Shown here piece by piece: positions 1 through 64,000 of a stretch of DNA of 64,000 bases. The position numbers were made by a program, and so were the translations under genes. The stretch is taken from positions 186,001 through 250,000 of the IMG/VR virus record IMGVR_UViG_3300046616_000314, one strand, 5' to 3'. The notes beneath the pieces were generated by a model. The model did not search any database, was not told the origin of the DNA, and saw only the letters and a list, made by a program, of their open reading frames with translations. The DNA comes from a virus. The first letter of the stretch is position 1. Every line of letters begins with the position of its first letter.

Positions 1-93
1 GCCAAATATGCCCAAAAAATTGCTATGGAGTTTGAAGATTCGAGTATCGAACAGATGATCGAACGCGAACGCCGTAGATGGGTGTTCGCTTAA
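1..93 (+). CDS. C-terminal end of a truncated CDS
   Basis: Frame 1 is open from the window edge to TAA at 91-93 and encodes about 30 residues that are strongly charged (ending ERERRRWVFA). The start lies outside the window, so no function can be assigned. Its stop overlaps the stop of the convergent gene at 90-281. Confidence 0.55.
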   Translation, partial: AKYAQKIAMEFEDSSIEQMIERERRRWVFA

Positions 94-281
94 TAACTCT
101 TGTCGATGTACAGGATGTCTTCTGGACGCTGCTTCAGAGCGCGTAGATAGCCCGAGATTTCTCGTTCGGACATATTTTCATGGCGTTCAATGATACCATC
201 GACATATTCGATGACCATTTCCAGCTTATCTTCATTGAGATAATAGCTGGCAACCGCTGGTGAGCGGAGCGAGAAATTCAT
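90..281 (-). CDS. Small hypothetical protein (63 aa)
   Basis: A 63-residue acidic, helical protein. No recognised domain and no signal peptide or membrane segment. There is no clear Shine-Dalgarno sequence before the ATG. It is the last minus-strand gene before the left edge and lies downstream of the tRNA-Cys gene. It is kept because it fills the gap and its codon use resembles the neighbours. Confidence 0.5.
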   Translation of the reverse strand: MNFSLRSPAVASYYLNEDKLEMVIEYVDGIIERHENMSEREISGYLRALKQRPEDILYIDKSY

Positions 282-314
282 TTGTTGGGATCAATCAAAA
301 AATAAAAAGAGCGT

Positions 315-389
315 TGGCGGCGATCAGAGGACTCGAACTTCTATACACCCTTTGCGAGGGCACCCGTATCCAATTCCGGGCAGATCGCC
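315..389 (-). tRNA. tRNA-Cys (GCA)
   Basis: The minus strand folds as a cloverleaf: acceptor GGCGATC/GATCGCC, D stem CCCG/CGGG, anticodon loop TCGCAAA (anticodon GCA) and a T arm with TTCGAGT. Discriminator G and an encoded CCA follow. Position 33 is C rather than the usual U. AGCGTT and AACGCT flank the gene and could extend the acceptor helix in the precursor, as in the 16-kb cluster. Confidence 0.85.
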
Positions 390-446
390 ATGTCAAACGC
401 TGACCATTACTATATAGGGAATCATCAAAGCCCCGTCAAGGCTTGA

Positions 447-905
447 TTACGAATTTTCGTCAAAAATTTCGGCGTTTTGGAAAATGGCTTGGAAACGGGG
501 ATGAGCCATGAACTGTCCGACAGTGGATTTATCGGCGTAGATGAATCCCAGATCGGGGTCTTCGATGAACGCATAGTGACCCGGAGACGCATACTCGCGC
601 GCAGCGTCTTCCTTCAGAACCTCAAGGTCCAGGGCAAACATGAAGGGAATGACGTTGGTTGAAACGTCGGTCAGTTGCCGCCAAATCTGGTGGTGGATGG
701 CTTGTGAAGCATCCCAGAAATAGATGTCGTTTTGGAGAATGAACCCGCGAGCCAGACCATACTTTGCACGCTCTATTAGAGCTTTAGTGCCATTACGGGT
801 CGGGTTGATCGTAACCAATACATCGCGCCCGCGAATCTCAAAACGCTCAACTTTTTCGTTGAGTAGCGATTCTTCAATTATATCGATGTACTTGCGAAGG
901 CTCAT
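447..905 (-). CDS. Unknown protein with capsid-targeting-like N-terminus (152 aa)
   Basis: Unrecognised as a family. The N-terminus MSLRKYIDIIEESL resembles the T4 capsid-targeting sequence (short basic/hydrophobic stretch ending in an I/L-x-E site cut by the prohead protease). The body has no clear motif. There is no Shine-Dalgarno; a TAAATA box (912-917) ends 6 nt before the ATG, as for the other capsid-targeted candidates. Virion packaging is an inference. Confidence 0.75.
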   Translation of the reverse strand: MSLRKYIDIIEESLLNEKVERFEIRGRDVLVTINPTRNGTKALIERAKYGLARGFILQNDIYFWDASQAIHHQIWRQLTDVSTNVIPFMFALDLEVLKEDAAREYASPGHYAFIEDPDLGFIYADKSTVGQFMAHPRFQAIFQNAEIFDENS

Positions 906-911
906 AAAATA

Positions 912-917
912 TATTTA
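912..917 (-). promoter_or_regulatory. TAAATA late-type box abutting start codon
   Basis: Reads ATAAATA on the minus strand, 6 nt upstream of the ATG at 905. It matches the core of the T4 late promoter TATAAATA. If used as a -10 element the transcript would be nearly leaderless. Confidence 0.55.
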
Positions 918-1217
918 TGATCCGAGAAGACCTTTCAGTCGGGCACGTACCATAAGGTCTTCAAAGACTTCTTGGTTCCCGCTAAATTTATGTTCGAAAC
1001 GAACCTTGTGGATTTTGATACTCCACACATGGTCTCGTGGGCGCAACCTGATATAACCGGGACCGAAAATCACAAAGATATCCGTGCCAACCAGATCGCC
1101 CAAGAGCGATCCGGTTTCTTGCCGCATGTAATAATCGGCGCCCTGGCGGCGGCGAGCATCTTCCTGGCTCATACCGATCAAATGCAAAAACAGATTTCGG
1201 ATCAATTCATCGTTCAC
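915..1217 (-). CDS. Small protein, possible DAxxFKLK-family member (100 aa)
   Basis: Unknown function. The C-terminus EDLMVRARLKGLLGS is a degenerate match to the D-A-x-x-F-K-L-K tail found in about twenty small proteins here. Its ATG overlaps the TGA of the upstream gene (ATGA at 1214-1217), implying translational coupling. Confidence 0.7.
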   Translation of the reverse strand: MNDELIRNLFLHLIGMSQEDARRRQGADYYMRQETGSLLGDLVGTDIFVIFGPGYIRLRPRDHVWSIKIHKVRFEHKFSGNQEVFEDLMVRARLKGLLGS

Positions 1218-1573
1218 TTAATCAATCCTTTCAGCTTAAAAAAGCAAATATCTTCATCAAAATGTTGATGGGAGCCGCGAAGGTAGAAATGCCCATCAAG
1301 GTATTTCACTTCCCACATTTCAGCCATGAGAATTACGTTAAAGAAACTGTCGTTGCTATACATATAAGTGAAACTATGACCTTCAACTTCCGTATCGCTT
1401 TGGAATGCACCGACCTTAGCCGGTCCATGGATAGCCAGTTCCTTCTTGTGTCGGTCATGAATCTCTTGTGGAATACTGGTAGCAACCACTCGGATTAGAC
1501 CGTCAACCGTATCAAACAGGTTGGGGTCTAATCTGAGTGGCTTTTTACCGGTTGGTGAAGCGATCAAGGACAT
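1214..1573 (-). CDS. DAxxFKLK-family small protein (119 aa)
   Basis: Start chosen at 1573 (MSLIASPTG) because a GAGGT Shine-Dalgarno precedes it; the frame is open further upstream but runs inside the nucleotidyltransferase gene. It overlaps that gene's 3' end by 29 nt. The C-terminus DEDICFFKLKGLIK matches the recurring tail motif, preceded by a beta-rich region. Function unknown. Confidence 0.75.
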   Translation of the reverse strand: MSLIASPTGKKPLRLDPNLFDTVDGLIRVVATSIPQEIHDRHKKELAIHGPAKVGAFQSDTEVEGHSFTYMYSNDSFFNVILMAEMWEVKYLDGHFYLRGSHQHFDEDICFFKLKGLIK

Positions 1574-2441
1574 TTTGAACCTCGCGCAAAACCAACTCGA
1601 CTGGGACATTCTTAGCGACGGCGTTATCCAGGCTACCATAGTGCTGTTCCAAACATTGGAACATGATAGTCTTGATTTCTTCCTCATCGGGACCGAACGG
1701 AAGCTTGCTTTCCTTGTAAACCGTTTCCAGTTCACTTTCGGTCTTGGTGAAGAATTGCTCGACCTGATCCAGAGTCCATTCGCCGTTGCGGATAGCAATC
1801 AGCTTACGGTTATTCCGTTGCAGGTCCAAGTCACCTTCGGTCAAGATTTGCTCGACTTCGCCCAAGAGGCGAACCAGATGGTACGCGAACTTGGTATCGT
1901 AGCCGTACTTGGCGATGGTCTCGGCTCGCTTCGGATTGCTCCGATTTTGCTTCGACTTGATCTTACCCAATTGCGTGAAGGCGTAACCCTTGAAGCTATG
2001 CCACGCGCCACGGTGCAGGAACTTGCGACGATTGTCGCGCATGATCTGACCAATGCCCGTGCAGTGAACGACGCAGTTCGCAGGCGTGAACATGCTGTCG
2101 ATCATGTTGGGATTGTTTTCCATGCACAAGTTGAAATACTTGACGATGTTGTAAACAACAAAGTCGTATTCAGCCTTACCGCTGGGGTCCTTAATGTGGT
2201 GCTCTTGCCACTGACCAAAACGCTCGCGTTCCTTGTCGGCGCCGAAGCCTTCGACATAACCGGCAAGGTGAGGAAACAGCATGTCCTTGGGAGGAACGCA
2301 GAAACCGTAATAGTCGATGTCGGACGAGTCGCGGCTAACGCCATAAGCCATCGAGCCCATGATCGTCAGATATGCGGTATTGTCCGCCAACCATTTCGGC
2401 GGCGTGATCAGTCCGTGCTTTTGAAGGTCGTGGATGATCAT
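1545..2441 (-). CDS. RlaP-like nucleotidyltransferase (298 aa)
   Basis: Polymerase-beta-superfamily nucleotidyltransferase. The signature is GSMAYGVSRDSSDIDYYG (residues ~29-46), with the G-S motif and D-x-D metal ligands near the N-terminus, followed by a helical C-terminal half. This arrangement fits the RlaP/YcgL group linked to RNA repair. An AGGAG ribosome site lies just before the ATG. Together with the RNA ligase, kinase and CCA-adding enzyme elsewhere in the window it suggests RNA end-repair; the actual substrate is not shown by the sequence. Confidence 0.85.
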   Translation of the reverse strand: MIIHDLQKHGLITPPKWLADNTAYLTIMGSMAYGVSRDSSDIDYYGFCVPPKDMLFPHLAGYVEGFGADKERERFGQWQEHHIKDPSGKAEYDFVVYNIVKYFNLCMENNPNMIDSMFTPANCVVHCTGIGQIMRDNRRKFLHRGAWHSFKGYAFTQLGKIKSKQNRSNPKRAETIAKYGYDTKFAYHLVRLLGEVEQILTEGDLDLQRNNRKLIAIRNGEWTLDQVEQFFTKTESELETVYKESKLPFGPDEEEIKTIMFQCLEQHYGSLDNAVAKNVPVELVLREVQNVLDRFTNR

Positions 2442-2463
2442 ACTCGTCTCCTATTCAAAGACG

Positions 2464-2491
2464 AGTATAGACCAAAATTTCAAATATGCAA
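2464..2491 (-). promoter_or_regulatory. sigma70-like promoter
   Basis: Minus strand TTGCAT, 16-nt spacer, TATACT, about 20 nt upstream of the start at 2441. It would drive the nucleotidyltransferase operon leftwards. Confidence 0.6.
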
Positions 2492-2509
2492 GAATATTAT
2501 CGTGTATAC

Positions 2510-2923
2510 CTAAGCATACAGAATTTGAGCATCATACCGCTTCAAGAACATTTCCCAATTGGAAAACTTTCTTGGGTCTACTTCGATCTGATGGTTCGCG
2601 ATCAACTCTTTGACCACTGCCACAGGAACGACGCCTTCTGGCAATTCCGATAGTTCAGAGCCGTTGAGGGCACTGAAGGAATTGTTATGGCAGATCACTT
2701 CGCGAATTTGCTCAGCCGAAGATTCCACTCTGAATTGCGATAGAAGGAAGCCCAATAGTGCGTCGAAATTTTCGGCAAGTTTGCGCGACATATCGGGCAA
2801 ATGATTTAGCTCGACAATCTCGCGCGCCTTCTTGGCGGCAGTTGAAAATTTGTCAGCAACCATGACTTCATCGGTGATCATCTGACCCCCGTTGAGTGTC
2901 GCGGTAAAAAGTGACGTTGGCAT
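2510..2923 (-). CDS. Hypothetical protein (137 aa)
   Basis: Unrecognised. Mostly helical with a hydrophobic middle (FDALLGFLLSQF) and a conserved-looking C-terminus (FLKRYDAQILYA). Start is uncertain: 2923 (MPTSLF) is preferred; an in-frame ATG at 2956 lies farther upstream, and neither has a strong Shine-Dalgarno. Confidence 0.65.
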   Translation of the reverse strand: MPTSLFTATLNGGQMITDEVMVADKFSTAAKKAREIVELNHLPDMSRKLAENFDALLGFLLSQFRVESSAEQIREVICHNNSFSALNGSELSELPEGVVPVAVVKELIANHQIEVDPRKFSNWEMFLKRYDAQILYA

Positions 2924-2997
2924 AACCCGTTCCCATATTTGGTTTACGAAAACCATATCGGAGTCGGCTTGTCAACACATTGCGTCAAAAATTGCTG

Positions 2998-3600
2998 CTA
3001 AGAGTCCCAATGACTCGAATCAGTGCTCACCAAATGGTCAAGCTTTCGGAGAGCCGTGGAAAAACGAGGTTCCGCAATTCCTGTACCATAGACCCATTTT
3101 AGATTGCCATGCGACCGAATGCCGTAGGAGCCAATCTCAATTCCGCCAAGTTCGATGTCAAACCCTTCTGGGGTTTCAACGACCTTTAACTCATTGATTG
3201 GAATGCGTTTTTTAGAAACTAGGTCTTCGAATTTGAACAGACATTGGTCTATGAGCCATTGCAAAGAGCTATCGTTCGTTACGTCGGAAACGTAAAGTTC
3301 GACCTTCATAAACGACTTTTTATGGAGGTCGTCAACATGCGGTTCTTGTCGGAAACAAGGCGTACATGCGACATATCGTCCCTTCGGGAGGTCGCCTGCC
3401 AAATCGCGCTCGATAAACGCTTGCTCTGCGGAGCCCACCAGAGCCCCAATGTCGGACTTGACGACAAATTCCTCTTTTGGACAGGTCGCCATGATAGCGG
3501 AATGCGAAGCTACATAGGGAAGTTCTACATACGTGAAACCAGAATGTTTATAATATTCAACTGCTTGAGCCAAATAATCCCAGTTAGTTTCGATGTCCAT
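2998..3600 (-). CDS. Class II aminoacyl-tRNA synthetase-like core protein (200 aa)
   Basis: The segment around residues 90-125 (TPCFRQEPHVDD, then FMKVELY) resembles motif 2 of class II synthetases, closest in wording to SerRS (TPCFRxE...FxKVE). GTGIAEPRFS near the C-terminus resembles motif 3. At 200 residues it lacks both an N-terminal tRNA-binding arm and a C-terminal anticodon domain, so it is a minimal catalytic fold. The start overlaps the upstream cupin-MazG gene by 17 nt, implying co-translation. Whether it charges tRNA, carrier proteins or small molecules is unknown. Confidence 0.7.
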   Translation of the reverse strand: MDIETNWDYLAQAVEYYKHSGFTYVELPYVASHSAIMATCPKEEFVVKSDIGALVGSAEQAFIERDLAGDLPKGRYVACTPCFRQEPHVDDLHKKSFMKVELYVSDVTNDSSLQWLIDQCLFKFEDLVSKKRIPINELKVVETPEGFDIELGGIEIGSYGIRSHGNLKWVYGTGIAEPRFSTALRKLDHLVSTDSSHWDS

Positions 3601-4411
3601 TTAGGAATGCTCGTTTAGTAACATCGCTCATAGCGATTAGGTCTTTAATAGTTAGCTGCGGATGATGCTTTTCGAGATAGGCAGAAATTGAACCAATCAA
3701 ATCCGACAACTCCACCAGTGCCATAATATGAACGCCTTGATCTAGGGCATCAAAAAATTCTTCAATTTCTTCTTTGATCTTACTAGCTTCGCCGAGTGTG
3801 CCTTTTTGAATGAAAGCTTTGTGATAGCCCGGCTTCGCTACGCTGTTGGGTTTGGCAATCTCTGCAATCCATTCCCAAAGTTCCGCAACAGGCTTTGGGT
3901 TGGAAAAAGGACAAACTTCGGGCGCACCCTCTATGGCTATGACCCGAGCAAATTCCTTCACATTGTGTGAGCCGAACTTTCGCTGCAAAAACGTAACGGT
4001 GTCTTGCTCAACGTGGGTGGTATGAAAAACCTCAGATGCGATGGAGTAGCTACACCCCGCTGTCATGTTCTGTCTGGAAACCTCGTGTGGGTTGCCTCTG
4101 ATACGATGCGTGGGCGCGGTTTCGCCAGGAGTACAAGAGACATGGCGCATTTCCCACATACCATGAGTATCAACCTCAAAATGATATAGGGTTTGCTCCA
4201 ACGATCCCTTCAGAATTGTCGAATTAAAAAAATATCTATGGTCATGAATTTCTTCATCACCAACGTCGGCTTCTAATTGTGGCGACCAAAAATGAACCCG
4301 TTGATGGCTGTTCAATTTCAGTTGAATGAAGCCGAGACCGAACCAGCTAGGTTCAGCCCCGGTTTCTTTCAGATAATCGATATTGAGTAATTTGCTCGTA
4401 TCGATTTCCAT
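3584..4411 (-). CDS. Cupin-like domain fused to MazG-like domain (275 aa)
   Basis: Residues ~1-170 look like a cupin barrel (EIHDHRYFFNSTILKG with metal-type histidines, later FHTTHVEQDT). The C-terminal ~100 residues contain EEIEEFFDALDQG and ELSDLIGSI, the ExxE...ExxD arrangement of all-alpha NTP pyrophosphohydrolases (MazG type). The fusion is unusual. It overlaps the synthetase-like gene, suggesting a shared pathway. An AAGG ribosome site precedes the ATG. Confidence 0.7.
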   Translation of the reverse strand: MEIDTSKLLNIDYLKETGAEPSWFGLGFIQLKLNSHQRVHFWSPQLEADVGDEEIHDHRYFFNSTILKGSLEQTLYHFEVDTHGMWEMRHVSCTPGETAPTHRIRGNPHEVSRQNMTAGCSYSIASEVFHTTHVEQDTVTFLQRKFGSHNVKEFARVIAIEGAPEVCPFSNPKPVAELWEWIAEIAKPNSVAKPGYHKAFIQKGTLGEASKIKEEIEEFFDALDQGVHIMALVELSDLIGSISAYLEKHHPQLTIKDLIAMSDVTKRAFLNGHRN

Positions 4412-4417
4412 GGATGA

Positions 4418-5218
4418 TTAGCCTTTCCAACCATCGGGAGGGGTGCAACCAGCAACCATCGCGGGGAAGGCTTGTGGCTTGGTGTTGATCTTCTGACGCA
4501 GATCGATACCACGACGACGCAGACCAGCCGCGTTGTCGTAATAAAGAACGATCATTGCAGCCAGATCGCCACGCTTGAATTCAACCGTTTGGGTAGCAAA
4601 TTCAGTGGCTTCACCGAAACCGGTTCCTAGCGATTGAGTCACAACGTCAGAGAGATCAAGAGGCTCAGCGATATCGGAGGTATGTGCCATATTTGACAAA
4701 GTGGCGCCCACTGCCATTGTCGAAGCCACGGCGTGACCCATCATACCTTTGGTGTAATCACCGGTTCCACCACCGAACGGTGCGGAACAATTTACGGCTC
4801 TCATAAAGCCACCGGCACGGTACGCGGGTTTCGGAGGAACTTCCTTGAAAGCCATGACACCGACAACACCGGTATTCGCAGCAGAGCCGCAGGTCGTTTG
4901 AGCCGCATACGAGGCTTTCTTACCGGAGAATACGAACGCGGCAACTTGGTCAGTGGTCAGCATCCATCCGGGGATAGTGACCTTGCTACGAGCGTCAATG
5001 ACGTATCCCGAGCTTGCAACACCGGCTTCCTTGCCATCAATGATCGACAGACCATCTACGGAAATGACTGCTTCGACGCGAACATCCGAGCGGTTGTGAA
5101 CTTCAAGTTCGAAATTGCTACCTTCACGACCTTCCACGAAAGTTTCGCCTTCATGCAGATATTCGGTAATAGGGCGTCCTTTGATAAGGACAGTAAGTTG
5201 GATTTGATTGTGTAACAT
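4418..5218 (-). CDS. Conserved beta-rich protein of unknown function (266 aa)
   Basis: The N-terminal half (IKGRPITEYLHEGETF, then SVDGLSIIDGKEAG and SSGYVIDAR) resembles uncharacterised bacterial and phage proteins that share the V-D-G-L-S-V-x-x-G-K pattern; a Gly/Ala-rich segment follows. No signal peptide. AGGA lies before the ATG. A structural or decorating role is possible but not shown. Confidence 0.7.
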   Translation of the reverse strand: MLHNQIQLTVLIKGRPITEYLHEGETFVEGREGSNFELEVHNRSDVRVEAVISVDGLSIIDGKEAGVASSGYVIDARSKVTIPGWMLTTDQVAAFVFSGKKASYAAQTTCGSAANTGVVGVMAFKEVPPKPAYRAGGFMRAVNCSAPFGGGTGDYTKGMMGHAVASTMAVGATLSNMAHTSDIAEPLDLSDVVTQSLGTGFGEATEFATQTVEFKRGDLAAMIVLYYDNAAGLRRRGIDLRQKINTKPQAFPAMVAGCTPPDGWKG

Positions 5219-5236
5219 AATAAAAATTCCTAAAAA

Positions 5237-5875
5237 TTATTGAGCAAAGAAAGATTTGGAAACGGAAGTTCCGGCGGCGCGATAAGCGGTGGTAGCTGTT
5301 GCTAGCGTTCGCATCGTTTCGCGCATTTCAGAACTTGCGAATGATTTGACATTCCCGTCTTGGAAGCCGAGACGTGATGCGACTTTAAGTGCATCTTGGT
5401 CGGCTCCGAGGTAGACAAATGTCCAACCCTCTTCCGTATGACGCTCAATAGTCTCTTTTACTGTACCTTCTGAAAATTCTCTACTTGAATTGTCATCACC
5501 ATCGGTCATAACAACGAAAAGAACATTTGGTTTTGTTGTCCATGTCGAAACACGTTGCTTTAATGAAGCAATGCGTTCACCAATCGTATCTCTAAGATTG
5601 GTCATTCCGCCAGGGATGAACGTGTTATCGTTCATTTCTGGAACCATTTCAATATTTAAATCGATGTAGGGGGTACGTTGTCCATACGAATCGAACTTCG
5701 TAAGGGTCAAAAGACATTTGCCGTCTTGAGAGCGTTGTTCCGTGAGGAAATCATTGTAACCGCCGATGGTCTGCCCTTTGCAGGAAGACATTGAACCGGT
5801 TTCGTCCAATAAAAATTCAATAATTGTGGGAACAAAAGTTTGCGCAATAGGCGCGTGTTTAGGCTTTCTAGCCAT
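5237..5875 (-). CDS. VWA-domain protein (212 aa)
   Basis: Von Willebrand factor A fold with a MIDAS-like DETGSMS near residue 28, a GGMTNLRD loop and VMTDGDDNSS, all metal-site elements. The start MARKPK at 5875 is chosen because AGGAG lies 8 nt upstream; the open frame extends further without a ribosome site. It is followed directly by the gene at 4418-5218. Likely a protein-binding or assembly factor; partner unknown. Confidence 0.85.
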   Translation of the reverse strand: MARKPKHAPIAQTFVPTIIEFLLDETGSMSSCKGQTIGGYNDFLTEQRSQDGKCLLTLTKFDSYGQRTPYIDLNIEMVPEMNDNTFIPGGMTNLRDTIGERIASLKQRVSTWTTKPNVLFVVMTDGDDNSSREFSEGTVKETIERHTEEGWTFVYLGADQDALKVASRLGFQDGNVKSFASSEMRETMRTLATATTAYRAAGTSVSKSFFAQ

Positions 5876-6045
5876 GTTTATTTTCTCCTGTAGGACTACT
5901 GCCTTGCCTACTTGCAAGGTCTTCTGCCTACCATGACCAAACCTGATTGCTTGATCACTAGTATTTAGTATGCATTAACCATGCTTCCGATTGCAATATT
6001 AAAATTGACAGAATGGGAATTTCGTATAAGCTAGAAGGCATGTAT

Positions 6046-6300
6046 ATGGAATTAGCAAAACTGAAAGCTGCCTTGGATCAAGGCAGGACCGGCAAAGTAT
6101 CTATTAAGTATACTGCCGGTGTTTTGATTCGTGGTCAGGTTCGCCATGTCCTACGCCAATTTGAAGCGCGTAAGGGTATCATGGTTATCGAAAGCAAGGG
6201 CTGGCTCGAATCGCTCTTTGAAGTTTCGGGTGAGCTTGAGCCGATGTATGCCACCATGAAATTCATCTACGACAACATGCCCGAGCTTTCGAATGATTGA
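6046..6300 (+). CDS. Hypothetical protein (84 aa)
   Basis: Start set at 6046 (MELAKLK) because GAAGG lies about 8 nt upstream; in-frame ATGs at 6013 and 6040 are alternatives. Small mixed alpha/beta protein, unrecognised. Its stop overlaps the next start (6293). Confidence 0.65.
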   Translation: MELAKLKAALDQGRTGKVSIKYTAGVLIRGQVRHVLRQFEARKGIMVIESKGWLESLFEVSGELEPMYATMKFIYDNMPELSND

Positions 6301-6739
6301 TTATTACGAGCTTATCGGGCTCGCATTTTTGATCAAGAAAGCCCATGATGACGAATATTCTCCGAAAGTGTATCGACACAGCGGAGAAATATGTGATGTC
6401 CTCGTTGAAATCGAATGCAATGGCGGGACGATCATGATCGCTTCCGAGCGCGTGGATGGCTCGTCTGGCATATGGCAAGATTCCCACATGATTCGGGTTG
6501 AAGGTGATATCGAAATTTGGCGCATCACTCTTCCCCATTTCGTGTTGACGAATTATCTCTATTTCATTCGCTTTGTATCAATCCCTAAAAATATCACATT
6601 GACTGATCAAACCCCCGGTGAACGCTGGTGTCCTCGGTCGGGTAACGCCGATCAGCGTGAAAATGATTTGGTCGTCCTTAAAATGCGATATCCAGGGGCG
6701 AATGAAATTTTTGACCGGTTGGAACAAAAAACTTATTGA
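6293..6739 (+). CDS. Hypothetical protein with internal VxLKMRY motif (148 aa)
   Basis: Overlaps the previous gene by 8 nt. Near the C-terminus ENDLVVLKMRYPG resembles the recurring D-A-x-x-F-K-L-K-W tail, followed by a short extension. Otherwise unrecognised. Confidence 0.65.
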   Translation: MIDYYELIGLAFLIKKAHDDEYSPKVYRHSGEICDVLVEIECNGGTIMIASERVDGSSGIWQDSHMIRVEGDIEIWRITLPHFVLTNYLYFIRFVSIPKNITLTDQTPGERWCPRSGNADQRENDLVVLKMRYPGANEIFDRLEQKTY

Positions 6740-6961
6740 CATCCCTCTCCCTCTCCACTAAATATAGTAAGAACGAATTTTAACCCGCCCGAAAGGCACG
6801 TATCGTCAATGTCGTAGATTGCTGGACATAAAAATTCACTGACACAACAAGACGCCCGTATTGCGACTCTGATCGCGATGGGTCGTTCTTCATATAATGC
6901 GTTCACCCGTCTGCGTTCATTCGCTGGCGGGATTTTTGCGTTCTATTCCAAGGAAAAAATA

Positions 6962-7294
6962 ATGACTACCCAACTTATCGCCGAAGAGGGCGATGAGGAT
7001 GATGACGACTGGGATTTGGACGAAGACGAATATCCCGACTTCCTCCACGAAAATGCCTGGGAAGATCATCCCGCTTATCTCAAGATTATCGCAGACATGC
7101 CCAAGGGCTGGAACATCGTAAAGGTGGTCAATTTCACCAATATGTCGATTAGCCAAATGGAAAATTGGCTCAAGACACGTTGTGAAGGAAAGTACAAGCA
7201 AGTCGGATTCAAGTCTGGTTGCTCGTACATGGTCGCGGTCGAATTCGAAATGATCGAAGACGCCGTTATGTTCAAAATGCGGTGGAAAAAATGA
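6962..7294 (+). CDS. DAxxFKLKW-family protein with acidic N-terminus (110 aa)
   Basis: Start MTTQLIAEEG has AAGGA 7 nt upstream. Residues ~8-30 are almost all Asp/Glu. The rest follows the family layout: helix with W (MENWLKTRC), beta strands, and the tail EDAVMFKMRWKK. Its stop overlaps the next start (ATGA at 7291-7294). Function unknown. Confidence 0.8.
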   Translation: MTTQLIAEEGDEDDDDWDLDEDEYPDFLHENAWEDHPAYLKIIADMPKGWNIVKVVNFTNMSISQMENWLKTRCEGKYKQVGFKSGCSYMVAVEFEMIEDAVMFKMRWKK

Positions 7295-7575
7295 CTGCAA
7301 AAAGATTGCTTCGGCATATTGACATCAGCCACAAAGACTTCATGTTTGCACAGAAGGCAGAGTGGAAAGAGTTTCACAGAATACCGATGAACGAATACAT
7401 CGCTCGTCAGTATAAAAAGCAAAAGGAGATTGAATGGTGGTGTAATGAACACTTGACTGGTCGCTGGTTTCACAGCGATGGATTTGAAATGTACTACTTT
7501 GACAACGAAGACAGTGCCGTTATGTTCAAACTGAAATATCATGACGACACTACAAACCCTGAAATGGAGAACTAA
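7291..7575 (+). CDS. DAxxFKLKW-family protein (94 aa)
   Basis: ATGA-coupled to the preceding family member. Contains EWWCNEHLTGRWF, then a beta segment and the tail NEDSAVMFKLKYHDD. Two adjacent members suggest tandem duplication and divergence. Function unknown. Confidence 0.8.
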   Translation: MTAKRLLRHIDISHKDFMFAQKAEWKEFHRIPMNEYIARQYKKQKEIEWWCNEHLTGRWFHSDGFEMYYFDNEDSAVMFKLKYHDDTTNPEMEN

Positions 7576-7578
7576 ACT

Positions 7579-7851
7579 ATGACTAATCTTGCAAAAACCT
7601 TTGAGACCCGCGCTGAATACTTGGAATTCCGCGCTGACTGGAAAGCCCAATACAAGCAACAAACGTTGCGTATTCGTAGCCTGCGTAAGCAAACCTACGA
7701 ACTTCGGGGCGAAGAACAGTCCTATGCTCAATCCAAACTGGCTTCGGCTCGTAAGGAAGCTAATCGTCAGATGCAAATTCTGATCGACACCAAGGCTGCG
7801 TTCAAGTTGGAACGCGAGCAACGCACTGAAACCCAAGCCGCTGCGGCTTAA
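7579..7851 (+). CDS. Coiled-coil small protein (90 aa)
   Basis: Highly charged and helical throughout. It shares an N-terminal layout (Y-x-x-F/W-x-x-x-W-K-x-x-Y) with the next gene, so the two are probably paralogues. GGAGA ribosome site upstream. No known domain. Confidence 0.7.
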   Translation: MTNLAKTFETRAEYLEFRADWKAQYKQQTLRIRSLRKQTYELRGEEQSYAQSKLASARKEANRQMQILIDTKAAFKLEREQRTETQAAAA

Positions 7852-7875
7852 TCTTTTAACTTACGGAGAAATAAT

Positions 7876-8442
7876 ATGTCTGTTCACGCTATGAAGCCTA
7901 CCTTCATCGACAAAGAAGGTTATATCCAGTGGATCGCCACTTGGAAAAAGGTCTACGCTCGCATGTCTAAGGACATTCGTCGGGACAAGGCGAAGCTGAA
8001 GGAAATGGCTCGCGCCAATCATCCCGAGACTGCCCAGTTCCAACACGAACTGGCACAAGCGCGAGCTATCGCTACCAAGTTCCTGACTCTTCGCCAGGAA
8101 GCCAAGGAACGTGCCGAACGTATCGTCTCGATGCATAAGCAACTTGCCGAACAGAACGCTTCGTTCCCCATGACGATTGAAGATTGTCGAACCATCGACT
8201 TCCATTTCAACAAGGGCTCGCTGGAATATACGTTCCTGCCCATGTGGACTTTGAAGACGAAGGGAATGACCTTCTATATCAATCATATCTCGTGTAACTC
8301 CCCGTGGGATACCCGAGAACTGGCGGAAGGTTCGACCCGTGGCATGATTCGTATCCGTAATTCGGATATCTCTATCGACGCCAACGGCATCGCGACCATC
8401 CAACCCAAGGCGTTGCGCAAGGAACTGTCGTTGGTTGCTTAG
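7876..8442 (+). CDS. Hypothetical protein, coiled-coil N-terminus (188 aa)
   Basis: GGAGA ribosome site. Residues 1-95 form a charged helical region related to the preceding 90-aa protein. The C-terminal half is beta-rich (YTFLPMWTLKTKGMTFYI). It is followed by a double hairpin terminator. Function unknown. Confidence 0.75.
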   Translation: MSVHAMKPTFIDKEGYIQWIATWKKVYARMSKDIRRDKAKLKEMARANHPETAQFQHELAQARAIATKFLTLRQEAKERAERIVSMHKQLAEQNASFPMTIEDCRTIDFHFNKGSLEYTFLPMWTLKTKGMTFYINHISCNSPWDTRELAEGSTRGMIRIRNSDISIDANGIATIQPKALRKELSLVA

Positions 8443-8452
8443 ATCGCCCAAT

Positions 8453-8500
8453 AAGCCCCGGTTCTCTGGGGCTTGCTATCAGGTCCCAGAGACCTTTTTG
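8453..8500 (+). terminator. Tandem hairpins ending in rho-independent terminator
   Basis: First hairpin AAGCCCC/GGGGCTT (8453-8474). A second, AGGTC-CCAGA-GACCT (8481-8495), is followed at once by TTTTT. It separates the 6-8.4 kb operon from the tRNA-like gene. Confidence 0.8.
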
Positions 8501-8502
8501 TG

Positions 8503-8609
8503 GTCGGTGTAGCTCAATGGTAGAGCGTGAAATCAGTGGAGGGAACCGTGTACAGGTTCTTCGTTGAAGCTTGGTTTTGTGGCTATGGGTTCAAGTCCCA
8601 TCATCGACA
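8503..8609 (+). tRNA. Atypical tRNA-like gene with oversized central region
   Basis: Acceptor GTCGGTG/CATCGAC, D stem GCTC/GAGC and T arm ATGGG-TTCAAGT-CCCAT pair perfectly. The stretch between the D and T arms is 58 nt instead of about 22-35. It contains a long hairpin whose tip is AACC-GTGTACA-GGTT. No standard anticodon arm fits, and no CCA is encoded. It may be a decayed tRNA, an insert-bearing tRNA or a tRNA mimic. Anticodon not assigned. Confidence 0.55.
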
Positions 8610-8620
8610 CGTTTTTTATC

Positions 8621-8648
8621 TTGACTAAATTCTTCTGTGCTATATATG
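8621..8648 (+). promoter_or_regulatory. sigma70-like promoter
   Basis: TTGACT, 16-nt spacer, TATATG, directly after the tRNA-like gene and upstream of the short leader ORF. Confidence 0.5.
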
Positions 8649-8682
8649 TAGTGCATAGATTAATCCCTTGAGGAAATAATAC

Positions 8683-8715
8683 ATGGCAGAGATTGCAGTT
8701 CGCGGCTTCCGTTAG
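8683..8715 (+). CDS. Possible 10-residue leader peptide
   Basis: ATG with GAGG upstream, reading MAEIAVRGFR then TAG. The stop overlaps the start of a hairpin TTAGGT-AATC-ACCTAA, and the next gene starts at 8743 after its own GGAG. A short ORF with a good ribosome site between promoter and gene suggests a leader or attenuator; regulation is inferred only from layout. Confidence 0.4.
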   Translation: MAEIAVRGFR

Positions 8716-8742
8716 GTAATCACCTAATGGAGACCTTAGAAA

Positions 8743-9060
8743 ATGGCACGTACTCATCGTCGGACCAGCAAATATTATCGCAAGCACGGTCCTTACTACA
8801 ACGAAGCAAAAGCCGACACCGGCTATCGCCGCAAGCCTTTCGCCCGTGATCCCAACCTTCACGGTCGCGATGGAGCCTACGGAGCCGAAATCGGTGGTGC
8901 TCAAAAGGATAGTCCCAACTGCCGCAATAGCTGGGATGAAGCCTTCGGTCCTAACCGGAAGCGTCACGCCAAGTCTCTGACTGGTCGTTATCGCCGCATT
9001 GTTGGGAACGAACAAATTCAAGAGGCTCTTGGCGAAATCGGTCAAGAGCCTCTTGACTAA
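8743..9060 (+). CDS. Basic small protein (105 aa)
   Basis: Very rich in Arg/Lys/Tyr (MARTHRRTSKYYRK; KRHAKSLTGRYRR), so likely to bind nucleic acid. No known domain. GGAG precedes the start. The last codons are embedded in a strong 12-bp inverted repeat (9020-9054). Confidence 0.7.
   Translation: MARTHRRTSKYYRKHGPYYNEAKADTGYRRKPFARDPNLHGRDGAYGAEIGGAQKDSPNCRNSWDEAFGPNRKRHAKSLTGRYRRIVGNEQIQEALGEIGQEPLD
9020..9054 (+). promoter_or_regulatory. Strong hairpin at the 3' end of a CDS
   Basis: AAGAGGCTCTTG and CAAGAGCCTCTT form a perfect 12-bp stem with an 11-nt loop, inside the coding end of the 105-aa gene. No U-run follows, so it may act in mRNA 3'-end protection or processing before the downstream tRNA rather than as a classical terminator. 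Confidence 0.55.
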
Positions 9061-9099
9061 ACGAAAATATAAGTTAGAAATTTAGTTCTCGTTTTGGAC

Positions 9100-9175
9100 G
9101 GTCCTATAGCTCAGCGGTAGAGCAGCTATGCCCTAACATAGCCGGTCCTCGGTTCAATCCCGAGTGGGATCACCA
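9100..9175 (+). tRNA. tRNA with 8-nt anticodon loop (anticodon ambiguous)
   Basis: Good cloverleaf: acceptor GGTCCTA/TGGGATC, D stem GCTC/GAGC, T arm CTCGG/CCGAG, discriminator A and encoded CCA. The anticodon stem GCTAT/ATAGC encloses an eight-base loop GCCCTAAC with C where U33 is expected. Depending on register the anticodon could be CCT (Arg) or CTA (amber). GTTTTGG before and CCAAAAC after could lengthen the acceptor helix. Confidence 0.75.
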
Positions 9176-9200
9176 AAACTTTTATTTAGAGAACAACATC

Positions 9201-9650
9201 ATGGCTGTCACTCACCAAATGGTGCTTAAGCGCATTCAGGCTCTCGCTAAGAGACCGGAGGATATTCGACAATCTCTGGGAATGATGATCGTTACCCCAG
9301 ACGGTGATGGTTTGTATTCCAACGCCACCAAGGCGGTTCCAGTGGAAGTTGTTGTGCGCTACGGTCCCGACATCGAACGCACCGAAACTGGTGAAATCGA
9401 CTTCATGTCGTGCGACCTTCGCATTTATTATCAATCGCAACATTGGGACAACGCCACCGATGGGCGCATGTACACCGATGATGGTGTTGAAACCCAAGTA
9501 AACGATTTCCTCGAAAGTCTGGGTTACGGACGCCCCGTGGGCTGGTCGGAATCGGGAATGCAGGGTGATGACTTCGGTCACTTCGATATCGACTATGAAG
9601 GTATTAGCCTCATCTTCCCAGAAGTGGAACTAGTCAAAACTATTGCTTGA
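9201..9650 (+). CDS. Hypothetical protein (149 aa)
   Basis: Helical N-terminus (MAVTHQMVLKRIQALAKRP) and an acidic, beta-rich remainder. No family recognised. It lies directly downstream of the tRNA and may share its transcript. Confidence 0.7.
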   Translation: MAVTHQMVLKRIQALAKRPEDIRQSLGMMIVTPDGDGLYSNATKAVPVEVVVRYGPDIERTETGEIDFMSCDLRIYYQSQHWDNATDGRMYTDDGVETQVNDFLESLGYGRPVGWSESGMQGDDFGHFDIDYEGISLIFPEVELVKTIA

Positions 9651-9674
9651 CAGCACGGGGTATTGTGGTATTTC
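9647..9674 (+). promoter_or_regulatory. Possible sigma70-like promoter
   Basis: TTGACA, 16-nt spacer, TATTTC, upstream of the gene at 9708. The -35 is perfect and the -10 weak. Confidence 0.4.
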
Positions 9675-9707
9675 TAGTGTATTCTTTAGTCACATAGGAA
9701 ATACCAC

Positions 9708-10097
9708 ATGCCCCAAGTGACCGTTCTTCACATGACTCGCCCCGCCATCCGCGCTGGTGCTGACATGGTTGGCTATGAGCGCGACGACGCGGCTCGTGCC
9801 GAAAAGGTTCGCGAATTTCTGACGACCAAGGGCTACCAACGGGTCGCCGTCGTGGAAGGTTCGCTGAACGATGCGTGGCGCCTGACCAACAGCGTCGAAG
9901 AAGCGTGGTTCGAAAACCGCGAGAACGTCACTCCCGTCTTTCATGCCGCCCAACACGGTTGCCGCTCGTCCATGGTGGGCGATCTGTTCGTGATCGACGG
10001 CGAAATCAGCATGGTCGCCAGCATGGGCTTCAAGAAGGTCGAAGGCGATTTCGCTGATCTGCTGGCTGCGGTCGATAATCTGCGGGAGCAATTCTAA
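9708..10097 (+). CDS. Hypothetical protein (129 aa)
   Basis: AGGAAA ribosome site upstream. Mixed alpha/beta protein with a GC-rich, regular codon choice suggesting good expression. Last base of its TAA is the first base of the next ATG (TAATG). Unrecognised. Confidence 0.75.
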   Translation: MPQVTVLHMTRPAIRAGADMVGYERDDAARAEKVREFLTTKGYQRVAVVEGSLNDAWRLTNSVEEAWFENRENVTPVFHAAQHGCRSSMVGDLFVIDGEISMVASMGFKKVEGDFADLLAAVDNLREQF

Positions 10098-10384
10098 TGA
10101 AATTCTCCAAGTTCCGTAAGATGGTCGATAGCAGGCGGCGGACCCAAGGGCTGTCTGCTACTTCGACCATGGAAACCATGCGTGGGTCCGATGGTGTACC
10201 CTATGCGTTGCGCCTGACTGTGAGCATGTTCACGGCGCCGTCGTACTGGTTGACCGTGGCGGAAAGCTGTAAGGATTTCGCCAGCTTCCAAATCAACGGT
10301 CACGTTTCGGGGTGGTCTGAACAAGCCGTCGAAACCCAGAAAATTTCCATGGTCATCATTCCCTTACTTCTTACTGAGGATTGA
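10097..10384 (+). CDS. Hypothetical protein (95 aa)
   Basis: TAATG-coupled to the upstream gene and TGATG-coupled to the downstream one, so part of a tight operon. Basic N-terminus (MKFSKFRKMVDSRRR). Unrecognised. Confidence 0.7.
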   Translation: MKFSKFRKMVDSRRRTQGLSATSTMETMRGSDGVPYALRLTVSMFTAPSYWLTVAESCKDFASFQINGHVSGWSEQAVETQKISMVIIPLLLTED

Positions 10385-11415
10385 TGACCGATCTTCTGAA
10401 CAAATTTTGGCTCTTGAGCGAATCAGAGAAACGCTTCAGCGTTTACAAAACTCTGATTCGCAAAGCGCGTCCGTATACCTTGGACGCAGCGGCTACAGAT
10501 TTGATCACCGAACTGGCTTCGGGTCCAACCATCCAAGACAAGGTTCATATCTATCGCAAGCTGGCACGTCTGCCCTTCGAAACAGTATGGATTGAAATTG
10601 ACTTCATGGACCGTTGGCGGGCACGTCAACGTCTTGGGGTAATTCCTCCTGATTTGTCTACTCACGATACCCCTGAACGCCTGGGGTGGCTCTTGCAACG
10701 CGAGGGTGACACTCAATGGCGAGCAACAACGGTCTTCTCGTCGTCAGCCGTAGACGTGTTCGGAACTTCGTTTGTTCTATCAACCGAAGGTCCAGCCAAT
10801 TTTTATTCCCATGCTAGCGATCCGGCGGCGAAACATATCGTCAAGAAAATGAATGCTTTCCAAGCGGGAAGCATCATTTGGGGGTTCGGCGCGACTGCTA
10901 CCGAGGTTGGTCAGTTTGTGATTCCGTCTCAACTATCTGATTGCACGATGGTTGATATCGCGGCGGCTTGGGACAAGTGGTTAGACACTTATCCTGGCAA
11001 CACGTCTGAACGTGAGAAACGCGATCTCATCGAAAAATTTATGATGGAATCGATCAAAGAAACGCAAGGCGATATTCGTTTCTTGATCGCGGCTCTTGCC
11101 TCGCTGAACGAACTTCCGGTCAAGATGTACGACACTCGCCAGAATGGAAGCGTCCGCGTTTCGGGCGGAATCAAGCCTTACATGGTCAATCGGGTCGTAA
11201 GTATCGATCTTCCGAAGACGCGAGTGAACCGGGCTAAGAAAGCCATGAGCCTGCTTCGTCTGGCAGAACGTCATATGCGAGCACATGAAGTGGCTGGCTA
11301 TTGGCGTATGACCCATTACAAGGATGGGCGCAAAGAAATGAAATGGATCAACAACTACGTTCGCGGTGACGCCAGCCTAGGTTGGGTCCATCAGGAACGG
11401 GAAGTTACGGCGTAA
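10384..11415 (+). CDS. Conserved phage protein of unknown function (343 aa)
   Basis: ATG at 10384 shares one base with the preceding stop; a TTG three bases earlier is an alternative. Largely helical N-terminal half. The C-terminus (GYWRMTHYKDGRKE, then YVRGDASLGWVHQE) matches a tail I associate with uncharacterised proteins in large phages. Function unknown. Confidence 0.8.
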   Translation: MTDLLNKFWLLSESEKRFSVYKTLIRKARPYTLDAAATDLITELASGPTIQDKVHIYRKLARLPFETVWIEIDFMDRWRARQRLGVIPPDLSTHDTPERLGWLLQREGDTQWRATTVFSSSAVDVFGTSFVLSTEGPANFYSHASDPAAKHIVKKMNAFQAGSIIWGFGATATEVGQFVIPSQLSDCTMVDIAAAWDKWLDTYPGNTSEREKRDLIEKFMMESIKETQGDIRFLIAALASLNELPVKMYDTRQNGSVRVSGGIKPYMVNRVVSIDLPKTRVNRAKKAMSLLRLAERHMRAHEVAGYWRMTHYKDGRKEMKWINNYVRGDASLGWVHQEREVTA

Positions 11416-11418
11416 AAA

Positions 11419-11667
11419 ATGGCGATTATTCATCACCTTCAAATTGAAGGCGAAGGCATTATTCTTCCTGACAATGGAAAAGATTTCAGTCGTTTCCGAG
11501 AAGATGCATTGATCTGGTTTGCGGAGCAACGGATTCCCGTGCCAACTATCATGGCGAACCTCATTGTTCACTTTGGCGCGGCACGTTTTCCACGCACTCA
11601 AAAATGGGTTCTTCATTTCCCATCAGAAGAACATGCAGTAATGTTCAAGCTCAAATGGTCGGCGTAG
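11419..11667 (+). CDS. DAxxFKLKW-family protein (82 aa)
   Basis: Textbook member: helix ALIWFAEQRI, beta strands, and tail SEEHAVMFKLKWSA. Placed 3 nt after the 343-aa gene. Function unknown. Confidence 0.8.
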   Translation: MAIIHHLQIEGEGIILPDNGKDFSRFREDALIWFAEQRIPVPTIMANLIVHFGAARFPRTQKWVLHFPSEEHAVMFKLKWSA

Positions 11668-11668
11668 A

Positions 11669-11700
11669 AACACCCGGAAGCGATTAGGCTACCGGGTGTT
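11669..11700. terminator. Hairpin between convergent genes
   Basis: AACACCCGG/CCGGGTGTT, 9 bp, between the plus operon ending at 11667 and the minus operon ending at 11755. Only short A/T runs flank it, so termination strength is uncertain. Confidence 0.6.
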
Positions 11701-11754
11701 CTAATATACTCTACATGGTCTGTACGGGCTTCTGAGCGCGATTAAAGTGGTAGT

Positions 11755-12009
11755 TTATTCTTCGAAATACATGATGACTTTGAAGATTGAAAACAACACG
11801 GCAGCGATTCCGAACAGACCAGAAAGGATTGCCGAAAGTACGCCGAAACCTTGAAGGAAATCGCCTGTAATTTTTGTTTGCAACTCTTCGGCGTGTTGCG
11901 ACATATATTGACCGACGTTGTATGTATATGACGTTGAGAACATAAACGCGATACACAGTCCAACAAGCCCGAATATCAGTACAAAACTAATTTTTTTATG
12001 GTCGCCCAT
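11755..12009 (-). CDS. Small membrane protein, two TM segments (84 aa)
   Basis: Start MGDHKKISF at 12009 shares a base with the stop of the upstream gene (TAATG). TM1 about residues 8-25 and TM2 about 54-78. Last of three consecutive small membrane proteins. Holin-like or superinfection roles are possible but unsupported. Confidence 0.7.
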   Translation of the reverse strand: MGDHKKISFVLIFGLVGLCIAFMFSTSYTYNVGQYMSQHAEELQTKITGDFLQGFGVLSAILSGLFGIAAVLFSIFKVIMYFEE

Positions 12010-12266
12010 TACGATAACTCTTCTGAAATTCGCATGACCGCGAGAACGATGCTTCCGATGGCGCACGCGAGCGCGATCAATCCCAAGAAAATAGCCATGA
12101 ACATCATGAAATCGCTGGTAGTGGTATTGACCATGCCACCACGCTTACCGATTTCCATGGCGGTATTACCAACCAGTGCCGTCAGGAATGACGACATGAC
12201 CGTTGCACCGACAAGGGCAAAGATATGCCAAATACGAAGTCTAGATTCCACCAAGAGACCTATCAA
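12009..12266 (-). CDS. Small membrane protein, two TM segments (85 aa)
   Basis: TM segments around residues 13-34 and 54-78. The start is probably TTG at 12266 (overlapping the upstream TGA as TTGA) or GTG at 12251 with AGGT upstream. Middle of a three-gene membrane-protein set. Confidence 0.65.
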   Translation of the reverse strand: MIGLLVESRLRIWHIFALVGATVMSSFLTALVGNTAMEIGKRGGMVNTTTSDFMMFMAIFLGLIALACAIGSIVLAVMRISEELS

Positions 12267-12439
12267 TCAAAAACGCTCTCGCGTCGTCCCGTCATTGGGT
12301 TGTAGGACGTTCCTAGAAGCCAAAGAGCGATCCCCAATAGGATACCAAGCCCGGCTCCATAAGGAACGAGGCTAGGACCAGAAATCACCCAAGCGAAGAA
12401 CGCTAGGAGAGCGACGCAACTTCCAACATATTTGATCAT
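12263..12439 (-). CDS. Small membrane protein (58 aa)
   Basis: ATG at 12439 overlaps the stop of the HAD gene (ATGA) and the frame runs to TGA at 12263. It encodes MIKYVGSCVALLAFFAWV followed by a second hydrophobic stretch (GLGILLGIALWLLG) and a polar tail. Two short TM segments. The tight overlaps at both ends support it as real. Confidence 0.65.
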   Translation of the reverse strand: MIKYVGSCVALLAFFAWVISGPSLVPYGAGLGILLGIALWLLGTSYNPMTGRRESVFD

Positions 12440-12909
12440 TGTGACAATCGCTCCAACTTACGACGAAGACTCGCCAATCCCTCTTCGGGAGTTTTGTACC
12501 AGACAGATTGCCCGCCTGCTGCACGCCAACGCTTAACATTCACGATGAAATCATCAACGAGAATATCACCGGGTTGGATCATGTGTAAAGGCTTATCCTT
12601 AGACAAGCAAGTGATGACTTTGATACTAGGTCCGTAGCGATTGCCTATCCACTTAGGCTTGGAAGCTGCTGCGATATCGTAGCCGGTCACTGGACAACCC
12701 GTAAGGATGATGGGGTTATAGGGCGCAGCAACTTCCATAAGTTCGTCGGCGCCTTCCTTCATCGGGATAGTGATCCAGAAATCAGGAGTCGCATCGACAC
12801 ATTCCCAAAGACGTTTGTCACCTAGCTTACGAGGGGTGTCGCCGAACAGTTCCAAAACGTGTCGGTCGAAATCGGCTAGGACGCCATCTTTGTCGAGAAA
12901 TAATTGCAT
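12436..12909 (-). CDS. HAD-superfamily nucleotidase-like phosphatase (157 aa)
   Basis: Motif I DKDGVLADF at residues 6-14 gives the nucleophile and acid/base Asp pair typical of 5'(3')-deoxyribonucleotidases. Motif II is ILTGCP and the acidic motif is ILVDDF. Length fits NT5C-type enzymes. It could trim nucleotide pools or phosphorylated ends; substrate not shown. AGGA precedes the ATG. Confidence 0.85.
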   Translation of the reverse strand: MQLFLDKDGVLADFDRHVLELFGDTPRKLGDKRLWECVDATPDFWITIPMKEGADELMEVAAPYNPIILTGCPVTGYDIAAASKPKWIGNRYGPSIKVITCLSKDKPLHMIQPGDILVDDFIVNVKRWRAAGGQSVWYKTPEEGLASLRRKLERLSQ

Positions 12910-12914
12910 TCCTC

Positions 12915-12943
12915 ATAATAAACGAAATTGATTTCGTTGTCGA
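12915..12943 (-). promoter_or_regulatory. sigma70-like promoter
   Basis: Minus strand TCGACA, 17-nt spacer, TATTAT, just upstream of the HAD phosphatase start. Confidence 0.5.
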
Positions 12944-12949
12944 GAAATT

Positions 12950-13690
12950 TTACCGGGCGAGGATTTTCAGCATCATGGGGCGCGCGGATTGCTCAATGAA
13001 ACGAGCAAGACGTTTGTTCAGAGCCCGTGTGTTTCGCTCATTTAAATTATCTAAGAATTCATCACCGAACGAGGTTTGCTTAATTACCTTAATCAACTCT
13101 TGGACCGAAGCCTTTGAATATTTTTCCAGACGTTGCCGGGCTATATCGCTATCAAGGTGTTTCGCCAGGGCACTAATCAAGCTTCCAAAATCATGTACGC
13201 CTTCTTGATAGTAAGCGTTGGTTTCGTCGTTGTCGTTAAAATAACCAGCATGGTCGCCGCCATCATACTTTGAAATCGAGCTTTTCAGACGCGGTGCTCT
13301 CAGACTCATAAGATAATGTTGGAACTCGTGGACAAAATCTTTTTCCATGCCCGTTATTCGTGTTTCGATATATTTCAAGCTACTTGGTTCCAATAGAACC
13401 GCGAGCATGATAAGTTTGTTACCTTTACCAAGATAACCGAAGGCAGCGCGAGCTACATGATCGGTTTTACGCGGTGCTAACAGTAACCACAATTTAGGAT
13501 ATTCCAGTCCCATGGCGGTAAATTCAATTCCATAACTACCGCCGTGGAATTGGGATGGATGCATATAGTCTTCAAGGTTGTCTTTGTTCTGAGATATGAA
13601 ATGCTTGATCTGACTGAAAGCCATGGTGGCTTCAAGCCTAGCGGCTTTGTCGGAAGCTTCATCTTCGTTAATAATCTCTGAATAGCGCAT
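12950..13690 (-). CDS. Zincin metalloprotease-like protein with capsid-targeting-like N-terminus (246 aa)
   Basis: N-terminus MRYSEIINEDE fits the T4 capsid-targeting pattern with a predicted cut after INE. Residues ~128-132 read HEFQH, a canonical HExxH zinc site, in the context FVHEFQHYLMSL. About 30 residues on, ETNAYYQEG supplies candidate third ligands. There is no signal peptide. A TAAATA box sits 5 nt before the ATG and there is no Shine-Dalgarno. Inference: a protease packed in the head and possibly injected with DNA. Metal binding and packaging are untested. Confidence 0.85.
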   Translation of the reverse strand: MRYSEIINEDEASDKAARLEATMAFSQIKHFISQNKDNLEDYMHPSQFHGGSYGIEFTAMGLEYPKLWLLLAPRKTDHVARAAFGYLGKGNKLIMLAVLLEPSSLKYIETRITGMEKDFVHEFQHYLMSLRAPRLKSSISKYDGGDHAGYFNDNDETNAYYQEGVHDFGSLISALAKHLDSDIARQRLEKYSKASVQELIKVIKQTSFGDEFLDNLNERNTRALNKRLARFIEQSARPMMLKILAR

Positions 13691-13695
13691 TACTC

Positions 13696-13701
13696 TATTT
13701 A
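13696..13701 (-). promoter_or_regulatory. TAAATA late-type box abutting start codon
   Basis: ATAAATA then GAGTA then ATG of the zincin gene on the minus strand. Would give an almost leaderless late mRNA. Confidence 0.6.
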
Positions 13702-13742
13702 TGGATATCCACTACCTCTAGGATGCGTGACATCCTGACCTA

Positions 13743-13770
13743 TTGGCAAAGCTTGAGCACGTGTTACGAT
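13743..13770 (+). promoter_or_regulatory. sigma70-like promoter
   Basis: TTGGCA, 16-nt spacer, TACGAT, about 30 nt upstream of the small gene at 13801. Confidence 0.45.
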
Positions 13771-13800
13771 ACAGTCTCTTAGGGTGTCAGGGAAATAACG

Positions 13801-13989
13801 ATGTTCTTTTGTGATACGAGTTTTGTTAAGGCACAATACGAATTACTGAAATTAGACAGTGCTTCGGATATCATTGTTCGGAATTTTGAAGAAAGAATTG
13901 CGAATACTCCAAAGGGTACTGGGAATGTTCAATTCCTGTTGCATCACTTTGAAAACATTAAGGCAAACCTAAATATGGTATGCTGTTAA
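13801..13989 (+). CDS. Small hypothetical protein (62 aa)
   Basis: CAGGGA precedes the ATG and a promoter lies upstream. Helical, no known domain. Its 3' end overlaps the next gene's start by 10 nt and contains that gene's late-type box. Confidence 0.45.
   Translation: MFFCDTSFVKAQYELLKLDSASDIIVRNFEERIANTPKGTGNVQFLLHHFENIKANLNMVCC
13970..13975 (+). promoter_or_regulatory. TAAATA late-type box abutting start codon
   Basis: CTAAATA then TGGT then ATG of the 314-aa protein. It lies inside the preceding small gene. Confidence 0.55.
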
Positions 13990-14924
13990 CCGATCTCTTT
14001 GAAGCACCCCTAGCCGACATCAATATGCACGGCGACAATTGGGATGACACCGTTTCAAACGCAAAGCCTTTGCTCTCGGGTAAAGATGTCTATGACAACA
14101 TGACCCAGAATTCTTTCGTGTCTAAGGTAGATAGAGCGCACGCGCGCAATCCCGAAGTTCACGCAAAACTCTACAGCATGTTCGAAAAACATGGGGAGAA
14201 ATTTTATCTGTACTTGGTCAACAGTCCAGAAATGTCATTCTTCCATGACAATCTTGACTGGGGCATCCTGAACCCAACCAAGAATACTGTTGCCTTCTCT
14301 ATGTTCCCAAAAGAAATGCGCCAGCAAGTCATTTCTCGGAATAAAGAGAAAGCCATCCAAGTCATCTTGACGCACAACGAAGGCGGCAAGGAACGTCACC
14401 CGTTGACGCCCTGGACGATCATGCACCGCATAGTCCATGCGTTCTTCGGCGCAAATGCTGACATGGTATCGGCTCCGCGATCCTTGGTCGATCAAGAGGC
14501 TATGAGAACTTGCTTCAATAATTTCTTCGTTAAAGCCAAAGAAGGCTATGAAGGTTTGGGTTATACTGACACCCCCACACGTCACCATTATTTGACGGAC
14601 ATTTGTACGTTCAAATCCGCCAGAGATCGCAACATCCTAGTTACGAGTGGCGGAAACTATATGGAATTGTATGTGGAACTGATGACGCAATACCTATGGC
14701 ACGGTAAGATCATCTTCAAAGAGGCGCCGCCTAGAATTATTCAATTCAATCACGGCTTCCAATATAGCAGCAAGAAACGCCCCGAAGCCAGAGACGTTGA
14801 GACGATCTATAAACTGACGAACCCAGAGGTTATCAACGATTCGATTAGAATCTTGAAAGACAGCCTGGAAAAGTTGTTTGCCGACGCTATCAAGCAAGCT
14901 GAAGGTAAGATTATCGTCTGCTAA
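13980..14924 (+). CDS. Capsid-targeted candidate with HRxxH motif (314 aa)
   Basis: N-terminus MLLTDLFEAPLADI has a predicted prohead-protease site after LFE. The core contains LTPWTIMHRIVHAFFGA (HRxxH, with Arg in place of the catalytic Glu of zincins) and later VELMTQYLWHGKIIF. Both blocks recur in the protein at 39478-40671, so the two are paralogues. Possibly an inactive zincin relative or another metal fold. Late-type box 4 nt before the ATG, no Shine-Dalgarno. Confidence 0.8.
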   Translation: MLLTDLFEAPLADINMHGDNWDDTVSNAKPLLSGKDVYDNMTQNSFVSKVDRAHARNPEVHAKLYSMFEKHGEKFYLYLVNSPEMSFFHDNLDWGILNPTKNTVAFSMFPKEMRQQVISRNKEKAIQVILTHNEGGKERHPLTPWTIMHRIVHAFFGANADMVSAPRSLVDQEAMRTCFNNFFVKAKEGYEGLGYTDTPTRHHYLTDICTFKSARDRNILVTSGGNYMELYVELMTQYLWHGKIIFKEAPPRIIQFNHGFQYSSKKRPEARDVETIYKLTNPEVINDSIRILKDSLEKLFADAIKQAEGKIIVC

Positions 14925-14939
14925 CCCAAATTCTTTTGT

Positions 14940-15029
14940 TGGAGGAAGCGGTGGGATTCGAACCCACGGTAGACTCTCGCCTACGCTGGTTTTCAAGACC
15001 AGAACCTTAAACCACTCGGTCACGCTTCC
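14940..15029 (-). tRNA. tRNA-Ser (TGA)
   Basis: Acceptor GGAAGCG/CGCTTCC. Anticodon stem CTGGT/ACCAG with loop CTTGAAA gives TGA. Long type II variable arm, T loop TTCGAAT, discriminator U and encoded CCA. Confidence 0.9.
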
Positions 15030-15044
15030 AACTACAAAAAAATT

Positions 15045-15120
15045 TGGGGCGAGTGACGGGTTTCGAACCCGCGACCACCAGATTCACAATCCGGTGCTCT
15101 ACCACTGAGCTACACCCGCC
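15045..15120 (-). tRNA. tRNA-His (GTG)
   Basis: Anticodon stem CCGGA/TCTGG with loop TTGTGAA gives GTG. The acceptor is GCGGGTG/CACTCGC with an extra G at -1 opposite C73, the His identity pair, and CCA is encoded. It lies 12 nt from the HisRS-like gene. Confidence 0.93.
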
Positions 15121-15132
15121 ACCGATACTGGC

Positions 15133-15742
15133 TCAATTAAGAGCCAGCATAAGCCGATCCACACCAATTGCCCATCCGTTGCCTTCAGCGTACTTGCCGC
15201 CACCAGCGATTTGCTTTTGGGCTCCTAGTTTGGAGCATTCAACTTCGAACCCGTCAGCTACGTAATATGTGAGACCACGTTTGACAGTTTCATTAAATGT
15301 ACAATCTAGATCGAAAGATTGCAAGCACTTTCGAAGAATATCCACAACTTCTTGCTGATTTCCTTCGCCGAGCAATTCCAATCCGAATTGTGTAAACTCT
15401 CGATAACGACCAGCCTGGGGGCGTTCGTATCGATAGCAGCGAGATACGTAGAAAATACGCTTGGTCTTACAAGTCTTTGACCACGTATCTCGCCACAGTT
15501 CTTGAACTAAACCTGTTACTTCAGGAATTAGACAAACGGGACGATCACCTTTATCGTTGAAAGCCCACATTTGGTTGATGATTTCAGGTCCAGCTTTGTC
15601 AATAAACGTTTGCTGTTCCCAAATAGCCGGAAGAATTACTTCCTCATAGCCAGCTTCAATGAACTGACCCCCGAAGCTTTTCGATGACTTGGGTATACAG
15701 CCGGGCTTCGTCGCCCATCAAAACTCTAGTTCCGCGTAACAT
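15133..15742 (-). CDS. Histidyl-tRNA synthetase-like catalytic domain, +1 frameshift
   Basis: Reading from ATG 15742 (MLRGTRVLMGDEARLY) the frame stops after about 28 codons. A +1 shift at a run of five C on the plus strand (15668-15672; CGG GGG T on the message) restores it: the protein continues FIEAGYEEVILPAIWEQ (motif 1 with its Pro), CYRYERPQAGRYREF (motif 2), GLTYYVADGFE (HisA) and GGGKY followed by AIGVDRL (motif 3). Total ~203 aa, lacking the anticodon-binding domain of HisRS. Either programmed frameshifting, a sequencing slip, or a recent mutation. Adjacent to tRNA-His. Confidence 0.8.
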
Positions 15743-15752
15743 ATTATGTTCC

Positions 15753-15920
15753 TTATAGTTTTGCCAGTTGAGCCTTTAGGTCTGCAATTTGGCGCATGGT
15801 TTGGGGAACGTTGATTTCGGCGGTTGCCGAATCTTTCTTTCCCAGAGAGGTTTTGAGAAAATTTTCCAGAGTGTCGATGCGCTCTTGAATCTTTGCTCGT
15901 TTCTTGTCCGTCTTGCTCAT
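15753..15920 (-). CDS. Small coiled-coil protein (55 aa)
   Basis: ATG at 15920 overlaps the TGA of the upstream gene (ATGA). Encodes MSKTDKKRAKIQERIDTLEN and a Leu-rich C-terminus (MRQIADLKAQLAKL). Heptad-like spacing suggests a coiled coil. It precedes the HisRS-like gene by 10 nt and is probably co-transcribed. Confidence 0.65.
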   Translation of the reverse strand: MSKTDKKRAKIQERIDTLENFLKTSLGKKDSATAEINVPQTMRQIADLKAQLAKL

Positions 15921-16147
15921 ACGTCGGTCGCCTTACGATGGCTCACATGGTCACGAGCACGATCTTGGATGACTTCAGAATCCATTTCAGCCTGGAATAC
16001 ATTGGTCACTTTCCAGCCACGGACCCATTCACCATTAGACTTCAGATCGATGACCCGATTGTCGGTGGCAAATTCAGTCGGAATCCAAGTGACTTGGATG
16101 GCGCCTTCGCGCTCAAGACGGCATTGTTTGTGAGTATTCTTTTTCAT
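15917..16147 (-). CDS. Conserved small phage protein (76 aa)
   Basis: Contains CRLEREGAIQVTWIPTEFA and GEWVRGWKVTNVF, a pattern (basic strand, TWIP, then V-x-x-W-x-V) that I associate with uncharacterised small phage proteins. AGAAAGAGA-type ribosome site. Downstream of tRNA-Cys in the same direction. Confidence 0.75.
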   Translation of the reverse strand: MKKNTHKQCRLEREGAIQVTWIPTEFATDNRVIDLKSNGEWVRGWKVTNVFQAEMDSEVIQDRARDHVSHRKATDV

Positions 16148-16176
16148 AATATTCTCTCTTTCTTTAGTTCAAAATT

Positions 16177-16262
16177 TGGAGGCGACGGTGGGACTCGCAC
16201 CCACGAAGGAATAATCCACGGGATTTGCAGTCCCGCCCCTTTGCTACTCGGGACACGTCGCC
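16177..16262 (-). tRNA. tRNA-Cys (GCA) with enlarged variable arm
   Basis: Acceptor GGCGACG/CGTCGCC. Anticodon stem CGGGA/TCCCG with loop CTGCAAA gives GCA. T arm GTGGG/CCCAC, U73, encoded CCA. The variable region is 14 nt with a possible GGA/TCC stem, a type II shape not expected for tRNA-Cys. Confidence 0.85.
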
Positions 16263-16274
16263 CTATGTTTTTTC

Positions 16275-16358
16275 TGGTGGGAGCGGAAGGAATTTGCACC
16301 CTCACAGCCGAAACGGGAGATTTACAGTCTCTTGGGCTCACTCATGCCCAGCACTCCC
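16275..16358 (-). tRNA. tRNA-Tyr (GTA)
   Basis: Acceptor GGGAGTG/CGCTCCC. Anticodon loop CTGTAAA gives GTA on a short GAGA/TCTC stem. Long variable arm as usual for bacterial tRNA-Tyr, A73 and encoded CCA. Flanked by CTATGTTTTTTCT and AGAAAAAACATAG, a 13-bp leader-trailer match. Confidence 0.85.
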
Positions 16359-16382
16359 ACAAGAAAAAACATAGAACTACCA

Positions 16383-16492
16383 AGTGCTGAATGGGATTCG
16401 AGCCCATGGTTCCCAACTCTAATAACGCCCTACCGCAGGCTTGTTAGGAATCTAGCGGTGTCAACCTTAGACCAACTCAGTCATCAGGCACT
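16383..16492 (-). tRNA. Atypical tRNA-like gene, anticodon unassigned
   Basis: Acceptor strands AGTGC(C)TGA/TCAGCACT pair with one bulged C. T arm ATGGG-CTCGAAT-CCCAT is normal and the D region reads TGACTGAGTTGGTCTAAGG. The central part is oversized: ACCGC/GCGGT closes an 18-nt loop, or alternatively GCTAG/CAAGC closes an 8-nt loop ATTCCTAA. The acceptor helix continues outward as TACCAAGTGC/GCACTTGGTA. No CCA encoded. Confidence 0.6.
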
Positions 16493-16501
16493 TGGTAATC
16501 T

Positions 16502-16592
16502 TGGCGGAAACGGAGAGATTCGAACTCTCGGAGGGCTATCCACCCTCGACGCTTTAGCAAAGCGTTGGTTTAAACCACTCACCCACGTTTCC
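16502..16592 (-). tRNA. tRNA-Ser (GCT)
   Basis: Acceptor GGAAACG/CGTTTCC. Anticodon stem ACGCT/AGCGT with loop TTGCTAA gives GCT. Long variable arm, T loop TTCGAAT, G73 and encoded CCA. Confidence 0.92.
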
Positions 16593-16611
16593 AAACCATG
16601 GTGTAATAGTT

Positions 16612-16703
16612 TGGCGGACAGGGAGGGATTCGAACCCTCGGAACCTTTTAACGGGTTCGCCACCTTTCCAAGATGGTGTGTTCGACCACTCCACCACCTG
16701 TCC
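16612..16703 (-). tRNA. tRNA-Ser (GGA)
   Basis: Acceptor GGACAGG/CCTGTCC. Anticodon stem CCATC/GGTGG with loop TTGGAAA gives GGA. Long variable arm, G73, encoded CCA. TAATAGTTT and AAACTATTA flank it as a 9-bp leader-trailer match. Confidence 0.9.
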
Positions 16704-16728
16704 ATTAAACTATTACGAAACTACTTTG

Positions 16729-16815
16729 AGGATGCGATAGGATTCGAACCTATGGTGGACTCTCACCCACTCCCGCTTTCGAGGCAGGCGCTTTAAACCG
16801 CTCAGCCACGCATCC
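16729..16815 (-). tRNA. tRNA-Ser (CGA)
   Basis: Acceptor GGATGCG/CGCATCC. Anticodon stem CCTGC/GCGGG with loop CTCGAAA gives CGA. Long variable arm; no CCA encoded. The acceptor helix extends without a mismatch into a 20-bp inverted repeat, GAAACTACTTTGAGGATGCG against its complement. Confidence 0.9.
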
Positions 16816-16868
16816 TCAAAGTAGTTTCTTCTGCAATTCCTTTCATGGTTAAATTTTAGACAATAAAA

Positions 16869-16892
16869 AAGCCCCGCTTTTCAGCAGGGCTT
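16869..16892 (-). terminator. Rho-independent terminator upstream of the tRNA cluster
   Basis: On the minus strand AAGCCCTGCTGAAAAGCGGGGCTT is followed by TTTT. It lies between the promoter at 17066-17094 and the first tRNA, so tRNA transcription from that promoter would require read-through. Confidence 0.75.
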
Positions 16893-16924
16893 ACATCGGA
16901 CGATTTTGGTTTTAAGAGGACTTT

Positions 16925-17011
16925 TTAGTCCTTGTAACCCTCGCGCGAAGTCCCCTGCCCTGAAAGAGCATGACTGGAATAGCAATACGAGTGTGACGAT
17001 GAAACGAACAT
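16925..17011 (-). CDS. Possible 28-aa leader ORF
   Basis: ATG 17011 to TAA 16925 encodes MFVSSSHSYCYSSHALSGQG and eight more residues. It is rich in Ser (7 of the first 17 residues), with His, Cys and Tyr, which are exactly the amino acids of the downstream tRNAs. AAAGG lies before the start. Between a strong promoter and a terminator this resembles an attenuation leader; that is an inference. Confidence 0.45.
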   Translation of the reverse strand: MFVSSSHSYCYSSHALSGQGTSREGYKD

Positions 17012-17065
17012 TACGATCTCAGCCTTTCTTTACATGCGCGGGGAGCGCGTTAAATTGATAACCTA

Positions 17066-17094
17066 TTTATACGCGGATGACGATGCAGCGTCAA
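17066..17094 (-). promoter_or_regulatory. Strong sigma70-like promoter
   Basis: Minus strand TTGACG, exactly 17 nt, TATAAA. Drives leftward transcription through the 28-aa ORF toward the terminator and tRNA cluster. Confidence 0.75.
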
Positions 17095-17162
17095 TATGTT
17101 TTTCGTATTTTTAAACATTTCTCGCAAGATATTGAAATTGTTCGTTTTTCGCAAGCAAAACA

Positions 17163-17387
17163 TTACCCCTGATATTTTAATTTCGTCAGCACGTCATCCC
17201 GATCACATTCGATCCATAAATTTAGGATACGTTGCATTTCGGAATACATCGCGATTCTCAGCGCGTCATGTGACATCTTCGATTCTCGATTCATCGTGTC
17301 CATGAGGACATGATAGTCCATGAGACAAACCATAGCGAGCAACCGGGCGCGGGGGCTAGTTTCGAAAAAAGCGTCAATGCTTCTCAT
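17163..17387 (-). CDS. Small protein with FKLK-like tail (74 aa)
   Basis: ATG at 17387 (MRSIDAFFE) overlaps the upstream TGA as ATGA, which selects this start over a longer in-frame one at 17492. Helical; C-terminus DRDDVLTKLKYQG is a variant of the recurring tail motif. Function unknown. Confidence 0.6.
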   Translation of the reverse strand: MRSIDAFFETSPRARLLAMVCLMDYHVLMDTMNRESKMSHDALRIAMYSEMQRILNLWIECDRDDVLTKLKYQG

Positions 17388-17671
17388 CGAAGTTCCATCC
17401 GATAATACGTCTCTCGCCGATTGTAATGCTTCCATCCGCCGCGTTCCACTTCGCATGTGAGCATCTGATCGCGCCCGTAATAATTCCACCACCGTTGGCG
17501 TTCTTGTTTGCCGATAACATGAATCGACAAATATCGATCACATTGAGCCAAGGGCAATCTACGATAGCGTTGATAGCGGCGGGGAGGATCATCCACTATG
17601 GCGCCCATCATGATAATGTCCATGGACGACTGAATTTGGATGATTTCGGGAGGATTATCGATCATAGCCAT
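17384..17671 (-). CDS. Hypothetical protein (95 aa)
   Basis: Basic, Arg/Tyr/Trp-rich (PPRRYQRYRRLP, then RQRWWNYYGRD). Supported mainly by the ATGA overlap with the next gene and position in the 18432-17163 operon. Unrecognised. Confidence 0.5.
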   Translation of the reverse strand: MAMIDNPPEIIQIQSSMDIIMMGAIVDDPPRRYQRYRRLPLAQCDRYLSIHVIGKQERQRWWNYYGRDQMLTCEVERGGWKHYNRRETYYRMELR

Positions 17672-17702
17672 TTCATTTTAAACAATACAGCGTGTTTCTT
17701 GG

Positions 17703-17939
17703 TCAAAAGCCGAGTGTGGTAGCCGCGTTTCTCTGTCCACAACAGCATGGTTTGTATCCTAGGAATTTTTCACACCAAGCTTCAAGCTTGTTGCCGTGTT
17801 TCCAATCGTAACGCTCCCGGTAGCCAGCTTTATTCCACATTCCACCTTGGGCGGACATGAAAATCTGAATTTTGTGAGCCTTGAGCTTTTCCTTGGGAAG
17901 CGGAATAACCACCAAACGTGGTAAATATTTTATAAACAT
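17703..17939 (-). CDS. Hypothetical protein with CCC motif (78 aa)
   Basis: Overlaps the upstream gene by 10 nt. Contains YKPCCCGQRN near the C-terminus, a possible metal site, and a Trp-containing helix (KLEAWCEKFLG). Unrecognised. Confidence 0.6.
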   Translation of the reverse strand: MFIKYLPRLVVIPLPKEKLKAHKIQIFMSAQGGMWNKAGYRERYDWKHGNKLEAWCEKFLGYKPCCCGQRNAATTLGF

Positions 17940-18202
17940 TTCAACTTGAATAAAGCAAGAGCTTCGATATCTGGGAAAATCAACGTGTACGAAAAATGCT
18001 TCGACTTGGCTGACCGCCGAACTTCGGGATAGTGTTCAACCAGCCAGGAATCGATTTGGGGCTGAAGAAACAACCAATCAAAATCACCATCGTCGTAGGC
18101 GTACTTACCTTCGAACAATACGATTGTAAGGGCTTCCTCATAGATTACATATTGAAGATCATCCGAACGAGGAAGGTCAGGAAAGTCTATTGGAGCGTGC
18201 AT
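17930..18202 (-). CDS. DAxxFKLK-family protein (90 aa)
   Basis: Layout as in the family: QIDSWLVEHYPEV helix, beta strand SYTLIFPD, tail IEALALFKLKCL. Overlaps both neighbours. Function unknown. Confidence 0.75.
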   Translation of the reverse strand: MHAPIDFPDLPRSDDLQYVIYEEALTIVLFEGKYAYDDGDFDWLFLQPQIDSWLVEHYPEVRRSAKSKHFSYTLIFPDIEALALFKLKCL

Positions 18203-18432
18203 TCCCGAGTTTCCATGAGCATCACTTGCCCGGCTGCATCGCGACGCATCAGCACCAAATTGCCTTCAACCACGTGTTCAACGTGATTATCAAAGCGAAC
18301 TAGGTCGGCTTCTTCTTGATCCCACAGATACCATGCGGAATGGTCCATCGCGAGATTCGGATAGTTCTCGGAGAATTTACCACCAAGGGAAATGTCCAAC
18401 GCGAAATCCTTTACGAAAATTCTATGATCCAA
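18187..18432 (-). CDS. Hypothetical protein (81 aa)
   Basis: First gene of the leftward five-gene operon ending at 17163. Mixed alpha/beta, acidic. Overlaps the next gene by 16 nt. No domain recognised. Confidence 0.65.
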   Translation of the reverse strand: MDHRIFVKDFALDISLGGKFSENYPNLAMDHSAWYLWDQEEADLVRFDNHVEHVVEGNLVLMRRDAAGQVMLMETRECTLQ

Positions 18433-18449
18433 ATCTAGTAGGTTATTTT

Positions 18450-19315
18450 TTTAATTGCAAGGGAATTCGTATCAGGGGGCTTATCGCCCTCCTGTCCATA
18501 GGTCTCTCACTCGCTATCGCTCATTCCTAAGACCTATGGGTTTCCTTTTCCCTTTCCATTGAATCCTTATGAGTCTGTCTGAGTGAATCCTTATACGAAT
18601 CCTACTAGAGGAATCATTAACTGAATCATAAGGGGGAATTTATTATTACATCCTAGACCTTGTACTCTTTCTCCCCCCTCATAATAACATATTAAAAATA
18701 TAATACGCCATCAGAAGGGAGAGAGTTAAAGTTATGGTCAATATCCTGAGCCATTAGCCTTCGCGTTAGCTTCTACGTATTATTACAATACGAACCGGCG
18801 GTTGCCCTGTACCGGTAATTAAAGCCCACTCTCAATTCCACAGCCTATGTCGCGGGCGTAGGGGATAGTCGCCAATGTAGGTAAAACCCATTGGATTGGT
18901 CGGTCCTTGTCGCCTAGTTGTGTTAAAGAATTCAACGGTTATGAATGGTTAATTCAAGTTCATACATCCGGCAAGTCGCAGAACCGGTGTATGCAGACAG
19001 TCATCAAATTGTTACAAGATGTATCTGTCTTCGTTTTTCGTAGCCTTTCGCTGCATAAATGCAGCATAGGAGCCGTTACTTCCCTTACCACCTGTGCGCC
19101 TTTCGGTTATGCACCTGCCTTCATGGGTCAGTTACAAGGTGGGGAATGTCCGCCTATTTGACTACTCTGTCCCTGTTCCCGTCTACGCCCCCTTGCGGGT
19201 AAGCTACTTGTCCGAGACTTTTCCAGTTTTGCGAGGGGGTGAGCCCGCTATAACCCCTGAGTAACTATAATTAATTCGAGTCCTGTTATAGAATCGAGTC
19301 GGGTACTCTGTCCAT
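18450..19315 (-). ncRNA. Candidate large structured non-coding RNA (~870 nt)
   Basis: No convincing ORF on either strand, in an otherwise gene-dense genome. Many hairpins: 18496-18505 with 18530-18539 (10 bp), 18961-18993 (CATACA-CCGG stem), 19051-19064, 19094-19114, and a closing pair 19089-19096/19135-19143. Four loops read as GNRA tetraloops (GAAA or GCAA) and all do so on the minus strand (near 18802, 19046, 19101, 19193), indicating the transcribed strand. Giant phage RNAs of the GOLLD and ROOL classes also sit next to tRNA islands; whether this is one of them or a new class is untested. Ends are approximate. Confidence 0.55.
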
Positions 19316-19323
19316 AATAATCG

Positions 19324-19352
19324 TTGACAAGAACTGAAATAAATTATATACA
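19324..19352 (+). promoter_or_regulatory. Strong sigma70-like promoter
   Basis: TTGACA, exactly 17 nt, TATACA, placing the start of transcription near 19359, ahead of the HAD gene at 19380. Confidence 0.75.
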
Positions 19353-19379
19353 GACGTGTTCAGTAAAAGGTTTTCCCAA

Positions 19380-19895
19380 ATGTCCCAGTTTAAAGCAATT
19401 CTTGACGAGCATGATTCCATCGCGTGGGACATCGATGGAACTTTGCTGTATGTTGATGACAATATGAAAATTCGTGAAGCAGCGCATTCGGCGTACTTCC
19501 GACAGTATATTATCGACAATCCGCAAAAGAAACATTACATCGTGACCTTCCGTGACCCAGCTTGGGCGGGACGTGTATTTACCGAATTGGAGTCACTGGG
19601 TATGGAAGATGCCCGAAGCCATTTCGAAGACGTTCATGCGTGTCCGGTAGAGCTTCATGACGCATGGCAATTGCGTAGTGCCAGCCCTGCGACCGTTACT
19701 CACTATGGATTCACTCACGCCGAAGTCGCGCACGCTGTTTCGAATTTTCCGCTCTGGAAGGGTATGGCGTCCAACGCGCTAGGTGCAACCATCTTGGTTG
19801 ACGACATGCCCACATGGGTCGAACAAGGCTGCGCAAAACACAATGTGGATTTGCTGGACATTACCGGTATGCGTCACCTGAAGGGTTCACGCTAG
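19380..19895 (+). CDS. HAD-superfamily phosphatase (171 aa)
   Basis: Motif I DIDGTLL at residues ~20-26, later TFRD and ILVDDMP, the HAD nucleophile and acidic motifs. ATG at 19380 (MSQFKA) is chosen because the upstream in-frame ATG (19356) would fall at the transcription start. Distinct from the nucleotidase at 12436. Substrate unknown. Confidence 0.8.
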   Translation: MSQFKAILDEHDSIAWDIDGTLLYVDDNMKIREAAHSAYFRQYIIDNPQKKHYIVTFRDPAWAGRVFTELESLGMEDARSHFEDVHACPVELHDAWQLRSASPATVTHYGFTHAEVAHAVSNFPLWKGMASNALGATILVDDMPTWVEQGCAKHNVDLLDITGMRHLKGSR

Positions 19896-19901
19896 TCGGC
19901 A

Positions 19902-19907
19902 TAAATA
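19902..19907 (+). promoter_or_regulatory. TAAATA late-type box abutting start codon
   Basis: ATAAATA, TCCGT, then ATG of the ART-like gene. Confidence 0.6.
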
Positions 19908-19912
19908 TCCGT

Positions 19913-20590
19913 ATGCGTAAGTATATGGATATCATCAACGAAGCCCTGGACGAAGCCGAGAAGCTTGAGTTGCCTGACATTGAAGTCGGTGACGAAGTTT
20001 TGGTGGGAAAATTTAAGAACCGTAAAGCTACGGTGAAGGGTTTCGAGAAAGATGATCACAACCAGCCGGTTTTAAAGACCAGCAAGGGCGATCAGAAGCT
20101 TTTCAAGCCTCGCATCCCAAAACTTGAAGAACCCATTGAGGAAGCGCGTGGAGCGTTCTTGAAGTTATATCATTTCACGCCGATGAAATCTGTACCAAGC
20201 GTACAGGCTATGGGTCTAGACCCGTCAAAACGAGCGGCTAATTTTGAGATAACGCCAGAGAACCAGATGGTATATCTAGCCTCGGATGCTGGACATGCCG
20301 CGCAATACATTTATTATCAAGAGGTTAGTGAAGGGTTACTGCTTTCCGTTGACGTTTCTAAATTAGACCCGTCAAAATTGTGCCCAGATGATGTTGATCT
20401 CGAAGACATGCTTGGAGCCCGTTCAAAGCCCTGGTACGAACACAATTGGAAGGAAAGCCTTCGGAAGTGTGGTCAGTGCGGCTATCAAGCCATTATTCCA
20501 GCTTCGGCACTATTTGTGGAAGCACGTGTGGTTCAAAATCGAGAAATGGAAACCATTGGTATTCCATTGTCTGAATTTAAGCAGGCTTAG
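19913..20590 (+). CDS. Capsid-targeted ADP-ribosyltransferase-like protein (225 aa)
   Basis: N-terminus MRKYMDIINEALDEA matches the capsid-targeting pattern with a predicted cut after INE. Residues ~25-70 (VGDEVLVGKFKNRKATVKGF, then GDQKLFKPR) form a KOW-like module recurrent in large-phage proteins. Residues ~85-225 contain LYHFTPMKSVPSV, GLDPSKR and MVYLASDAGHAAQY, the H...GL...VYL arrangement of ADP-ribosyltransferase folds, with ALFVEARV as a candidate Glu strand. T4 Alt is a packaged ART, so an Alt-like role is an attractive inference. No Shine-Dalgarno. Confidence 0.7.
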   Translation: MRKYMDIINEALDEAEKLELPDIEVGDEVLVGKFKNRKATVKGFEKDDHNQPVLKTSKGDQKLFKPRIPKLEEPIEEARGAFLKLYHFTPMKSVPSVQAMGLDPSKRAANFEITPENQMVYLASDAGHAAQYIYYQEVSEGLLLSVDVSKLDPSKLCPDDVDLEDMLGARSKPWYEHNWKESLRKCGQCGYQAIIPASALFVEARVVQNREMETIGIPLSEFKQA

Positions 20591-20948
20591 GAAGGTCTGA
20601 TTTCTTACGTTTCAGACGGAACGAGCCTGAGTTGATGGCTTCACAGTGCCATTCGGGGTAGGCTTCAGCCCACATAGGAAATTCGTTACGAATTTGACCA
20701 GAACGCCCGGTGATGATGATCACGGTACGGCGTGTGGAATTTTTGGCGTCCACCATGTAGCGACCGAAGGTCGAGTGTGCGTTAGCGACGGTGTAGCCGT
20801 GAAGGTCCAGGGAAGGGCAGAAGCGAACATCCCTGATAGGTTGGCTCACGCATTGAGGCGCGTATGTAGGTTCGCGGGAGGCTGCGAACTTTGGCAACAC
20901 TCCCGCGATGAATTTTTCCCATAAAGATTTGTCTTCTGAAGACAGCAT
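20577..20948 (-). CDS. Smr-domain protein (123 aa)
   Basis: Residues ~47-100 contain LDLHGYTVANAHSTFGRYM and TVIIITGRSG, the LDLHG...T-G-(K/R)-G signature of small MutS-related (Smr) domains, which can be nucleases. C-terminus is basic. Overlaps the ART-like gene convergently by 14 nt. TAAATA box 5 nt before the ATG. Confidence 0.8.
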   Translation of the reverse strand: MLSSEDKSLWEKFIAGVLPKFAASREPTYAPQCVSQPIRDVRFCPSLDLHGYTVANAHSTFGRYMVDAKNSTRRTVIIITGRSGQIRNEFPMWAEAYPEWHCEAINSGSFRLKRKKSDLPKPA

Positions 20949-20953
20949 ATCCT

Positions 20954-20959
20954 TATTTA
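20954..20959 (-). promoter_or_regulatory. TAAATA late-type box abutting start codon
   Basis: GTAAATA, AGGAT, then ATG of the Smr gene; lies just before the stop of the lysin gene. Confidence 0.5.
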
Positions 20960-21505
20960 CCTACCGGGAATACGAACGTAAACGTGGGCTCCAATGGTCT
21001 GACGACTGGTCGCTTTGCGGGTCCAACGGGGGATGCCCAGTTTTTTCGAATAGAACGAGTTGGCGCCGCCAGTGGTGTCCGCACGGGAGTTGTCCATGAT
21101 CTGAACGGCGTATTGGACCATTTTATTCCAGCTATCGATCTCGCGCGGCAAGAGAGATTGCGTGGGACGAATGGTCCACGAGTATTGTGGTCCTGCACGG
21201 CTGCGTTCCCAGATGGCTTCACAAAAAGTTGTGGGACCATTCCGAGTAGCTTTGAGTCGGTTTCGGGTTACGAATCCAACCGCCATGATGTCGGCTTTAG
21301 TGCTACCACGAACCTCGTGGTAAAGGTTAAGAGCGAGACAGGTTGCTTCTTTTTTCTGTGTTTCATCTAGTCCATCCAATGCACTCGCATGACGCGGGGA
21401 ACTTTGAATGGCGTTTACCGTCTGAATTTCAGATGCCGCCGAAGCGGGGGTACTAAAGAATAAAGATAGAAACAGAAACACAGGGGCGATTTTGCGTAAT
21501 CGCAT
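20957..21505 (-). CDS. Secreted SleB/CwlJ-type cell wall hydrolase, probable endolysin (182 aa)
   Basis: Residues 1-24 are a signal peptide (MRLRKIAPVFLFLSLFFSTP, cut near ASA-AS). The mature part contains CLALNLYHEVRGSTKADIMAVG, the catalytic-Glu region of Hydrolase_2/SleB enzymes, and a C-terminal GGANSFY...RKATSRQTIGAHVY. The enzyme would cleave peptidoglycan after Sec export. AGGAG is 7 nt before the ATG and a strong promoter lies upstream. Confidence 0.9.
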   Translation of the reverse strand: MRLRKIAPVFLFLSLFFSTPASAASEIQTVNAIQSSPRHASALDGLDETQKKEATCLALNLYHEVRGSTKADIMAVGFVTRNRLKATRNGPTTFCEAIWERSRAGPQYSWTIRPTQSLLPREIDSWNKMVQYAVQIMDNSRADTTGGANSFYSKKLGIPRWTRKATSRQTIGAHVYVRIPGR

Positions 21506-21537
21506 TATTTCTCCTTGATATTGTTGATGGGAACCGA

Positions 21538-21566
21538 ATTATGACCGGTACGTTACGGCATGTCAA
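21538..21566 (-). promoter_or_regulatory. sigma70-like promoter of the lysin gene
   Basis: Minus strand TTGACA, exactly 17 nt, CATAAT, about 30 nt upstream of the lysin ATG. Confidence 0.7.
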
Positions 21567-21663
21567 CCAAAATGGACCAAACTGTCGAATTTTGGACATG
21601 GAACACATTTATTTATCATTAGAATCAACGACTTAGTTCCGTAGATAATTTTTCGTACTATGG

Positions 21664-21669
21664 TAAATA
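21664..21669 (+). promoter_or_regulatory. TAAATA late-type box abutting a small ORF
   Basis: GTAAATA, AAAA, then ATG at 21674. Confidence 0.4.
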
Positions 21670-21673
21670 AAAA

Positions 21674-21772
21674 ATGACGAAAATTATTGCACCCTCCCCG
21701 GCAAATTGGTACAAAGGTTCATGGATTGAGAAGGCGTCCCCACCCGTCGTTTTCTCGCAACGATCCTTTTAA
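21674..21772 (+). CDS. Possible 32-aa peptide
   Basis: ATG to TAA encodes MTKIIAPSPANWYKGSWIEK and twelve further residues. The only support is the late-type box directly before it and its position in a 300-nt gap. Unrecognised. Confidence 0.3.
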   Translation: MTKIIAPSPANWYKGSWIEKASPPVVFSQRSF

Positions 21773-21805
21773 AACGGGTGAAACTTATTGCTTTAGAGCA
21801 TTGAA

Positions 21806-22132
21806 ATGACTGATAAATCTGAGACCCCCAAGGGTAAGCGACCCGCACGTAAGACCGTGGAGCTTGCCTCGTTGCGTGAATGGTTGGCATCGCTGAACCA
21901 CCCCGCAAATCCTGCCGTTCACGTGAACGGCAGCCATTTCCCCACCGCTGTCTTGAGCGTGGATTTTGGTAGCCCGATTAAGTCGCAAAAGCTGACCAGC
22001 GATCAAGTGACTGAATTGGGTCTGCGTCTTCGCCGTGTTGCGAAGGAACTTGTTGGACGTGACGCGAACTATCGTGTTTCGGTTGACCAGCAAAATGGCA
22101 TTCACTGGGTGTCCGCTTCTATCATTTCGTAA
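21806..22132 (+). CDS. Hypothetical protein (108 aa)
   Basis: Basic N-terminus (KGKRPARKTVELAS) and alpha/beta remainder. No clear Shine-Dalgarno. Followed by a strong terminator, so probably monocistronic. Unrecognised. Confidence 0.7.
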   Translation: MTDKSETPKGKRPARKTVELASLREWLASLNHPANPAVHVNGSHFPTAVLSVDFGSPIKSQKLTSDQVTELGLRLRRVAKELVGRDANYRVSVDQQNGIHWVSASIIS

Positions 22133-22150
22133 ATGATGATATAAGCAAGA

Positions 22151-22177
22151 GGGCGGGAGCAATCCCGCCCTTTTTTT
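22151..22177 (+). terminator. Rho-independent terminator
   Basis: GGGCGGG-AGCAAT-CCCGCCC followed by TTTTTTT. The same 20-base hairpin occurs at 36733. Confidence 0.9.
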
Positions 22178-22190
22178 AATCCGGTGTGTG

Positions 22191-22526
22191 ATGATTTTTG
22201 AAACCTACCGTGGTCATCGCTTCGTATTCGATGTCAACAAACCACAACCCTTCATTGGGCATCCGCACACACCTGGGCATATTTGGTATATCGAGAGTGA
22301 TATGCTTAGGGATGGGTTAGACGGGGATTATTATATCATTAACGAAAAATGCGTAATGCCGCATAACCGTCACCGCCCGGTTGTTGAGTGGATGGTTGCC
22401 AACGGTATTGAAGTAGATGGTATTTGGGTTCGTATGCGAGACAACTGGCGCAATGGATTGAATGCCATTGCCTTTACGATACGCGATCCCGACCATGCCA
22501 CTATTATGCGGCTGAAGTGGTACTAA
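22191..22526 (+). CDS. DAxxFKLKW-family protein (111 aa)
   Basis: Contains VVEWMVANGIEVDGIWV, beta strand NAIAFTIRD and tail PDHATIMRLKWY. ATG at 22191 preferred over GTG at 22188. Function unknown. Confidence 0.75.
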   Translation: MIFETYRGHRFVFDVNKPQPFIGHPHTPGHIWYIESDMLRDGLDGDYYIINEKCVMPHNRHRPVVEWMVANGIEVDGIWVRMRDNWRNGLNAIAFTIRDPDHATIMRLKWY

Positions 22527-22946
22527 TTATTCGGGGATTTCTAGACCGTTGCGAATGCGGTCCCAGAATTCCATTCCACCCTTGGTGTACATCATTTCAT
22601 CAGACGGGATATAACCCCAGTCGTTCATGATGTCGTACGTGGAATCTTCTTCGTAATATTTCGCTAGATCAGCGACATCCTTCGTCCAATCCCAATGCTC
22701 GATACGATCATTGATTGGGTTGTAAAAGACGTACACGCCAAATTTTGTGATACCAACGAAAGCATCGGTTTCAAAACCGTCGTGCTTCAACATGCCGTCA
22801 GGATGATTGTCGAGATATTCCTTGGCTTGAGCCAGGGTCATTCCGTCCCGATGGGCTCCACCAACCTCGCCTTGGAGAGATTGTGAGTGATCGTAAGGAA
22901 CAATGTTCTCGATCAGATTTTGAAAATTACGATACCAATTTGACAT
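22527..22946 (-). CDS. Hypothetical protein (139 aa)
   Basis: N-terminus MSNWYRNFQNLIENIVPYD could be a capsid-targeting variant (cut after LIE), but this is weaker than the others. Acidic, aromatic-rich, unrecognised. TAAATA box 4 nt before the ATG, no Shine-Dalgarno. Confidence 0.7.
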   Translation of the reverse strand: MSNWYRNFQNLIENIVPYDHSQSLQGEVGGAHRDGMTLAQAKEYLDNHPDGMLKHDGFETDAFVGITKFGVYVFYNPINDRIEHWDWTKDVADLAKYYEEDSTYDIMNDWGYIPSDEMMYTKGGMEFWDRIRNGLEIPE

Positions 22947-22950
22947 CTGG

Positions 22951-22956
22951 TATTTA
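22951..22956 (-). promoter_or_regulatory. TAAATA late-type box abutting start codon
   Basis: ATAAATA, CCAG, then ATG at 22946. Confidence 0.55.
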
Positions 22957-22965
22957 TGAAACAGG

Positions 22966-23169
22966 CTAAAGCCAGCGTAGTTTGAATTCTACGCTGGCTT
23001 CGTCTGTATAAAAATAAATGGTATCGTAGTAACTGGCTGTATTTTGGTCGAAACCTTTCATAGCAATCCAGTCACCTTCGATAAGCCGTTTCTTACACCA
23101 TACCACCAAGTCACTATCTTCATTGCGATCCCGATGGGCAGTGATATAGAATTTGATGTCTTGGCTCAT
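22966..23169 (-). CDS. DAxxFKLKW-family protein (67 aa)
   Basis: Close to the minimal domain: SDLVVWCKKRLIEGDW helix, strands, tail TDEASVEFKLRWL. The start touches the stop of the topoisomerase subunit, so it is translated with it. Function unknown. Confidence 0.8.
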   Translation of the reverse strand: MSQDIKFYITAHRDRNEDSDLVVWCKKRLIEGDWIAMKGFDQNTASYYDTIYFYTDEASVEFKLRWL

Positions 23170-24545
23170 TACAGCTTGATTTTCTTCAATTCCTCAAGCT
23201 CGTCGTTGTAGACAGCTTTCAATCGGTCAGGAGATTTCAAGATATCCTGATAGTCCTTGATCGACAAGTCGATTTCCGCAATGCGGCGATCAACTTCTTG
23301 TTCGAAAGCCTTGGTCCAGCGATAGGTCGGGAGATTGACAACCCGATCTAGTTGCTTGTCGTCCAGAACCAATTTTGCCTTGGTGACAACGGTAGTCACG
23401 TCGTCTTCGACAGCTTGGCGGTCGGCGAACGTACCGAGACGCTTGGGGAACGAATTTTTGAACAAGGCGCGCAAGGCGTGCCAGTAGTTCAGTTCGTACA
23501 GGGCATCGGACAGCATTTTTTCGAAACGCTTGGTATACCAACCAAGGCGCCAAGCCACGAAATCTTCAACAACTTTTTCCGCGCTAGGATAGGTAGAGAT
23601 CGTTTGACCACCCCAATCCACGACGACGATGCGTTCTGTGACTTTTTCGCGGAGCTTGAAGAAATCCAAGCACTTGTCATCGGTCCAACCCGCGACCTTG
23701 CCACGCAAGAACTTGACTTGGATGTTGACGCCAACCGCCGAACGGTCGGTGTACGACTTGATTAGGTCATCGTCTTCCATCTTGATCAGACGGGTACGGA
23801 AATCTTCGATGTCCAGGCTAGGCGGCAATTCGGTGATATGAATTGTAGACGTGTCGATGACCGTCGCCTTGCCGCTAAATTCCCACTGGTTGCCCGCGAT
23901 GTTACGAACACCGATGTTGTAGCGTTCCATATGGGGCTCAAGACCCTTGATAGGGCGTCCAGCAAGTGCGTCCTGGGTAGCTTGGATCAGACCCTTGAGT
24001 TTGCGCGGAAGAATTTCCGTGCTCCAACCCACTGCCACGCCAGACACGCCGTTCAGAAGAACATTAGGAATCAGTGGCAAAAAGTGTTGAGGTTGGACGT
24101 TCGAACCGTCGTAGTTGTCCTCAAGCGGGATCAAATCAAGGTCTTGATATAGAAAGGCTTCAGACGGCTTGGAACGGCGAACTTCGGTGTAACGCGGAGC
24201 CCCGATGCCATCAACCGGCTTCAGACGGCTACCAAACTGCCCATGACCTTCGATCAAGGGTTGATTGTTCTTGTAGGGAGCCGCGAGAAGGCTGATAGCG
24301 TTGTTGGCTGATGCTTCGCCGTGAACGTAGAGTTTTTCATAGCCCATCAGACCCGCCAGGGCGAACGTCTTAATTTTTTCAGCGCGGTTACGCAGGAGCC
24401 ACAGGGCAATGCGTTGACCGTTCTTCAGACCATCTTCGATCTTGGGAATGGCGCGTTGCTGACAGACGTAGATAGCGTATTCGCGGTTGTCACCGAGGAT
24501 CAGATCACTCGACAACTGATTGATTTTGGCAATAGCCTTAGACAT
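23169..24545 (-). CDS. DNA topoisomerase II, cleavage subunit (T4 gp52-like, 458 aa)
   Basis: GyrA/ParC-type breakage-reunion subunit shortened as in T4 gp52. It contains the winged-helix start region with the pattern around SANNAISLLA, GQFGSRL, and the catalytic Tyr context (GAPRYTEVR), then a long coiled-coil. C-terminal beta-pinwheel is absent. Encoded in one operon with the ATPase subunit (25104-26978), separated by two small family genes. Needed for phage DNA replication. Confidence 0.92.
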   Translation of the reverse strand: MSKAIAKINQLSSDLILGDNREYAIYVCQQRAIPKIEDGLKNGQRIALWLLRNRAEKIKTFALAGLMGYEKLYVHGEASANNAISLLAAPYKNNQPLIEGHGQFGSRLKPVDGIGAPRYTEVRRSKPSEAFLYQDLDLIPLEDNYDGSNVQPQHFLPLIPNVLLNGVSGVAVGWSTEILPRKLKGLIQATQDALAGRPIKGLEPHMERYNIGVRNIAGNQWEFSGKATVIDTSTIHITELPPSLDIEDFRTRLIKMEDDDLIKSYTDRSAVGVNIQVKFLRGKVAGWTDDKCLDFFKLREKVTERIVVVDWGGQTISTYPSAEKVVEDFVAWRLGWYTKRFEKMLSDALYELNYWHALRALFKNSFPKRLGTFADRQAVEDDVTTVVTKAKLVLDDKQLDRVVNLPTYRWTKAFEQEVDRRIAEIDLSIKDYQDILKSPDRLKAVYNDELEELKKIKL

Positions 24546-24589
24546 AAAACACCAATAAAAATGCGACTAAAATAGTAGCGGTAGTAAAA

Positions 24590-24913
24590 TTAAGCCCACT
24601 TCAAACGAAATAGGGTAGCATCTTCTTCTGTTTCGAAAACAAATACGTGCGTGTTTATTCTATGAAATGAAACCGGAGTGGACATATCTTCGGTAATAAT
24701 CATTCGAGGACTGGCGAAAACTATGACTTTTTTATTGTAATTGTCGAAGTTTTCTTTGAACCAAGGATCAAAGCCAGGGTCACAGTATTGAGAATCTGGT
24801 ATTGAAACAAAATGCCCGAATGAACCAGAATAAACGAACGTATCTGGTAGTTTATCTAGTTTTGCTTTGCGTTCTTTTTCGGCATCAATTGCATTTTTAA
24901 ACGGTGATGTCAT
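24590..24913 (-). CDS. DAxxFKLKW-family protein (107 aa)
   Basis: Start at 24913 (MTSPFKN) overlaps the upstream TGA as ATGA. Tail TEEDATLFRLKWA is nearly identical to that of the preceding gene, pointing to recent duplication. Lies between the topoisomerase genes. Function unknown. Confidence 0.8.
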   Translation of the reverse strand: MTSPFKNAIDAEKERKAKLDKLPDTFVYSGSFGHFVSIPDSQYCDPGFDPWFKENFDNYNKKVIVFASPRMIITEDMSTPVSFHRINTHVFVFETEEDATLFRLKWA

Positions 24914-25107
24914 GACCATTTCAATCTAAACAATGTGGCATCTTCTTCGGTGACAAACTTACCGACGAAACGCCAATCTCCAAAAGCATATTCAACGACC
25001 ATCATTCTCATTTGTGCGACCACTTCCGGTGGATAGTTGTCGTCAGCCCAAACCGCGAGGCGATTAAAGTCCTCTTTGATTCTGAGATTGATGGTCGCTT
25101 CGATCAT
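24910..25107 (-). CDS. DAxxFKLKW-family protein (65 aa)
   Basis: Start at 25107 (MIEATINLRI) overlaps the topoisomerase stop as ATGA. Minimal domain with RLAVWADDNYPPEVV helix and tail TEEDATLFRLKWS. Function unknown. Confidence 0.8.
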   Translation of the reverse strand: MIEATINLRIKEDFNRLAVWADDNYPPEVVAQMRMMVVEYAFGDWRFVGKFVTEEDATLFRLKWS

Positions 25108-26978
25108 AGTCCGATCCACGTTTTCCGTTTGTCCGCGCTATCCGTGTCTTTCGAGAAGATCAGATTCAACGCTTCGGCTAGATTCCCATCATCTAGGACG
25201 GGAATAGCTTTCGGGTTGACCAGAATCCAATCCCAATCGGCTTTCTTCAAGGCGGCGAGACCCTTTGCGCGAGTGACTTCCCAACCCTTATGGGTATCGG
25301 CGTCAAAATCGTCATAGTTCTCGTTGTACCAGTATTTCCGTTGCTTGCCCTTAGCCGCGATGATCAGAGGGGTATCGAACAGGTAGATAAACGGTTCTTT
25401 TTCAGCATCGAAGAGTTCGGGCCACAGTGTGTAAAAGAAATTGACCAGCAAGCCAGCGATGTTCTTACCATCTTCGTCGGCGTCACACGTGATGTAGACC
25501 TTACCATAACGCAGCGCGGGGCGCGCGGCGCGTTGACCTGGGATCAAGCCGACAGCCGTCATGATTTTGGCGAGAGCCTTGTTTTCCAGAATGTCTTTGA
25601 TCGACTTTCCGTAAACGTTGAGCACCTTACCGCGCAGAGGCAAGCCCCCGTGAATTTCAGCATCGCGCGCTTCACCGATACCGGAGACAGCCGATTGACC
25701 TTCGCCGAGGAACAGGATGCATTTTTGGCGATCAAGGCTCACCGCATCTTCTAGTTCGGCGACCTTGTTACGCAGGTTGCGCTTACCTTCACGGCTGGCG
25801 TCCGCGTCGTCTTTCTTTTGGGTCCGTTCGGCGCAACGCTCGTAGATTTCGTTGATCCATTCGGGATGCTTCTTGATAATCGCCTTGAAGATTTCAACGT
25901 CGTCCATCGCTTTTTTGACAAGCGTTGCAACGTTTTCGTTGATTAGGCGGGTCTTCGATTGCGAGTCGAAAGAAGGTTCCTTCATTTCGGTCACGTTGAA
26001 GATCAAGAGATTGGTGGCGATATCGACCTTGGAAGGTTTCAGCTTGCGACGCTTGCTTTCGCGTTCCAGGGCATTCAACATGCCTGTGTAGAACCCTCGC
26101 TTGAAGCCTTCGATATGCGTGCCGCCATTGAAGGTCGGGATGGCGTTCACTAGGCTATGTGAGAAATCGGCTTCACATTCGAAATTCGGAACGAGCCAGA
26201 ACTTACTATGGAAATCGGGTTCGTTGATTTCGACAGTGATGGCTTTGGGAAACAGGTTCTTTTCAACGGTTTTGCCGTTGGAGATCAGTTCGCCATTATA
26301 ATAAATTTTTGTCTTGGGGTAGCACAACGCGACTTCATAAACCCGTGCGCGAATGAACACTTCGGGCAGACGCATGTCATGGAACACCTTCGGCGACAGC
26401 TTGAAGGAAATCTTGGTCCCGGTCAGTTTTGCAGCCTTCGCCTTGGTAGGCAGAATAGCCGGGGGAAGGATGACGAGATTGGACGGACCTTCGCTGAATT
26501 GTTGATTGAAATATTTTCCATCCCGCCAGATATCGACGGTGAAATATTCCGAACAGAAATTCACGATGGAGGCGCCCACGCCATTCAAACCGCGAGACGC
26601 GCCGCGATCATCGAAGTTACGACCAGCCATCGTTGACGCCAGAGCCATAGTGGCTTCGTGAACTTGGTGTTCCTTATCGAAACCGATTGGGATGCCGCGA
26701 CCATTGTCCTCAACGGAGAACACAGTTTTCTCAGGATCGTACGTGATAGTGATCTTATCGCCGTGACCATGGGTGATCACTTCGTCTAGCGCATTGTCTA
26801 AAATTTCGCGAAATGCGGTGAAGACCGCCGGAACCCAAGTTGTTTCTCGGATAACAGGCTTCCCGTCCACATATTCCAACACTTGTTGGGTATGGGGATC
26901 ACGGGAAGACAGATACATTTCTGTACGCTTACGGGCGTGCTGAAACGCATTTAGTTGCTTAATCTTGGGTTCACTCAT
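25104..26978 (-). CDS. DNA topoisomerase II, ATPase subunit (T4 gp39/60-like, 624 aa)
   Basis: GHKL ATPase at the N-terminus (EILDNALDEV, VEDNGRGIP), a transducer domain, then the TOPRIM region with FLGEGQSA and TCDADEDGKNIAG, where E and DxD bind Mg. GyrB-like and close to full length, so the two parts split in T4 (39 and 60) are joined here. Heads the minus-strand topoisomerase operon. Two direct repeats lie immediately upstream. Confidence 0.93.
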   Translation of the reverse strand: MSEPKIKQLNAFQHARKRTEMYLSSRDPHTQQVLEYVDGKPVIRETTWVPAVFTAFREILDNALDEVITHGHGDKITITYDPEKTVFSVEDNGRGIPIGFDKEHQVHEATMALASTMAGRNFDDRGASRGLNGVGASIVNFCSEYFTVDIWRDGKYFNQQFSEGPSNLVILPPAILPTKAKAAKLTGTKISFKLSPKVFHDMRLPEVFIRARVYEVALCYPKTKIYYNGELISNGKTVEKNLFPKAITVEINEPDFHSKFWLVPNFECEADFSHSLVNAIPTFNGGTHIEGFKRGFYTGMLNALERESKRRKLKPSKVDIATNLLIFNVTEMKEPSFDSQSKTRLINENVATLVKKAMDDVEIFKAIIKKHPEWINEIYERCAERTQKKDDADASREGKRNLRNKVAELEDAVSLDRQKCILFLGEGQSAVSGIGEARDAEIHGGLPLRGKVLNVYGKSIKDILENKALAKIMTAVGLIPGQRAARPALRYGKVYITCDADEDGKNIAGLLVNFFYTLWPELFDAEKEPFIYLFDTPLIIAAKGKQRKYWYNENYDDFDADTHKGWEVTRAKGLAALKKADWDWILVNPKAIPVLDDGNLAEALNLIFSKDTDSADKRKTWIGL

Positions 26979-26995
26979 AACTCAGAAAAATCCAT

Positions 26996-27076
26996 GTGGT
27001 TTAGAAACCATTTATCATTGAAAAAAGTTGGGACGAAAAATCCGGTGAAAATTCGTGGTTTACAAACCATTTATCA
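26996..27076. repeat. Pair of 22-bp direct repeats with internal palindromes
   Basis: Copies at 26996-27017 and 27055-27076 differ at one base. Each contains a palindrome, GGTTT-AG-AAACC or GGTTT-AC-AAACC, followed by ATTTATCA. Start-to-start distance is 59 bp. Located between the divergent topoisomerase operon and the gene at 27154. Looks like a tandem operator or activator site. Confidence 0.75.
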
Positions 27077-27118
27077 ATTTCGTTTGGTTAACCGATCCGG
27101 CGTTGTGATGTCAAGGGA

Positions 27119-27124
27119 TAAATA
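27119..27124 (+). promoter_or_regulatory. Late-type promoter box with leader
   Basis: GATAAATA about 30 nt upstream of the ATG at 27154, which has its own GGAG. A conventional, leadered use of the late box. Confidence 0.5.
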
Positions 27125-27153
27125 AAAGGCAAACTGGCTTTTGGAGATCGCCC

Positions 27154-27702
27154 ATGATCAGCACCTATTATCGCGTCGAAATCGCTGCCATCGCGGGAAC
27201 CGCCAATGCAGCCGGTTTTGTCGATGCAACTCGCGTAGAAACTTACATGATGAACGGTGGCGCAGCCCCGGCATCGTACACCAACAGCACGAACAAAGAG
27301 CGCGCTAACGTCCGCTACAAGCTCGTTCTGGAAAATGTTCAGACCATGGGCAATATGTACGTGTCGAACGTCATCGCCACCGGAGCTACCGTTGACACCG
27401 CCCCGACCAAGATCGGAATGACGTTCGAAGTCGAACGTGGCGATTCGATCCTGTACACCCGCGACGAACTGACCCCTGGTGTCGAACTGAGCGGCGCAAA
27501 CGCCATCATCCGTTGTGTGGCTCGCGCTCTTTGCGAAACAAAGGTCATCCGTGGTGAAATTTATGATCCGACTCTGAGCGCACCGCTAAACAGCAATGCA
27601 TATGCTCGCGCCGGAAGCCGTTTGGAAATGATCACCGTTGGTGCATTGAGCAATAGCGTAACTACCGCTGGTGCTTCGGTCACTGTGACGAAGCTCGTTT
27701 AA
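27154..27702 (+). CDS. Beta-rich, virion-like protein (182 aa)
   Basis: Ala/Thr/Val-rich with alternating strands (GATVDTAPTKIGMTFEVERG); composition typical of head decoration or tail proteins. GGAG before the ATG and a late-type box upstream. No homologous family recognised. Confidence 0.75.
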   Translation: MISTYYRVEIAAIAGTANAAGFVDATRVETYMMNGGAAPASYTNSTNKERANVRYKLVLENVQTMGNMYVSNVIATGATVDTAPTKIGMTFEVERGDSILYTRDELTPGVELSGANAIIRCVARALCETKVIRGEIYDPTLSAPLNSNAYARAGSRLEMITVGALSNSVTTAGASVTVTKLV

Positions 27703-27738
27703 ACTAATATTTCAAAATTTGTGAGGTAAATCCAGACG

Positions 27739-28131
27739 ATGGACAAGCTTGATCATCGCCATATTTTGGTGTCTGCTACTGTTGCTAATCCCCCGACACA
27801 AGCGGGACAATTTGACGAATGGCTGAAAGAGCTAGTTCAAAAAGTCGATATGAAGGTTCTCATGGGTCCTTGGTCTATCTATTGCGAGACCGAAGGTAAT
27901 GAGGGCGTCACGGGTCTGATTTGTTTGGAGACTTCCCACGCCAGCGGACACTTCTGGCATGAGCCGGAACCTTTCTTGAAAATGGATTTGTATTCGTGTA
28001 AGCATTTCGAGGTTCAAACTATTCTTGATCACTTGGCTGTATGGCAACCAAAGGAAGTCAACTATACTTTGGTTGATCGTAATGGTAAGAAGGATGTTAT
28101 TGTTGAGCAAGAAACCATTACTTTTAAATAG
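27739..28131 (+). CDS. Hypothetical protein (130 aa)
   Basis: GAGG before the ATG. Alpha/beta protein with TGLICLETSHASGHFWHEPEP, reminiscent of S-adenosylmethionine-decarboxylase-like beta layers in uncharacterised phage proteins, but I cannot assign it. Followed by the membrane-protein gene. Confidence 0.7.
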   Translation: MDKLDHRHILVSATVANPPTQAGQFDEWLKELVQKVDMKVLMGPWSIYCETEGNEGVTGLICLETSHASGHFWHEPEPFLKMDLYSCKHFEVQTILDHLAVWQPKEVNYTLVDRNGKKDVIVEQETITFK

Positions 28132-28182
28132 TAATGCTTGGCTAGATACTGTAAAATCTAGACTCAACAGTAATAAAAAATC

Positions 28183-29247
28183 ATGAAACTTGTACTTGCT
28201 ATTGCAACCCTTCTAGCGGGTTTACTGATCACTGCGGTTGCCGCATTTTTCTCCGTCTCCGGTCTGATGGCTCTGTTCGCAGGAGCCGCATTGTCCGTTG
28301 GGATCATGGGCGCCGTCCTAGAATTCGGTAAGATCGTCGCGGCTGCATTCCTGCACACGTACATGAAAAGCCATAAGCTCACGCTTTTCTGGAAAACCTA
28401 TCTGATCATCGGAGTGGTATTCCTGATGCTCGTAACCAACCTGGGTATTTTTGGTTATTTGTCCAAGGGACACCTAGAGCAATCGGCATCGTTGCCTGCT
28501 GTTGAACTTAAGATTGCTCAAAAAGAGCAACGTATTCAACAATTGAATACTCAACTCTCCGGTTTGAATACTCGTTTGAACCAGATGGACGGGGCTGTAA
28601 ACTCGCTTATCGCTAGCAACAAAGCCAACACCGGCTTGCGCGCTCGTGGTCGTCAGTCAGCGGAACGTGTTGAGATCAGTAAGAGCATCGAAACAACTAC
28701 CGCTGAAATCAACAAAGTTTCGGATGAACTGGTCCCGTTGAAACTTGAGGTTTCGGGAGTTGAAGCTAAACTGGGTCCTGTCAAGTACCTGGGTTTCAAA
28801 GATACTGAAACAGCCGTCCGTGTGGTTATTTTCTTCATTATGATTGCATTCGAGCCGATGGCTGTTGCTTTGATCATTTGTTCTTTGGTTGCATTCCACG
28901 ATTATTTCGAAGCTAAGCCTAAGAAAAATATAGAAATTGTCGAGTCTGATCCTGTATTCTTAAAAGATAAAGAAGAGGAAGCAGTAGACGTAGAACCTTT
29001 GCAAGAATTGATTGCTGATCCTGAAGAAGAACCCGAAGTTGCGGAAGGTTCTTTGTTGGTTGATGAAGTAGAAGAACAAACTCCACAACCAAACGATACT
29101 GATGTACTCTTGGGTATTTTCAAAAGAAATCCAGAATTGTTTCAAGAAGTTATTGACGCCATCACTGAAGCCAAGACTACGCCTACCGAAGTTGAACAAC
29201 CTGCGGAAAAATCTTGGTTGGAAAACTGGACGCCTCCCCGTCGCTAA
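28183..29247 (+). CDS. Integral membrane protein with coiled coil and acidic tail (354 aa)
   Basis: TM segments near residues 2-25, 27-50, 72-95 and 205-230. A coiled coil (KIAQKEQRIQQLNTQLSGL) lies between TM3 and TM4, and the C-terminal ~120 residues are rich in Glu. Similar architecture occurs in an uncharacterised membrane protein of T4-like cyanophages. Role unknown; membrane reshaping or superinfection control are guesses. Confidence 0.8.
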   Translation: MKLVLAIATLLAGLLITAVAAFFSVSGLMALFAGAALSVGIMGAVLEFGKIVAAAFLHTYMKSHKLTLFWKTYLIIGVVFLMLVTNLGIFGYLSKGHLEQSASLPAVELKIAQKEQRIQQLNTQLSGLNTRLNQMDGAVNSLIASNKANTGLRARGRQSAERVEISKSIETTTAEINKVSDELVPLKLEVSGVEAKLGPVKYLGFKDTETAVRVVIFFIMIAFEPMAVALIICSLVAFHDYFEAKPKKNIEIVESDPVFLKDKEEEAVDVEPLQELIADPEEEPEVAEGSLLVDEVEEQTPQPNDTDVLLGIFKRNPELFQEVIDAITEAKTTPTEVEQPAEKSWLENWTPPRR

Positions 29248-29283
29248 ATAACTGTATAGTAATTAGTTTTGGTTGGGTACAAA

Positions 29284-30516
29284 ATGAGTGAAGCTGATAA
29301 AGACCTTTATTGCTCGTTTTGCGGCAAGAATGCTGCGGAAGTCAAGAAGTTAATAGCTGGTCCAAATAATGTTTTTATTTGTGACGGTTGCGTTGATCTT
29401 TGCCATGGTATCCTAGTTGGTGAAAGCCCATCCAAGGAACTTGTACCGGTTGACAAGAAAACGGGTATTCCTTCCCCTCGTATTATCAAGGAACATCTTG
29501 ACCAATATATCATTGGACAAGATCACGCCAAAGAAACATTGGCGGTCGCGGTTTATAACCACTACATGCGCCTAGAACATCCATTCGTTGATGGCGTTGA
29601 GATCGAAAAGTCTAACGCATTGCTGGTCGGACCCACCGGTTCGGGTAAGACAGCCATGGTCAAAAGCATTGCAGAAATGCTCGCGGTTCCCCTGGCGATT
29701 GCCGATGCCACGTCCCTGACCGAAGCGGGCTACGTCGGTGAAGACGTTGAATCGATCCTGACTCGCCTGTTGTCATCGGCTGGTAACGATGTAAAGCTCG
29801 CCGAACGTGGTATCGTCTTTATCGATGAAATCGACAAGAAGGCATCGCGTGAGCGTCAGAACGGCGGGCGCGACGTATCGGGTGAAGGTGTCCAACAAGC
29901 CCTTCTGAAGCTCCTAGAGGGCTCTGAAGTGATGGTTCCTACCTCCGGTAAGCGAGGACCGAATGCGGAGCTTGTGAAGGTCAACACAAAAAACATTTTG
30001 TTCATTGTCGGCGGCGCCTTTGTGGGGCTAGATAAAATTGTGATCAAAGCCCGTGGTGGTAAGATCGAATCCAAGATGGGTTTTGCTGGTGATGTTGGTA
30101 AGAAGCCGATGCCCGCGAATGCGCTAGAAGGCTTGGATGCAGAGCACCTTGTGAAGTTTGGGATGATTCCCGAACTGGTAGGTCGTCTTCCCGTGTACGC
30201 CACCTTGACCGAACTGAATGAAGGTCAACTGGTTCAGATTTTGACAGAACCCAAAAATGCTTTGATCAAACAATTTGAAAAGCGTTTCGGTCTGGACAAG
30301 GTAGTCTTGGAATTCACCGATGCAGCATTGATGGAAATTGCTAAGACAGCCATCAAGCGCAAGACGGGTGCTCGTGGTCTACGCAGCGTCGTTGAAAACA
30401 ACTTGATGAAGCTTCAGTATGAACTTCCTGATTTGTCGGAACAAGGCGTAACAAAGATCGTCATTGACGAAACAATTTCGCAAGAAAAGTTAGTTCCAAT
30501 TCTCATTTATGCATAA
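29284..30516 (+). CDS. clpX: ClpX, ATP-dependent unfoldase (410 aa)
   Basis: N-terminal zinc-binding domain with CSFC and CDGC. AAA+ module with Walker A GPTGSGKT, pore motif GYVG, Walker B IVFIDEIDKKA, and sensor 2 GARGLR. The loop that carries the ClpP-docking IGF in bacterial ClpX reads SKMGFAG, so ClpP interaction is plausible. Near full length (E. coli 424). ATG at 29284 preferred over the TTG at 29269. ClpS and ClpP are encoded 2 and 7 kb downstream. Confidence 0.96.
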   Translation: MSEADKDLYCSFCGKNAAEVKKLIAGPNNVFICDGCVDLCHGILVGESPSKELVPVDKKTGIPSPRIIKEHLDQYIIGQDHAKETLAVAVYNHYMRLEHPFVDGVEIEKSNALLVGPTGSGKTAMVKSIAEMLAVPLAIADATSLTEAGYVGEDVESILTRLLSSAGNDVKLAERGIVFIDEIDKKASRERQNGGRDVSGEGVQQALLKLLEGSEVMVPTSGKRGPNAELVKVNTKNILFIVGGAFVGLDKIVIKARGGKIESKMGFAGDVGKKPMPANALEGLDAEHLVKFGMIPELVGRLPVYATLTELNEGQLVQILTEPKNALIKQFEKRFGLDKVVLEFTDAALMEIAKTAIKRKTGARGLRSVVENNLMKLQYELPDLSEQGVTKIVIDETISQEKLVPILIYA

Positions 30517-30526
30517 ACTCCATAGA

Positions 30527-30532
30527 TAAATA
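30527..30532 (+). promoter_or_regulatory. Late-type promoter box with leader
   Basis: GATAAATA directly after clpX and ~60 nt upstream of the bS21 gene. Confidence 0.4.
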
Positions 30533-30591
30533 TTGCATCTGATCTCTATGAACAGATAGAATAGATTATTAGCACTTTGGAGTATAAGCTA

Positions 30592-30822
30592 ATGAAAGCC
30601 CACAGAAATGGGAATTTTGAGAACAAGCGCGGACTTTCAGTGGAAGTCCGTGGGAATAACATCGAAGGTGCTATTCGCACGCTAGGTCGAAAGATCAAGC
30701 AAGAGGGTTTGATTCGCGAGCTTCGTGATCGTCAATCCTATGAAAAGCCTTCGACCAAGCGTCGCCGTCAACGTGCCGAAGCTGTTGCTCGCGCGAAGAA
30801 GGCTAGCAAGCGCAAAGATTAA
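30592..30822 (+). CDS. rpsU: Ribosomal protein bS21 homologue (76 aa)
   Basis: Reads as bS21: VEVRGNNIEGAIRTLGRKIKQEG, LIRELRDRQSYEKPSTKRRR, and a Lys/Arg tail. bS21 sits beside the anti-Shine-Dalgarno end of 16S rRNA and helps initiation; phage copies are known from huge phages. GGAG lies 9 nt before the ATG. Likely incorporated into host ribosomes to favour phage mRNAs (inference). Confidence 0.92.
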   Translation: MKAHRNGNFENKRGLSVEVRGNNIEGAIRTLGRKIKQEGLIRELRDRQSYEKPSTKRRRQRAEAVARAKKASKRKD

Positions 30823-30826
30823 TTTT

Positions 30827-31177
30827 ATGACCCCCGGTCCTGCTACAGACAGTTTGGTTGCTCGTTCTATCTGGAAAGCAATCATTGTGACTGAAACGGA
30901 GACCGGGGAATCATACATGGTGAACCAAGACGATTATTCTAAGGTCAAGGTTCCCCCATACAGTACGAGCGTTGATGAAGCGCATCGTATTGTAGAATAT
31001 TTTCAAAACCAAGGCTGGTCGGCTCGTATTCGAAACGTCCCTGAACAGGATGTTTTCATGGTTTCGTTTTTCAAACATGATGGTCGCACGTATCGCTTCA
31101 TGAAGGGTGACACTCTTCCTATGGCGATTTGTATGGCGGCTCTCGATCTGATCAATGGCTCCAATACGATTGCCTAA
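30827..31177 (+). CDS. Hypothetical protein (116 aa)
   Basis: Starts 5 nt after bS21. No strong Shine-Dalgarno, so reinitiation is likely. Alpha/beta, with DEAHRIVEYFQNQGWSARI and RTYRFMKGDTLPMAI. Unrecognised. Confidence 0.65.
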   Translation: MTPGPATDSLVARSIWKAIIVTETETGESYMVNQDDYSKVKVPPYSTSVDEAHRIVEYFQNQGWSARIRNVPEQDVFMVSFFKHDGRTYRFMKGDTLPMAICMAALDLINGSNTIA

Positions 31178-31242
31178 ACGAAAATATTGCATCTTCGTTA
31201 ACGCATCTGGTACATTGAATTATTAACTTAGGAAATTTTAAT

Positions 31243-31377
31243 ATGTCTATCATTTATTTGGCAGTGGGTATTTTCCTCGGCTGGTTCTTCCTGCCGACAC
31301 CCGAATTCGCAAAGACCGCCCTGGCGGCTCTGATCGCGAAGGTTCCGTTCTTGGCTCGTTTCGTCAAGAAGGACTAA
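31243..31377 (+). CDS. Small single-pass membrane protein (44 aa)
   Basis: AGGA before the ATG. Encodes MSIIYLAVGIFLGWFFLP, a TM segment, then a helical tail ending FVKKD. TTGCAT with TACATT 18 nt on could be its promoter. Function unknown. Confidence 0.65.
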   Translation: MSIIYLAVGIFLGWFFLPTPEFAKTALAALIAKVPFLARFVKKD

Positions 31378-31381
31378 AACA

Positions 31382-31807
31382 TTGACTAAAGAAATCACTG
31401 GCTACGAATTCGCAGCCATCAATGATTTGTCCGAAATTGTCCACCAGAAGAACGTGCAAGCGGGCTGGTGGACTGATCTGGCAACCGGTGAAGACCTTCG
31501 TGGTTTCAAACCGGGTCCTGAGATTTTGAGCAACGCTAAGCGTGACGTTCTAAATCTTCTTTGCCTTGTTCACTCGGAAGTTTCGGAAGCCTGTGAAGGC
31601 GTTCGTAAGAATCTACCTGATGACAAGCTGCCTCATCGCAGCATGTTTGAAGTCGAACTGGCGGATGTTTTCATCCGCATCTTCGATATCGCCGGGGCTC
31701 ACAAGCTCGACCTAGGCGGCGCCATTGCTGAAAAGCTGAATTTCAATGCGGTTCGTGAAGATCACCAGATTGAAAATCGCAAGGGCGAAAACGGTAAGAA
31801 GCACTAA
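31382..31807 (+). CDS. MazG-like NTP pyrophosphohydrolase (141 aa)
   Basis: All-alpha NTP-PPase: LVHSEVSEACEGVR gives the ExxE metal pair and FEVELADVFIRIFDIA gives ExxD. TTG start at 31382 with AAGGA upstream. Would hydrolyse NTPs or (p)ppGpp-type nucleotides; one of three MazG-like domains in the window (3584, 50710). Ends in a strong terminator. Confidence 0.88.
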   Translation: MTKEITGYEFAAINDLSEIVHQKNVQAGWWTDLATGEDLRGFKPGPEILSNAKRDVLNLLCLVHSEVSEACEGVRKNLPDDKLPHRSMFEVELADVFIRIFDIAGAHKLDLGGAIAEKLNFNAVREDHQIENRKGENGKKH

Positions 31808-31810
31808 AAG

Positions 31811-31838
31811 AAAAAGCCCCCATTTCTGGGGGCTTTTT
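31811..31838. terminator. Bidirectional terminator
   Basis: AAAAAGCCCCC/GGGGGCTTTTT between convergent genes; functional on both strands. Confidence 0.9.
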
Positions 31839-31853
31839 CAATTCCGGTAAGAC

Positions 31854-32522
31854 TTAGCCCTTGGGGGTCTTGTCCTTGGCTTTCTTACCAATCGGATCAG
31901 CCGCGAACACGACACGCGCCGTCTTCACAAGCTTCTGGGAATTAGCCAGAGCGGCGCCGCCGCCCGCAGCCGAACCAACCGATTCAAGTGCGTAGTTCGA
32001 AGCCATCGTTGCAGCGTGCTTGCGCATACCGACATTGACGATTTCGACATCAACGAAGTCGATGGTACCCAGACGATAATCGCGCCCGGTCAGGCTGTTG
32101 ATGTCGTTCAGTTCGGTCATAGCCAGACCGATGATCTTCGCGCGAAGATTCTTTTCGGTTTCTGCGATCTTGGCGGGCGGGATGGTGCTGTCCAACTGAA
32201 TGTTGGTCAGTTCGATACCCGGAACCGACACTTCGCGAGCGCGATTTTGCAGGTTGAAAGTTTCGCGCTCGTCAACGCGAGCCGTGGCGACGAAGTTGAT
32301 GCGTTCGTGACCGGTGTCGTTGCGACGCTGGATATTGCTGAACGCCCACTGAGCCGAAGGAACGAATTCCTTCAAAATCTTGTCCCACTCTTGACGCGAG
32401 GCGTCATCGGTCGAACCGGGAGGAACAAGAGCGTTGACGGTGACGGCGACCTTCACGGTGTCATTGCCAACGGTTTCTTCTGCGTCCAATTGTAGGACGA
32501 TGGTATCAGGTTGCGATTGCAT
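31854..32522 (-). CDS. Hypothetical protein, SIMPL-like (222 aa)
   Basis: Beta strands plus a central helix and DYRLGTIDFVDVEI resemble SIMPL/DUF541 proteins loosely, without their signal peptide. AGGAA upstream of the ATG. Regular GC-rich codon use suggests good expression. Assignment is weak. Confidence 0.7.
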   Translation of the reverse strand: MQSQPDTIVLQLDAEETVGNDTVKVAVTVNALVPPGSTDDASRQEWDKILKEFVPSAQWAFSNIQRRNDTGHERINFVATARVDERETFNLQNRAREVSVPGIELTNIQLDSTIPPAKIAETEKNLRAKIIGLAMTELNDINSLTGRDYRLGTIDFVDVEIVNVGMRKHAATMASNYALESVGSAAGGGAALANSQKLVKTARVVFAADPIGKKAKDKTPKG

Positions 32523-32607
32523 TTAAATTTCCTAAAGAGCGGCGTGCCCAAGTCATGCTTATCAAATTGCGGTCACGCTAGCAATTACGAAATTTTGGCG
32601 AAAATTG

Positions 32608-32637
32608 TTGACAAAAATGCCGGAAACCCCTTATAGT
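32608..32637 (+). promoter_or_regulatory. sigma70-like promoter of clpS
   Basis: TTGACA, 18-nt spacer, TATAGT, about 30 nt before the ClpS start. Confidence 0.6.
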
Positions 32638-32666
32638 TCGCTCTGAGAATTTTCCTGGGGATATGT

Positions 32667-32963
32667 ATGTCTGGTTCTGCTACAGCCACCGAAACCAAAA
32701 TCGAAGTTACCATTCCGAAGCTGTATAGCGTCGTCCTGTATAACGATGATTTCACTCCCATGGAATTTGTCGTCGCGGTGTTGATGCGCGTCTTCAACAA
32801 AAGTGAAGACGAAGCCGAAGCTATAATGCTGGACATCCACAACAAGAACAAGGCGAAGATCGGTCTCTATACTCGCGATATCGCGACAACCAAGGTCAAT
32901 CAAATTCTCGCCCTGGCTACAGCCGCCAATTATCCCTTGCTCGCCAAGGCTGAAGAAAGCTGA
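32667..32963 (+). CDS. clpS: ClpS, N-recognin adaptor (98 aa)
   Basis: LYNDDFTPMEFVVAVLMRVF carries the ClpS DDxTPxxFV substrate-pocket signature, followed by AEAIMLDIHNKNKAKIGLYTRDIATTKV. The usual N-terminal extension is present. ClpS normally feeds N-degron substrates to ClpA; no ClpA is seen here, so it may work with host ClpA or redirect it. Confidence 0.93.
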   Translation: MSGSATATETKIEVTIPKLYSVVLYNDDFTPMEFVVAVLMRVFNKSEDEAEAIMLDIHNKNKAKIGLYTRDIATTKVNQILALATAANYPLLAKAEES

Positions 32964-33009
32964 TTCAAATCAGTTATTTGGTTAAGTTCACATTAATTAA
33001 CGCCTAAGA

Positions 33010-33015
33010 TAAATA
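33010..33015 (+). promoter_or_regulatory. Late-type promoter box with leader
   Basis: GATAAATA about 40 nt upstream of the gene at 33057. Confidence 0.4.
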
Positions 33016-33056
33016 AATTTAAGATCGTAAGATTTAGATTTATTTTAGGTGTTTTA

Positions 33057-33353
33057 ATGTCTCGACCCAAGCCCACTATTTTGCTGAACTTCACTGGTCG
33101 GACGTATAAGTCTGAGCAAGTTCTGAAAGCCACGGCGGTCTATGCTGTTTTTTACGCTGGACAGCCTATCAACTTGCGATCAATCGACACTCTGCGCGAT
33201 TCGCCCGCGAAATATAAGAAATGTTCGTTTTCCAACAGCGGTCATGCCTTCAATCTGGCTGAAAAGTTGAACAAGCTTTTCCAAACAGATCAGTTTGAAG
33301 TTTATGCATTGACCAACGGTGTTGTGATTACTGAAGGTGGAAGTGACGACTAA
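33057..33353 (+). CDS. Hypothetical protein (98 aa)
   Basis: AGG ribosome site. Alpha/beta, basic N-terminus. Its TAA is immediately followed by the GTG of the next gene. Unrecognised. Confidence 0.65.
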   Translation: MSRPKPTILLNFTGRTYKSEQVLKATAVYAVFYAGQPINLRSIDTLRDSPAKYKKCSFSNSGHAFNLAEKLNKLFQTDQFEVYALTNGVVITEGGSDD

Positions 33354-33758
33354 GTGTCTAAGCATCTTGCAATTGTTGCTTATCTAAAGTCGGCGATCAA
33401 AGAATCCGCCCCACATTTTAATAAATTTATTGAAGAGAAAACGGATGCCGAAATCATGCGTTTTCTCTTCCACAGTTTTAGGGACAAGGACGCTCCAAAA
33501 GGGATGCGCCTTTCGTCCATCGGAAACACGATAATCTCCACGTTTTTTGCGTCGTACGAAATCGACATTCCCGAAGGTACACGCCTTGGTCCCCACGAGC
33601 TTCTGTTTTTGGATGCGACCTGCAAATTCCCTTATTATATAGGGCGCGGCGAGGCGGAAGGTCGCACCCGCATGATTGTTTTTGAATCTGAATTGGCAGT
33701 GATGCTAAAGATGGTGTCAGGCGATGTCGCCAAACTCCGACGCCATCACGGACGCTGA
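33354..33758 (+). CDS. Hypothetical protein with degenerate FKLK motif (134 aa)
   Basis: GTG start abutting the previous stop. Near the C-terminus VFESELAVMLKMVSG is a divergent copy of the family tail, extended by a basic stretch (KLRRHHGR). Function unknown. Confidence 0.65.
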   Translation: MSKHLAIVAYLKSAIKESAPHFNKFIEEKTDAEIMRFLFHSFRDKDAPKGMRLSSIGNTIISTFFASYEIDIPEGTRLGPHELLFLDATCKFPYYIGRGEAEGRTRMIVFESELAVMLKMVSGDVAKLRRHHGR

Positions 33759-33917
33759 CCAAAAAAATTCGTTGTCGATGAAAATTCCAGTTGACGACGA
33801 AAATTTCTCTGCTACCTTGATGATCGTTGGTGACACAGACACTTCAGTCACCCCGTAGTAAATCAGCACTAAGCGTTCTGATTTTTTGAAACGAGATTGA
33901 AAGAGGACAATATATCC

Positions 33918-35288
33918 ATGGCGAAAGCTAAAACCGTTGAAACCCTGAGCCTGAAGCCTTCCGAAGTGGTTGGCGCCATTACGGCTCTGATGAATACCGA
34001 CCGTTCGATGTTCCTGTGGGGTCCTCCGGGTATCTCCAAGTCGCAAACGGCGGCTCAAGTTGCTTCGGCGGCTGGCATGGCGTTCATCGACGTGCGTCTG
34101 TCCCAGATGGACCCGACCGACCTTCGCGGCATCCCCTATCCGGTCGCTGACGAAGACGGCGTTCGCTGGTCCTCGCCGCTGGTTCTGCCCCGCGATCTGG
34201 ACTACAATCGCGTTTCGGAAATCCGCGCCGTCGAAAGCGTGATCAAGTTCCTGAACCCGACCGGTTCGAACAAGGACGCTGACGGCAACAAGATTCACTA
34301 CGTCTCGGCTCCGCAAGTCACCGTCAAGGCGGTCGATCCGAAGCTGACCGCTGAAATCGTCAGCCAGAAGCCCGACCAATTCACCGTCGTCCTGAAGGAC
34401 TCCACCGGCACCCTGGCTGCTGGCGAAGTTCACTGGATCGTCACCGGTAAGGTCCGCGCCATCCTGGGTCTGGAAGAATTCAACTCGGCGCCGCCGTCCG
34501 TCACCGCTGCCGCGTACCAACTGGTGCTCGACCGCGCTCTGGGCGAATATGAAGTGCCGGAAGGCGTCTTCATCATGGCGATGGGCAACCGCGACACCGA
34601 CAAGGGCATCACCTTCAAGATGGCTACGCCGGTCGCGAACCGCTTCATCCACGTGGAAATGCGTCCCGACTTCGATGACTGGCAGAAGTGGGCTATCCAA
34701 AAGATGATCCACCCTGACGTTGTTGGCTTCCTGGCGGCGTTCAACCACCACCTGTTCGACTTCAACCCTTCGACCGCTTCGCGCGGTTTCGCGACCCCGC
34801 GTTCGTGGGAAGCCGTTTCCGACATCCTGTCGGGTAACGACGACATGAACGACATCGTTGCGATGGGTCTGATCTTCGGCGCCGTGGGCGAAGGTGTCGG
34901 CGTCGAATTCCTGGAACACCGCAAGCACGCCGCGAACCTGCCGCGCGCTGACGAAATCCTCTCGGGTTCGCTCAAGAAGATGAAGCAGCCGCCGGAAGTC
35001 TCGCTGTCCTACGCTCTGACGACCACGCTCTGCTATGAACTGGTCAAGCGCGCCAAGGCGGTCGAACGCAACAACGGCAAGGACTGGGACAAGTCGAAGG
35101 ACCGTGAAAAGTGGCTGTCGGAAGCCGACAACTTCCTGGCTTTCATCATGGAAAACTTCACGGCGGAAATCTGCATCATGGGCGCCAAGACCGCCATTGC
35201 GTACCATGATCTGCCCTTCGTCACCAGCCGCATGAAGAACTTCACCGGCTTCGTGAAGCAATACAAAGACCTGATCATGACGGTCTAA
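33918..35288 (+). CDS. MoxR-type AAA+ ATPase (456 aa)
   Basis: Walker A GPPGISKS near residue 33, a Walker-B-like region and MAMGNRDTDKGI (sensor 1), then ANRFIHVEM arginine-finger region; MoxR/RavA class. GAGG upstream of the ATG. Almost exclusive use of CTG, GTC, ATC and ACC codons suggests high expression. MoxR ATPases pair with VWA proteins as chaperones or insertases; the VWA/peptidase partner follows at 35447. Confidence 0.9.
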   Translation: MAKAKTVETLSLKPSEVVGAITALMNTDRSMFLWGPPGISKSQTAAQVASAAGMAFIDVRLSQMDPTDLRGIPYPVADEDGVRWSSPLVLPRDLDYNRVSEIRAVESVIKFLNPTGSNKDADGNKIHYVSAPQVTVKAVDPKLTAEIVSQKPDQFTVVLKDSTGTLAAGEVHWIVTGKVRAILGLEEFNSAPPSVTAAAYQLVLDRALGEYEVPEGVFIMAMGNRDTDKGITFKMATPVANRFIHVEMRPDFDDWQKWAIQKMIHPDVVGFLAAFNHHLFDFNPSTASRGFATPRSWEAVSDILSGNDDMNDIVAMGLIFGAVGEGVGVEFLEHRKHAANLPRADEILSGSLKKMKQPPEVSLSYALTTTLCYELVKRAKAVERNNGKDWDKSKDREKWLSEADNFLAFIMENFTAEICIMGAKTAIAYHDLPFVTSRMKNFTGFVKQYKDLIMTV

Positions 35289-35338
35289 ACCACTCAACTC
35301 AAACCGTCTGATGTCCTCTTCGGTTTGAATTGAAGAAA

Positions 35339-35375
35339 GGGCGACTGAAGTTAAATTTCTTCAGTCGCCCTTTTT
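35339..35375 (+). terminator. Rho-independent terminator
   Basis: GGGCGACTGAAG/CTTCAGTCGCCC followed by TTTTT. A second hairpin CAAACCG/CGGTTTG lies just before it. Confidence 0.9.
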
Positions 35376-35389
35376 AGTTCCGAAATACC

Positions 35390-35417
35390 TTGCAATTTTG
35401 GTATTTTGGTGTAAGAT
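35390..35417 (+). promoter_or_regulatory. sigma70-like promoter
   Basis: TTGCAA, 16-nt spacer, TAAGAT, upstream of the VWA/metallopeptidase gene, so it can be expressed apart from moxR. Confidence 0.55.
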
Positions 35418-35446
35418 AAAACTCATATAATTTAATGAGGGATTTA

Positions 35447-36709
35447 ATGGCAACTGACCTTTCTGATCCGGTAGTTTCCGAAATTGTTCGCGCCCGCGTG
35501 AAGTTGCTTTTTGATAAGCCCTTCTTCGGACACCTTGCTACCCGTCTCGTTCTGGTCGATGGTTCCTCGTGGTGCCCGACGATGGCGACGGATGGTAAGC
35601 ATCTGTTCTACAACCGCCAGTTCGTCGCGCAAATGTCGCGCCCCCAACTGCTGTTCGTGATCGCCCACGAAGTTCTCCACTGTGTGTACGACCACCTGGG
35701 GCGTCGCGGCGGTCGTGATCCGAAGATTTGGAACATGGCGACCGACTATATCGTCAACTACACGCTGGTTGCCGATGGTCTGGGCGAAATGCCCGCCGTG
35801 GGTCTGTACGACAAGCGTTTCACTGACGAAATGGCGTCGGAAGAAATTTACGAAATTCTCAAGAAGAATTCCGTAACGATCAAGATGCCGCTGGACATGC
35901 ACCTTGACGGTCCTGGCGACAAGCCGGAAGACGGCGATGGCGAAGGCAAGGGTAACGGCGGCGTGGGCAACTCGCCCGGCGGCACGACCGATGTCACGAT
36001 CATGGGCAAGGACGGTCCTCCGAAGCTGACTGAAGAAGACATTCAGAAGATTCGGAACGAAATCCGCGCTGCGGTCATCCAATCGGCTCAAACGGTCGGC
36101 GCCGGTAATATTCCGGCTGGCGTTGCTCGTATGATCGATGAACTGATCAATCCGAAGCTGGATTGGCGTGCCCTGCTGGACGCGCACATTCGTTCCAGCC
36201 AACGTGACGATTTCAGCTTCCGTCGTCCGTCGCGCAAGTCGTGGGGTACGTCGTTCGGCGGGCGCCGTCTGGTCCTGCCGTCGCAAGACTACATGGACAC
36301 GATTGACATCGCCATCGCCATCGATACTTCGGGCTCGATGACGGCGAAGATGCTGCGCGACATCCTTTCGGAAACGAAGGGCATCATGCAAACCTTCCGT
36401 GACTTCAAGTTGCAAGTCTGGTCGTTCGATACCAAGGTGTATTCGTACAAGGAATTCACCGGGGCGAACCTCGATGAAATCGACACCTACCACCCTGACG
36501 GCGGTGGCGGCACGATGTTCGAATGCAACTGGGAATTCATGAAGCGTGAGAGCATCGAACCGCAACGTCTGGTCCTCTTCACCGATGGCTATCCCTGCGG
36601 TACCTGGGGCGAAGAAAACTACTGCGACACCCTGTTCGTGGTTCACGGCAACACTTCGATCAAGGCGCCGTTCGGTCTGACTGCCTACTACGAAGAAAAG
36701 GACGACTAA
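35447..36709 (+). CDS. VWA-domain putative metallopeptidase (DUF2201-like, 420 aa)
   Basis: N-terminal half has VIAHEVLHCVYDH, an HExxH zinc site followed by a further His. C-terminal half is a VWA domain with MIDAS DTSGSM and LVLFTDGYP. This two-part layout is that of DUF2201 proteins, typically encoded beside MoxR ATPases. The linker (residues ~160-190) is Gly/Asp-rich. GAGGGA before the ATG. High-expression codon use like moxR. Confidence 0.9.
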   Translation: MATDLSDPVVSEIVRARVKLLFDKPFFGHLATRLVLVDGSSWCPTMATDGKHLFYNRQFVAQMSRPQLLFVIAHEVLHCVYDHLGRRGGRDPKIWNMATDYIVNYTLVADGLGEMPAVGLYDKRFTDEMASEEIYEILKKNSVTIKMPLDMHLDGPGDKPEDGDGEGKGNGGVGNSPGGTTDVTIMGKDGPPKLTEEDIQKIRNEIRAAVIQSAQTVGAGNIPAGVARMIDELINPKLDWRALLDAHIRSSQRDDFSFRRPSRKSWGTSFGGRRLVLPSQDYMDTIDIAIAIDTSGSMTAKMLRDILSETKGIMQTFRDFKLQVWSFDTKVYSYKEFTGANLDEIDTYHPDGGGGTMFECNWEFMKRESIEPQRLVLFTDGYPCGTWGEENYCDTLFVVHGNTSIKAPFGLTAYYEEKDD

Positions 36710-36732
36710 GACCGTCGTCTAGCTACGGAAAA

Positions 36733-36758
36733 GGGCGGGAGCAATCCCGCCCTTTTTT
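36733..36758 (+). terminator. Rho-independent terminator
   Basis: GGGCGGG-AGCAAT-CCCGCCC plus TTTTTT; identical hairpin to that at 22151. Confidence 0.9.
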
Positions 36759-36793
36759 CTTGGAAAAGATACGAAAATTTTTCGAATAAATTA

Positions 36794-36823
36794 TTGAATT
36801 TCGTCGCGCCATAGCGTTATATA
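36794..36823 (+). promoter_or_regulatory. sigma70-like promoter giving a near-leaderless mRNA
   Basis: TTGAAT, 18-nt spacer, TATATA. The -10 ends only 5 nt before the ATG at 36829. Confidence 0.5.
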
Positions 36824-36828
36824 GACCT

Positions 36829-37104
36829 ATGGACCCTGAATATTTCCCTTCAAATTTAGAAATTCAAATCCAAAATCATCAGTCAGTAATAGCTCGTTTG
36901 ACCGCGTTGAAATCCATTGATCCCATGAAAATGATCGTCGTCACAGACCGCGTACAGCGCGTTCTAGGGGACGATGAGGCTTGGGGCTGGCTCACACGCC
37001 CGAACATCGCTCTAGCCGGTCTGATGCCCTTGGAGGCGGTTCTAGAGGGGCAACGTGATGCGGTTTACGAGTTGATCGCGGCAATGGCGTATAATCTTAA
37101 ATGA
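36829..37104 (+). CDS. Xre/MbcA/ParS-type antitoxin-like protein (91 aa)
   Basis: RVQRVLGDDEAWGWLTRPNIAL, then GLMPLEAVLEG, matches the toxin-binding domain of Xre/MbcA/ParS antitoxins (LG...A..WL..PN..L.G..P...L). No RES-type toxin neighbour is present. Could neutralise a host toxin used as anti-phage defence. No Shine-Dalgarno; ATGA overlap with the next gene. Confidence 0.8.
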   Translation: MDPEYFPSNLEIQIQNHQSVIARLTALKSIDPMKMIVVTDRVQRVLGDDEAWGWLTRPNIALAGLMPLEAVLEGQRDAVYELIAAMAYNLK

Positions 37105-37397
37105 TTAGGACAACCGCCAATTTTACGGGTTTGGAAATAGACCTTACCCAGACAAGACGAAAAAAATTTCACCCAATCCCCGTTGATTGGACGAGACATC
37201 AGTTCTCGTGCAACTCGACCGGTCTGCGACATCTGGACTCTTGGATGTCGAAGTACACCATTGGAAATTGGACAGTTCATAGAACCAACAAGATCGGTGG
37301 TATCACTGTTGTCCTCGGATTTGAAAACGAAGATGACGCCGTAATGTTCCGCCTCAAGGATGCGGAAAAGTTTTTAAATAGTTTTGGAGAGTTTTAG
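37101..37397 (+). CDS. DAxxFKLKW-family protein (98 aa)
   Basis: Coupled by ATGA to the antitoxin-like gene. HLDSWMSKYTIGNWTV helix-strand, GGITVVLGFENE strand, tail DDAVMFRLKDAEKFLNSFGEF with a short extension. Function unknown. Confidence 0.8.
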   Translation: MIRTTANFTGLEIDLTQTRRKKFHPIPVDWTRHQFSCNSTGLRHLDSWMSKYTIGNWTVHRTNKIGGITVVLGFENEDDAVMFRLKDAEKFLNSFGEF

Positions 37398-37398
37398 T

Positions 37399-37989
37399 AT
37401 GGCACTTGTTCCTATGGTTCTTGAACAAGATGGTCGCTCGGAACGTTCGTTCGACCTGTATTCCATGATGCTTCGTCAGCGCATTATCTTTTGTAATGGG
37501 CAAGTCGAAGACAACATGGCGAACCTGATTGTCGCTCAGCTTCTTTATTTGGAAAGCCAGGACGACAAGGGTGATATCCATATGTATATCAACTCTCCCG
37601 GTGGTAGCGTGACGGCTGGTTTGGCGATTGCCTCGACCATGCAATTCATCAAGCCCGACGTGGCAACGACCTGTATGGGTCTGGCGGCGTCGATGGGTTC
37701 GTTCCTGCTGGCTGCTGGTGCCAAGGGCAAACGTTCTTCGCTGAAGGACACGAGCATCATGATCCACCAACCGTCTTCGGGTATGGGTCGTTCGTCGGTT
37801 ACTGACATGGGCATCCACTTCAATGAAGTGCAGAAGACCAAGCAAAAGCTGACGCAGTATTACTCCGACTGGACTGGTCGTCCGTATGATGAACTGTTCC
37901 AGAAAATGGAGCGGGATTGCTACATGACACCGGAAGAAGCCCTGGAACTGGGCTTGATTGATAAAATCATCACCAAGCGTGGCGAATAA
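37399..37989 (+). CDS. clpP: ClpP, proteolytic subunit (196 aa)
   Basis: Serine protease with the Ser in GLAASMGSFLL, His in IMIHQPSSG and Asp in LGLIDKI; MYINSPGGSVTAG substrate strand intact. Length as bacterial ClpP (about 195-207). ATG 37399 has GGAG upstream. Encoded on the same strand as clpX and clpS, followed by a terminator. Confidence 0.96.
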   Translation: MALVPMVLEQDGRSERSFDLYSMMLRQRIIFCNGQVEDNMANLIVAQLLYLESQDDKGDIHMYINSPGGSVTAGLAIASTMQFIKPDVATTCMGLAASMGSFLLAAGAKGKRSSLKDTSIMIHQPSSGMGRSSVTDMGIHFNEVQKTKQKLTQYYSDWTGRPYDELFQKMERDCYMTPEEALELGLIDKIITKRGE

Positions 37990-38002
37990 ATACTAGGGAG
38001 AG

Positions 38003-38032
38003 GGGCGGCTATAAAAGCCGCCCTTTTCTTTT
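38003..38032 (+). terminator. Rho-independent terminator
   Basis: GGGCGGC/GCCGCCC with TTTTCTTTT after clpP. Confidence 0.9.
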
Positions 38033-38033
38033 A

Positions 38034-38061
38034 TTGACTTATTTTAGAATTGGATTATTTT
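38034..38061 (+). promoter_or_regulatory. sigma70-like promoter giving a near-leaderless mRNA
   Basis: TTGACT, 16-nt spacer, TATTTT, ending 4 nt before the ATG at 38066. Confidence 0.5.
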
Positions 38062-38065
38062 ACAC

Positions 38066-38302
38066 ATGAAGATTGCATTTTTCTCGAAAAAGAAGCAGGC
38101 GAAATTCCAAGACCTGTTGACCAAGATCGGCTCTACCGTTGTGGCTTTGGAAGAAGCGATTGCGGCACTGCCGGATGGCGAAGAAAAAACGAAACTGCTC
38201 CGCTTGGTGATTGTTCACCACGGTTGGCTGACAAAGGGCGACGTTCTGGCGGCGGGTAACTTGGGTACGGCTCGTACCGGAGGCTCCGATAAGCCTGAGT
38301 AA
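38066..38302 (+). CDS. Hypothetical protein (78 aa)
   Basis: Basic start (MKIAFFSKKKQ) then a helical body with EEAIAALPDGEEKTKLLRLV. No Shine-Dalgarno. Unrecognised. Confidence 0.65.
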   Translation: MKIAFFSKKKQAKFQDLLTKIGSTVVALEEAIAALPDGEEKTKLLRLVIVHHGWLTKGDVLAAGNLGTARTGGSDKPE

Positions 38303-38316
38303 CACGATGGGGTGAT

Positions 38317-38778
38317 ATGGGCTTTTGGGCAACCTTTTATGGATATCTAGCAGTTGCGGCGGTAGCCGTCGCGACTCTTGCTAGACTCCACAAAGGTCGC
38401 ATCTTTAACGAAGCCGTCATCGCTGCCCACTTGCTTTGGTTCGCATGGTTGTTCACGAACGCGGTTCTTGACCTTAAGAACGTTCGTGGTTCCATAGCGA
38501 ATTTCCCATATGTTGATGCTTTCACTGCCGGAATCTTCGGGGTCTTGATGACCAAGAGGTTCCGATGGTGGAAGCTTTTTCTTTGGGTCCTGCTGATCTT
38601 CCAAGTCTATTGGTGGTTCAGATTTGCATACGATTATCGGATCACTCCGCGAACGTATGTCATCGTTCAGAACATTTCGTTCGGAATTGAAGTTTGTATC
38701 GTAAAATTAGGAATTTTTGCTTCATACGCGCGTAAATATCTTGTTTTGCGCCAAAAAATGCGCTTAGTTTCCGCATAA
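38317..38778 (+). CDS. Integral membrane protein, about four TM segments (153 aa)
   Basis: Hydrophobic segments near residues 6-22, 32-50, 63-78 and 83-103. Aromatic-rich (YWWFRFAYDY). Unknown function; may act in lysis control or exclusion. Confidence 0.75.
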   Translation: MGFWATFYGYLAVAAVAVATLARLHKGRIFNEAVIAAHLLWFAWLFTNAVLDLKNVRGSIANFPYVDAFTAGIFGVLMTKRFRWWKLFLWVLLIFQVYWWFRFAYDYRITPRTYVIVQNISFGIEVCIVKLGIFASYARKYLVLRQKMRLVSA

Positions 38779-38816
38779 GGGAACAAAACTGCGCGGTTAT
38801 CGTTAACCATCTAATC

Positions 38817-38822
38817 TAAATA
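38817..38822 (+). promoter_or_regulatory. TAAATA late-type box abutting start codon
   Basis: CTAAATA, CTAG, then ATG at 38827. Confidence 0.55.
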
Positions 38823-38826
38823 CTAG

Positions 38827-39117
38827 ATGGTGACGCTAGTGCGATTCTCAGCCGGAAGTTTAACCGCAGACCGGAATATGATTAGCCTTGATTTGAAAAA
38901 GTCAGGCTTCAACGATCTTCGCTCTGATGTCCTAAGTCGCCTTGTCGAGTTTTGGTGCATGGAAAATTGCGAAGGCGCGTGGCGAATTGAAGAGACAACT
39001 CATCGACTAACCGTATGGTTCAATATGTCACAAGACGTGGTGACGTTTATGATCAGTCGAGAGTACCTGTACTTCAAATCAAATTACTGCGAAAAGCAGT
39101 TTATGCTTGCTGATTAA
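38827..39117 (+). CDS. DAxxFKLKW-like small protein (96 aa)
   Basis: LVEFWCMENCEGAWRI and the C-terminal MSQDVVTFMISREYLYF follow the family layout with a diverged tail. No Shine-Dalgarno. Overlaps convergently with the next gene by 17 nt. Confidence 0.65.
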   Translation: MVTLVRFSAGSLTADRNMISLDLKKSGFNDLRSDVLSRLVEFWCMENCEGAWRIEETTHRLTVWFNMSQDVVTFMISREYLYFKSNYCEKQFMLAD

Positions 39118-39409
39118 ACAGCCACGTCATCGTTTGCCAGTCAAGAATACCGGTTAGAAATTGGTCGTGCGCCAAACGGAGCGCAACGGCATCGTCTTCC
39201 GTTTCAACGAAGACCGACGTATTGACCATGACGTGATTGGGCGCCAGGGCGACAGCCTTGGCTTTGAGCCGCCGAGACCATTCGCTCGCTTCGATGCCCG
39301 TCAGATTCTCGCGAATCTTTCGCTGGCTGTATTGCATTTCATAGCGGTGCGGCTTGCCCCGAAAGGGTTCAGAATCCATTTTCCGCAAATCTTCCAACAC
39401 CGTAGACAT
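39101..39409 (-). CDS. DAxxFKLKW-family protein (102 aa)
   Basis: Start 39409 (MSTVLEDL) chosen for GGAG 9 nt upstream. ASEWSRRLKAKAV helix, strand VMVNTSVFVE, motif TEDDAVALRLAHDQF, then an 18-residue extension. Function unknown. Confidence 0.7.
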   Translation of the reverse strand: MSTVLEDLRKMDSEPFRGKPHRYEMQYSQRKIRENLTGIEASEWSRRLKAKAVALAPNHVMVNTSVFVETEDDAVALRLAHDQFLTGILDWQTMTWLFNQQA

Positions 39410-39465
39410 GCAATACTCCATAAAAGATTTCGAATTATAAAATTTTAGCTCCAAAAGTCAAGCCA

Positions 39466-39473
39466 TATAAATA
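39466..39473 (+). promoter_or_regulatory. Perfect T4-type late promoter TATAAATA abutting start codon
   Basis: TATAAATA, TAGT, then ATG at 39478. Exact T4 late consensus. Transcription would start at or next to the ATG. Confidence 0.7.
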
Positions 39474-39477
39474 TAGT

Positions 39478-40671
39478 ATGCGCTGGCTAGAAATTATAAA
39501 TGAAGCACCAATTGCCGATTTCGGTACAGAAGGTAATTTGGATCGTTATGGCTCGTTCAGAGATTCCGATCTCAAAGCCATTCGGAATCCCAAATGGGTA
39601 GAAAAAGTTCATAGTGCATTTTCCAAGACGCCCTATGATTTCAACATCTATGTGCATAACCGTGCTTATGGGATGGTTGAAATTGATGGCAAAGCATATG
39701 ATTTGCGAAACCTAGAACATTACGCGGCGGGTAAGGTTGGCAATCAGCCCTGGTCCGTAGTTGCTGATTTCTTCCAAAAGCCAGCGAATGCCGCCAGCGC
39801 GATCACGTGTTTGCTGTTAGAAAATGAGGGTGATGAACAGTTTGCTTTCACACCCTGGATTTTGGCGCACCGATGCGCGCACGCGGCGGTGATCAATAAT
39901 ATTCAGCCCGCAACCGATTCCATGAATCCAGCGCGCGACCTTCAGGAAGATTTCTTTGCTGATTATAGATCGTTCATCGAACTGATGGATATGAAATTTT
40001 CATTTAATGATTATCCAGACTATGAACCCCGCCAAAATTTTACCTCGCAAGTATCTGCCATCGCCAAGATAGTCGGTAAAACTCGTGCGATGCGAACTGG
40101 AAATCTAGCCAATCCGGGTGAGTTTGTTATTGAAATGCTAACACAGTATTTGATCCAAGGAAAAATTACATTTAACAGACCCATTATGGACAATATTGGT
40201 TTTAGAAATCGCCCATTGATCGATGCAAAAGATCACAAATTTTATGATCTTATCTTGGACAAATATGGATGGGGTATCAATCACGACACCGATAACACTA
40301 TTTTGCAGATTGCTCGTATTCTAGTTCCAAAACCAAAATCCCGAATTATTCCACAATTCTTGGTGGTTGATAAAGACGGTGAAATTTTTGCATCTATGTC
40401 GGATGAAAAACGCGCCGCCGAATATCGCGCCAAGGGCTATACCGTTCAGGAAAAATACCCTTCGCGTCAAGCCATGACGGCTCATGCCAAATACCAAGCC
40501 GAAATAAAGCGCGTAATTGAAATGATGCATTATTGGGTAGAGGAAGGTTTGTTTGCAAAAGCCACGGCTACCGAAGACGCTGCGAAGTTTCTTGATCTAG
40601 CGGAAACAAATTTCAACCGCATGGCAAAGAAGATTTTCGATAACTGTGTTGGTAAACTTTTGATCCTGTAA
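39478..40671 (+). CDS. Capsid-targeted candidate with HRxxH motif (397 aa)
   Basis: N-terminus MRWLEIINEAPIADF with a predicted cut after INE. Shares with the 13980-14924 protein the block FTPWILAHRCAHAA (HRxxH) and the block VIEMLTQYLIQGKITF. It has an extra ~80-residue C-terminal region with FLVVDKDGEIFASMSDEKRAAEY, a small domain seen in phage internal proteins. No Shine-Dalgarno; perfect late box upstream. Confidence 0.82.
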   Translation: MRWLEIINEAPIADFGTEGNLDRYGSFRDSDLKAIRNPKWVEKVHSAFSKTPYDFNIYVHNRAYGMVEIDGKAYDLRNLEHYAAGKVGNQPWSVVADFFQKPANAASAITCLLLENEGDEQFAFTPWILAHRCAHAAVINNIQPATDSMNPARDLQEDFFADYRSFIELMDMKFSFNDYPDYEPRQNFTSQVSAIAKIVGKTRAMRTGNLANPGEFVIEMLTQYLIQGKITFNRPIMDNIGFRNRPLIDAKDHKFYDLILDKYGWGINHDTDNTILQIARILVPKPKSRIIPQFLVVDKDGEIFASMSDEKRAAEYRAKGYTVQEKYPSRQAMTAHAKYQAEIKRVIEMMHYWVEEGLFAKATATEDAAKFLDLAETNFNRMAKKIFDNCVGKLLIL

Positions 40672-40678
40672 AAATAAC

Positions 40679-40706
40679 TTGCCGAAGTGCAAAACGGTGC
40701 TATACT
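40679..40706 (+). promoter_or_regulatory. sigma70-like promoter of the RNA ligase gene
   Basis: TTGCCG, 16-nt spacer, TATACT, 29 nt before the GTG start. Confidence 0.6.
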
Positions 40707-40735
40707 GTCCTTCATAGATTTTTGGAGGCATATCC

Positions 40736-41983
40736 GTGTTTTACGAATTCCCGCACGATCTGACCATTGACGAAGTTCGCGAAGTCATCGCTCGCCACAA
40801 TGAGCGCACGGGTACCCGTGCCTTCATCGAAGCGGATCGCGGTGATTATTCGATCTTCAACTATCTGGTCGCGTTCGCGGATTCGTTCCCGACTCCGAAC
40901 ACGGGCGATGCGGCTCTCGACCGCGAATACGCGATCCTGCGCGAGTGCCGTGGTCTCACCATGTGCCGCAAGACCGGTCGCGTGCTGAATCGCAAGTATG
41001 CCAAGTTCTTCAACGTCAATGAAAAGCCGGAAACCCAAGTTGGTCTGATCGACTTTTCGCTTCCGCATGTTCTGATCGAAAAGCTCGATGGTTCGATGAT
41101 CACTCCCCTGTACACGGGTGAGCCGGATGACATCACCCCGGAGTCGCTGATCTGGTGTACCAAGATGGGTGCCACCGATGTCGCCATTCCGGTCATCGAA
41201 TTCGTGGCGCAACATCCGCATTACGCCAATTGGGCGGCAATGACCCTCGCGGCGGGTTACACCCCGATCTTTGAATGGTGCTCGCGCCAACAAAAGATCG
41301 TCGTGGATTACCCGGAAGATCGTCTGGTGCTGACGGCTATCCGTCATAACCGTACGGGCGAAATCCTCCCGTACAAGGCGTTGGAAGCGGCGGCTCGTTC
41401 GGGCATCGACATCGCACGTGTTCTGCCGGGCTCGGCGGAAAACATCGAAAAATTCATGGCTGAAGTTCAGGACATGGAAGGCGAAGAAGGCTACATCATT
41501 CGCTTTGACACTGGGCACATGCTCAAGGTCAAGGGTGCGTGGTACTGCCAACTGCACCGTTCCAAGGAAATGCTTCAGTTCGAAAAGGACGTGCTTGCGC
41601 TGATCCTTGAAGATCGTTTGGACGACGCCAAGGCGTTCATGGACGACGCTGATCGGGATCGTGTGGACCGCTACGACACCGCCCTAGCGGTCGAAATCAC
41701 CAAGACGGCTCAACGCCTCGCGGACATCGTTTCCGGGGCTCGTGAGGCTCTTGGGGGCGACAAGAAGGCGTTCGCGGTGGACTTCCTGCGCTCGCGCGAC
41801 TGGGCGCCGCATGAGACTCCGTTGCTGTTCACCCTCTGGGATGGTCACGACGCGGAACAAGCCGTTCGGACTCTGCTTGCGAAAAACGTGAGCACTCAGC
41901 CGAAGGTCGAAACCGTTCGTCACCTGATCGGCGGTCTGAATTGGAAGGACTATCGCGACTCGACCGTGAAGCTGGACGACTAG
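40736..41983 (+). CDS. T4 Rnl1-type RNA ligase (415 aa)
   Basis: Nucleotidyltransferase motifs: ECRGLTM upstream, motif I EKLDGS with the adenylated Lys, motif III FEWCSRQQKIVV, motif IV EGYIIRF, motif V MLKVKGAW. C-terminal helical domain as in T4 RnlA (tRNA specificity). GTG start with GGAGG upstream. Reseals tRNA cut by host anticodon nucleases together with a Pnkp-type kinase (53433). Confidence 0.92.
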   Translation: MFYEFPHDLTIDEVREVIARHNERTGTRAFIEADRGDYSIFNYLVAFADSFPTPNTGDAALDREYAILRECRGLTMCRKTGRVLNRKYAKFFNVNEKPETQVGLIDFSLPHVLIEKLDGSMITPLYTGEPDDITPESLIWCTKMGATDVAIPVIEFVAQHPHYANWAAMTLAAGYTPIFEWCSRQQKIVVDYPEDRLVLTAIRHNRTGEILPYKALEAAARSGIDIARVLPGSAENIEKFMAEVQDMEGEEGYIIRFDTGHMLKVKGAWYCQLHRSKEMLQFEKDVLALILEDRLDDAKAFMDDADRDRVDRYDTALAVEITKTAQRLADIVSGAREALGGDKKAFAVDFLRSRDWAPHETPLLFTLWDGHDAEQAVRTLLAKNVSTQPKVETVRHLIGGLNWKDYRDSTVKLDD

Positions 41984-41985
41984 TC

Positions 41986-42357
41986 GTGAGCTTTCGGAAC
42001 GAACTTCGATTGACGAAATCTTACCTTCAGCCACCCAAGCTGGTCGGAAACGAATTCCGTGTGGAATTGCGTGAAGACATTACTAAGTGGCTGAAGAGTA
42101 AGGGCATTCCGATCTGGTTCGAAGCCAATTTTCAGGAAATTACCGGCGGTAAGTACATAGCGGAGCATGATCACTACGCTCGCATCGACAACACGTACCT
42201 GATGTACACGTTCCAAGACCGTTTTGATAAGGTGGTCTGGAATGGTAATGGTCCTTTCGAGGATCATCGACCTAAGCCGCGCATCTATCAAGGTCGTGCC
42301 ATTCTATACTTGTACACCGACGATTATGTTATGTGGAAGTTCAAGGACTTCAAGTAA
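41986..42357 (+). CDS. DAxxFKLKW-like protein (123 aa)
   Basis: GTG start 2 nt after the ligase stop. DITKWLKSKGIPIWFEAN and tail LYTDDYVMWKFKDFK match the family. Co-transcribed with the RNA ligase. Function unknown. Confidence 0.75.
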   Translation: MSFRNELRLTKSYLQPPKLVGNEFRVELREDITKWLKSKGIPIWFEANFQEITGGKYIAEHDHYARIDNTYLMYTFQDRFDKVVWNGNGPFEDHRPKPRIYQGRAILYLYTDDYVMWKFKDFK

Positions 42358-42360
42358 CGC

Positions 42361-42388
42361 TTGACAGATCGAACATCTGTGATAGATT
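42361..42388 (+). promoter_or_regulatory. sigma70-like promoter
   Basis: TTGACA, 16-nt spacer, TAGATT, upstream of the gene at 42419. Confidence 0.6.
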
Positions 42389-42418
42389 ACCTTAATTGAT
42401 TATTTCATGAGGTTTTTG

Positions 42419-42775
42419 ATGTTCGATCCTAAAGCCATCGTTGCTGCGAATAATGGTCGCGCCCGCCTGCTGGCGCGCTGCATTCTCTCCGATCTGGTCG
42501 AACCGGAAAAGAACGTCGAACCTCTGATTCAGGTTCTCGTCGCTCAAGAAATGGTTGCCGAGATCAAGCGCATCAAGCGCAAGGACGGTGCCACCCGCGC
42601 CCAATCTCGCGGCGTCCGCGCCCTGGCTTGGGCTCTGCGCGAGAGTGTTGAAGCCGAAATCGCCTTCATGATCGTGGTCAACGCGATTGCCGCTGCCCCT
42701 GGTCTGAAGAAGACCGAAGAGTACGGCGCCTTTAAGGTCCAATTCGCATCGATCTTGGATGCCCTGGATGATTAA
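42419..42775 (+). CDS. Hypothetical helical protein (118 aa)
   Basis: ATG 42419 (MFDPKAIV) with TGAGG upstream; an in-frame ATG at 42407 overlaps that site. All-helical, basic middle (IKRIKRKDGATRAQSRGVR). Overlaps the next gene by 8 nt. Unrecognised. Confidence 0.7.
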   Translation: MFDPKAIVAANNGRARLLARCILSDLVEPEKNVEPLIQVLVAQEMVAEIKRIKRKDGATRAQSRGVRALAWALRESVEAEIAFMIVVNAIAAAPGLKKTEEYGAFKVQFASILDALDD

Positions 42776-43127
42776 ACGGAAGCCTTGGGAAAAGCCACCG
42801 GAAGCTTCGCGGATGGATTATATTGCGCGCGAGCGGGACGATCAGCGTATCTTGCGTCATACCCGCGCACGAGTAAACGAATCTCTGGGTTTCTTAGAGG
42901 ATCGGGAATATCCAGATACCAAGATTACTGAAACTTCGGTGGTGGTGTCGTGGGGTGAAAATCCCAAGGCATATACCGATATCTTGGACATTGCTCGTGA
43001 GATCGCCAAGAAGCAAAAGCTGACCATCGTGAATTACGAAGGTAGCCAAGATGGCTTGATTGTCCGATTCCGTAACTCGGATCAAGCCACAACTTTCCGG
43101 CTGTTCTTCAAGGGCGAGTTTGCATAA
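42768..43127 (+). CDS. DAxxFKLKW-like protein (119 aa)
   Basis: Start 42768 or 42759. Basic N-terminus; C-terminus VRFRNSDQATTFRLFFKGEFA fits the family tail. TAATG-coupled to the GNAT gene. Function unknown. Confidence 0.7.
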   Translation: MIKRKPWEKPPEASRMDYIARERDDQRILRHTRARVNESLGFLEDREYPDTKITETSVVVSWGENPKAYTDILDIAREIAKKQKLTIVNYEGSQDGLIVRFRNSDQATTFRLFFKGEFA

Positions 43128-43537
43128 TGCCTATTGAGTTTGCAATCGGTCCACGCCATCGAGAAGCCTGCAAAGACCTTCTGCGTCAATGCAACATGGG
43201 TACATTTCTGGCTCCCCTGACCGTGGGTATGTTCTCGCACGCCAAGTTTTGCACGGCGACCGGCGGCATTGATTTCTATGACGGTTTCGCTTGGATTTCT
43301 GCGGTTGCTGTAAACGACCTAGATCGCCGCCAGGGTCACGGGTCAACCATCATCAACGCACTTTTGGACATCGCCCGCTTGGAAGGCGTCAAGGAAGTGT
43401 GGCTTGAGACCATGTTCTGGAATAAGAAATTTTATGAACCACTTGGTTTCGAACTGATCAGAATCGGTGACGTACCACCTAACATCAAGCAACGTCGTCG
43501 CGTTTCAAGATGCTGTTTTTTCGTCTTTAAACTGTGA
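43127..43537 (+). CDS. GNAT-family acetyltransferase (136 aa)
   Basis: Acetyl-CoA site AVNDLDRRQGHGSTIINAL (R-x-x-G-x-G) followed by VKEVWLETMFWNKKFYEPLGFELI, the standard GNAT strands 4-5. Substrate unknown; phage GNATs can modify host proteins. Confidence 0.88.
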   Translation: MPIEFAIGPRHREACKDLLRQCNMGTFLAPLTVGMFSHAKFCTATGGIDFYDGFAWISAVAVNDLDRRQGHGSTIINALLDIARLEGVKEVWLETMFWNKKFYEPLGFELIRIGDVPPNIKQRRRVSRCCFFVFKL

Positions 43538-43554
43538 ATTAAAGCGGTAGTTAA

Positions 43555-43560
43555 TAAATA
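43555..43560 (+). promoter_or_regulatory. TAAATA late-type box abutting start codon
   Basis: ATAAATA, GATGT, then ATG at 43566. Confidence 0.55.
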
Positions 43561-43565
43561 GATGT

Positions 43566-43880
43566 ATGAAGTACATCTATGTTATTTGCGAAGCTGCGTC
43601 CGCCCCGGTGAAGATTGGTTTTAGTGCTGATCCCGAGAAACGTGTCAAGCAATTACAGACAGGACATGCTAACGTGTTGACACTCTTCCACAAGGAAGAA
43701 GTGGAAGACGAGCAAGTTCGCGTACTAGAGCGCATGGTTCACAAAGCTATCCGGCATCTACGCCACACGGGCGAATGGTTCAACCTAACCCCGGAAGACG
43801 CTGTTCTGGAAATCAAGCTGGCGATCATGAAATATGGCGATGCCGCTTACGATAAAACGAGCGCGCTACTAAAAATTTAG
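43566..43880 (+). CDS. GIY-YIG-superfamily protein (T5orf172/MUG113-like, 104 aa)
   Basis: MKYIYVICEAASAPVKIGFS is the Y-I-Y-x-I...K-I-G start, then DPEKRVKQLQTGHANVL and GEWFNLTPEDA, the T5orf172-type core. Could be a small nuclease. No Shine-Dalgarno. Confidence 0.85.
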   Translation: MKYIYVICEAASAPVKIGFSADPEKRVKQLQTGHANVLTLFHKEEVEDEQVRVLERMVHKAIRHLRHTGEWFNLTPEDAVLEIKLAIMKYGDAAYDKTSALLKI

Positions 43881-43882
43881 CA

Positions 43883-43911
43883 TTGCAATTTTCGTCACCC
43901 ATTGCTAATGT
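43883..43911 (+). promoter_or_regulatory. sigma70-like promoter
   Basis: TTGCAA, 17-nt spacer, TAATGT, 25 nt before the gene at 43936. Confidence 0.5.
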
Positions 43912-43935
43912 CCAACATCGTTAATGGGCATTTAG

Positions 43936-44352
43936 ATGTTTCGTAAATTTTTCCAGCGTTGGCGACCCCAAAAGGGCGTGTTGCCTGAAGTCGTGCCTGA
44001 CATTCCAGTTCCCATTGCCCCACCCCCTCCGGTCTATCCGCCTGAGAATTTGGTGTGCGAATATGAAATTTCGCAAACGGCGAATGGGAACTACACAGTT
44101 CGTCGGCTCGAAAACGAAGATAACGATTTCCCAGAAGCATGGATGACCTATGGCTATCAGGCTAATGAATGGTCCTCTGATTTCGGCGGCTCATACGATA
44201 CCAAATGGGTTAAAACACAATACTTTCCAACGCTTGGATACGCCCGTGAGGCGGTGATCGAAGATAACAGAGTTATGTTGCAAGTGTTGCGTGACGAAAA
44301 GAATGCAAAGAATTTTCCAAAAATTATTGAAACTGTAGGACCGCGTAAGTGA
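43936..44352 (+). CDS. Proline-rich hypothetical protein (138 aa)
   Basis: Residues 16-40 are Pro/Val-rich (VVPDIPVPIAPPPPVYPP), then an alpha/beta domain. GTGA overlap with the next gene. Unrecognised. Confidence 0.65.
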   Translation: MFRKFFQRWRPQKGVLPEVVPDIPVPIAPPPPVYPPENLVCEYEISQTANGNYTVRRLENEDNDFPEAWMTYGYQANEWSSDFGGSYDTKWVKTQYFPTLGYAREAVIEDNRVMLQVLRDEKNAKNFPKIIETVGPRK

Positions 44353-44903
44353 TCGATCCCTCTGACGTTATTAAGTACGACCGCACTGATAGTGAACTTC
44401 AAGAATGGTGGTTGTTTAGCATTGTGGTAGCCGGGAAGACGGCTCGCACCCAAGCTCAATTGCTAGATAATTTTTTGAACGCAATTGCTCACTACGGGGA
44501 AACACCTTTCGAAGCTATCCGTGCGGCTAATGTGGCGGGCGTCTTGGAAGATGAGCTTCGGGCGTCCCACCTGGGTCAGTACACCCGCATCATGAAATGC
44601 TTCCTGCAATCACTCGACGTTAACATTCGGGAAGCTAGCGTTGCCGAGCTAGAAACGATCCATGGCATCGGACCTAAGACCGCCCGTATGTTCGTAATGC
44701 ATAGTCGCAAGGATGCGCGTTATGCCGCGCTAGATACGCACATTCTTAAGTTTCTAGCGGACGCCGGTCATGAAGTGCCGAAGACGACACCCTCTGGTGC
44801 TAAGTACGCGCTCTTGGAAGCTGCCTTCCTAGAGTTGGCGGACGAAGCCGGGATGTCGCCTTCGGAATACGATTTGGAAATCTGGAAAAGCTACGCGAAG
44901 TAG
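44349..44903 (+). CDS. Endonuclease III-like HhH-GPD DNA glycosylase (184 aa)
   Basis: Helix-hairpin-helix IHGIGPKTARMFVM, with the Lys matching EndoIII's catalytic Lys, and YAALDTHILKFL carrying the conserved Asp. The C-terminal Fe-S cluster of EndoIII is absent. Probably excises damaged bases. GTG start coupled to the preceding stop. Confidence 0.8.
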   Translation: MIDPSDVIKYDRTDSELQEWWLFSIVVAGKTARTQAQLLDNFLNAIAHYGETPFEAIRAANVAGVLEDELRASHLGQYTRIMKCFLQSLDVNIREASVAELETIHGIGPKTARMFVMHSRKDARYAALDTHILKFLADAGHEVPKTTPSGAKYALLEAAFLELADEAGMSPSEYDLEIWKSYAK

Positions 44904-45317
44904 CTATTCCGCCAGGACACGATAATAATCGAAGGTGTCCATGATTTCATGGAAGGTCCCGATGACTTCATCAACGAATGCATCGGGATCGCCTTCGAAC
45001 ACGTCGTCAATGTCGGCAACGTCGTAGTCCTTGAGGGTTTCGATTTCCGCCCCAAGCTGTTCAAGGATTTCGGCGATAGCCTTTCGGTCATCGTCGTTGT
45101 ACTTGGTCAGACCCGGTTCACCGGTCAGCCATTGATGCCAGCCTTCAAGACGCAAAATGGTCTTGTCCAAGGCAGTCTTCAAACGCGGAGCATCGCTCGT
45201 GGATTCGATCTGACCCTTTAGGGCGCCGAATTCCTTCATCCGGTCACTGATTTTGATGCGGAACTTCCACCCAAGACCGAACCGGCTGATGCCGTCGATA
45301 GCTGCTGCGCTAGCCAT
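44904..45317 (-). CDS. Acidic hypothetical protein (137 aa)
   Basis: Start 45317 (MASAAAIDG). Helical with a strongly acidic C-terminus (DVADIDDVFEGDPDAFVDEV). Its GGAGG ribosome site lies in the 3' arm of a 9-bp hairpin (45324-45346). Unrecognised. Confidence 0.75.
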   Translation of the reverse strand: MASAAAIDGISRFGLGWKFRIKISDRMKEFGALKGQIESTSDAPRLKTALDKTILRLEGWHQWLTGEPGLTKYNDDDRKAIAEILEQLGAEIETLKDYDVADIDDVFEGDPDAFVDEVIGTFHEIMDTFDYYRVLAE

Positions 45318-45323
45318 GAAAAA

Positions 45324-45346
45324 TGCCTCCAAATAGATTGGAGGCA
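45324..45346 (-). promoter_or_regulatory. Hairpin occluding a Shine-Dalgarno
   Basis: Minus strand TGCCTCCAA-TCTAT-TTGGAGGCA followed by TTTTTC and ATG. The GGAGG is paired. It can serve as a terminator of upstream transcripts and as a block to translation. Confidence 0.65.
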
Positions 45347-45373
45347 TTTTATACATTACTCAAGTATTGTCAA
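45346..45373 (-). promoter_or_regulatory. sigma70-like promoter overlapping the SD hairpin
   Basis: Minus strand TTGACA, 16-nt spacer, TAAAAT. The expected start (about 45339) lies in the 5' arm of the hairpin, so transcripts from here would lack most of that arm. Confidence 0.65.
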
Positions 45374-45374
45374 A

Positions 45375-45590
45375 TCATTTGTGACGATATGCAATGCGAC
45401 CCTTGGTCAAATCATATCCGCTGATTTCAACATCAACTCTGTCACCCATGAGAACACGAATATTATTCTTTCTCATCTTTCCGCTAAGATGACACATCGC
45501 GCAAATTTTGTCGATCTGTACCTTAAACGTCGCATTGGGGAGAACGTCTACTACAACGCCTTCCAAGCGAATCATTTCTTCTTTAGCCAC
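45375..45590 (-). CDS. infA: Translation initiation factor IF-1 homologue (71 aa)
   Basis: Reads almost as bacterial IF-1: MAKEEMIRLEGVVVDVLPNA, HLSGKMRKNNIRVL, and DLTKGRIAYRHK; single OB fold of normal length (~72). Insertion KICAM replaces the usual GH-V-x-A segment. IF-1 binds the 30S A site. Genuinely unusual in a phage and, with bS21, indicates modification of host initiation. Confidence 0.95.
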   Translation of the reverse strand: MAKEEMIRLEGVVVDVLPNATFKVQIDKICAMCHLSGKMRKNNIRVLMGDRVDVEISGYDLTKGRIAYRHK

Positions 45591-45597
45591 GTAAAAC

Positions 45598-46413
45598 CTA
45601 AGTTCCTTTCATTAAGCTCGCAAGTCGCGAGCAATATCTTGTTATCGAGTGATCGCGCACTCCTGCACGATATAATTTATCCAAAAGGCGACTGAAGAAA
45701 CGCCCAATTGGTGTTCCGATGTTATCTTCAATTTCCCCATCGTGACCGATGTATTGTTCGGACCCGAAATGTTCATAGCCCCACCATTTTGTAGGGGTAA
45801 ACGGAACGAAGTCCCGATAATTCACCCAACGATGATAGGGAGTCGTTATTCCGGCGCCATACGCCAGATTACCGCATCTTGGCTGTCCGTATGTGAACAA
45901 CCCCGCGTAGGTCAGATCGCTTGGCTTACGAGTGGCTTCCGCCAACACCATTGCACCAAACGCCCCGCCCATGGAATGACCGCACAACCAAATTTTCTTG
46001 GTCGGAGCGGTTAATAGGCGGCTTCTAACATACGATTCGATTAGTTTCCAGATATATGACAGCCCCTTTTCGAAGCCAGAATGAACTTTACCACCATAAG
46101 CGACGGAAATCATTTTAAAAGTAAAGACTTCATTAAGATCGTCAGGACTGTGTACATTTAAGCCACGGAACGCAATAATTAGGTCATGATCGGTTTCGAA
46201 AATGAAGCCCACAAATCCAGACCCGGAAATTCTTTTTAGTGTTACGTTACCAAGACTTGAAATTAATTTTTTGGCTTCTGGTACGTCGGTGTATGCTACT
46301 GCCGAACACTCTGCGAACAATAGGCTTTGAGCCAGAAAACCCATATTCGAAATGGGTCCGGTGATCCGGCTGACTAACGTTTCGAGTTGATTTGCAACAG
46401 GCTGGCTCACCAT
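45598..46413 (-). CDS. Class 3 lipase-like serine hydrolase (271 aa)
   Basis: Alpha/beta hydrolase of the Lipase_3 type: oxyanion region LIIAFRGL, nucleophile elbow GHSMGGA, Asp in NYRDFVPF and His in GVRDHSITRY. No signal peptide. TAAATA box 2 nt before the ATG and no Shine-Dalgarno; MGFLAQ at 46344 is an alternative start. Possible role in membrane breakdown or lysis. Confidence 0.85.
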   Translation of the reverse strand: MVSQPVANQLETLVSRITGPISNMGFLAQSLLFAECSAVAYTDVPEAKKLISSLGNVTLKRISGSGFVGFIFETDHDLIIAFRGLNVHSPDDLNEVFTFKMISVAYGGKVHSGFEKGLSYIWKLIESYVRSRLLTAPTKKIWLCGHSMGGAFGAMVLAEATRKPSDLTYAGLFTYGQPRCGNLAYGAGITTPYHRWVNYRDFVPFTPTKWWGYEHFGSEQYIGHDGEIEDNIGTPIGRFFSRLLDKLYRAGVRDHSITRYCSRLASLMKGT

Positions 46414-46415
46414 TT

Positions 46416-46421
46416 TATTTA
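46416..46421 (-). promoter_or_regulatory. TAAATA late-type box abutting start codon
   Basis: GATAAATA, AA, then ATG of the lipase gene. Confidence 0.45.
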
Positions 46422-46487
46422 TCGGTTGACGTTAACCGTGAGCCGTGATTTACAGAAGCCTCGTAGTGAAATGGTGCGTGCGTAATT

Positions 46488-46691
46488 ATGCTCAATAGCC
46501 AAGTTAGGCTGTATGAAGGTGAGTGGTTCACCGAGGGGAAAGTTGTATCCGTTCTCGATGACATTGTAATCGTTGATTACTGTGATTGGAAACAGCAATA
46601 CAAGCTTTCAGAGTTGCGCACTGAGTATATTTTTTACGTGGAAGTAATAATTCCTACCGCTCCTGGCACAACAATCGTTGATTATAGATGA
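46488..46691 (+). CDS. Small beta-rich protein (67 aa)
   Basis: Contains LYEGEWFTEGKVVSVLDDIVIVDY, a KOW/SH3-like strand pattern. ATGA overlap with the next gene. Unrecognised. Confidence 0.65.
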   Translation: MLNSQVRLYEGEWFTEGKVVSVLDDIVIVDYCDWKQQYKLSELRTEYIFYVEVIIPTAPGTTIVDYR

Positions 46692-47305
46692 AAAACACCA
46701 CACATAATTCATTAATTGATCTATATAATCGTCTAATGCAGTCGAACGCAAATTATAGCGTTGGTTCCACCAAATGTGACGATGATGAAGACCTAGATTG
46801 GGGTGATGAGGACGACGAAGAGGACGACGAAGAGGATGACAATGCCACCTGTTCTACCTCCAATTCGTATAGTTCATATAACTCTACGAAGTCATTCTAT
46901 CCAACACCTGTGGCTCCTGTGACACAATCTGTGAATAACGACGACGAAGTTGCGGACGCTTATGTGTTCCTGTCCAGTCCGATTGCCAAATTGAAAAATT
47001 TGTCGTTGGACACCATTGCTGACAACATTCTCACTTACGAAATTGACGAGATCGAAAAGCGTTTCACACTGTTCGCGCACGATTCCGCTTTGCTCTCTAA
47101 GGTGTTGAATTTGTTCGAAGGCAACGAGGACGATTTCACCCTATCGTACGACTTCCGAAATTATAACGGAGAATCGGTTCTGTTAACCGAATTTACCGGG
47201 TTGAAACTCGTTTCAAATATCGTACGATACGATAGTATGGCGGATGAAAATTCGAGCCGCCGCGTTGTGTTCTCCTACTCTCACAAGACCCCCGTGAAAT
47301 CATGA
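46688..47305 (+). CDS. Acidic protein upstream of rIIA (205 aa)
   Basis: Residues ~30-52 are almost wholly Asp/Glu, then a Ser/Tyr/Thr-rich linker and an alpha/beta C-terminal domain. Overlaps rIIA as ATGA. Unrecognised. Confidence 0.7.
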   Translation: MKNTTHNSLIDLYNRLMQSNANYSVGSTKCDDDEDLDWGDEDDEEDDEEDDNATCSTSNSYSSYNSTKSFYPTPVAPVTQSVNNDDEVADAYVFLSSPIAKLKNLSLDTIADNILTYEIDEIEKRFTLFAHDSALLSKVLNLFEGNEDDFTLSYDFRNYNGESVLLTEFTGLKLVSNIVRYDSMADENSSRRVVFSYSHKTPVKS

Positions 47306-49491
47306 AACTTTTTGCTGAAGACCGCGTAATTGATCGGGTTGGAACCCAAAAGGAAACGGCTTATACGATTAAGCCGACCGGAAAGGCTTTCCGAATCCTG
47401 TCCAGCGGTCTCTACAAAGAGAAGATTCACGCCATCGTTCGTGAGTTGTCGTGTAACGCCTATGACGCCCACATTGATGCGGGTAAGCTAGACGTTCCGT
47501 TTGATATCCATCTACCCAACGCAATCGAGCCCTGGTTCACCGTGCGCGACAAGGGTAAGGGTTTGTCCCCTGAAGGGATGGAAACGACTTACACGCGCTA
47601 TTTCGAGAGCACCAAGACCGACAGTGACGATTTCATCGGCGCCCTTGGTCTGGGTTCGAAGTCGCCTCTGAGCTATACCGATTCCTTCGACGTGGCTTCC
47701 TTCTTTGAAGGAATCAAGTCGATGTACACGGTCAGCATGGACGAAGACGGTACTCCGACACTTACCCACCGAAGCGACGAGCCTTCCGATGAGCCCTCTG
47801 GCTTGGAAGTCAAGATTCCGGTTGGTAGCAGCTATGACTTCCGCGAATTCCGCGAAAAGGCAGAACGTGTGTTCCGCTATTTCCCGGTCAAGCCGAATAT
47901 CGTTGGTTCCCCTGATTATACCATCGAAGATCGCACCCCTGTTCTAGAGGGTGACGGTTGGAAGGTGTATCCCAGCGGTCCTAACTTTGCGATCATGGGC
48001 GTTGTCGCCTATCCTCTGTCGCTGCGTTCGGTGAGCCAAGCGGGAGCGGATGACACGGTTCGTCCGTTTGAAAATCTGTCCATCGAAATTGATTTTCCGA
48101 TTGGTTCGCTGGATATCACGGCTGGTCGCGAGGAACTGTCTTTCGACAAGCGCACCATCGCCAACATGACTGCGCGCCTGGGGAATATCCGACGCGAAAT
48201 CATTCGAAAAATTCTTTTGGATTTTTCAAAGTGTGAAACCGAAGTCGAAGTTCGTAAGCTCTACGGTTCGACCTTGGGTTCGAATTCGGCTCTCGCCCGC
48301 TTCATGCCTTCGGGTAAAGTGCCGTGGAAGGGTCGTATGATCGACTCTGCGCACATGAAGTTCAAGCCGTCCGACTATAAGGGCGCCGAAATTACTATGT
48401 ACTCCACCGGTTATGGTCGGAGCCATAAGGCGACGGTTACGCGCGACATCTTCACGGCGATGGCGGACACGTCGTCACTGAGCATCCCTCTTTCGGGCGT
48501 GACATTTGTTGAAGATGATGGCGTCAAGACCCATCGTCTCGCGCGTTGCCGCAAATATGTTCTTGATGCAAAAAGCAGCCAAGAACGTCTGGTTGTTTTG
48601 GGCGGCGATCCCGAGACCGAAGGCTACAAGAAAATGATGGAACGCTTTACCGGCGTTACCATGCGTAAGCTCTCGGAATTGGAAAAGCCGGATGCTCCGG
48701 TGCGTTCCAAGATCACGCCTAAGCAACTCACCAATTCTCAATACGAGACCGCGCAATATCGTGCCTACAACTGGCAGGGTGTTGAAATTGAAGACATGGA
48801 TGAGGGTTACTATTTCGTGACTAACGCCAGCCGCGTTGTTGTGAAAGATGCAGCCGGTGTTGACCAGTTCATCAACACCGATACCATGTGGTCGATGTAT
48901 CGGAACGCAATCCAAGCGGGACTTTTCAATAACGATCCCAAGGCGCAAATCACTCTCTATACCGTGCCTACGAGTGTCGCGAAGGTCATCAAGGCTGATG
49001 CTCGTTTTGTGGATTTCTTCACCCACATTCGGGAACGTTGTGCGGAAATGATGGCGGGTGAGGTTGGTCAATCGATCACGCAACGCGAAATGCACAACAC
49101 CGTTGAACGGAAGTACGACATCAATAGCGGTCCTCTGGAACATTTGATGTCAGCGTTGACTTCGATGTTGCCCACGGATCACACCATCGTTAAGCTGATG
49201 GATGAAAAGAAAAAGCATCGCAGCCTGACGCCGATGCAAATTTCTCTGAGCAATCTGGCGATAAGTCTTGGTATTCAAGCGGCTGAAGCTATCGAGCCGC
49301 CGACCGAAGAACTGTGGCTAAACATCGAACAACGATATCCGTTGATGAAACAACTTCCCGAGACTTGGTATCGTCATTCCAAAGGATCGTTGCTGTCTAA
49401 CGTGGTCGAATATTTCCGAGCCATGGATGCCATCAACGCGGGTCCTCAACGTCCCAAGATCGTCGTTGAAGAAGAAAACTCGCCCCTCTAA
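47302..49491 (+). CDS. rIIA: rIIA-like protein (729 aa)
   Basis: GHKL ATPase N-terminus: VRELSCNAYDAHIDAG (N box), VRDKGKGL (G1) and GALGLGSKSPLSY (G2), then a second domain, as in T4 rIIA (725 aa). In T4, rIIA/rIIB allow growth in lambda lysogens expressing Rex. Followed by rIIB. Confidence 0.92.
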   Translation: MKLFAEDRVIDRVGTQKETAYTIKPTGKAFRILSSGLYKEKIHAIVRELSCNAYDAHIDAGKLDVPFDIHLPNAIEPWFTVRDKGKGLSPEGMETTYTRYFESTKTDSDDFIGALGLGSKSPLSYTDSFDVASFFEGIKSMYTVSMDEDGTPTLTHRSDEPSDEPSGLEVKIPVGSSYDFREFREKAERVFRYFPVKPNIVGSPDYTIEDRTPVLEGDGWKVYPSGPNFAIMGVVAYPLSLRSVSQAGADDTVRPFENLSIEIDFPIGSLDITAGREELSFDKRTIANMTARLGNIRREIIRKILLDFSKCETEVEVRKLYGSTLGSNSALARFMPSGKVPWKGRMIDSAHMKFKPSDYKGAEITMYSTGYGRSHKATVTRDIFTAMADTSSLSIPLSGVTFVEDDGVKTHRLARCRKYVLDAKSSQERLVVLGGDPETEGYKKMMERFTGVTMRKLSELEKPDAPVRSKITPKQLTNSQYETAQYRAYNWQGVEIEDMDEGYYFVTNASRVVVKDAAGVDQFINTDTMWSMYRNAIQAGLFNNDPKAQITLYTVPTSVAKVIKADARFVDFFTHIRERCAEMMAGEVGQSITQREMHNTVERKYDINSGPLEHLMSALTSMLPTDHTIVKLMDEKKKHRSLTPMQISLSNLAISLGIQAAEAIEPPTEELWLNIEQRYPLMKQLPETWYRHSKGSLLSNVVEYFRAMDAINAGPQRPKIVVEEENSPL

Positions 49492-49585
49492 CACGAAAAT
49501 TATTGCTGATCCTGCCATATTTTGGTAGGATCAGTTTAAGATATTTTATTAACCATATCTGCTAACCATATTTTTGGAATTTTAG

Positions 49586-50713
49586 ATGTCCGCCCCATTT
49601 TCTGGAATCGTGACACCAACAACGGTGTCGTTTACATCGCGTGATGGTAAGTCCAACGTCATTGCGGTTGGACATCCCAATTTCGATAAGATTTGTGAAA
49701 AATTTAAAGAATATTCGCAAGCCTCGAAAGCCGCTGCTGATCCGGTTGCGCTAGACGCGATTCGAGACGAGCTTGACGCTCTCACTGATTTGGCGAAGCC
49801 CATCGCTGACCTAGCAGATGGTTCGGTTGAAATCCGTTCGGGTGTTATCTATTACGAAGATGAAGCTATCCATAATGCGATCACCGAACGCATTATTTGG
49901 GGACTTCGGGAAGGCTACGACATGCAGTCGTATATCCGCTTCCTGAACAACATTATGGAAAATCCGTCCAAGCGCGCTGTCGATGAAACCTATAAGTTCA
50001 TCGAACGAAACAATATGGGCATTACCGAAGACGGTATGATCCTGGCGTACAAGCGCGTCCGTGATGACTTCAAGGACATTTGGTCGGGTAAGTTTGACAA
50101 CACCCCTGGCAACGTTGTGCAAATGAAGCGCAATCAGGTTGACGACAACAAAGAAAAGACTTGCTCAACAGGTCTGCATTTCTGTTCGATGCCTTATCTA
50201 CCGTACTACGGTACCGGTCCTGGCAACACGATTGTTCTCGTGGAAGTCCATCCGAAGAACGTTGTTTCGGTCCCGGTTGACTATCATTTCGCCAAGGCAC
50301 GCTGTTGCGAATATAAGGTTATTGCCGAGTACAAGGGCTCTGACAAAGACGATTTCCTGGCGACCCGCCCGGTTTGGAACGTCGATGAATTGACTCCTTC
50401 TGACGATGACGACGATGATTGGTCTTCGTCTTCTTCGGAATATGAAGATTTTGAAGATGAAGCGGTCGCCCCCTCGATCACCACGGTTGATGGTTCGGTT
50501 GTCGTAACCGTTCCGGTTGACGATGCCGAATGGTCCTCTTCGTCTTCATCGGATGAATACGGCTTCGAAGAGTCGGATGGTGAAACCGTCGTGGAACCTG
50601 CTGCAAAGGTCCCGCCGGAAGAACTGGCTGAACTGGCTGAAATTGCCAAGCTGTATATGTATGACGCCACCACGGGACAATACATTCCCCACAACGAGAA
50701 TGATCCCAAGTGA
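49586..50713 (+). CDS. rIIB: rIIB-like protein with acidic/Ser tail (375 aa)
   Basis: Core YIRFLNNIMENPSKRAVDE, GMILAYKRV, TGLHFCSMPYL and VDYHFAKARCCEY are rIIB signatures. Residues ~275-340 add repeated runs of Asp and Ser (DDDDDDWSSSSSEYEDFEDE, then EWSSSSSSDEYGFEESDG) not in T4 rIIB. GTGA overlap with the next gene. Confidence 0.92.
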   Translation: MSAPFSGIVTPTTVSFTSRDGKSNVIAVGHPNFDKICEKFKEYSQASKAAADPVALDAIRDELDALTDLAKPIADLADGSVEIRSGVIYYEDEAIHNAITERIIWGLREGYDMQSYIRFLNNIMENPSKRAVDETYKFIERNNMGITEDGMILAYKRVRDDFKDIWSGKFDNTPGNVVQMKRNQVDDNKEKTCSTGLHFCSMPYLPYYGTGPGNTIVLVEVHPKNVVSVPVDYHFAKARCCEYKVIAEYKGSDKDDFLATRPVWNVDELTPSDDDDDDWSSSSSEYEDFEDEAVAPSITTVDGSVVVTVPVDDAEWSSSSSSDEYGFEESDGETVVEPAAKVPPEELAELAEIAKLYMYDATTGQYIPHNENDPK

Positions 50714-50997
50714 ATATCGCACGTCAATCCGAGCTTCTAGGATTACTTCAGGAAGAATGCGCCGAGACCGTTCAAGTCGCCTCTAAGATTGGGCGTTTCG
50801 GAATGGAAAGTTGCCATCCAAATGATTTGACTGTGAATAACCGTCAAATGCTTGAGCAAGAAATTGCTGACATTCAGGCAATCATCTATCTGCTGATTGA
50901 CGAAGGATTTATTTCCTCGAACAACATTCAAGCAGGCTTCGTCAAGAAAATGGAAAAGTTGCGTGCATATGGAATCGTCACGGGCGACGAAGAATAA
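50710..50997 (+). CDS. MazG-like NTP pyrophosphohydrolase (95 aa)
   Basis: GTG start overlapping the rIIB stop. LLQEECAETVQVASKIGRFG gives ExxE and LEQEIADIQAIIYLL gives ExxD. Minimal all-alpha NTP-PPase. Third such domain in the window. Confidence 0.82.
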   Translation: MNIARQSELLGLLQEECAETVQVASKIGRFGMESCHPNDLTVNNRQMLEQEIADIQAIIYLLIDEGFISSNNIQAGFVKKMEKLRAYGIVTGDEE

Positions 50998-51025
50998 TAC
51001 GGCTGTAATCCAGCACGACAACACC

Positions 51026-51304
51026 ATGTCTCGAATGATGGCATATATTCGAGACGCTAAACAAATTGTACGAATAGCCGGTGACGAACTTCACATTCGA
51101 TCCATTCTCGGCAAAGAGTTTCGTGTGTTAGTTATGCACAATCCGACTGTGTATGTAATGAACACAGATGATTGGAAGATGGTTCTTTCCCAAGGCGATA
51201 TTATCAATCGAGCTACATGGTTTTGGTTGATTGAAGGCGATATCGATATTTGGACTACCGATATCGCCACCTTCAAACTCTTGAATAGAACTGATGCGGG
51301 TTAG
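51026..51304 (+). CDS. DAxxFKLK-like protein (92 aa)
   Basis: Strands then GDIDIWTTDIATFKLLNRTDAG, a diverged family tail. Its last codons form one arm of the bidirectional terminator and its stop overlaps that of the CCA gene. Confidence 0.65.
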   Translation: MSRMMAYIRDAKQIVRIAGDELHIRSILGKEFRVLVMHNPTVYVMNTDDWKMVLSQGDIINRATWFWLIEGDIDIWTTDIATFKLLNRTDAG

Positions 51305-51328
51305 AATTTCCGCATCAGTTCTTCTTTT
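51287..51328. terminator. Bidirectional terminator within convergent gene ends
   Basis: AGAACTGATGCGG/CCGCATCAGTTCT, 13 bp, followed by TCTTTT on the plus strand. Arms encode the C-termini of both genes. Confidence 0.8.
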
Positions 51329-52452
51329 GTCATGGCGTAGTTGGTCTTAGCCCAAGCGTCCTTCATCGTCTTCAGACGCACACCCATTTCCTTGCCCTGT
51401 TTCATGGGCTTAACCGGGTCCGACATCAGGTCTTTACCCGTGACCGGAAACACCGGAACATCCCAGTTACGCAGATAGCCGACATAACCATGGTTGCCCC
51501 AATCGACGGTAGCCAGATCAACGACCCAATCCTTGCTGAAGCCATCCCGAGCCATCAGAGCATGATAGTTCGTGAAATGACCGTTCATGTGATTGGCGAT
51601 GAACACCGCGCGATCACGATCAGCCGCGCTCCACTTCCAATCAGCCGCGATCTTAGCGACAGCTTCCGCGTCGTTCAGATATGCAACGACCAGAACAACC
51701 GGGTCCTTGGAAGCATCATAAGCCTTACGCAGGTTGTGCATGTCGCCCGTAGGCAGATCGATATACTCCGCGACGTTCAGACTGATGATAGCCTCGATCA
51801 TTTCGGGACCAGCTTTGCCCGCGATGATCTTCGCCATTTCCATCCACACGCGCTCGCGCGAGATACCCACCAGACCTGGGGCATTGCGGGCGACCGCTTC
51901 GCGCGTGTCGCTGTCCATGGGACCAGCTTCCGCAATCCGAGCATGGAAGCGGAAGAAACGCAGGATGCGCAGATAGTCTTCGGTCAGCCGTTCGTCAGGA
52001 TTGCCGACGAAACGAACCACCTTATTCTTCAGGTCTTGGGCGCCATTGTACGGGTCGATCAGTTCGCCGTCGAACGTAATCGACATAGCGTTGATGGTCA
52101 GGTCCCGGCGGCTCAAATCCTCTAGCCAATCGCGCGTATAAGCCACCGTGGCATGACGACCATCGTGGTTGCTTTCGGTACGCAGGCTAGTGATTTCATA
52201 GATGCCGCTTTCCAGACCAACGGAAATCGTACCGTGGTCCAGACCCGTTTCGTAATAGCGAATGCCGTATTTCTTGTAGATGGCGATTTGCTTATCGGGA
52301 TCGGCATTCGTAGCCAGATCGATATCTTTGAACTGAACCTTCGCCATGATATCGCGAGGGAAACCACCCACGAAACGCAGATCATCGCCCTCGGCAACGA
52401 ACAGGTCGCGCAGGTTCATCAGATCAGCGGGGATGATTTCATGAAGATTCAT
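51301..52452 (-). CDS. cca: CCA-adding tRNA nucleotidyltransferase (383 aa)
   Basis: Class II nucleotidyltransferase: GGFPRDIMAKVQFKDIDLAT has the GG motif and D-x-D; then RRDLTINAM and ERLTEDYLRILRFFRFHAR for base and ribose recognition. Would finish tRNAs lacking encoded CCA (16383, 16729, 8503) and repair ends. Confidence 0.93.
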   Translation of the reverse strand: MNLHEIIPADLMNLRDLFVAEGDDLRFVGGFPRDIMAKVQFKDIDLATNADPDKQIAIYKKYGIRYYETGLDHGTISVGLESGIYEITSLRTESNHDGRHATVAYTRDWLEDLSRRDLTINAMSITFDGELIDPYNGAQDLKNKVVRFVGNPDERLTEDYLRILRFFRFHARIAEAGPMDSDTREAVARNAPGLVGISRERVWMEMAKIIAGKAGPEMIEAIISLNVAEYIDLPTGDMHNLRKAYDASKDPVVLVVAYLNDAEAVAKIAADWKWSAADRDRAVFIANHMNGHFTNYHALMARDGFSKDWVVDLATVDWGNHGYVGYLRNWDVPVFPVTGKDLMSDPVKPMKQGKEMGVRLKTMKDAWAKTNYAMTKEELMRKF

Positions 52453-52512
52453 AATGCAATCCTTGTTTGATCTTGATACAATACACTATAAAAATAATAT
52501 GTCTAGGGAAAT

Positions 52513-53187
52513 ATGGCAACCTCTAACAATTTTAATAACAATATTAACAACACGCATAGTATTAAACAACTGACGGGTGCTGCACAAGGTCTAGTCGGCG
52601 GCTCATATGTTACTATTGGTTCTGGTGCCGGATATACTATTGGTGGTGCTAGTATCCTGGGTAATGGCGCGGGATATTCGGGAGTTGGTAACTTCTCAAT
52701 CGGCGGCATTCCTTCTCCAAAAATATCAATTGGTGGCGAAGACCTACCACGTGGTGACGCATTTAGTGCATTGAAAACGTTGTATCCTTCCGATTTTGTG
52801 ATGAATGGCGTAGATTCCATGCATCGTCATTTCTGTACGTGGCGTACGTTGAATAAAGAAATTCAAGACTACGGTGTGCTGTACGACAGTGGCAACGGGG
52901 CGATTGTTGTATTCAATAGCGAAGATAGCTTGAAAGATTTCACCCTTTGGATTGAAAATTTCAAAGATACTTTCTTCGAAGGCGACACGACAAAAATGGC
53001 GACGTATCACTATCCCCAAATGCCGGAAGCCAAAACCGTTACCGGAACCACTGTTTCGAATCAGAAATTTGGCTTGGCTGAAGCGTGGGAAAAAATTGTT
53101 AGCCGTTGCAAACATCCGGTGTATATGATGCAAGTCGGATGGTTCTTCACCGATCTAGATGAAGCCGTGCATTTTAGGATGTTGTGA
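52513..53187 (+). CDS. Gly-rich N-terminus plus DAxxFKLKW-like C-terminus (224 aa)
   Basis: Residues 1-75 are Asn/Gly/Ser/Ile-rich, with repeated short GxG turns. The C-terminal part has WIENFKDTFFEG and later QVGWFFTDLDEAVHFRML, the family ending. AGGGAA ribosome site. GTGA overlap with the next gene. Could be a surface or adhesion protein; unknown. Confidence 0.7.
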   Translation: MATSNNFNNNINNTHSIKQLTGAAQGLVGGSYVTIGSGAGYTIGGASILGNGAGYSGVGNFSIGGIPSPKISIGGEDLPRGDAFSALKTLYPSDFVMNGVDSMHRHFCTWRTLNKEIQDYGVLYDSGNGAIVVFNSEDSLKDFTLWIENFKDTFFEGDTTKMATYHYPQMPEAKTVTGTTVSNQKFGLAEAWEKIVSRCKHPVYMMQVGWFFTDLDEAVHFRML

Positions 53188-53402
53188 TTTCTATATTTTG
53201 GGGAATCCTCTGTTTGATAGTCGCTGTTGTTTTCGCCATCCTGGCGGCAATGGCTTCTATCGTGTTGGTCCGTATCCTTTTGGGTGGTCCGAGAGCGGCT
53301 GTTGAGGCTTATAAGAATGGAGCCAATTTGCGTGATTGGTTCTACGGTCGCCCATTCAAACGACGAATATTTTATGTTGACGAAAAAGAATTTTGGTCGT
53401 AA
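53184..53402 (+). CDS. Small membrane protein (72 aa)
   Basis: GTG start coupled to the previous stop. One long TM segment (residues ~4-33) then a basic cytoplasmic tail. Unknown. Confidence 0.7.
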   Translation: MISIFWGILCLIVAVVFAILAAMASIVLVRILLGGPRAAVEAYKNGANLRDWFYGRPFKRRIFYVDEKEFWS

Positions 53403-53406
53403 ATTC

Positions 53407-53432
53407 ATCCTCTAGCTTTTAGAGGATTTTTC
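53407..53432 (+). promoter_or_regulatory. Hairpin occluding a Shine-Dalgarno
   Basis: ATCCTCTA-GCTTT-TAGAGGAT followed by TTTTC and GTG. Same design as 45324-45346: the AGAGGA ribosome site is in the 3' arm and a U-run follows. Confidence 0.6.
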
Positions 53433-54017
53433 GTGCGAATTTTTGACTCCGTTTATGGCGCGCTGACTATCGACCGCCAAGAGCGTGTGTCGCAACGCGA
53501 AGATATCCAAGGTAAGGCTCGCAAGCCGGAAATTTCCGCCCTGATCGGTCTTCCTGGCGCGGGTAAGAGCACGTGGCGTGCCGAACACCTAAAGACCGTC
53601 GAACGCCCTCTCGTGGTCATCAGCACCGATGATCTGATTGACGATCTGGCGGCGAAGTCGGGTCTCACCTATACCGACGTGTTCTCGCAACTCACCGACG
53701 AAGGTCATAAGGAATTGACCGCGCAAGCCTATCTGGCGACGCGCGAAGCCATTGCTCGTCGTGATGACGTGATAATTGACCGCACGAACATGACCGTTCG
53801 TGGTCGGGCTCGCTTCCTGTCGCTTGCGCCGCGCCATTACGTTCGTCGCGCAATTGTGTTGGTTACGCCGTTTGACGTGCTGTTCGACCGGCTCGAAACT
53901 CGCTATCGTGAGACGGGCAAGCGCATCCCGGCGGGTGTGGTCTACAATATGATGAATACCTACGTCGCTCCGTCGCTGGACGAGTTTGACGTTATTGACT
54001 ACGTTAGGACTGCGTAA
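53433..54017 (+). CDS. Polynucleotide 5'-kinase-like P-loop kinase (194 aa)
   Basis: Walker A GLPGAGKST, VISTDDLIDDL, VIIDRTNMT and a lid with RYRETGKRIPAGVVYNM, as in T4 Pnkp and Zeta-type kinases. No phosphatase domain is fused. With Rnl1 it would form an RNA repair pair. GTG start. Confidence 0.85.
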   Translation: MRIFDSVYGALTIDRQERVSQREDIQGKARKPEISALIGLPGAGKSTWRAEHLKTVERPLVVISTDDLIDDLAAKSGLTYTDVFSQLTDEGHKELTAQAYLATREAIARRDDVIIDRTNMTVRGRARFLSLAPRHYVRRAIVLVTPFDVLFDRLETRYRETGKRIPAGVVYNMMNTYVAPSLDEFDVIDYVRTA

Positions 54018-54418
54018 TGGCACTCTATCCGATTATCGAATTCGACTATCCGTCTTCGAACGCCCGATACGATCTGCCTTCGGGTAATTTGGGCGTCATC
54101 AAGCTTGATCTCCAAGCGGGTCAAAAAATCACGCTCGTCATGGGTATGCTGATTTATGACAACATGAAACTACCGGAAGACTTGGCGTTGCGCGCCTGGA
54201 TCAGTAAAACGCAAGCGGGTTCGCCGTTTGTTGAACAACATTCGCTGACCTTTTGGCAACTATCCACTTTACTTCGTGACGTTGTTGTGCTACATGCTGA
54301 TGATGTCACAGTGACCGATGATCGGGCGATGTCTGCGGAACCCGGAATTTATTGGTTGAATATCTTGAATATGGTGAACGCGACGAACACGTTTACTGTA
54401 AACCTTATTGTAGAATAA
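54017..54418 (+). CDS. Beta-rich hypothetical protein (133 aa)
   Basis: TAATG-coupled to the kinase. Alternating strands (GNLGVIKLDLQAGQKITLVM; TFTVNLIVE) suggest a beta sandwich, perhaps structural. Unrecognised. Confidence 0.7.
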   Translation: MALYPIIEFDYPSSNARYDLPSGNLGVIKLDLQAGQKITLVMGMLIYDNMKLPEDLALRAWISKTQAGSPFVEQHSLTFWQLSTLLRDVVVLHADDVTVTDDRAMSAEPGIYWLNILNMVNATNTFTVNLIVE

Positions 54419-54428
54419 CGGAGACGCC

Positions 54429-55898
54429 ATGCGCTACGCTTACGTTCAAAACGATGTTGCGATTATCGGCGCCGCCGACTCGTTGGTCGAATTCGACGCC
54501 TTTCAGGCAGAGCTTTCGAACGCGAATGTCGCGTACAAGGAACCGTCCTTCAAGGACATGCTGACCGATCCGCTCTATTCGAGCCTGACGCGCCCGCCGC
54601 TCTTGGTCATTCATGCCACTGCCGAAGACCGTGCCGAATTCTTCAGCAAGTACGATATCTCGGAAGTCAAGAAGAACGCGCTGATCAACAAGCACGGTGA
54701 CATGCTCGCCGAAGTTCAAGAAAACCCCTATGCCGCCGATTCTTCGACGGGCGGCAAGTCGATCTTCGATCTGCACAACCTGGGTACCAACGACCGTTGG
54801 GACAAGCGTACGGAAGCCGAGAAGGAAGCCGACGCCGAAATGAAGAAGCGTTACGACGAAGCCGCCAAGAAGGGCGAGCTTTCGGGCGGCGACAGCTTCA
54901 AGGGCGCCACGGCTGGCAACTCCAACCCGGCGGCTCCCAAGAAGGGTGGAGCCCAAATCACGGACATTCGTACGACCGTCAACGCTGATGGCAGCGTGAC
55001 CATTGACAACATCCTGGGCGTCAAGGGTCTGTACGACAAGGAAGTCCTGTCGCGTTCGGACGCTATCGCCAAGCTGTCGGCTGTCGAAGGTGAAACCCGC
55101 GATCTGACGGCTCTGAGCAATGACGAACTGGGCGAAGCTCTGAAGACGGCTGAATTGGTCAAGGAAAACGACTTCGAAGGCGTCTTTGCCGACGAAGACC
55201 CGCGTTTCGTGCCGGAACCGGTGGACCCTGACAGCGAAGAATACGAAATCGACGCTGCTGGCATGATCGCGATCTATCACAAGGTCGATGTCATCGGTGA
55301 CAAGCTGGACAAGGTTCGCACCGTCCTGCTGATCGGTGATATCACCCTGGACGACGAAGCGACCGTGGCTCGCAACTGCCCGCACGGCTCGTGGTTCGCC
55401 ACGCCGCGCCAACTGCGCGCCGAAGAAATGGCGAAGGTTCTGACGGATGCCGGTCTGATGGTGAAGGTTTACGCCGTCAACGATAAGGGCGAACGTCTGG
55501 CGCCGGAAGGTGTGCAAGTCATCACCGAAGAAGCCGAAGCCGATGGTCCGCGACCCTGGAACAGCCGTTCCAAGGAACTGACCAAGATGTCGAAGGAAGA
55601 ACTTGAAGAAGTTCTGAAGTCGTACGACCCGGCTGAATTCATCTATACCGGCAAGTATCGCGGTGCCCAAGACGGTACCATCGTCTACATCGCTCCGCGA
55701 AGCTACTTCGAAAAGAATGATGAACTGTACCCGTTCCCTCTGGGTATCAATCACATTCTTCCGGCTGACCTGAAGGAAGTTGAGCCGGGCGTGTACGTGT
55801 CGATGAGCCGCAACTTCACGAACATCCAGTTCGAACTTGCCCAAAAGGGCATGAAGGAAAGCATGTATCTTCGGTTGTTGATCAACAACAGCCGATGA
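54429..55898 (+). CDS. Large, probably abundant protein of unknown function (489 aa)
   Basis: GGAG before ATG. Very regular GC-rich codon use like moxR. Charged middle with Gly/Ala linkers (KKRYDEAAKKGELSGGD). C-terminal domain with YTGKYRGAQDGTIVYIAPRSYF. No known domain; composition would fit an abundant cytoplasmic or scaffold protein. Confidence 0.8.
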   Translation: MRYAYVQNDVAIIGAADSLVEFDAFQAELSNANVAYKEPSFKDMLTDPLYSSLTRPPLLVIHATAEDRAEFFSKYDISEVKKNALINKHGDMLAEVQENPYAADSSTGGKSIFDLHNLGTNDRWDKRTEAEKEADAEMKKRYDEAAKKGELSGGDSFKGATAGNSNPAAPKKGGAQITDIRTTVNADGSVTIDNILGVKGLYDKEVLSRSDAIAKLSAVEGETRDLTALSNDELGEALKTAELVKENDFEGVFADEDPRFVPEPVDPDSEEYEIDAAGMIAIYHKVDVIGDKLDKVRTVLLIGDITLDDEATVARNCPHGSWFATPRQLRAEEMAKVLTDAGLMVKVYAVNDKGERLAPEGVQVITEEAEADGPRPWNSRSKELTKMSKEELEEVLKSYDPAEFIYTGKYRGAQDGTIVYIAPRSYFEKNDELYPFPLGINHILPADLKEVEPGVYVSMSRNFTNIQFELAQKGMKESMYLRLLINNSR

Positions 55899-56278
55899 GC
55901 CTATTCCACCACGCAACATTGTTGCGGATTGCTCGCGGCGTTGATTTTAGGATTTCTGAAATCAACGCCGGGGCGAAAAGCTACTCGGCGAATGCCGCGT
56001 TCCGATCCGAGACGATGTTGACGTATCGATCAGTGGTTGATTGCTATCCAACCCTGGTCGCTGATTTGGAAAAGAATACCCAGCTTCGGGTGTCTCTGAT
56101 CGAATATCTTACAGCGTTGTGTAAGCTGGATCGGCTCGCGTACAACAAACGCCCGAACAAAACATCGATAGAAGATTTGCGAACTGAGTGCGAAACTTTG
56201 TTCGAAAATTTTGAAGTCATTCGCAAGCTCTCGGGCGGTTGTGATGACATGCAAATCTCGCCGAACGTCGTTCGTTAA
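55895..56278 (+). CDS. Helical hypothetical protein (127 aa)
   Basis: ATGA-coupled to the 489-aa gene. Helical, basic. Unrecognised. Confidence 0.7.
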   Translation: MSLFHHATLLRIARGVDFRISEINAGAKSYSANAAFRSETMLTYRSVVDCYPTLVADLEKNTQLRVSLIEYLTALCKLDRLAYNKRPNKTSIEDLRTECETLFENFEVIRKLSGGCDDMQISPNVVR

Positions 56279-56290
56279 AGTGATATTTAA

Positions 56291-56306
56291 TGTCGGATAT
56301 CCGACA
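56291..56306. repeat. Perfect 16-bp palindrome
   Basis: TGTCGGATATCCGACA just after the gene ending at 56278 and before a terminator. Could be a dimeric protein-binding site or an added hairpin. Confidence 0.55.
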
Positions 56307-56334
56307 ATAAGTAGAATCAGGACCCACCCTTTGT

Positions 56335-56368
56335 AAAACCCGAATCGATTTATTGATTCGGGTTTTAT
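56335..56368 (+). terminator. Rho-independent terminator
   Basis: AAAACCCGAATC/GATTCGGGTTTT, 12 bp. Confidence 0.85.
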
Positions 56369-56388
56369 ATTGCACCAGTACCAAAATT

Positions 56389-56394
56389 TAAATA
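56389..56394 (+). promoter_or_regulatory. TAAATA late-type box
   Basis: TTAAATA 9 nt upstream of the ATG at 56404. Confidence 0.45.
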
Positions 56395-56403
56395 GTATCA
56401 GGT

Positions 56404-56922
56404 ATGCAGCTTTCATCGCGGTTTTCGACTAGCAAGCACGGGATTCACGTCATCGGTGACGTGATGGTGCTGAACGGCGAATACGACCCCGATCAGCTTT
56501 GGCTTCCTTTTATGGATCGCGTGATAGTCAATGCCGCGCCGCCGGTTCAAGAAAAGCCGGTAGTCCATCGTAAACCGAAGATAACAACGTTCGCATCGGT
56601 CCCCGTCCATTGCCAAGTTCCGTACGTCTACGATCCCGAAATCTGGCAAGAAATTTTACCGTTCGCAGAATTTAGACACGTAACGAATGCCCAACTCGAT
56701 GTTTTGGAGAAGGCACGGTTCCCGACCTGGGAACGCGAGACAAACGGTTGTCTTGCGCAATATGATTTCAAAAACAAACGCATTCACACCAACGAAGTGA
56801 TCGAATGGTGTAAAAAATCGTGTGGATATCGTTTCCACATTCGATCTTCTTCGCAGTACGCGAAGATTATAACTTTTCAACGAGTAGCCGATCTAGTGCT
56901 TGCTAAATTGAAGTTTGGATAA
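56404..56922 (+). CDS. DAxxFKLKW-like protein (172 aa)
   Basis: C-terminus VIEWCKKSCGYRFHIRSSSQ then FQRVADLVLAKLKFG keeps the family's WC-helix and tail. The N-terminal ~120 residues are additional. TAATG-coupled to the next gene. Confidence 0.7.
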   Translation: MQLSSRFSTSKHGIHVIGDVMVLNGEYDPDQLWLPFMDRVIVNAAPPVQEKPVVHRKPKITTFASVPVHCQVPYVYDPEIWQEILPFAEFRHVTNAQLDVLEKARFPTWERETNGCLAQYDFKNKRIHTNEVIEWCKKSCGYRFHIRSSSQYAKIITFQRVADLVLAKLKFG

Positions 56923-57443
56923 TGAAAAGAATTACTTTTGATACGATGCTACAGCGGAGCCACGAATCCAGTCGTTCCGGTGGTCCGAAAATGGATTTTC
57001 CAGTTCGTATTAATATTGGAAAGCATAAGGGTAAAACTGGTACCGCCCAAATTAGTTGGTACGGTACCAAAATGTCAGTTATCTTCCCCGGTGATACGGA
57101 AGACTACGATATTCCTTACAAGAACGTCGATTTGTTAGACGAAAATGGTGATGTCGTTGTTGACAAGTTGGTGGATTCAACTAGTCGCGAAATCGTAACG
57201 GGCTCTATCATTTGCTATTCAGCAAACTTCCGAAACTCACATAGTTTGTCGATTGGGCGAGTGGAAGGGATTTCCGACATCGGCACGCTGAAGGTCAAGG
57301 AAATTATTTTGAACGGCGAGAAATCCACCGCTCGAAAATCCAAGCAAATCGGCAATCCAGAGAAATGCATCATCCTCCCGATTTCGGATGAAGACATGGT
57401 GATCTGGCTTCTCAACGGGTTCCAGTTCGACAAAAATAAATGA
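56922..57443 (+). CDS. Beta-rich protein with KOW-like segment (173 aa)
   Basis: VRINIGKHKGKTGTAQISWYG resembles a KOW strand-turn. C-terminus PISDEDMVIWLLNGFQF is a faint family-type ending. Unrecognised. Confidence 0.7.
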   Translation: MKRITFDTMLQRSHESSRSGGPKMDFPVRINIGKHKGKTGTAQISWYGTKMSVIFPGDTEDYDIPYKNVDLLDENGDVVVDKLVDSTSREIVTGSIICYSANFRNSHSLSIGRVEGISDIGTLKVKEIILNGEKSTARKSKQIGNPEKCIILPISDEDMVIWLLNGFQFDKNK

Positions 57444-57466
57444 AGGCACACCGTGCCTTCACTTTT
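57442..57466. terminator. Terminator between convergent genes
   Basis: GAAGGCAC-ACC-GTGCCTTC followed by ACTTTT; lies between the stops at 57443 and 57465. Confidence 0.8.
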
Positions 57467-60400
57467 AAACTCCGTTCCAGTTGGGTACGAAGTTTGACGT
57501 ATATTTTGCCGTGCTAGAGAAATTCAGATTACGATACTGGGTTTCTCTGGAATTTTGCGGAGTTGAACCACTAACGGTGAAATCAGCAAAGTTGTTTACC
57601 GCGAACACGATATTGTTGAATGCGGTCGATCCGGGGTCGATGACGGATGAAGTCGCGATCTGCGTGCCGTTCTGATAGACACGCATTGTCGTACCAGATT
57701 TAACAATAGCAAAGTGCGTCCATACGTTTAGACCGGCGAACGTACCCAAGTCAAACACCGTTCCGTTGTAGTAAGCATTCCAATTTCCGGTTCCGGTTGT
57801 TTGGAATAGACGGAACAGATTGCTTGTTCCGAATGAGAACAAGTGTGGGCTGCTAGTGGCGGTTTGTACACCAACCTTGATCCACAATTCAGCCGTGAAC
57901 GCCGACGATGCAAGAACGCTGAAGCCAGTGCTCGTATTCGAGCGCAAGTACGATAGACCGTTGCACTGCATGACAGTATCGGTGTAGCCATTAGGCGCCG
58001 TGCTAGACACCAGAGCGTTCGTGCCTGCCATGGCAGTCAATGTGATCGTACCAACGGTGGCAACAAGCGGGCTTACCGTGGTATCATTGAAACGCCAGCT
58101 TTGAACCATATTGGGGTTCGTCACTTTGATTGGTTTCAGCAATACCGTACGCGACAGACCTGGGTTTTTATTGCTATCGTAGTTCTTAAGTAGAACAGAA
58201 TAGTTTGAACCCTTATATTCGGGCATTGCGCCACCGATATACTGAGCCGGATTACCACCAACGATGGCGTTAGATACGCCCGGTGGTCCTGTCACGACGA
58301 CGTAGTTGACCGGTGTTGCTGAAGTATTTGAGTATACCGGAGCCACCAAGGCAGAACTTTCGTTCGCAATTGAAATGGTTTCACCACCACCAGTTTCCCA
58401 TTGTGGCGGATTCACATATGCTTTCGTTTGCGGAATGAACGTAGCTGAGTAACGGCTAATTGTCGAAATGCGCAGTTCATCAATGAAGCAAGGCAACGCA
58501 GGACGGTCGTTTTCTCCCGAGCCAGGACCGAAACCACCGATTGTGAGCGGTTGAGACGACCCGGCGGCACCAGCACGAGCAACAGTAGATTGTTGCTCGC
58601 CGTTAACCCATAGGGTTAGGACCGAACCATTTACAGTGACCGCAATGTGATTCCATGTATTCAATGGCAACGGAGCAATAGAGCGCGCCGCTTGGCTATA
58701 TGGATAGGCGGGACCAATGGCGTTAGCACCACCGTTATACGGTGCGCCACCGCCGATTCGACCGTCACCCTCTACGAACAATCCAAAGATTTCATAGACA
58801 TAACCCGATCCTTGGGCATTTCCGGTGGTAACGATCCAACGTCGAGCGGGTGGATATGCAGTCATATACAGTTGCAGTTCAACAGTATATGCGCCTGCAC
58901 TCGCGATGTCGAACCCATCGTGTGTACGGAAAATGTCAAAGCGATCCGAAACTGTAGAAATTTGAATAGAATTTCCACCAAATTTCGACACAATACTTGC
59001 TTGAGCCATACCCGTGACAATTTTACCACGGCGATCATTACCACTCCAATCGCGAATGCTTGTGGCATCCTTGAGACGAGCGGGCGTGAAGTTGGACGAA
59101 TAAACCGCATTGCCGTTAGTGACGCGCAGTTCATTCATATTTCCGAGGAAGAAACATTCGGCGGTACCGATATTCGTTTTACCGATCCAACCATTGGAAC
59201 CAGCCGGGAACGGAATAGCACCGGAGAAAGTTGACGTTCCATAGAGAACGCCGTTCACGAAATAGCTGAATGTTGTTCCGTTGCGAACCCATGCGACGTG
59301 CGTCCATGTCTTGAGCGGAATATCAGCCCCAGTGATTCGAGAATTATGAACGACGAAGCCGTTACTTGTTTCACGGATATGCAGACCTAACCCATTAGGA
59401 ACCGATGTACTATCCCCGGTGATCTGGAAAGAAATACCCCATCTAGCAACATCCGTCGAAGCCCCACCGACACCAACGTTGAGAACGGTTGAGGCGATAC
59501 CGACACCGCCGCCGCCACTATTGCTTAAGCCGTCAAGATAAACCCATGCTTCGACCGTAAAGTTATTCGAAGCCAAGTTCAGGCGTGTAGCACTCGCATT
59601 GGTTACGATCCAGCTAGAGCCGGGGAAGTTATAGGAACCAGAGCCAGAGCGCATGACGTTAGCAGACGCTACGGTGCCAGACGTGCTCAAGGTGTGATTG
59701 CCCGTAAAGTCAACGAGATTATCACCTGGGAATAGCAACGCAGTATTTGCAGCCAGTGCATCGGTTATGCGATCAGCGTGCGACATGAACCAAATACGAT
59801 CTGTGTTCAAATCGGTATTAGCCGGATCATCGTCGGCGTTGATGAAGAAATCACGGGACGTTGTTTTGGAATGGTTATTTGTTGCAATAACTCGTAGCGG
59901 CAGAGATTTCGATTCCGAGACATACGGAATCGTGCCCAAGATCAGACCATTTGAATACAGAGTCAGCGAGTTAGCGAGAACAGCATAATTTGAATCCAAA
60001 GAATAGTTGACTATGCCACCATAGTCTTCATCACGTGCATCAAATTGGAACGAGAACGCTCCGGTTTCAACAGTATTCGCCCCAATCTTGCCCGGTGGCG
60101 TATACCAAACCGGGTGCCCTTGGGGAGTAATCTTCATCGAAAATTCTTTATCGGTACGAATATATCCGTCCGAAACGCCCAATGTGAAATAGTATGTTGT
60201 TTCAATACTGTCGTCAGGAGCAATACCCGAAATATTTCCAGAATTTGCGAAGTCAGAATTGAACGTAATACCGTTAGGCAAAGCATTCGCGACCAAGGAA
60301 TACTGAAGTGTTCCTTGGGGTTGTTGTTGGAAAGGCGTTCCTAGATTGACATCGTTATCCGGGTCCGTGGCTTTGAACGTAAACGACATAGTAGCATTGG

Positions 60401-63400
60401 CGCCAAAATTACCAATGTAATCAGACGTAACCCATTGAGGCGAGCGGTTTTCATTCGTGGTAATTTGGAATGTTCGATCAGTGAACTTACCGGAATTGGT
60501 AATGACTGCGCGTACGACGAACGTAAACGTTTCATTGCCTGTGACTAGAGGCATACGACCAGTGATACGACCGTTGCCTTGAACCTGTAGACTACCGGGA
60601 AGCTTACCACTCGCGCGGCTATAGCTGATAGTTGTCATGTTCGGTTCGTGAGCAACAACATTTGCCGAATAGATCATGTCTTCGGTTCCGCGAGGCAGAA
60701 CCGGTCCAGTATCCCAAATCGGAAGATTTTCTAGAACGGTAGTCGAGAACGATTTGACACTATACGCGGGCGTTGCAGGCGGTGCAGCGGGATCGCGATC
60801 TAGTGTGGCACGAACCGAGAACGAATAAACCGTAGGGGTATTGACGAGCGCGGGCGTGCCGTCGATCACGCCGTTGGCATGAAGAACCAAACCAGCCGGG
60901 AGCGTACCGGATTCCAGCGTATAAATGACATTGGTTTTTACCGTTTGTGTTTGCAATTGGAACGAATACGCAATGCTTTCAACCGGTTGGTCGATATGAT
61001 CTGTCAACCAAACCGGCGGCGAATTGGACCATGAGCGAATTGAAAATTGACGATTGCGATACAACAACCCATCGGACGCTCTGATATATGCAGAATGTTC
61101 AATATACGGCGTAGCTGTAGGGCGACCACCTGGGGTGAATGCATCCACGGTGACGCCAGTACCCGTAATCAAACCATTTGTGTCAACGGTCCAACCTCTG
61201 AATGCAATACCAGAAGCGATGACATCTAGAGTATACTCGATAGTATAACCATCGGGGTCGTACGCTACTAATTGATAATTAATGGGATCGCGTTCATTGA
61301 CTTCCAAGATCAAGCCAGCATTAGTAGTCCACTCAGGATAATGATTGGCAAGAACGCTGATGCTGTAGTTTTCGGTAGGAAGATTGACACCATCCGAAGC
61401 CAAAACAGTAAAATTATACGTGACATCACTGCTAGAGTTTACGTCAGTTGTACCAGAGATTACGCCCGTATTGGTGTCGAAGCTCAAGCCCGGCGGAATA
61501 CCATCGCCACCCGGAAGGATGGCATATTGGATTGTTGAACCGAATGGGTCGATGGCAAGCGGGCTACCATAGGAAGAATCCCAGTTATAACCCGACATGA
61601 TCGTTCCCAAGTTGCCTTGGTTTTGGAATACGGGCGGCTCGTCGTGAACGATGTCCAGGGTATACGTCTTGGTATCGCGCGCACCATCTGGGTCTTCGAC
61701 TTCAACCGTAAAGGTGTACGTGTCAAAGCCCGGTTGAGGATGCGGTGGCGTAGTACCCGTGATGGCGCCGTTGGATTCCAAGGTCATCAAGTTCGGTAAT
61801 GAACCAGCGGTTCGGGTGAACGTGAGGGTTTGGTGTTCCGGGTCAACGGCGTTGATTTGATAGAACACAGGCTTGTTTTCGAGCAAACGAGTTAGCTGAC
61901 CTTGAGGGGTGAGCAATTCTGGGTCTTGGTTTCCGAGGCTCGTCAACGTAAATGTTTTATATGTTTTATTGACAGTATCGGTGACGTAAACAACCACCGA
62001 GTACGTTGTTTGAGTTGCCGTATAAGGCAAATCACCCGTCAACTTACCATCCAAGGACACAGACAGATGGCTTCCCGCTAGCGTAGTGCTATCGAGATAA
62101 TATTCGAGTGGCGGTTGACCGTTGGCGTCCGTAGCCAACAGTTGAATGACAGGAAGGGCGTTATTAGAAATATACGATCCTAGATCGGCATCCGTTTGCC
62201 ACACAGGCGGGAAGTTTTCTTCAACCACCAGATTGAAGGTACGATCCTTTTGCGTCGCGCCGCTGTCTGCCCGAATGGTGAAGGTATAGGTCTGAGAGCC
62301 GCCTTGTAGAGGCGTAGTGCCATCAATAAATGCAGGTTGTCCCGGTGCAGGATTTGGATTGAAGTTCAACCCAAGCGGAAGCGTGCCACTGATCATGGTG
62401 TAATTCATGTTCGCGGCATTATCACCACCGGCTTCAAATGTAAGCGGAGCAATGATTGAATTTTCCAGCACTTTTAGATCAATGGGCGTAATCCACTCAG
62501 GTTCACCCGTGTATAGAATAGTCAACGTGACGCTATGTGTACCGTCATCAACTAGGCTAAACTGCGAGCCGCTGTCTGAAGCCCATGTTCTATCCCACGC
62601 ACCGATGTTGAACGAAACTGTTGTATTTTCGGTTACTGGCGGAAGTTTGCCGCGCATTTCACCCGAAATCATATTCAGTTCGACGCTACCGATGATGTCG
62701 GCTTTATCTCTGAATACGTACGTTGTCGCCCAATGATTTTGATCACCAATGCTCAAAATAGAACCTGGGGACATTCCTAAACCAGTGTATACGATTGCTT
62801 GTGCATTCCAGAAACGTTGATCCGGGTCAAACTGTGTCGGGTCTTGGACACCATTGACCATTGCATCGACCGTATTATAGTCATATGCATTAAACGTAAT
62901 ATTGCTGAATGTTGAATTCTCATTGAACGTAAAGTCGTAAACGTTGTTCGGATTAAGCTTGGGTCCAGTATTGAATAGGGCAGTATACGTCACCATCAAC
63001 GGAACAGAATTATTAATACCATCCGAAGCAACGATGATATCGTATGGTTGCAACGGCGGGATAGCCGCGCGCTCATCGTACTGAATACTTGAATTGGAAG
63101 TAAGTTTGTGACCCCATGGCGGGAAACGCCCGTTCATGGTTTTAGCAACCTTGATGTCCAAATCTTGATTTTGCGACACGTAAGTCATACCCGACCCATT
63201 GTCTAAGACCAGATAGTCTATAACAGTCGTGTTAGTGAGATCATTGTATGGATCAAGATAGTAATTGATAGTATGCCCCTGGCTAATTGGCGCGGTCATG
63301 CCAATGTTTCCGGGTGTAACTAGCGTATTGTTTACATAATAATAAACAAAGTCTCCATTGGGGTCGATTGCATTAATAAGGTGTTCACCACTACGAATTT

Positions 63401-64000
63401 CGGTACGACCAAAAATCGAACCCAAATCAAGAATATGCATTCCAAGCGCAGGATTATATGGAATGTTGCCTTGCCAAACCGGAGGCTTATCTTTATTGAT
63501 GATTACTGTATAGGTAACAGTATTCGTGACGTTCACGCCATCGCTGGCAGTGAATACGAAATCATACGACTCAGAATCGGTATTGATAACCGAATTGTGG
63601 ATTGTGCCCGCGCCCGTAGCAGCGTTGAACGTGTAAAGATTTACCGGTGCATTCGAGCTAACAAGGTGGTACGTGAAGACGTTGGTTTCGCGGTCAGTAA
63701 CGGATACGGTGAACGAACTAGTTGCCGTGTCTTTCTTAGTCAAGATCACGCCACTATTAGCGGTCCAAGTCGGAACAGTGTTGAACCAAGCTGTAACTTT
63801 AGCGTTGGCGCGAAGAATGTGAACACCATCGGTAACTTCGACATCCATAATCATGTCAATGTCTTGGGACGGAGTAGCCGGAAGCGTGCCGCTGACCATG
63901 CCGGTGTTGGCATCAAACACCATCGGCGACCATGTTGACGAATGGACAGTGTAAATTAGATTTGTGCCGTTAGGATCGGTTGCCAGCGGTAATGTAAATG
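57465..64000 (-). CDS. Giant Ig-like/LamG adhesin or tail fibre, N-terminus beyond window (>2170 aa)
   Basis: The frame is open past the right edge (residues before the internal Met at 63923 read NLIYTVHSSTWSP). It holds a dozen or so ~95-residue cadherin/He_PIG-type repeats, each starting P-x-W and containing G-x-I-x-G-T-x-P turns (e.g. ANGVIDGTP, GALTG-like). Three concanavalin A/LamG domains follow (about 59.8-59.1, 59.0-58.4 and 58.1-57.5 kb; RIWFMSHADRITD, YTVELQLYMT, FTAELWIKVG). Such stacks bind surface glycans or host envelope; a virion tail fibre or baseplate adhesin is the likely role. Confidence 0.9.
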   Translation of the reverse strand, partial: FTLPLATDPNGTNLIYTVHSSTWSPMVFDANTGMVSGTLPATPSQDIDMIMDVEVTDGVHILRANAKVTAWFNTVPTWTANSGVILTKKDTATSSFTVSVTDRETNVFTYHLVSSNAPVNLYTFNAATGAGTIHNSVINTDSESYDFVFTASDGVNVTNTVTYTVIINKDKPPVWQGNIPYNPALGMHILDLGSIFGRTEIRSGEHLINAIDPNGDFVYYYVNNTLVTPGNIGMTAPISQGHTINYYLDPYNDLTNTTVIDYLVLDNGSGMTYVSQNQDLDIKVAKTMNGRFPPWGHKLTSNSSIQYDERAAIPPLQPYDIIVASDGINNSVPLMVTYTALFNTGPKLNPNNVYDFTFNENSTFSNITFNAYDYNTVDAMVNGVQDPTQFDPDQRFWNAQAIVYTGLGMSPGSILSIGDQNHWATTYVFRDKADIIGSVELNMISGEMRGKLPPVTENTTVSFNIGAWDRTWASDSGSQFSLVDDGTHSVTLTILYTGEPEWITPIDLKVLENSIIAPLTFEAGGDNAANMNYTMISGTLPLGLNFNPNPAPGQPAFIDGTTPLQGGSQTYTFTIRADSGATQKDRTFNLVVEENFPPVWQTDADLGSYISNNALPVIQLLATDANGQPPLEYYLDSTTLAGSHLSVSLDGKLTGDLPYTATQTTYSVVVYVTDTVNKTYKTFTLTSLGNQDPELLTPQGQLTRLLENKPVFYQINAVDPEHQTLTFTRTAGSLPNLMTLESNGAITGTTPPHPQPGFDTYTFTVEVEDPDGARDTKTYTLDIVHDEPPVFQNQGNLGTIMSGYNWDSSYGSPLAIDPFGSTIQYAILPGGDGIPPGLSFDTNTGVISGTTDVNSSSDVTYNFTVLASDGVNLPTENYSISVLANHYPEWTTNAGLILEVNERDPINYQLVAYDPDGYTIEYTLDVIASGIAFRGWTVDTNGLITGTGVTVDAFTPGGRPTATPYIEHSAYIRASDGLLYRNRQFSIRSWSNSPPVWLTDHIDQPVESIAYSFQLQTQTVKTNVIYTLESGTLPAGLVLHANGVIDGTPALVNTPTVYSFSVRATLDRDPAAPPATPAYSVKSFSTTVLENLPIWDTGPVLPRGTEDMIYSANVVAHEPNMTTISYSRASGKLPGSLQVQGNGRITGRMPLVTGNETFTFVVRAVITNSGKFTDRTFQITTNENRSPQWVTSDYIGNFGANATMSFTFKATDPDNDVNLGTPFQQQPQGTLQYSLVANALPNGITFNSDFANSGNISGIAPDDSIETTYYFTLGVSDGYIRTDKEFSMKITPQGHPVWYTPPGKIGANTVETGAFSFQFDARDEDYGGIVNYSLDSNYAVLANSLTLYSNGLILGTIPYVSESKSLPLRVIATNNHSKTTSRDFFINADDDPANTDLNTDRIWFMSHADRITDALAANTALLFPGDNLVDFTGNHTLSTSGTVASANVMRSGSGSYNFPGSSWIVTNASATRLNLASNNFTVEAWVYLDGLSNSGGGGVGIASTVLNVGVGGASTDVARWGISFQITGDSTSVPNGLGLHIRETSNGFVVHNSRITGADIPLKTWTHVAWVRNGTTFSYFVNGVLYGTSTFSGAIPFPAGSNGWIGKTNIGTAECFFLGNMNELRVTNGNAVYSSNFTPARLKDATSIRDWSGNDRRGKIVTGMAQASIVSKFGGNSIQISTVSDRFDIFRTHDGFDIASAGAYTVELQLYMTAYPPARRWIVTTGNAQGSGYVYEIFGLFVEGDGRIGGGAPYNGGANAIGPAYPYSQAARSIAPLPLNTWNHIAVTVNGSVLTLWVNGEQQSTVARAGAAGSSQPLTIGGFGPGSGENDRPALPCFIDELRISTISRYSATFIPQTKAYVNPPQWETGGGETISIANESSALVAPVYSNTSATPVNYVVVTGPPGVSNAIVGGNPAQYIGGAMPEYKGSNYSVLLKNYDSNKNPGLSRTVLLKPIKVTNPNMVQSWRFNDTTVSPLVATVGTITLTAMAGTNALVSSTAPNGYTDTVMQCNGLSYLRSNTSTGFSVLASSAFTAELWIKVGVQTATSSPHLFSFGTSNLFRLFQTTGTGNWNAYYNGTVFDLGTFAGLNVWTHFAIVKSGTTMRVYQNGTQIATSSVIDPGSTAFNNIVFAVNNFADFTVSGSTPQNSRETQYRNLNFSSTAKYTSNFVPNWNGV

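Follow-up and report, generated by a model that had tools for sequence, protein, structure and literature searches.

A family of large structured RNAs, absent from Rfam, in jumbo phages and near recombinase genes of alphaproteobacterial chromosomes

The window, that is, the whole stretch of 64 kb that we analysed (bases 186001-250000 of the 561,116-b virus record G000), encodes on its minus strand a large structured RNA that has no conserved reading frame and whose family is absent from Rfam; that the locus belongs to a structured RNA family is beyond reasonable doubt. The carriers are jumbo phages related to those of Alphaproteobacteria, with two to four diverged copies in the larger records, and members of the family also lie near recombinase genes on alphaproteobacterial chromosomes. 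In total, there are 12 distinct phage copies (the window and 11 others) and about 15 alphaproteobacterial chromosomal copies. The RNA and its parts, from 5' to 3', are the following:

18473..19278, minus strand: the predicted RNA, about 800 nt, from homologues, covariation and folding
19285..19314, minus strand: putative promoter box TGGACA-N18-TATAAC, immediately 5' of the RNA, with a counterpart at the 5' end of the tested phage copies
19236..19257, minus strand: 5' motif GGGGTTATAGCGGGCTCACCCC with a GGGG/CCCC stem, nearly identical in L002
19091..19122, minus strand: hairpin with a GAAA tetraloop, common to L008, present in the MFE structure with a closing pair of P = 0.82
18995..19030, minus strand: hairpin A (6 bp, a 3-nt bulge, 4 bp), with compensatory changes at 7 of 10 pairs in nine phage copies and at 9 of 10 with the bacterial copies
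18961..18994, minus strand: hairpin B, with compensatory changes at all six of its outer pairs (6/6)
18934..18957, minus strand: small hairpin C and a near-invariant, apparently unpaired AACCGTT (AACCGT in 9 of 9 aligned phage copies)
18767..18829, minus strand: helix P, enclosing a bulged GNRA hairpin (18816-18794) and a variable hairpin (18792-18776), with compensatory changes at 4 of 6 pairs of helix P and 3 of 5 pairs of the GNRA-hairpin stem
18740..18750, minus strand: twin segment 1, CTCAGGATATT, recognised by the identity of the twins within the same RNA
18665..18730, minus strand: long hairpin D (a C-rich strand and a GGGGGGAG strand) between the twin segments, local fold -31.6 kcal/mol, with such a C-rich/G-rich hairpin present in the copies read
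18646..18657, minus strand: twin segment 2, TCTAGGATGTAA, recognised in the same way
18496..18540, minus strand: 3' hairpin with a GAGCGAYAGCGAGTGAG loop strand, a motif common to L002 and partly to L008
18473..18494, minus strand: terminal hairpin CAGGAGGGCGATAAGCCCCCTG, without a U tract

The RNA lies between an 81-aa ORF (18187-18432, minus strand) and a HAD-type gene (19380-19895, plus strand), and the gap from this ORF to the start of the HAD-type gene contains no credible gene, as a preliminary description of this DNA had said. That description also placed the RNA beside a tRNA island. The island (14940-16815) is 1.7 kb off, but tRNA genes are close to only one other copy, L002; none were seen at the other loci scanned, and there is none within the 19 kb around the second copy in G000. 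Apart from this minus-strand island, the window has two plus-strand tRNA-like genes (8503-8609 and 9100-9175), one of them without a clear amino acid in ARAGORN and the other reported by Rfam and not by ARAGORN. We also observed an FKLRW/FKMRW-like C-terminal motif on many small phage proteins (window 6878-7294, 17930-18202, 22966-23169 and others, and also in L002), which look as if they formed one paralogous family with a conserved C-terminus.

To judge from its sequence, the locus has its own sigma-70-like promoter box. The preliminary description had found no clear promoter, thus missing a conserved TTGAC-N18-TATAAT-like box at 19314-19285. In the tested phage copies, all of which have such a box of their own, the consensus is TTGAC, N18 and a TATAAT-like hexamer, mostly with GATTC ahead of this second hexamer, and the box at 19314-19285 is the top match to it across the 64 kb of the window, with 1 mismatch. 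In the bacterial copies the box is variable or absent. A generic promoter scan did not report 19314-19285 at its own cut-off, and therefore the promoter claim rests on conservation. Regarding the other end, we found no U-rich terminator at the locus, as had been described; a strong terminal hairpin without a U tract closes the RNA and a strong terminal hairpin is also seen in the phage copies read. Since this hairpin lacks a U tract, the 3' end was inferred from it as the last hairpin, and the 5' end from the promoter box.

Regarding the homologues in phages, BLASTN against phage records, which had been proposed as a check, gave nothing for the region. BLAST matches to a Streptococcus satellite, an E. 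coli jumbo phage and an ssRNA phage were of 24-28 nt (E 0.3-3) and were taken as chance. The topoisomerase II of G000 is closest to those of the jumbo phages Sinorhizobium phage Phosso and Agrobacterium phage Atu_ph07, and three large IMG/VR contigs are also among its closest relatives. Five relatives were collected via topoisomerase II, and the adjacent HAD protein led to no contigs. The first homologue came from a relative of 415 kb as a weak BLAST match (E 0.03), beside a HAD gene and about 6 kb from topoisomerase II; it sits where synteny predicts, and reading the gap gave colinear motifs. A similar RNA was read in a second relative, and further copies came from pattern scans. Seven of the 11 pattern matches in genome contigs had no significant model match, and the matches in L011, L037 and L082, which either had no model match or were protein-coding, were taken as chance. 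No copy of the RNA was found in Phosso and Atu_ph07; a weak Phosso match reads as protein-coding and the remaining matches in these two phages are not significant.

The covariance model R1, which covers one core, found two copies per phage in three viruses, and the model R2 found four copies in a 499-kb virus. By record, G000, G001 and G002 have two copies each and G003 has four, diverged within a genome. The second, diverged copy in G000 lies at C1:475268-475572 (L072:9269-9573). The records G002/G766 and G005/G764 are paired across two samples, and they may therefore belong to a single phage type that has three copies and is split into pieces.

The preliminary description had proposed that the minus strand encodes a giant structured RNA, and this idea is supported by compensatory changes in distant homologues, by two models that match together and by the conserved promoter box. 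It had also named a conserved protein frame and a lack of covariation as signs against such an RNA; no frame is conserved in the homologues and the covariation is clear. Compared with shuffles, the minus strand folds at -275 kcal/mol with z = -5.1, and the plus strand reaches z = -3.1. The sense strand beats all its shuffles in 27 of 27 homologues, with a mean z of -5.4 versus -2.8 for the antisense strand, and it folds better than the antisense strand in 26 of the 27 copies. No conserved reading frame was found by tblastn among 26 homologues, where the best matches were of 13-23 residues (E about 1e-4 to 1e-3), each in one relative only.

In the alignment A7 of the phage copies, 98.6% of the cells are paired, against 28-51% in the slid control, and 13 of 16 pairs in hairpins A and B show double changes; in the alignment A6, 92% are paired and 7 of 14 pairs show double changes. 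With the bacterial copies added and the alignments fitted to covariance models (A8 and A9), 15 of 16 and 7 of 14 pairs show double changes. The slid controls are far below the observed pairing in both domains. Furthermore, the model R3, built from phage copies only, covers the domain of hairpins A and B, which is separate from that of R2 (helix P with the bulged GNRA hairpin), and it also has a match in each of the bacterial copies of R2, upstream and on the same strand, at a spacing of 113-256 nt; R2 thus matches downstream of R3 with similar spacing across the copies. Most of the bacterial loci of R2 were found without use of the R3 domain and therefore the R3 matches are an independent confirmation. 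R3 scores 88 bits for the window copy, which was among its training sequences, and 22-85 bits for the held-out bacterial copies, the weakest match being the second copy of Microvirga VF16 (E 0.02). The fold support in the two domains amounts to about 30 pairs only, and the 5' third of the RNA is poorly conserved.

Two of the four GNRA loops originally claimed are well supported in the predicted fold, GAAA at 19104-19101 and GCAA at 18805-18802, but the other two are not; only the GCAA loop at 18805-18802 is conserved, with a GNRA loop at this place in most copies. AACCGTT could pair in a pseudoknot with an ACGG motif further upstream; this pairing was read in several copies and was absent from others, and we dropped it. 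Being large and structured and having a conserved GNRA loop, the RNA could also be a self-splicing intron, another ribozyme or the 5' leader of a neighbouring gene. However, Rfam gave no match to group I and II introns, nor to OLE and HEARO, at the gathering thresholds and at E <= 10; moreover, the RNA and the neighbouring HAD gene lie on opposite strands, and the flanking genes differ from copy to copy. We consider this explanation highly improbable.

Among bacteria, a scan of a genome collection scored with R1 found copies in Microvirga sp. VF16, M. lupini, A. brasilense and Azospirillum sp. TSH64. Family surveys found copies in 4 of 82 and 9 of 298 genomes, and a class sample in 1 of 385, which was the query genome itself. 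BLAST of the bacterial copies against plasmids and phages gave nothing. A tyrosine integrase or a serine resolvase lies within a few kb at about 10 of the 12 loci read, and several of these genes directly adjoin the RNA. This neighbourhood, together with the multiple copies per genome, would fit an RNA that is part of a mobile or recombination module, serving the excision, maintenance or copy control of integrase/resolvase elements, and that was acquired by the phages. Nevertheless, we recognised no recombinase gene next to the copies in the window and L002, the two in phages for which the neighbours were read, the type of recombinase varies, and the copies within a genome have diverged and therefore do not come from recent transposition, so that we find this origin quite unlikely. 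In one bacterial genome (L073:5759-8463 and 13357-16061) the RNA, a serine resolvase and their neighbours occur twice as an inverted pair, about 8 kb apart and with identical model scores, which may be element ends or an assembly effect.

PADLOC reported defence genes near three bacterial copies among the same 12 loci: BrxC (BREX) beside the Azospirillum TSH64 copy, HamA and HamB (Hachiman) plus PDC-S71 around the A. brasilense copy, and the PADLOC candidate PDC-M68 beside a Microvirga copy. The other proteins chosen had no PADLOC match. We take the link of the RNA to defence genes as a lead only.

An unusual evolutionary signature of the RNA is a pair of twin segments of 9 nt that keep their identity to each other, found as CTCA-N9 and TCTA-N9 on the two sides of hairpin D. 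In the 19 copies where both anchors were found, 131 of 171 positions are identical between the twins of the same RNA, versus 73 +/- 7 expected, and 0 of 20,000 permutations reached this value; the permutation keeps the relatedness among copies, which lifts both the null and the observed value. Thus, the twins are alike within each RNA and differ between RNAs. Their sequences also differ between the copies in G000, G002 and G003 and are the same in both copies of G001, which suggests that the paralogues have separate partners. There is no conserved complement or intramolecular partner of the twins inside the RNA (best z 2.3 in 150 tests), and hardly any further copies of the twin sequences nearby, not beyond chance. 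We also considered the twins as CsrA sites, and this was rejected because the GGA is lost in several copies.

These observations point to an external partner shared by both twins, and they would be expected if the RNA were a guide or antisense RNA in which two similar seeds flank hairpin D, and whose partner acts in trans and differs between copies; the paralogues of one genome mostly carry different twins, as this would predict. However, no target was identified, the seeds, of about 8-10 nt, are short, the twins are only weak in a few copies (g212, g160), and the same pattern would arise if the partner were a sequence-specific protein or if slippage led to concerted evolution. We therefore regard a guide function as possible, though rather unlikely.

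Our best explanation overall, to which we give about an even chance, is a stable trans-acting structural RNA, probably a particle. The host polymerase would transcribe the RNA from the promoter box in the phage, and the transcript would accumulate as a stable RNA that acts as RNA itself, and not as an mRNA or leader. It would form a GOLLD/ROOL-like structural scaffold or particle (an RNA-only oligomer or an RNP) and serve its element in phage-host or element-element conflict. That the RNA acts in trans as a stable RNA is quite probable; the scaffold or particle mode is plausible at somewhat lower confidence than the explanation as a whole. A pure scaffold model would not predict the twin segments, which argue for a specific external partner; this is a reservation on the particle reading. 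A bolder and unlikely possibility is that the RNA is a reprogrammable machine, in which a matched pair of recognition segments surrounds a fixed hairpin and each copy in one phage has a different pair. The same machine would then be used with changed specificities by phages and by integrative elements, some with defence cargo, as a new RNA-guided or RNA-scaffolded system in phage-host conflict.

To our knowledge, very few classes of giant structured RNAs of phages are known, and none with a known function. The RNA described here is outside Rfam, comes as several paralogues in a genome and, in one virus, is accompanied by a GOLLD-like RNA. It is also present in bacteria that can be cultured (Azospirillum, Microvirga); there, deletion and assays of the RNA are feasible, and therefore the role of giant phage RNAs becomes directly testable. 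As far as we found, the family has not been described in the literature, subscription journals and preprints being mostly outside our coverage.

Regarding the known giant RNAs, Rfam gave nothing significant at the locus, and at E up to 10 there were five chance-level matches to eukaryotic families; the homologues had no family match either. The comparison with GOLLD and ROOL made at the outset holds as a likeness of kind, but not as membership of an Rfam family, and the check with the GOLLD, ROOL, HEARO and OLE covariance models gave no match in the locus at E <= 10. In particular, the GOLLD model (RF02032) has no match in 18380-19400 at E <= 10, whereas it finds a GOLLD-like RNA elsewhere in the same virus, at G000:C1:251967-252447 (L094:1967-2447), about 2 kb past the right end of the window, with 98 bits and E 3.6e-27, which is below the curated 150 bits of Rfam. 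It also matches G766:86890-87287 (117 bits) and, weakly, G003:55034-55420. The model detects this separate locus in G000 and not the RNA at 18473-19278; therefore our RNA is not GOLLD. On the other hand, G000 carries a GOLLD-like RNA too and therefore this phage group uses giant RNAs. The size, the phage setting and the tRNA genes nearby in two genomes could still suggest a divergent GOLLD or ROOL, but R3 has no match to the GOLLD-like loci, that of G000 included, and the ROOL model (RF03087) has no match, in a search in which no positive control scored. Together with the GOLLD result, this makes such a relationship hardly credible.

GOLLD and ROOL form RNA-only cages whose function is unknown (PMC12286853). 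Our RNA resembles GOLLD in being phage-borne, about 800 nt long, elaborately folded and sometimes beside tRNA genes, but it has no sequence or structure match with it, is multi-copy per genome and also occurs near alphaproteobacterial recombinase genes. It shares with ROOL the phage or prophage setting, often near tRNA islands, and a large multi-helix fold, although the ROOL model gave no match with it. A further comparison is the lytic phage ICP1 and the integrated satellite PLE, both of which make abundant non-coding RNAs (PMC7567579). By description, the likeness is that a phage and an integrated element each have a non-coding RNA; however, those transcripts are not described as mutually homologous, whereas the phage and chromosomal copies of our RNA are one family.

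What the first reader, a model, noticed from the sequence alone, without database searches (positions are those of the whole stretch)
19913..20590. Alt-like packaged ADP-ribosyltransferase candidate
Combines a capsid-targeting N-terminus, a KOW-like module common in jumbo phage proteins and a C-terminal H...GL...VYL pattern of ART folds. T4 Alt is packaged and modifies host RNA polymerase; a shorter, differently built analogue would be new.
Basis: partly seen in the sequence, partly recalled or inferred. Interest (0 to 1): 0.7.

Follow-up and report, generated by a model that had tools for sequence, protein, structure and literature searches.

The report
Megaphage ART with capsid-targeting-like tag
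A giant bacteriophage gene encodes a small enzyme of the ADP-ribosyltransferase fold whose first ten residues look like the 'pack me into the head' tag of phage T4, and it belongs to a large, previously undescribed set of similarly tagged effector-like proteins that these phages may inject with their DNA.

Summary
The ORF at 19913-20590 (+) of this 561-kb Atu_ph07-like phage record is real and has three parts. (1) A 10-residue N-terminus, MRKYMDIINE|A, resembles the T4 internal-protein capsid-targeting sequence (MKTYQEFIAE|A). It starts 13 nt downstream of a T4-late-type box, CATAAATA, and the genome encodes a T4 gp21-type prohead protease. (2) A KOW-like module (residues ~21-73) occurs in at least 119 IMG/VR loci but in none of 50,697 phage records. 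It is 63-91% identical across 17 compared copies while the C-terminal domains attached to it are swapped. (3) A C-terminal ADP-ribosyltransferase (ART) domain: a family profile finds Tpt1/KptA structures at E=4e-7, then DarT and PARP, and all listed neighbours of a (low-confidence) model are ARTs. It is not Alt: it has the Tpt1-like H...Y pattern, no R-S-E triad and no detectable Alt similarity. In related megaphage records ART-PolyVal ORFs carry the same N-terminal motif far more often than neighbouring ORFs (15/21 vs 6/87, p=2e-9). The best reading is one member of a packaged, injected effector arsenal. Packaging and NAD chemistry are inferred, not shown.

The parts
19900..19907 (+). T4-late-promoter-like box CATAAATA, 13 nt upstream of the ATG (transcript would be nearly leaderless)
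   Evidence: ATAAATA-N4..8-ATG occurs 34 times in the genome vs 4 for the reversed pattern; ATAAATA is the predicted late promoter in jumbo phages CBB and GAP32 (PMC5259590)
19913..20590 (+). gene for the 225-aa capsid-targeting-like / KOW / ART protein (alternative in-frame ATG at 19925; the upstream ATG at 19814 overlaps the preceding gene)
19913..19942 (+). capsid-targeting-sequence-like peptide MRKYMDIINE, with an (I/L)xE site (INE|A)
   Evidence: alignment with T4 ipII/ipIII MKTYQEFIAE; [IL]xE sites at residues 8 and 12; gp21-type protease in the genome
19973..20131 (+). KOW-like module, residues 21-73
20138..20542 (+). ART-superfamily domain, residues ~76-210, Tpt1/KptA-C-lobe-like; motif 1 Y86-H87-F-T, motif 2 V120-Y121-L, third motif GYQAIIP at 190 (no acidic residue)
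12950..13690 (-). fellow member: late box (13703-13696) + MRYSEIINE N-terminus + HEFQH (HExxH-type) putative zincin
39478..40671 (+). fellow member: TATAAATA at 39466 + MRWLEIINE|A N-terminus, C-terminal part of unknown function
13980..14924 (+). fellow candidate: CTAAATA box + MLLTDLFE|A N-terminus, no Pfam match
447..905 (-). fellow candidate: CATAAATA + MSLRKYIDIIEE N-terminus

Best explanation
A late-expressed, head-packaged effector of an Atu_ph07-like megaphage. Step 1 (sequence evidence; expression itself inferred): it is transcribed from a T4-late-type box directly at its start codon. Step 2 (inferred): the ten-residue N-terminus docks it to the prohead core, and the phage's gp21-type protease removes it at INE|A. 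Step 3 (inferred): the KOW-like module, which many differently equipped proteins share, is an adaptor for packaging, DNA/scaffold binding or passage through the tail rather than a substrate selector. Step 4 (inferred): the mature protein enters the cell with the DNA. Step 5 (fold supported, activity not shown): its Tpt1/KptA-like ART domain uses NAD+ to modify a host macromolecule or a defence nucleotide; lack of an acidic third-motif residue makes a nucleic-acid or phosphate acceptor somewhat more likely than Alt-style arginine modification. It is one of a large set of tagged proteins (ARTs, zincins, SprT-like, GNAT, NUDIX, NT5C and others) in these phages.
For: ART fold; A4 profile recovers bona fide KptA genes of sister phages (L200, L207) and KptA/DarT/PARP2 structures; every row listed around the model is an ART, Tpt1 first. 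Targeting tag: match to T4 ipII/ipIII; gp21-type protease E=5.5e-27; 20 of 29 late-box ORFs vs 13 of 181 background ORFs match the motif (p=7e-13), 16/29 vs 11/181 start 'MR' (p=1e-9); ART-PolyVal ORFs 15/21 vs 6/87 neighbours, same start-picking rule for both (p=2e-9). Modularity: near-identical tag+KOW module fused to a different C-terminus in G001 and to several others. Virion context: Atu_ph07 gp53-gp63, eleven genes, nearly all starting M[RK]W.QL.E with a YRG[MI] motif, lie in CDS 31-76, where 29 products were found in virions by mass spectrometry. Literature: T-even internal proteins are diverse effectors sharing only the CTS (PMC3012670); phage ARTs are often packaged (PMC9503650).
Against: No mass-spectrometric evidence for this protein. 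The model is poor (pLDDT 48, Z at most 4.1) and Foldseek E is 0.89. The third catalytic position lacks Glu, so activity could be weak, different or absent. The tag is short and defined partly by regex. The closest cultured relatives Phosso and Atu_ph07 lack this particular ART and Phosso has no ART-PolyVal hit. Several genes of the head-gene region near the protease have the late box at about -33 with a leader, not at -12, so the effector genes may be regulated differently.
Confidence: 0.66

Rival explanations
1. An RNA/DNA-end processing enzyme (KptA-like NAD-dependent 2'-phosphotransferase or end-capping ART) that acts in the infected cell and is not packaged; the KOW-like module binds RNA.
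For: Closest fold is Tpt1/KptA by profile and model; sister phages carry true KptA genes; KOW motifs are often RNA-binding (general knowledge).
Against: The KptA N-lobe with its LRH motif is absent; the same KOW module is joined to unrelated domains, so it is not an RNA-repair partner; the late-type box and CTS-like start are those of a tagged set rich in other ART types.
Confidence: 0.17
2. The N-terminal motif is not a head-targeting tag but a sequence favoured by leaderless late translation, or another localisation signal, shared by late genes of any function.
For: The box sits so close to the ATG that transcripts would be nearly leaderless, and 'MR' starts dominate; genes of the head region with leaders mostly lack the motif.
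Against: The motif extends over 8-10 residues and ends in (I/L)xE like the T4 tag; it also occurs in ARTs without a late box at the ATG and in Atu_ph07 gp53-gp63, whose starts have ordinary leaders, inside a virion-protein cluster.
Confidence: 0.12
3. A catalytically dead ART-fold protein used as a structural or decoy (NAD or ADP-ribose binding) internal protein.
For: No acidic residue at the third motif; fast-evolving family.
Against: Tyr-His-x-Thr and the following Gly are invariant in the A7 alignment, as expected for a retained NAD site; KptA is active without that Glu (general knowledge).
Confidence: 0.1

Closest known systems
Tpt1/KptA RNA 2'-phosphotransferase (PF01885), C-lobe
   Same: Best profile and structure match (E=4e-7; Z 4.1, rmsd 5.3 over 82 aligned); YHxT ... 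GL ... V[YH]L pattern; no Glu at the third motif
   Different: KptA N-lobe (LRH) is missing and replaced by tag + KOW module; PF01885 is matched only by the relative, over part of the model and below its cut-off
Phage T4 Alt (Alt/VIP2 clade)
   Same: Would work like it: ART made late, with an N-terminal head-targeting peptide, presumed injected
   Different: Alt is an R-S-E ART of nearly 700 aa with no detectable sequence similarity; this is a 225-aa H...Y type protein with a KOW module
Phage T4 internal proteins IPI-IPIII
   Same: Ten-residue start MKTYQEFIAE vs MRKYMDIINE; diverse bodies behind one shared tag (PMC3012670)
   Different: Here there are dozens of candidates, many of enzyme folds, often with an extra KOW module
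Polyvalent proteins / MuF-fused phage effectors and ART-PolyVal (PF18760)
   Same: Packaged phage effectors with ART and peptidase domains; ART-PolyVal proteins in sister megaphages carry the same kind of tag
   Different: Those are long multidomain or MuF/portal fusions; here small separate proteins are each tagged. The window ART itself does not match PF18760
DarT
   Same: ART fold, weak profile match to DarT1 (E=0.14)
   Different: No toxin-antitoxin context seen; below significance

Membership tests
ART superfamily | first motif His in a YHxT-type strand followed by helix and GL | tested here: met
   Y86-H87-F-T...G-L; Y, H, T and the following G invariant in A7; H, T, G, L, P invariant in A4
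ART superfamily | significant homology to a known ART family | tested here: met
   profile vs PDB KptA E=4e-7, DarT1 0.14, PARP2 0.95; relative vs PF01885 6.6e-5
ART superfamily | split beta-sandwich ART fold | tested here: inconclusive
   AlphaFold pLDDT 48; all listed VIA rows are ARTs but Z at most 4.1
ART superfamily (transferases of H-Y-E / R-S-E type) | catalytic Glu at the third motif | tested here: not met
   third motif GYQAIIP at residue 190; no conserved acid there in the family; sequence alignment only
Tpt1/KptA | N-terminal lobe with LRH motif | tested here: not met
   no LRH in the protein; residues 1-75 are tag + KOW
T4 Alt / Alt-VIP2 clade | R-S-E active site and sequence similarity to Alt | tested here: not met
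   H...Y pattern; best BLASTP to Alt E=0.84, outside the ART region
T4 Alt / internal proteins (head-packaged) | short N-terminal capsid-targeting sequence ending in an (I/L)xE cleavage site | tested here: met
   MRKYMDIINE|A vs MKTYQEFIAE|A; sequence level only
T4 Alt / internal proteins (head-packaged) | gp21-type prohead protease in the same phage | tested here: met
   Peptidase_S77 E=5.5e-27 at G000 337919-338380
T4 Alt / internal proteins (head-packaged) | present and cleaved in the virion | not testable with these tools
   no virion of this record exists; the Atu_ph07 protein list is in a supplement not readable here
ART-PolyVal (PF18760) | match to the Pfam model | tested here: not met
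   no hit for the window protein at E up to 10; weak 0.011 for the relative
KOW domain (PF00467) | match above the curated cut-off | tested here: inconclusive
   14.5 vs 22.3 bits; family members 13.4-17.6 bits, consistent but never above cut-off

The most novel reading that the evidence does not exclude
Atu_ph07-like and other uncultivated megaphages run a polymorphic, head-packaged effector system: a T4-type capsid-targeting peptide, optionally followed by a phage-specific KOW-like adaptor, is fused to interchangeable effector domains (many ART types, zincins, GNAT, NUDIX, nucleotidase, zeta-toxin-like kinase), made late as near-leaderless transcripts and injected together. The window protein is a nucleic-acid- or phosphate-directed KptA-like ART of this arsenal.
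Probability: 0.48. Interest if true: 0.86.

Novelty: new variant of a known kind. Interest (0 to 1): 0.7.

Why it matters
If true, the largest myophages carry not one or two injected enzymes like T4 but dozens, recognisable from DNA alone by a ten-residue tag plus a late box. That would give a simple rule for finding head-packaged effectors and anti-defence proteins in genomes full of unknown genes, and would explain what a long row of unannotated genes in a virion-protein cluster of Atu_ph07 is for. The KOW-like module is absent from 50,697 deposited phage records, so cultured phages have hidden it.

Tried and rejected
Single-sequence AlphaFold of the whole protein: useless (pLDDT 34). Mixed KOW+ART alignment for folding: MAFFT misaligned the ART rows, not used. 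Close relatives of the whole protein in IMG/VR, GTDB genomes, plasmids: none. Apparent Phynn hit is rIIA, a chance match. PHROG 13493 is of unknown function. T4 Alt comparison: nothing. The papers found describe neither a tagged megaphage effector set nor this KOW module, but only open-access text was searchable. Four GTDB contigs with the KOW module are MAG contigs of Acidobacteria-type bins, perhaps misbinned phage (not followed). Domain names for several KOW fusions without Pfam support (Cys peptidase L056, kinase-like L057, nucleotidyltransferase-like L103) rest on motif reading only.

Full report
What is there. The frame at 19913-20590 (+) encodes 225 residues. The ATG at 19913 is preceded by CATAAATA at 19900-19907. 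The record is a 561,116-base virus genome whose type II topoisomerase is 53% and 49% identical to Sinorhizobium phage Phosso and Agrobacterium phage Atu_ph07, so it is an Atu_ph07-like megaphage. Its neighbours are a HAD-like gene (19356-19895, weak), an Smr-domain gene (20577-20948 -) and an endolysin-like gene (20957-21505 -).

Part 1, the N-terminus. MRKYMDIINE|A aligns without gaps with MKTYQEFIAE|A of T4 ipII and ipIII. T4 Alt begins MELITELFDED. In T4 such 10-20-residue sequences bring internal proteins and Alt into the prohead core and are removed by the protease gp21 (PMC5694885); its (I/L)xE specificity is general knowledge. This genome encodes a gp21-type Peptidase_S77 (E=5.5e-27). 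The motif is not private to this gene: MRYSEIINE|D at 12950-13690 (-), MRWLEIINE|A at 39478, MLLTDLFE|A at 13980, MSLRKYIDIIEE at 447-905 (-).

The late box. ATAAATA-N4..8-ATG occurs 34 times in the genome against 4 for the reversed pattern. ATAAATA was proposed as the late promoter of jumbo phages CBB and GAP32 (PMC5259590). By T4 geometry the transcript would start at or within a base or so of the ATG, so these mRNAs would be nearly leaderless (inference). Of 29 such ORFs of 60 aa or more, 20 match the tag regex, against 13 of 181 background ORFs of the window (p=7e-13); 16 of 29 begin 'MR', which the regex does not demand, against 11 of 181 (p=1e-9). Background ORFs include spurious ones, so the p values are indicative.

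Part 2, the KOW-like module. Pfam KOW is sub-threshold. In the relative G001 (topoisomerase 67% identical) a nearly identical module (80% identity) with a start MRAHEIMTE is joined to another C-terminus, which by motif reading looks like a cysteine peptidase. A scan of IMG/VR finds 119 loci. The module stands alone (63-aa proteins starting MKIKDIL) or joined to different domains: a deoxynucleotidase-type HAD (Pfam NT5C E=4e-10, L061), a zincin (MPTase-PolyVal E=5e-4, L131), and sub-threshold ART-PolyVal in L060 and L064. L084 has an ART-like pattern, L056, L057, L059, L083 and L103 other folds by motif reading only. Across 17 compared copies the module keeps 63-91% identity, while its partners are unrelated. 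It is missing from 50,697 deposited phage records and from PHROGs and found in only four of the GTDB contigs. A module conserved across unrelated partners is more likely for delivery or packaging than for choosing the ART's substrate (inference).

Part 3, the ART domain. PHROG 13493 E=3.7e-4. The only tblastn relative, in the 484-kb uncultured phage LR756508 (30% identity, E=2e-9), hits PF01885 Tpt1/KptA (6.6e-5), PARP (0.01) and ART-PolyVal (0.011) and PHROG 5470 RNA 2'-phosphotransferase (1.4e-5). A six-member profile (A4) finds true KptA genes in sister phages (L200, L207) and in PDB the KptA/Tpt1 structures (4e-7), then DarT1 (0.14) and PARP2 (0.95). A seven-row AlphaFold model is weak (pLDDT 48, pTM 0.43); Foldseek's best row is Tpt1 with NAD (E=0.89), and in the VIA-align second look the rows shown are ART-superfamily chains, Tpt1 first (Z 4.1, rmsd 5.3, 82 aligned). 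The fold evidence by model alone is inconclusive; with the profile evidence the superfamily assignment is secure. Motif 1 is Y86-H87-F-T, motif 2 V120-Y121-L, and the third motif GYQAIIP has no acid, as in KptA and unlike Alt or most PARPs. The KptA N-lobe is absent.

A tagged arsenal. ART-PolyVal searches in ten related or KOW-bearing records gave 22 matches in six of them; nearly all begin like MR[YFEW]..[IL].E. With the same start-picking rule, 15 of 21 ART ORFs versus 6 of 87 other ORFs of the same loci have a strict M[RK]..[IL]xE start (p=2e-9), and 8 versus 3 have tag and late box at the same ATG (p=7e-5). In G000 itself late-box, tagged proteins include ART-PolyVal+GNAT (L014, ART-PolyVal E=2.5e-19) and a SprT-like protein with a degenerate tag (L030), and further ART-like YHGT/FHFT..GVSLT proteins (L007, L017, L031, L036, motif reading, L017 also by profile). 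A sister contig has tagged ART-PolyVal+NUDIX (L039).

A link to real virions. In cultured Atu_ph07 gp53-gp63 are eleven genes in a row, nearly all starting M[RK]W.QL.E, most with a YRGM/YRGI motif reminiscent of other ARTs (motif reading, no Pfam support); gp53 adds a zeta-toxin domain (1.5e-14). They lie inside CDS 31-76, where 29 products were identified in virions by mass spectrometry, mostly without known function (PMC6102473). The gene-by-gene list is in a supplement I could not open, so this is support by location only.

Function. Best reading: packaged and injected effector. Literature already argues that ARTs of myoviruses are frequently packaged (PMC9503650, PMC5512222) and that T-even internal proteins are diverse anti-defence proteins sharing only the CTS (PMC3012670). 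What is new here is the combination: a short tag on many small separate proteins, a swappable KOW-like adaptor, and a Tpt1-like ART in that role. The target is unknown; RNA polymerase is one option among many, and lack of the third-motif acid tilts towards a nucleic-acid or phosphate acceptor. Substrate, catalysis, cleavage and injection are not shown.

Noticed in passing
L219:19485-30593 (Atu_ph07 gp53-gp63): Eleven genes in a row, nearly all starting M[RK]W.QL.E with a YRGM/YRGI motif, in a cluster rich in mass-spectrometry-confirmed virion proteins; candidate tagged ART array in a cultured phage.
   Followed up: partly
genome-wide in G000, e.g. 19900, 39466, 13703, 919, 22958 in the window: ATAAATA lies 11-14 nt before the ATG at 34 places, which would make near-leaderless late mRNAs, whereas several genes around the prohead protease have the box at about -33 with a leader.
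   Followed up: partly
22527-22946 (-); L057:8034-8843; L057:6922-8037; L187: A second N-terminal class, MSNWYRN[LF].NL[IL]E, with the same late box, fused to ART and other domains; perhaps another targeting tag.
   Followed up: partly
L057:8034-8843 (-) and L064:5980-7644 (+): A shared papain-like-looking domain (SCKFTS...H.Y) joined to different ART domains with different tags.
   Followed up: no
L039:384-1496 (+): Tagged protein combining ART-PolyVal (6e-12) and NUDIX (9e-13): writer and ADP-ribose hydrolase in one chain.
   Followed up: no
L103:5989-7191 (+); L057:5989-6774 (+): KOW-module fusions that by eye resemble a CD-NTase/OAS-type nucleotidyltransferase and a protein kinase; no Pfam hit.
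   Followed up: no
window ~14700-17000: Frames with 'GGIRTHGRL'-type translations on both strands suggest a dense tRNA gene array.
   Followed up: no
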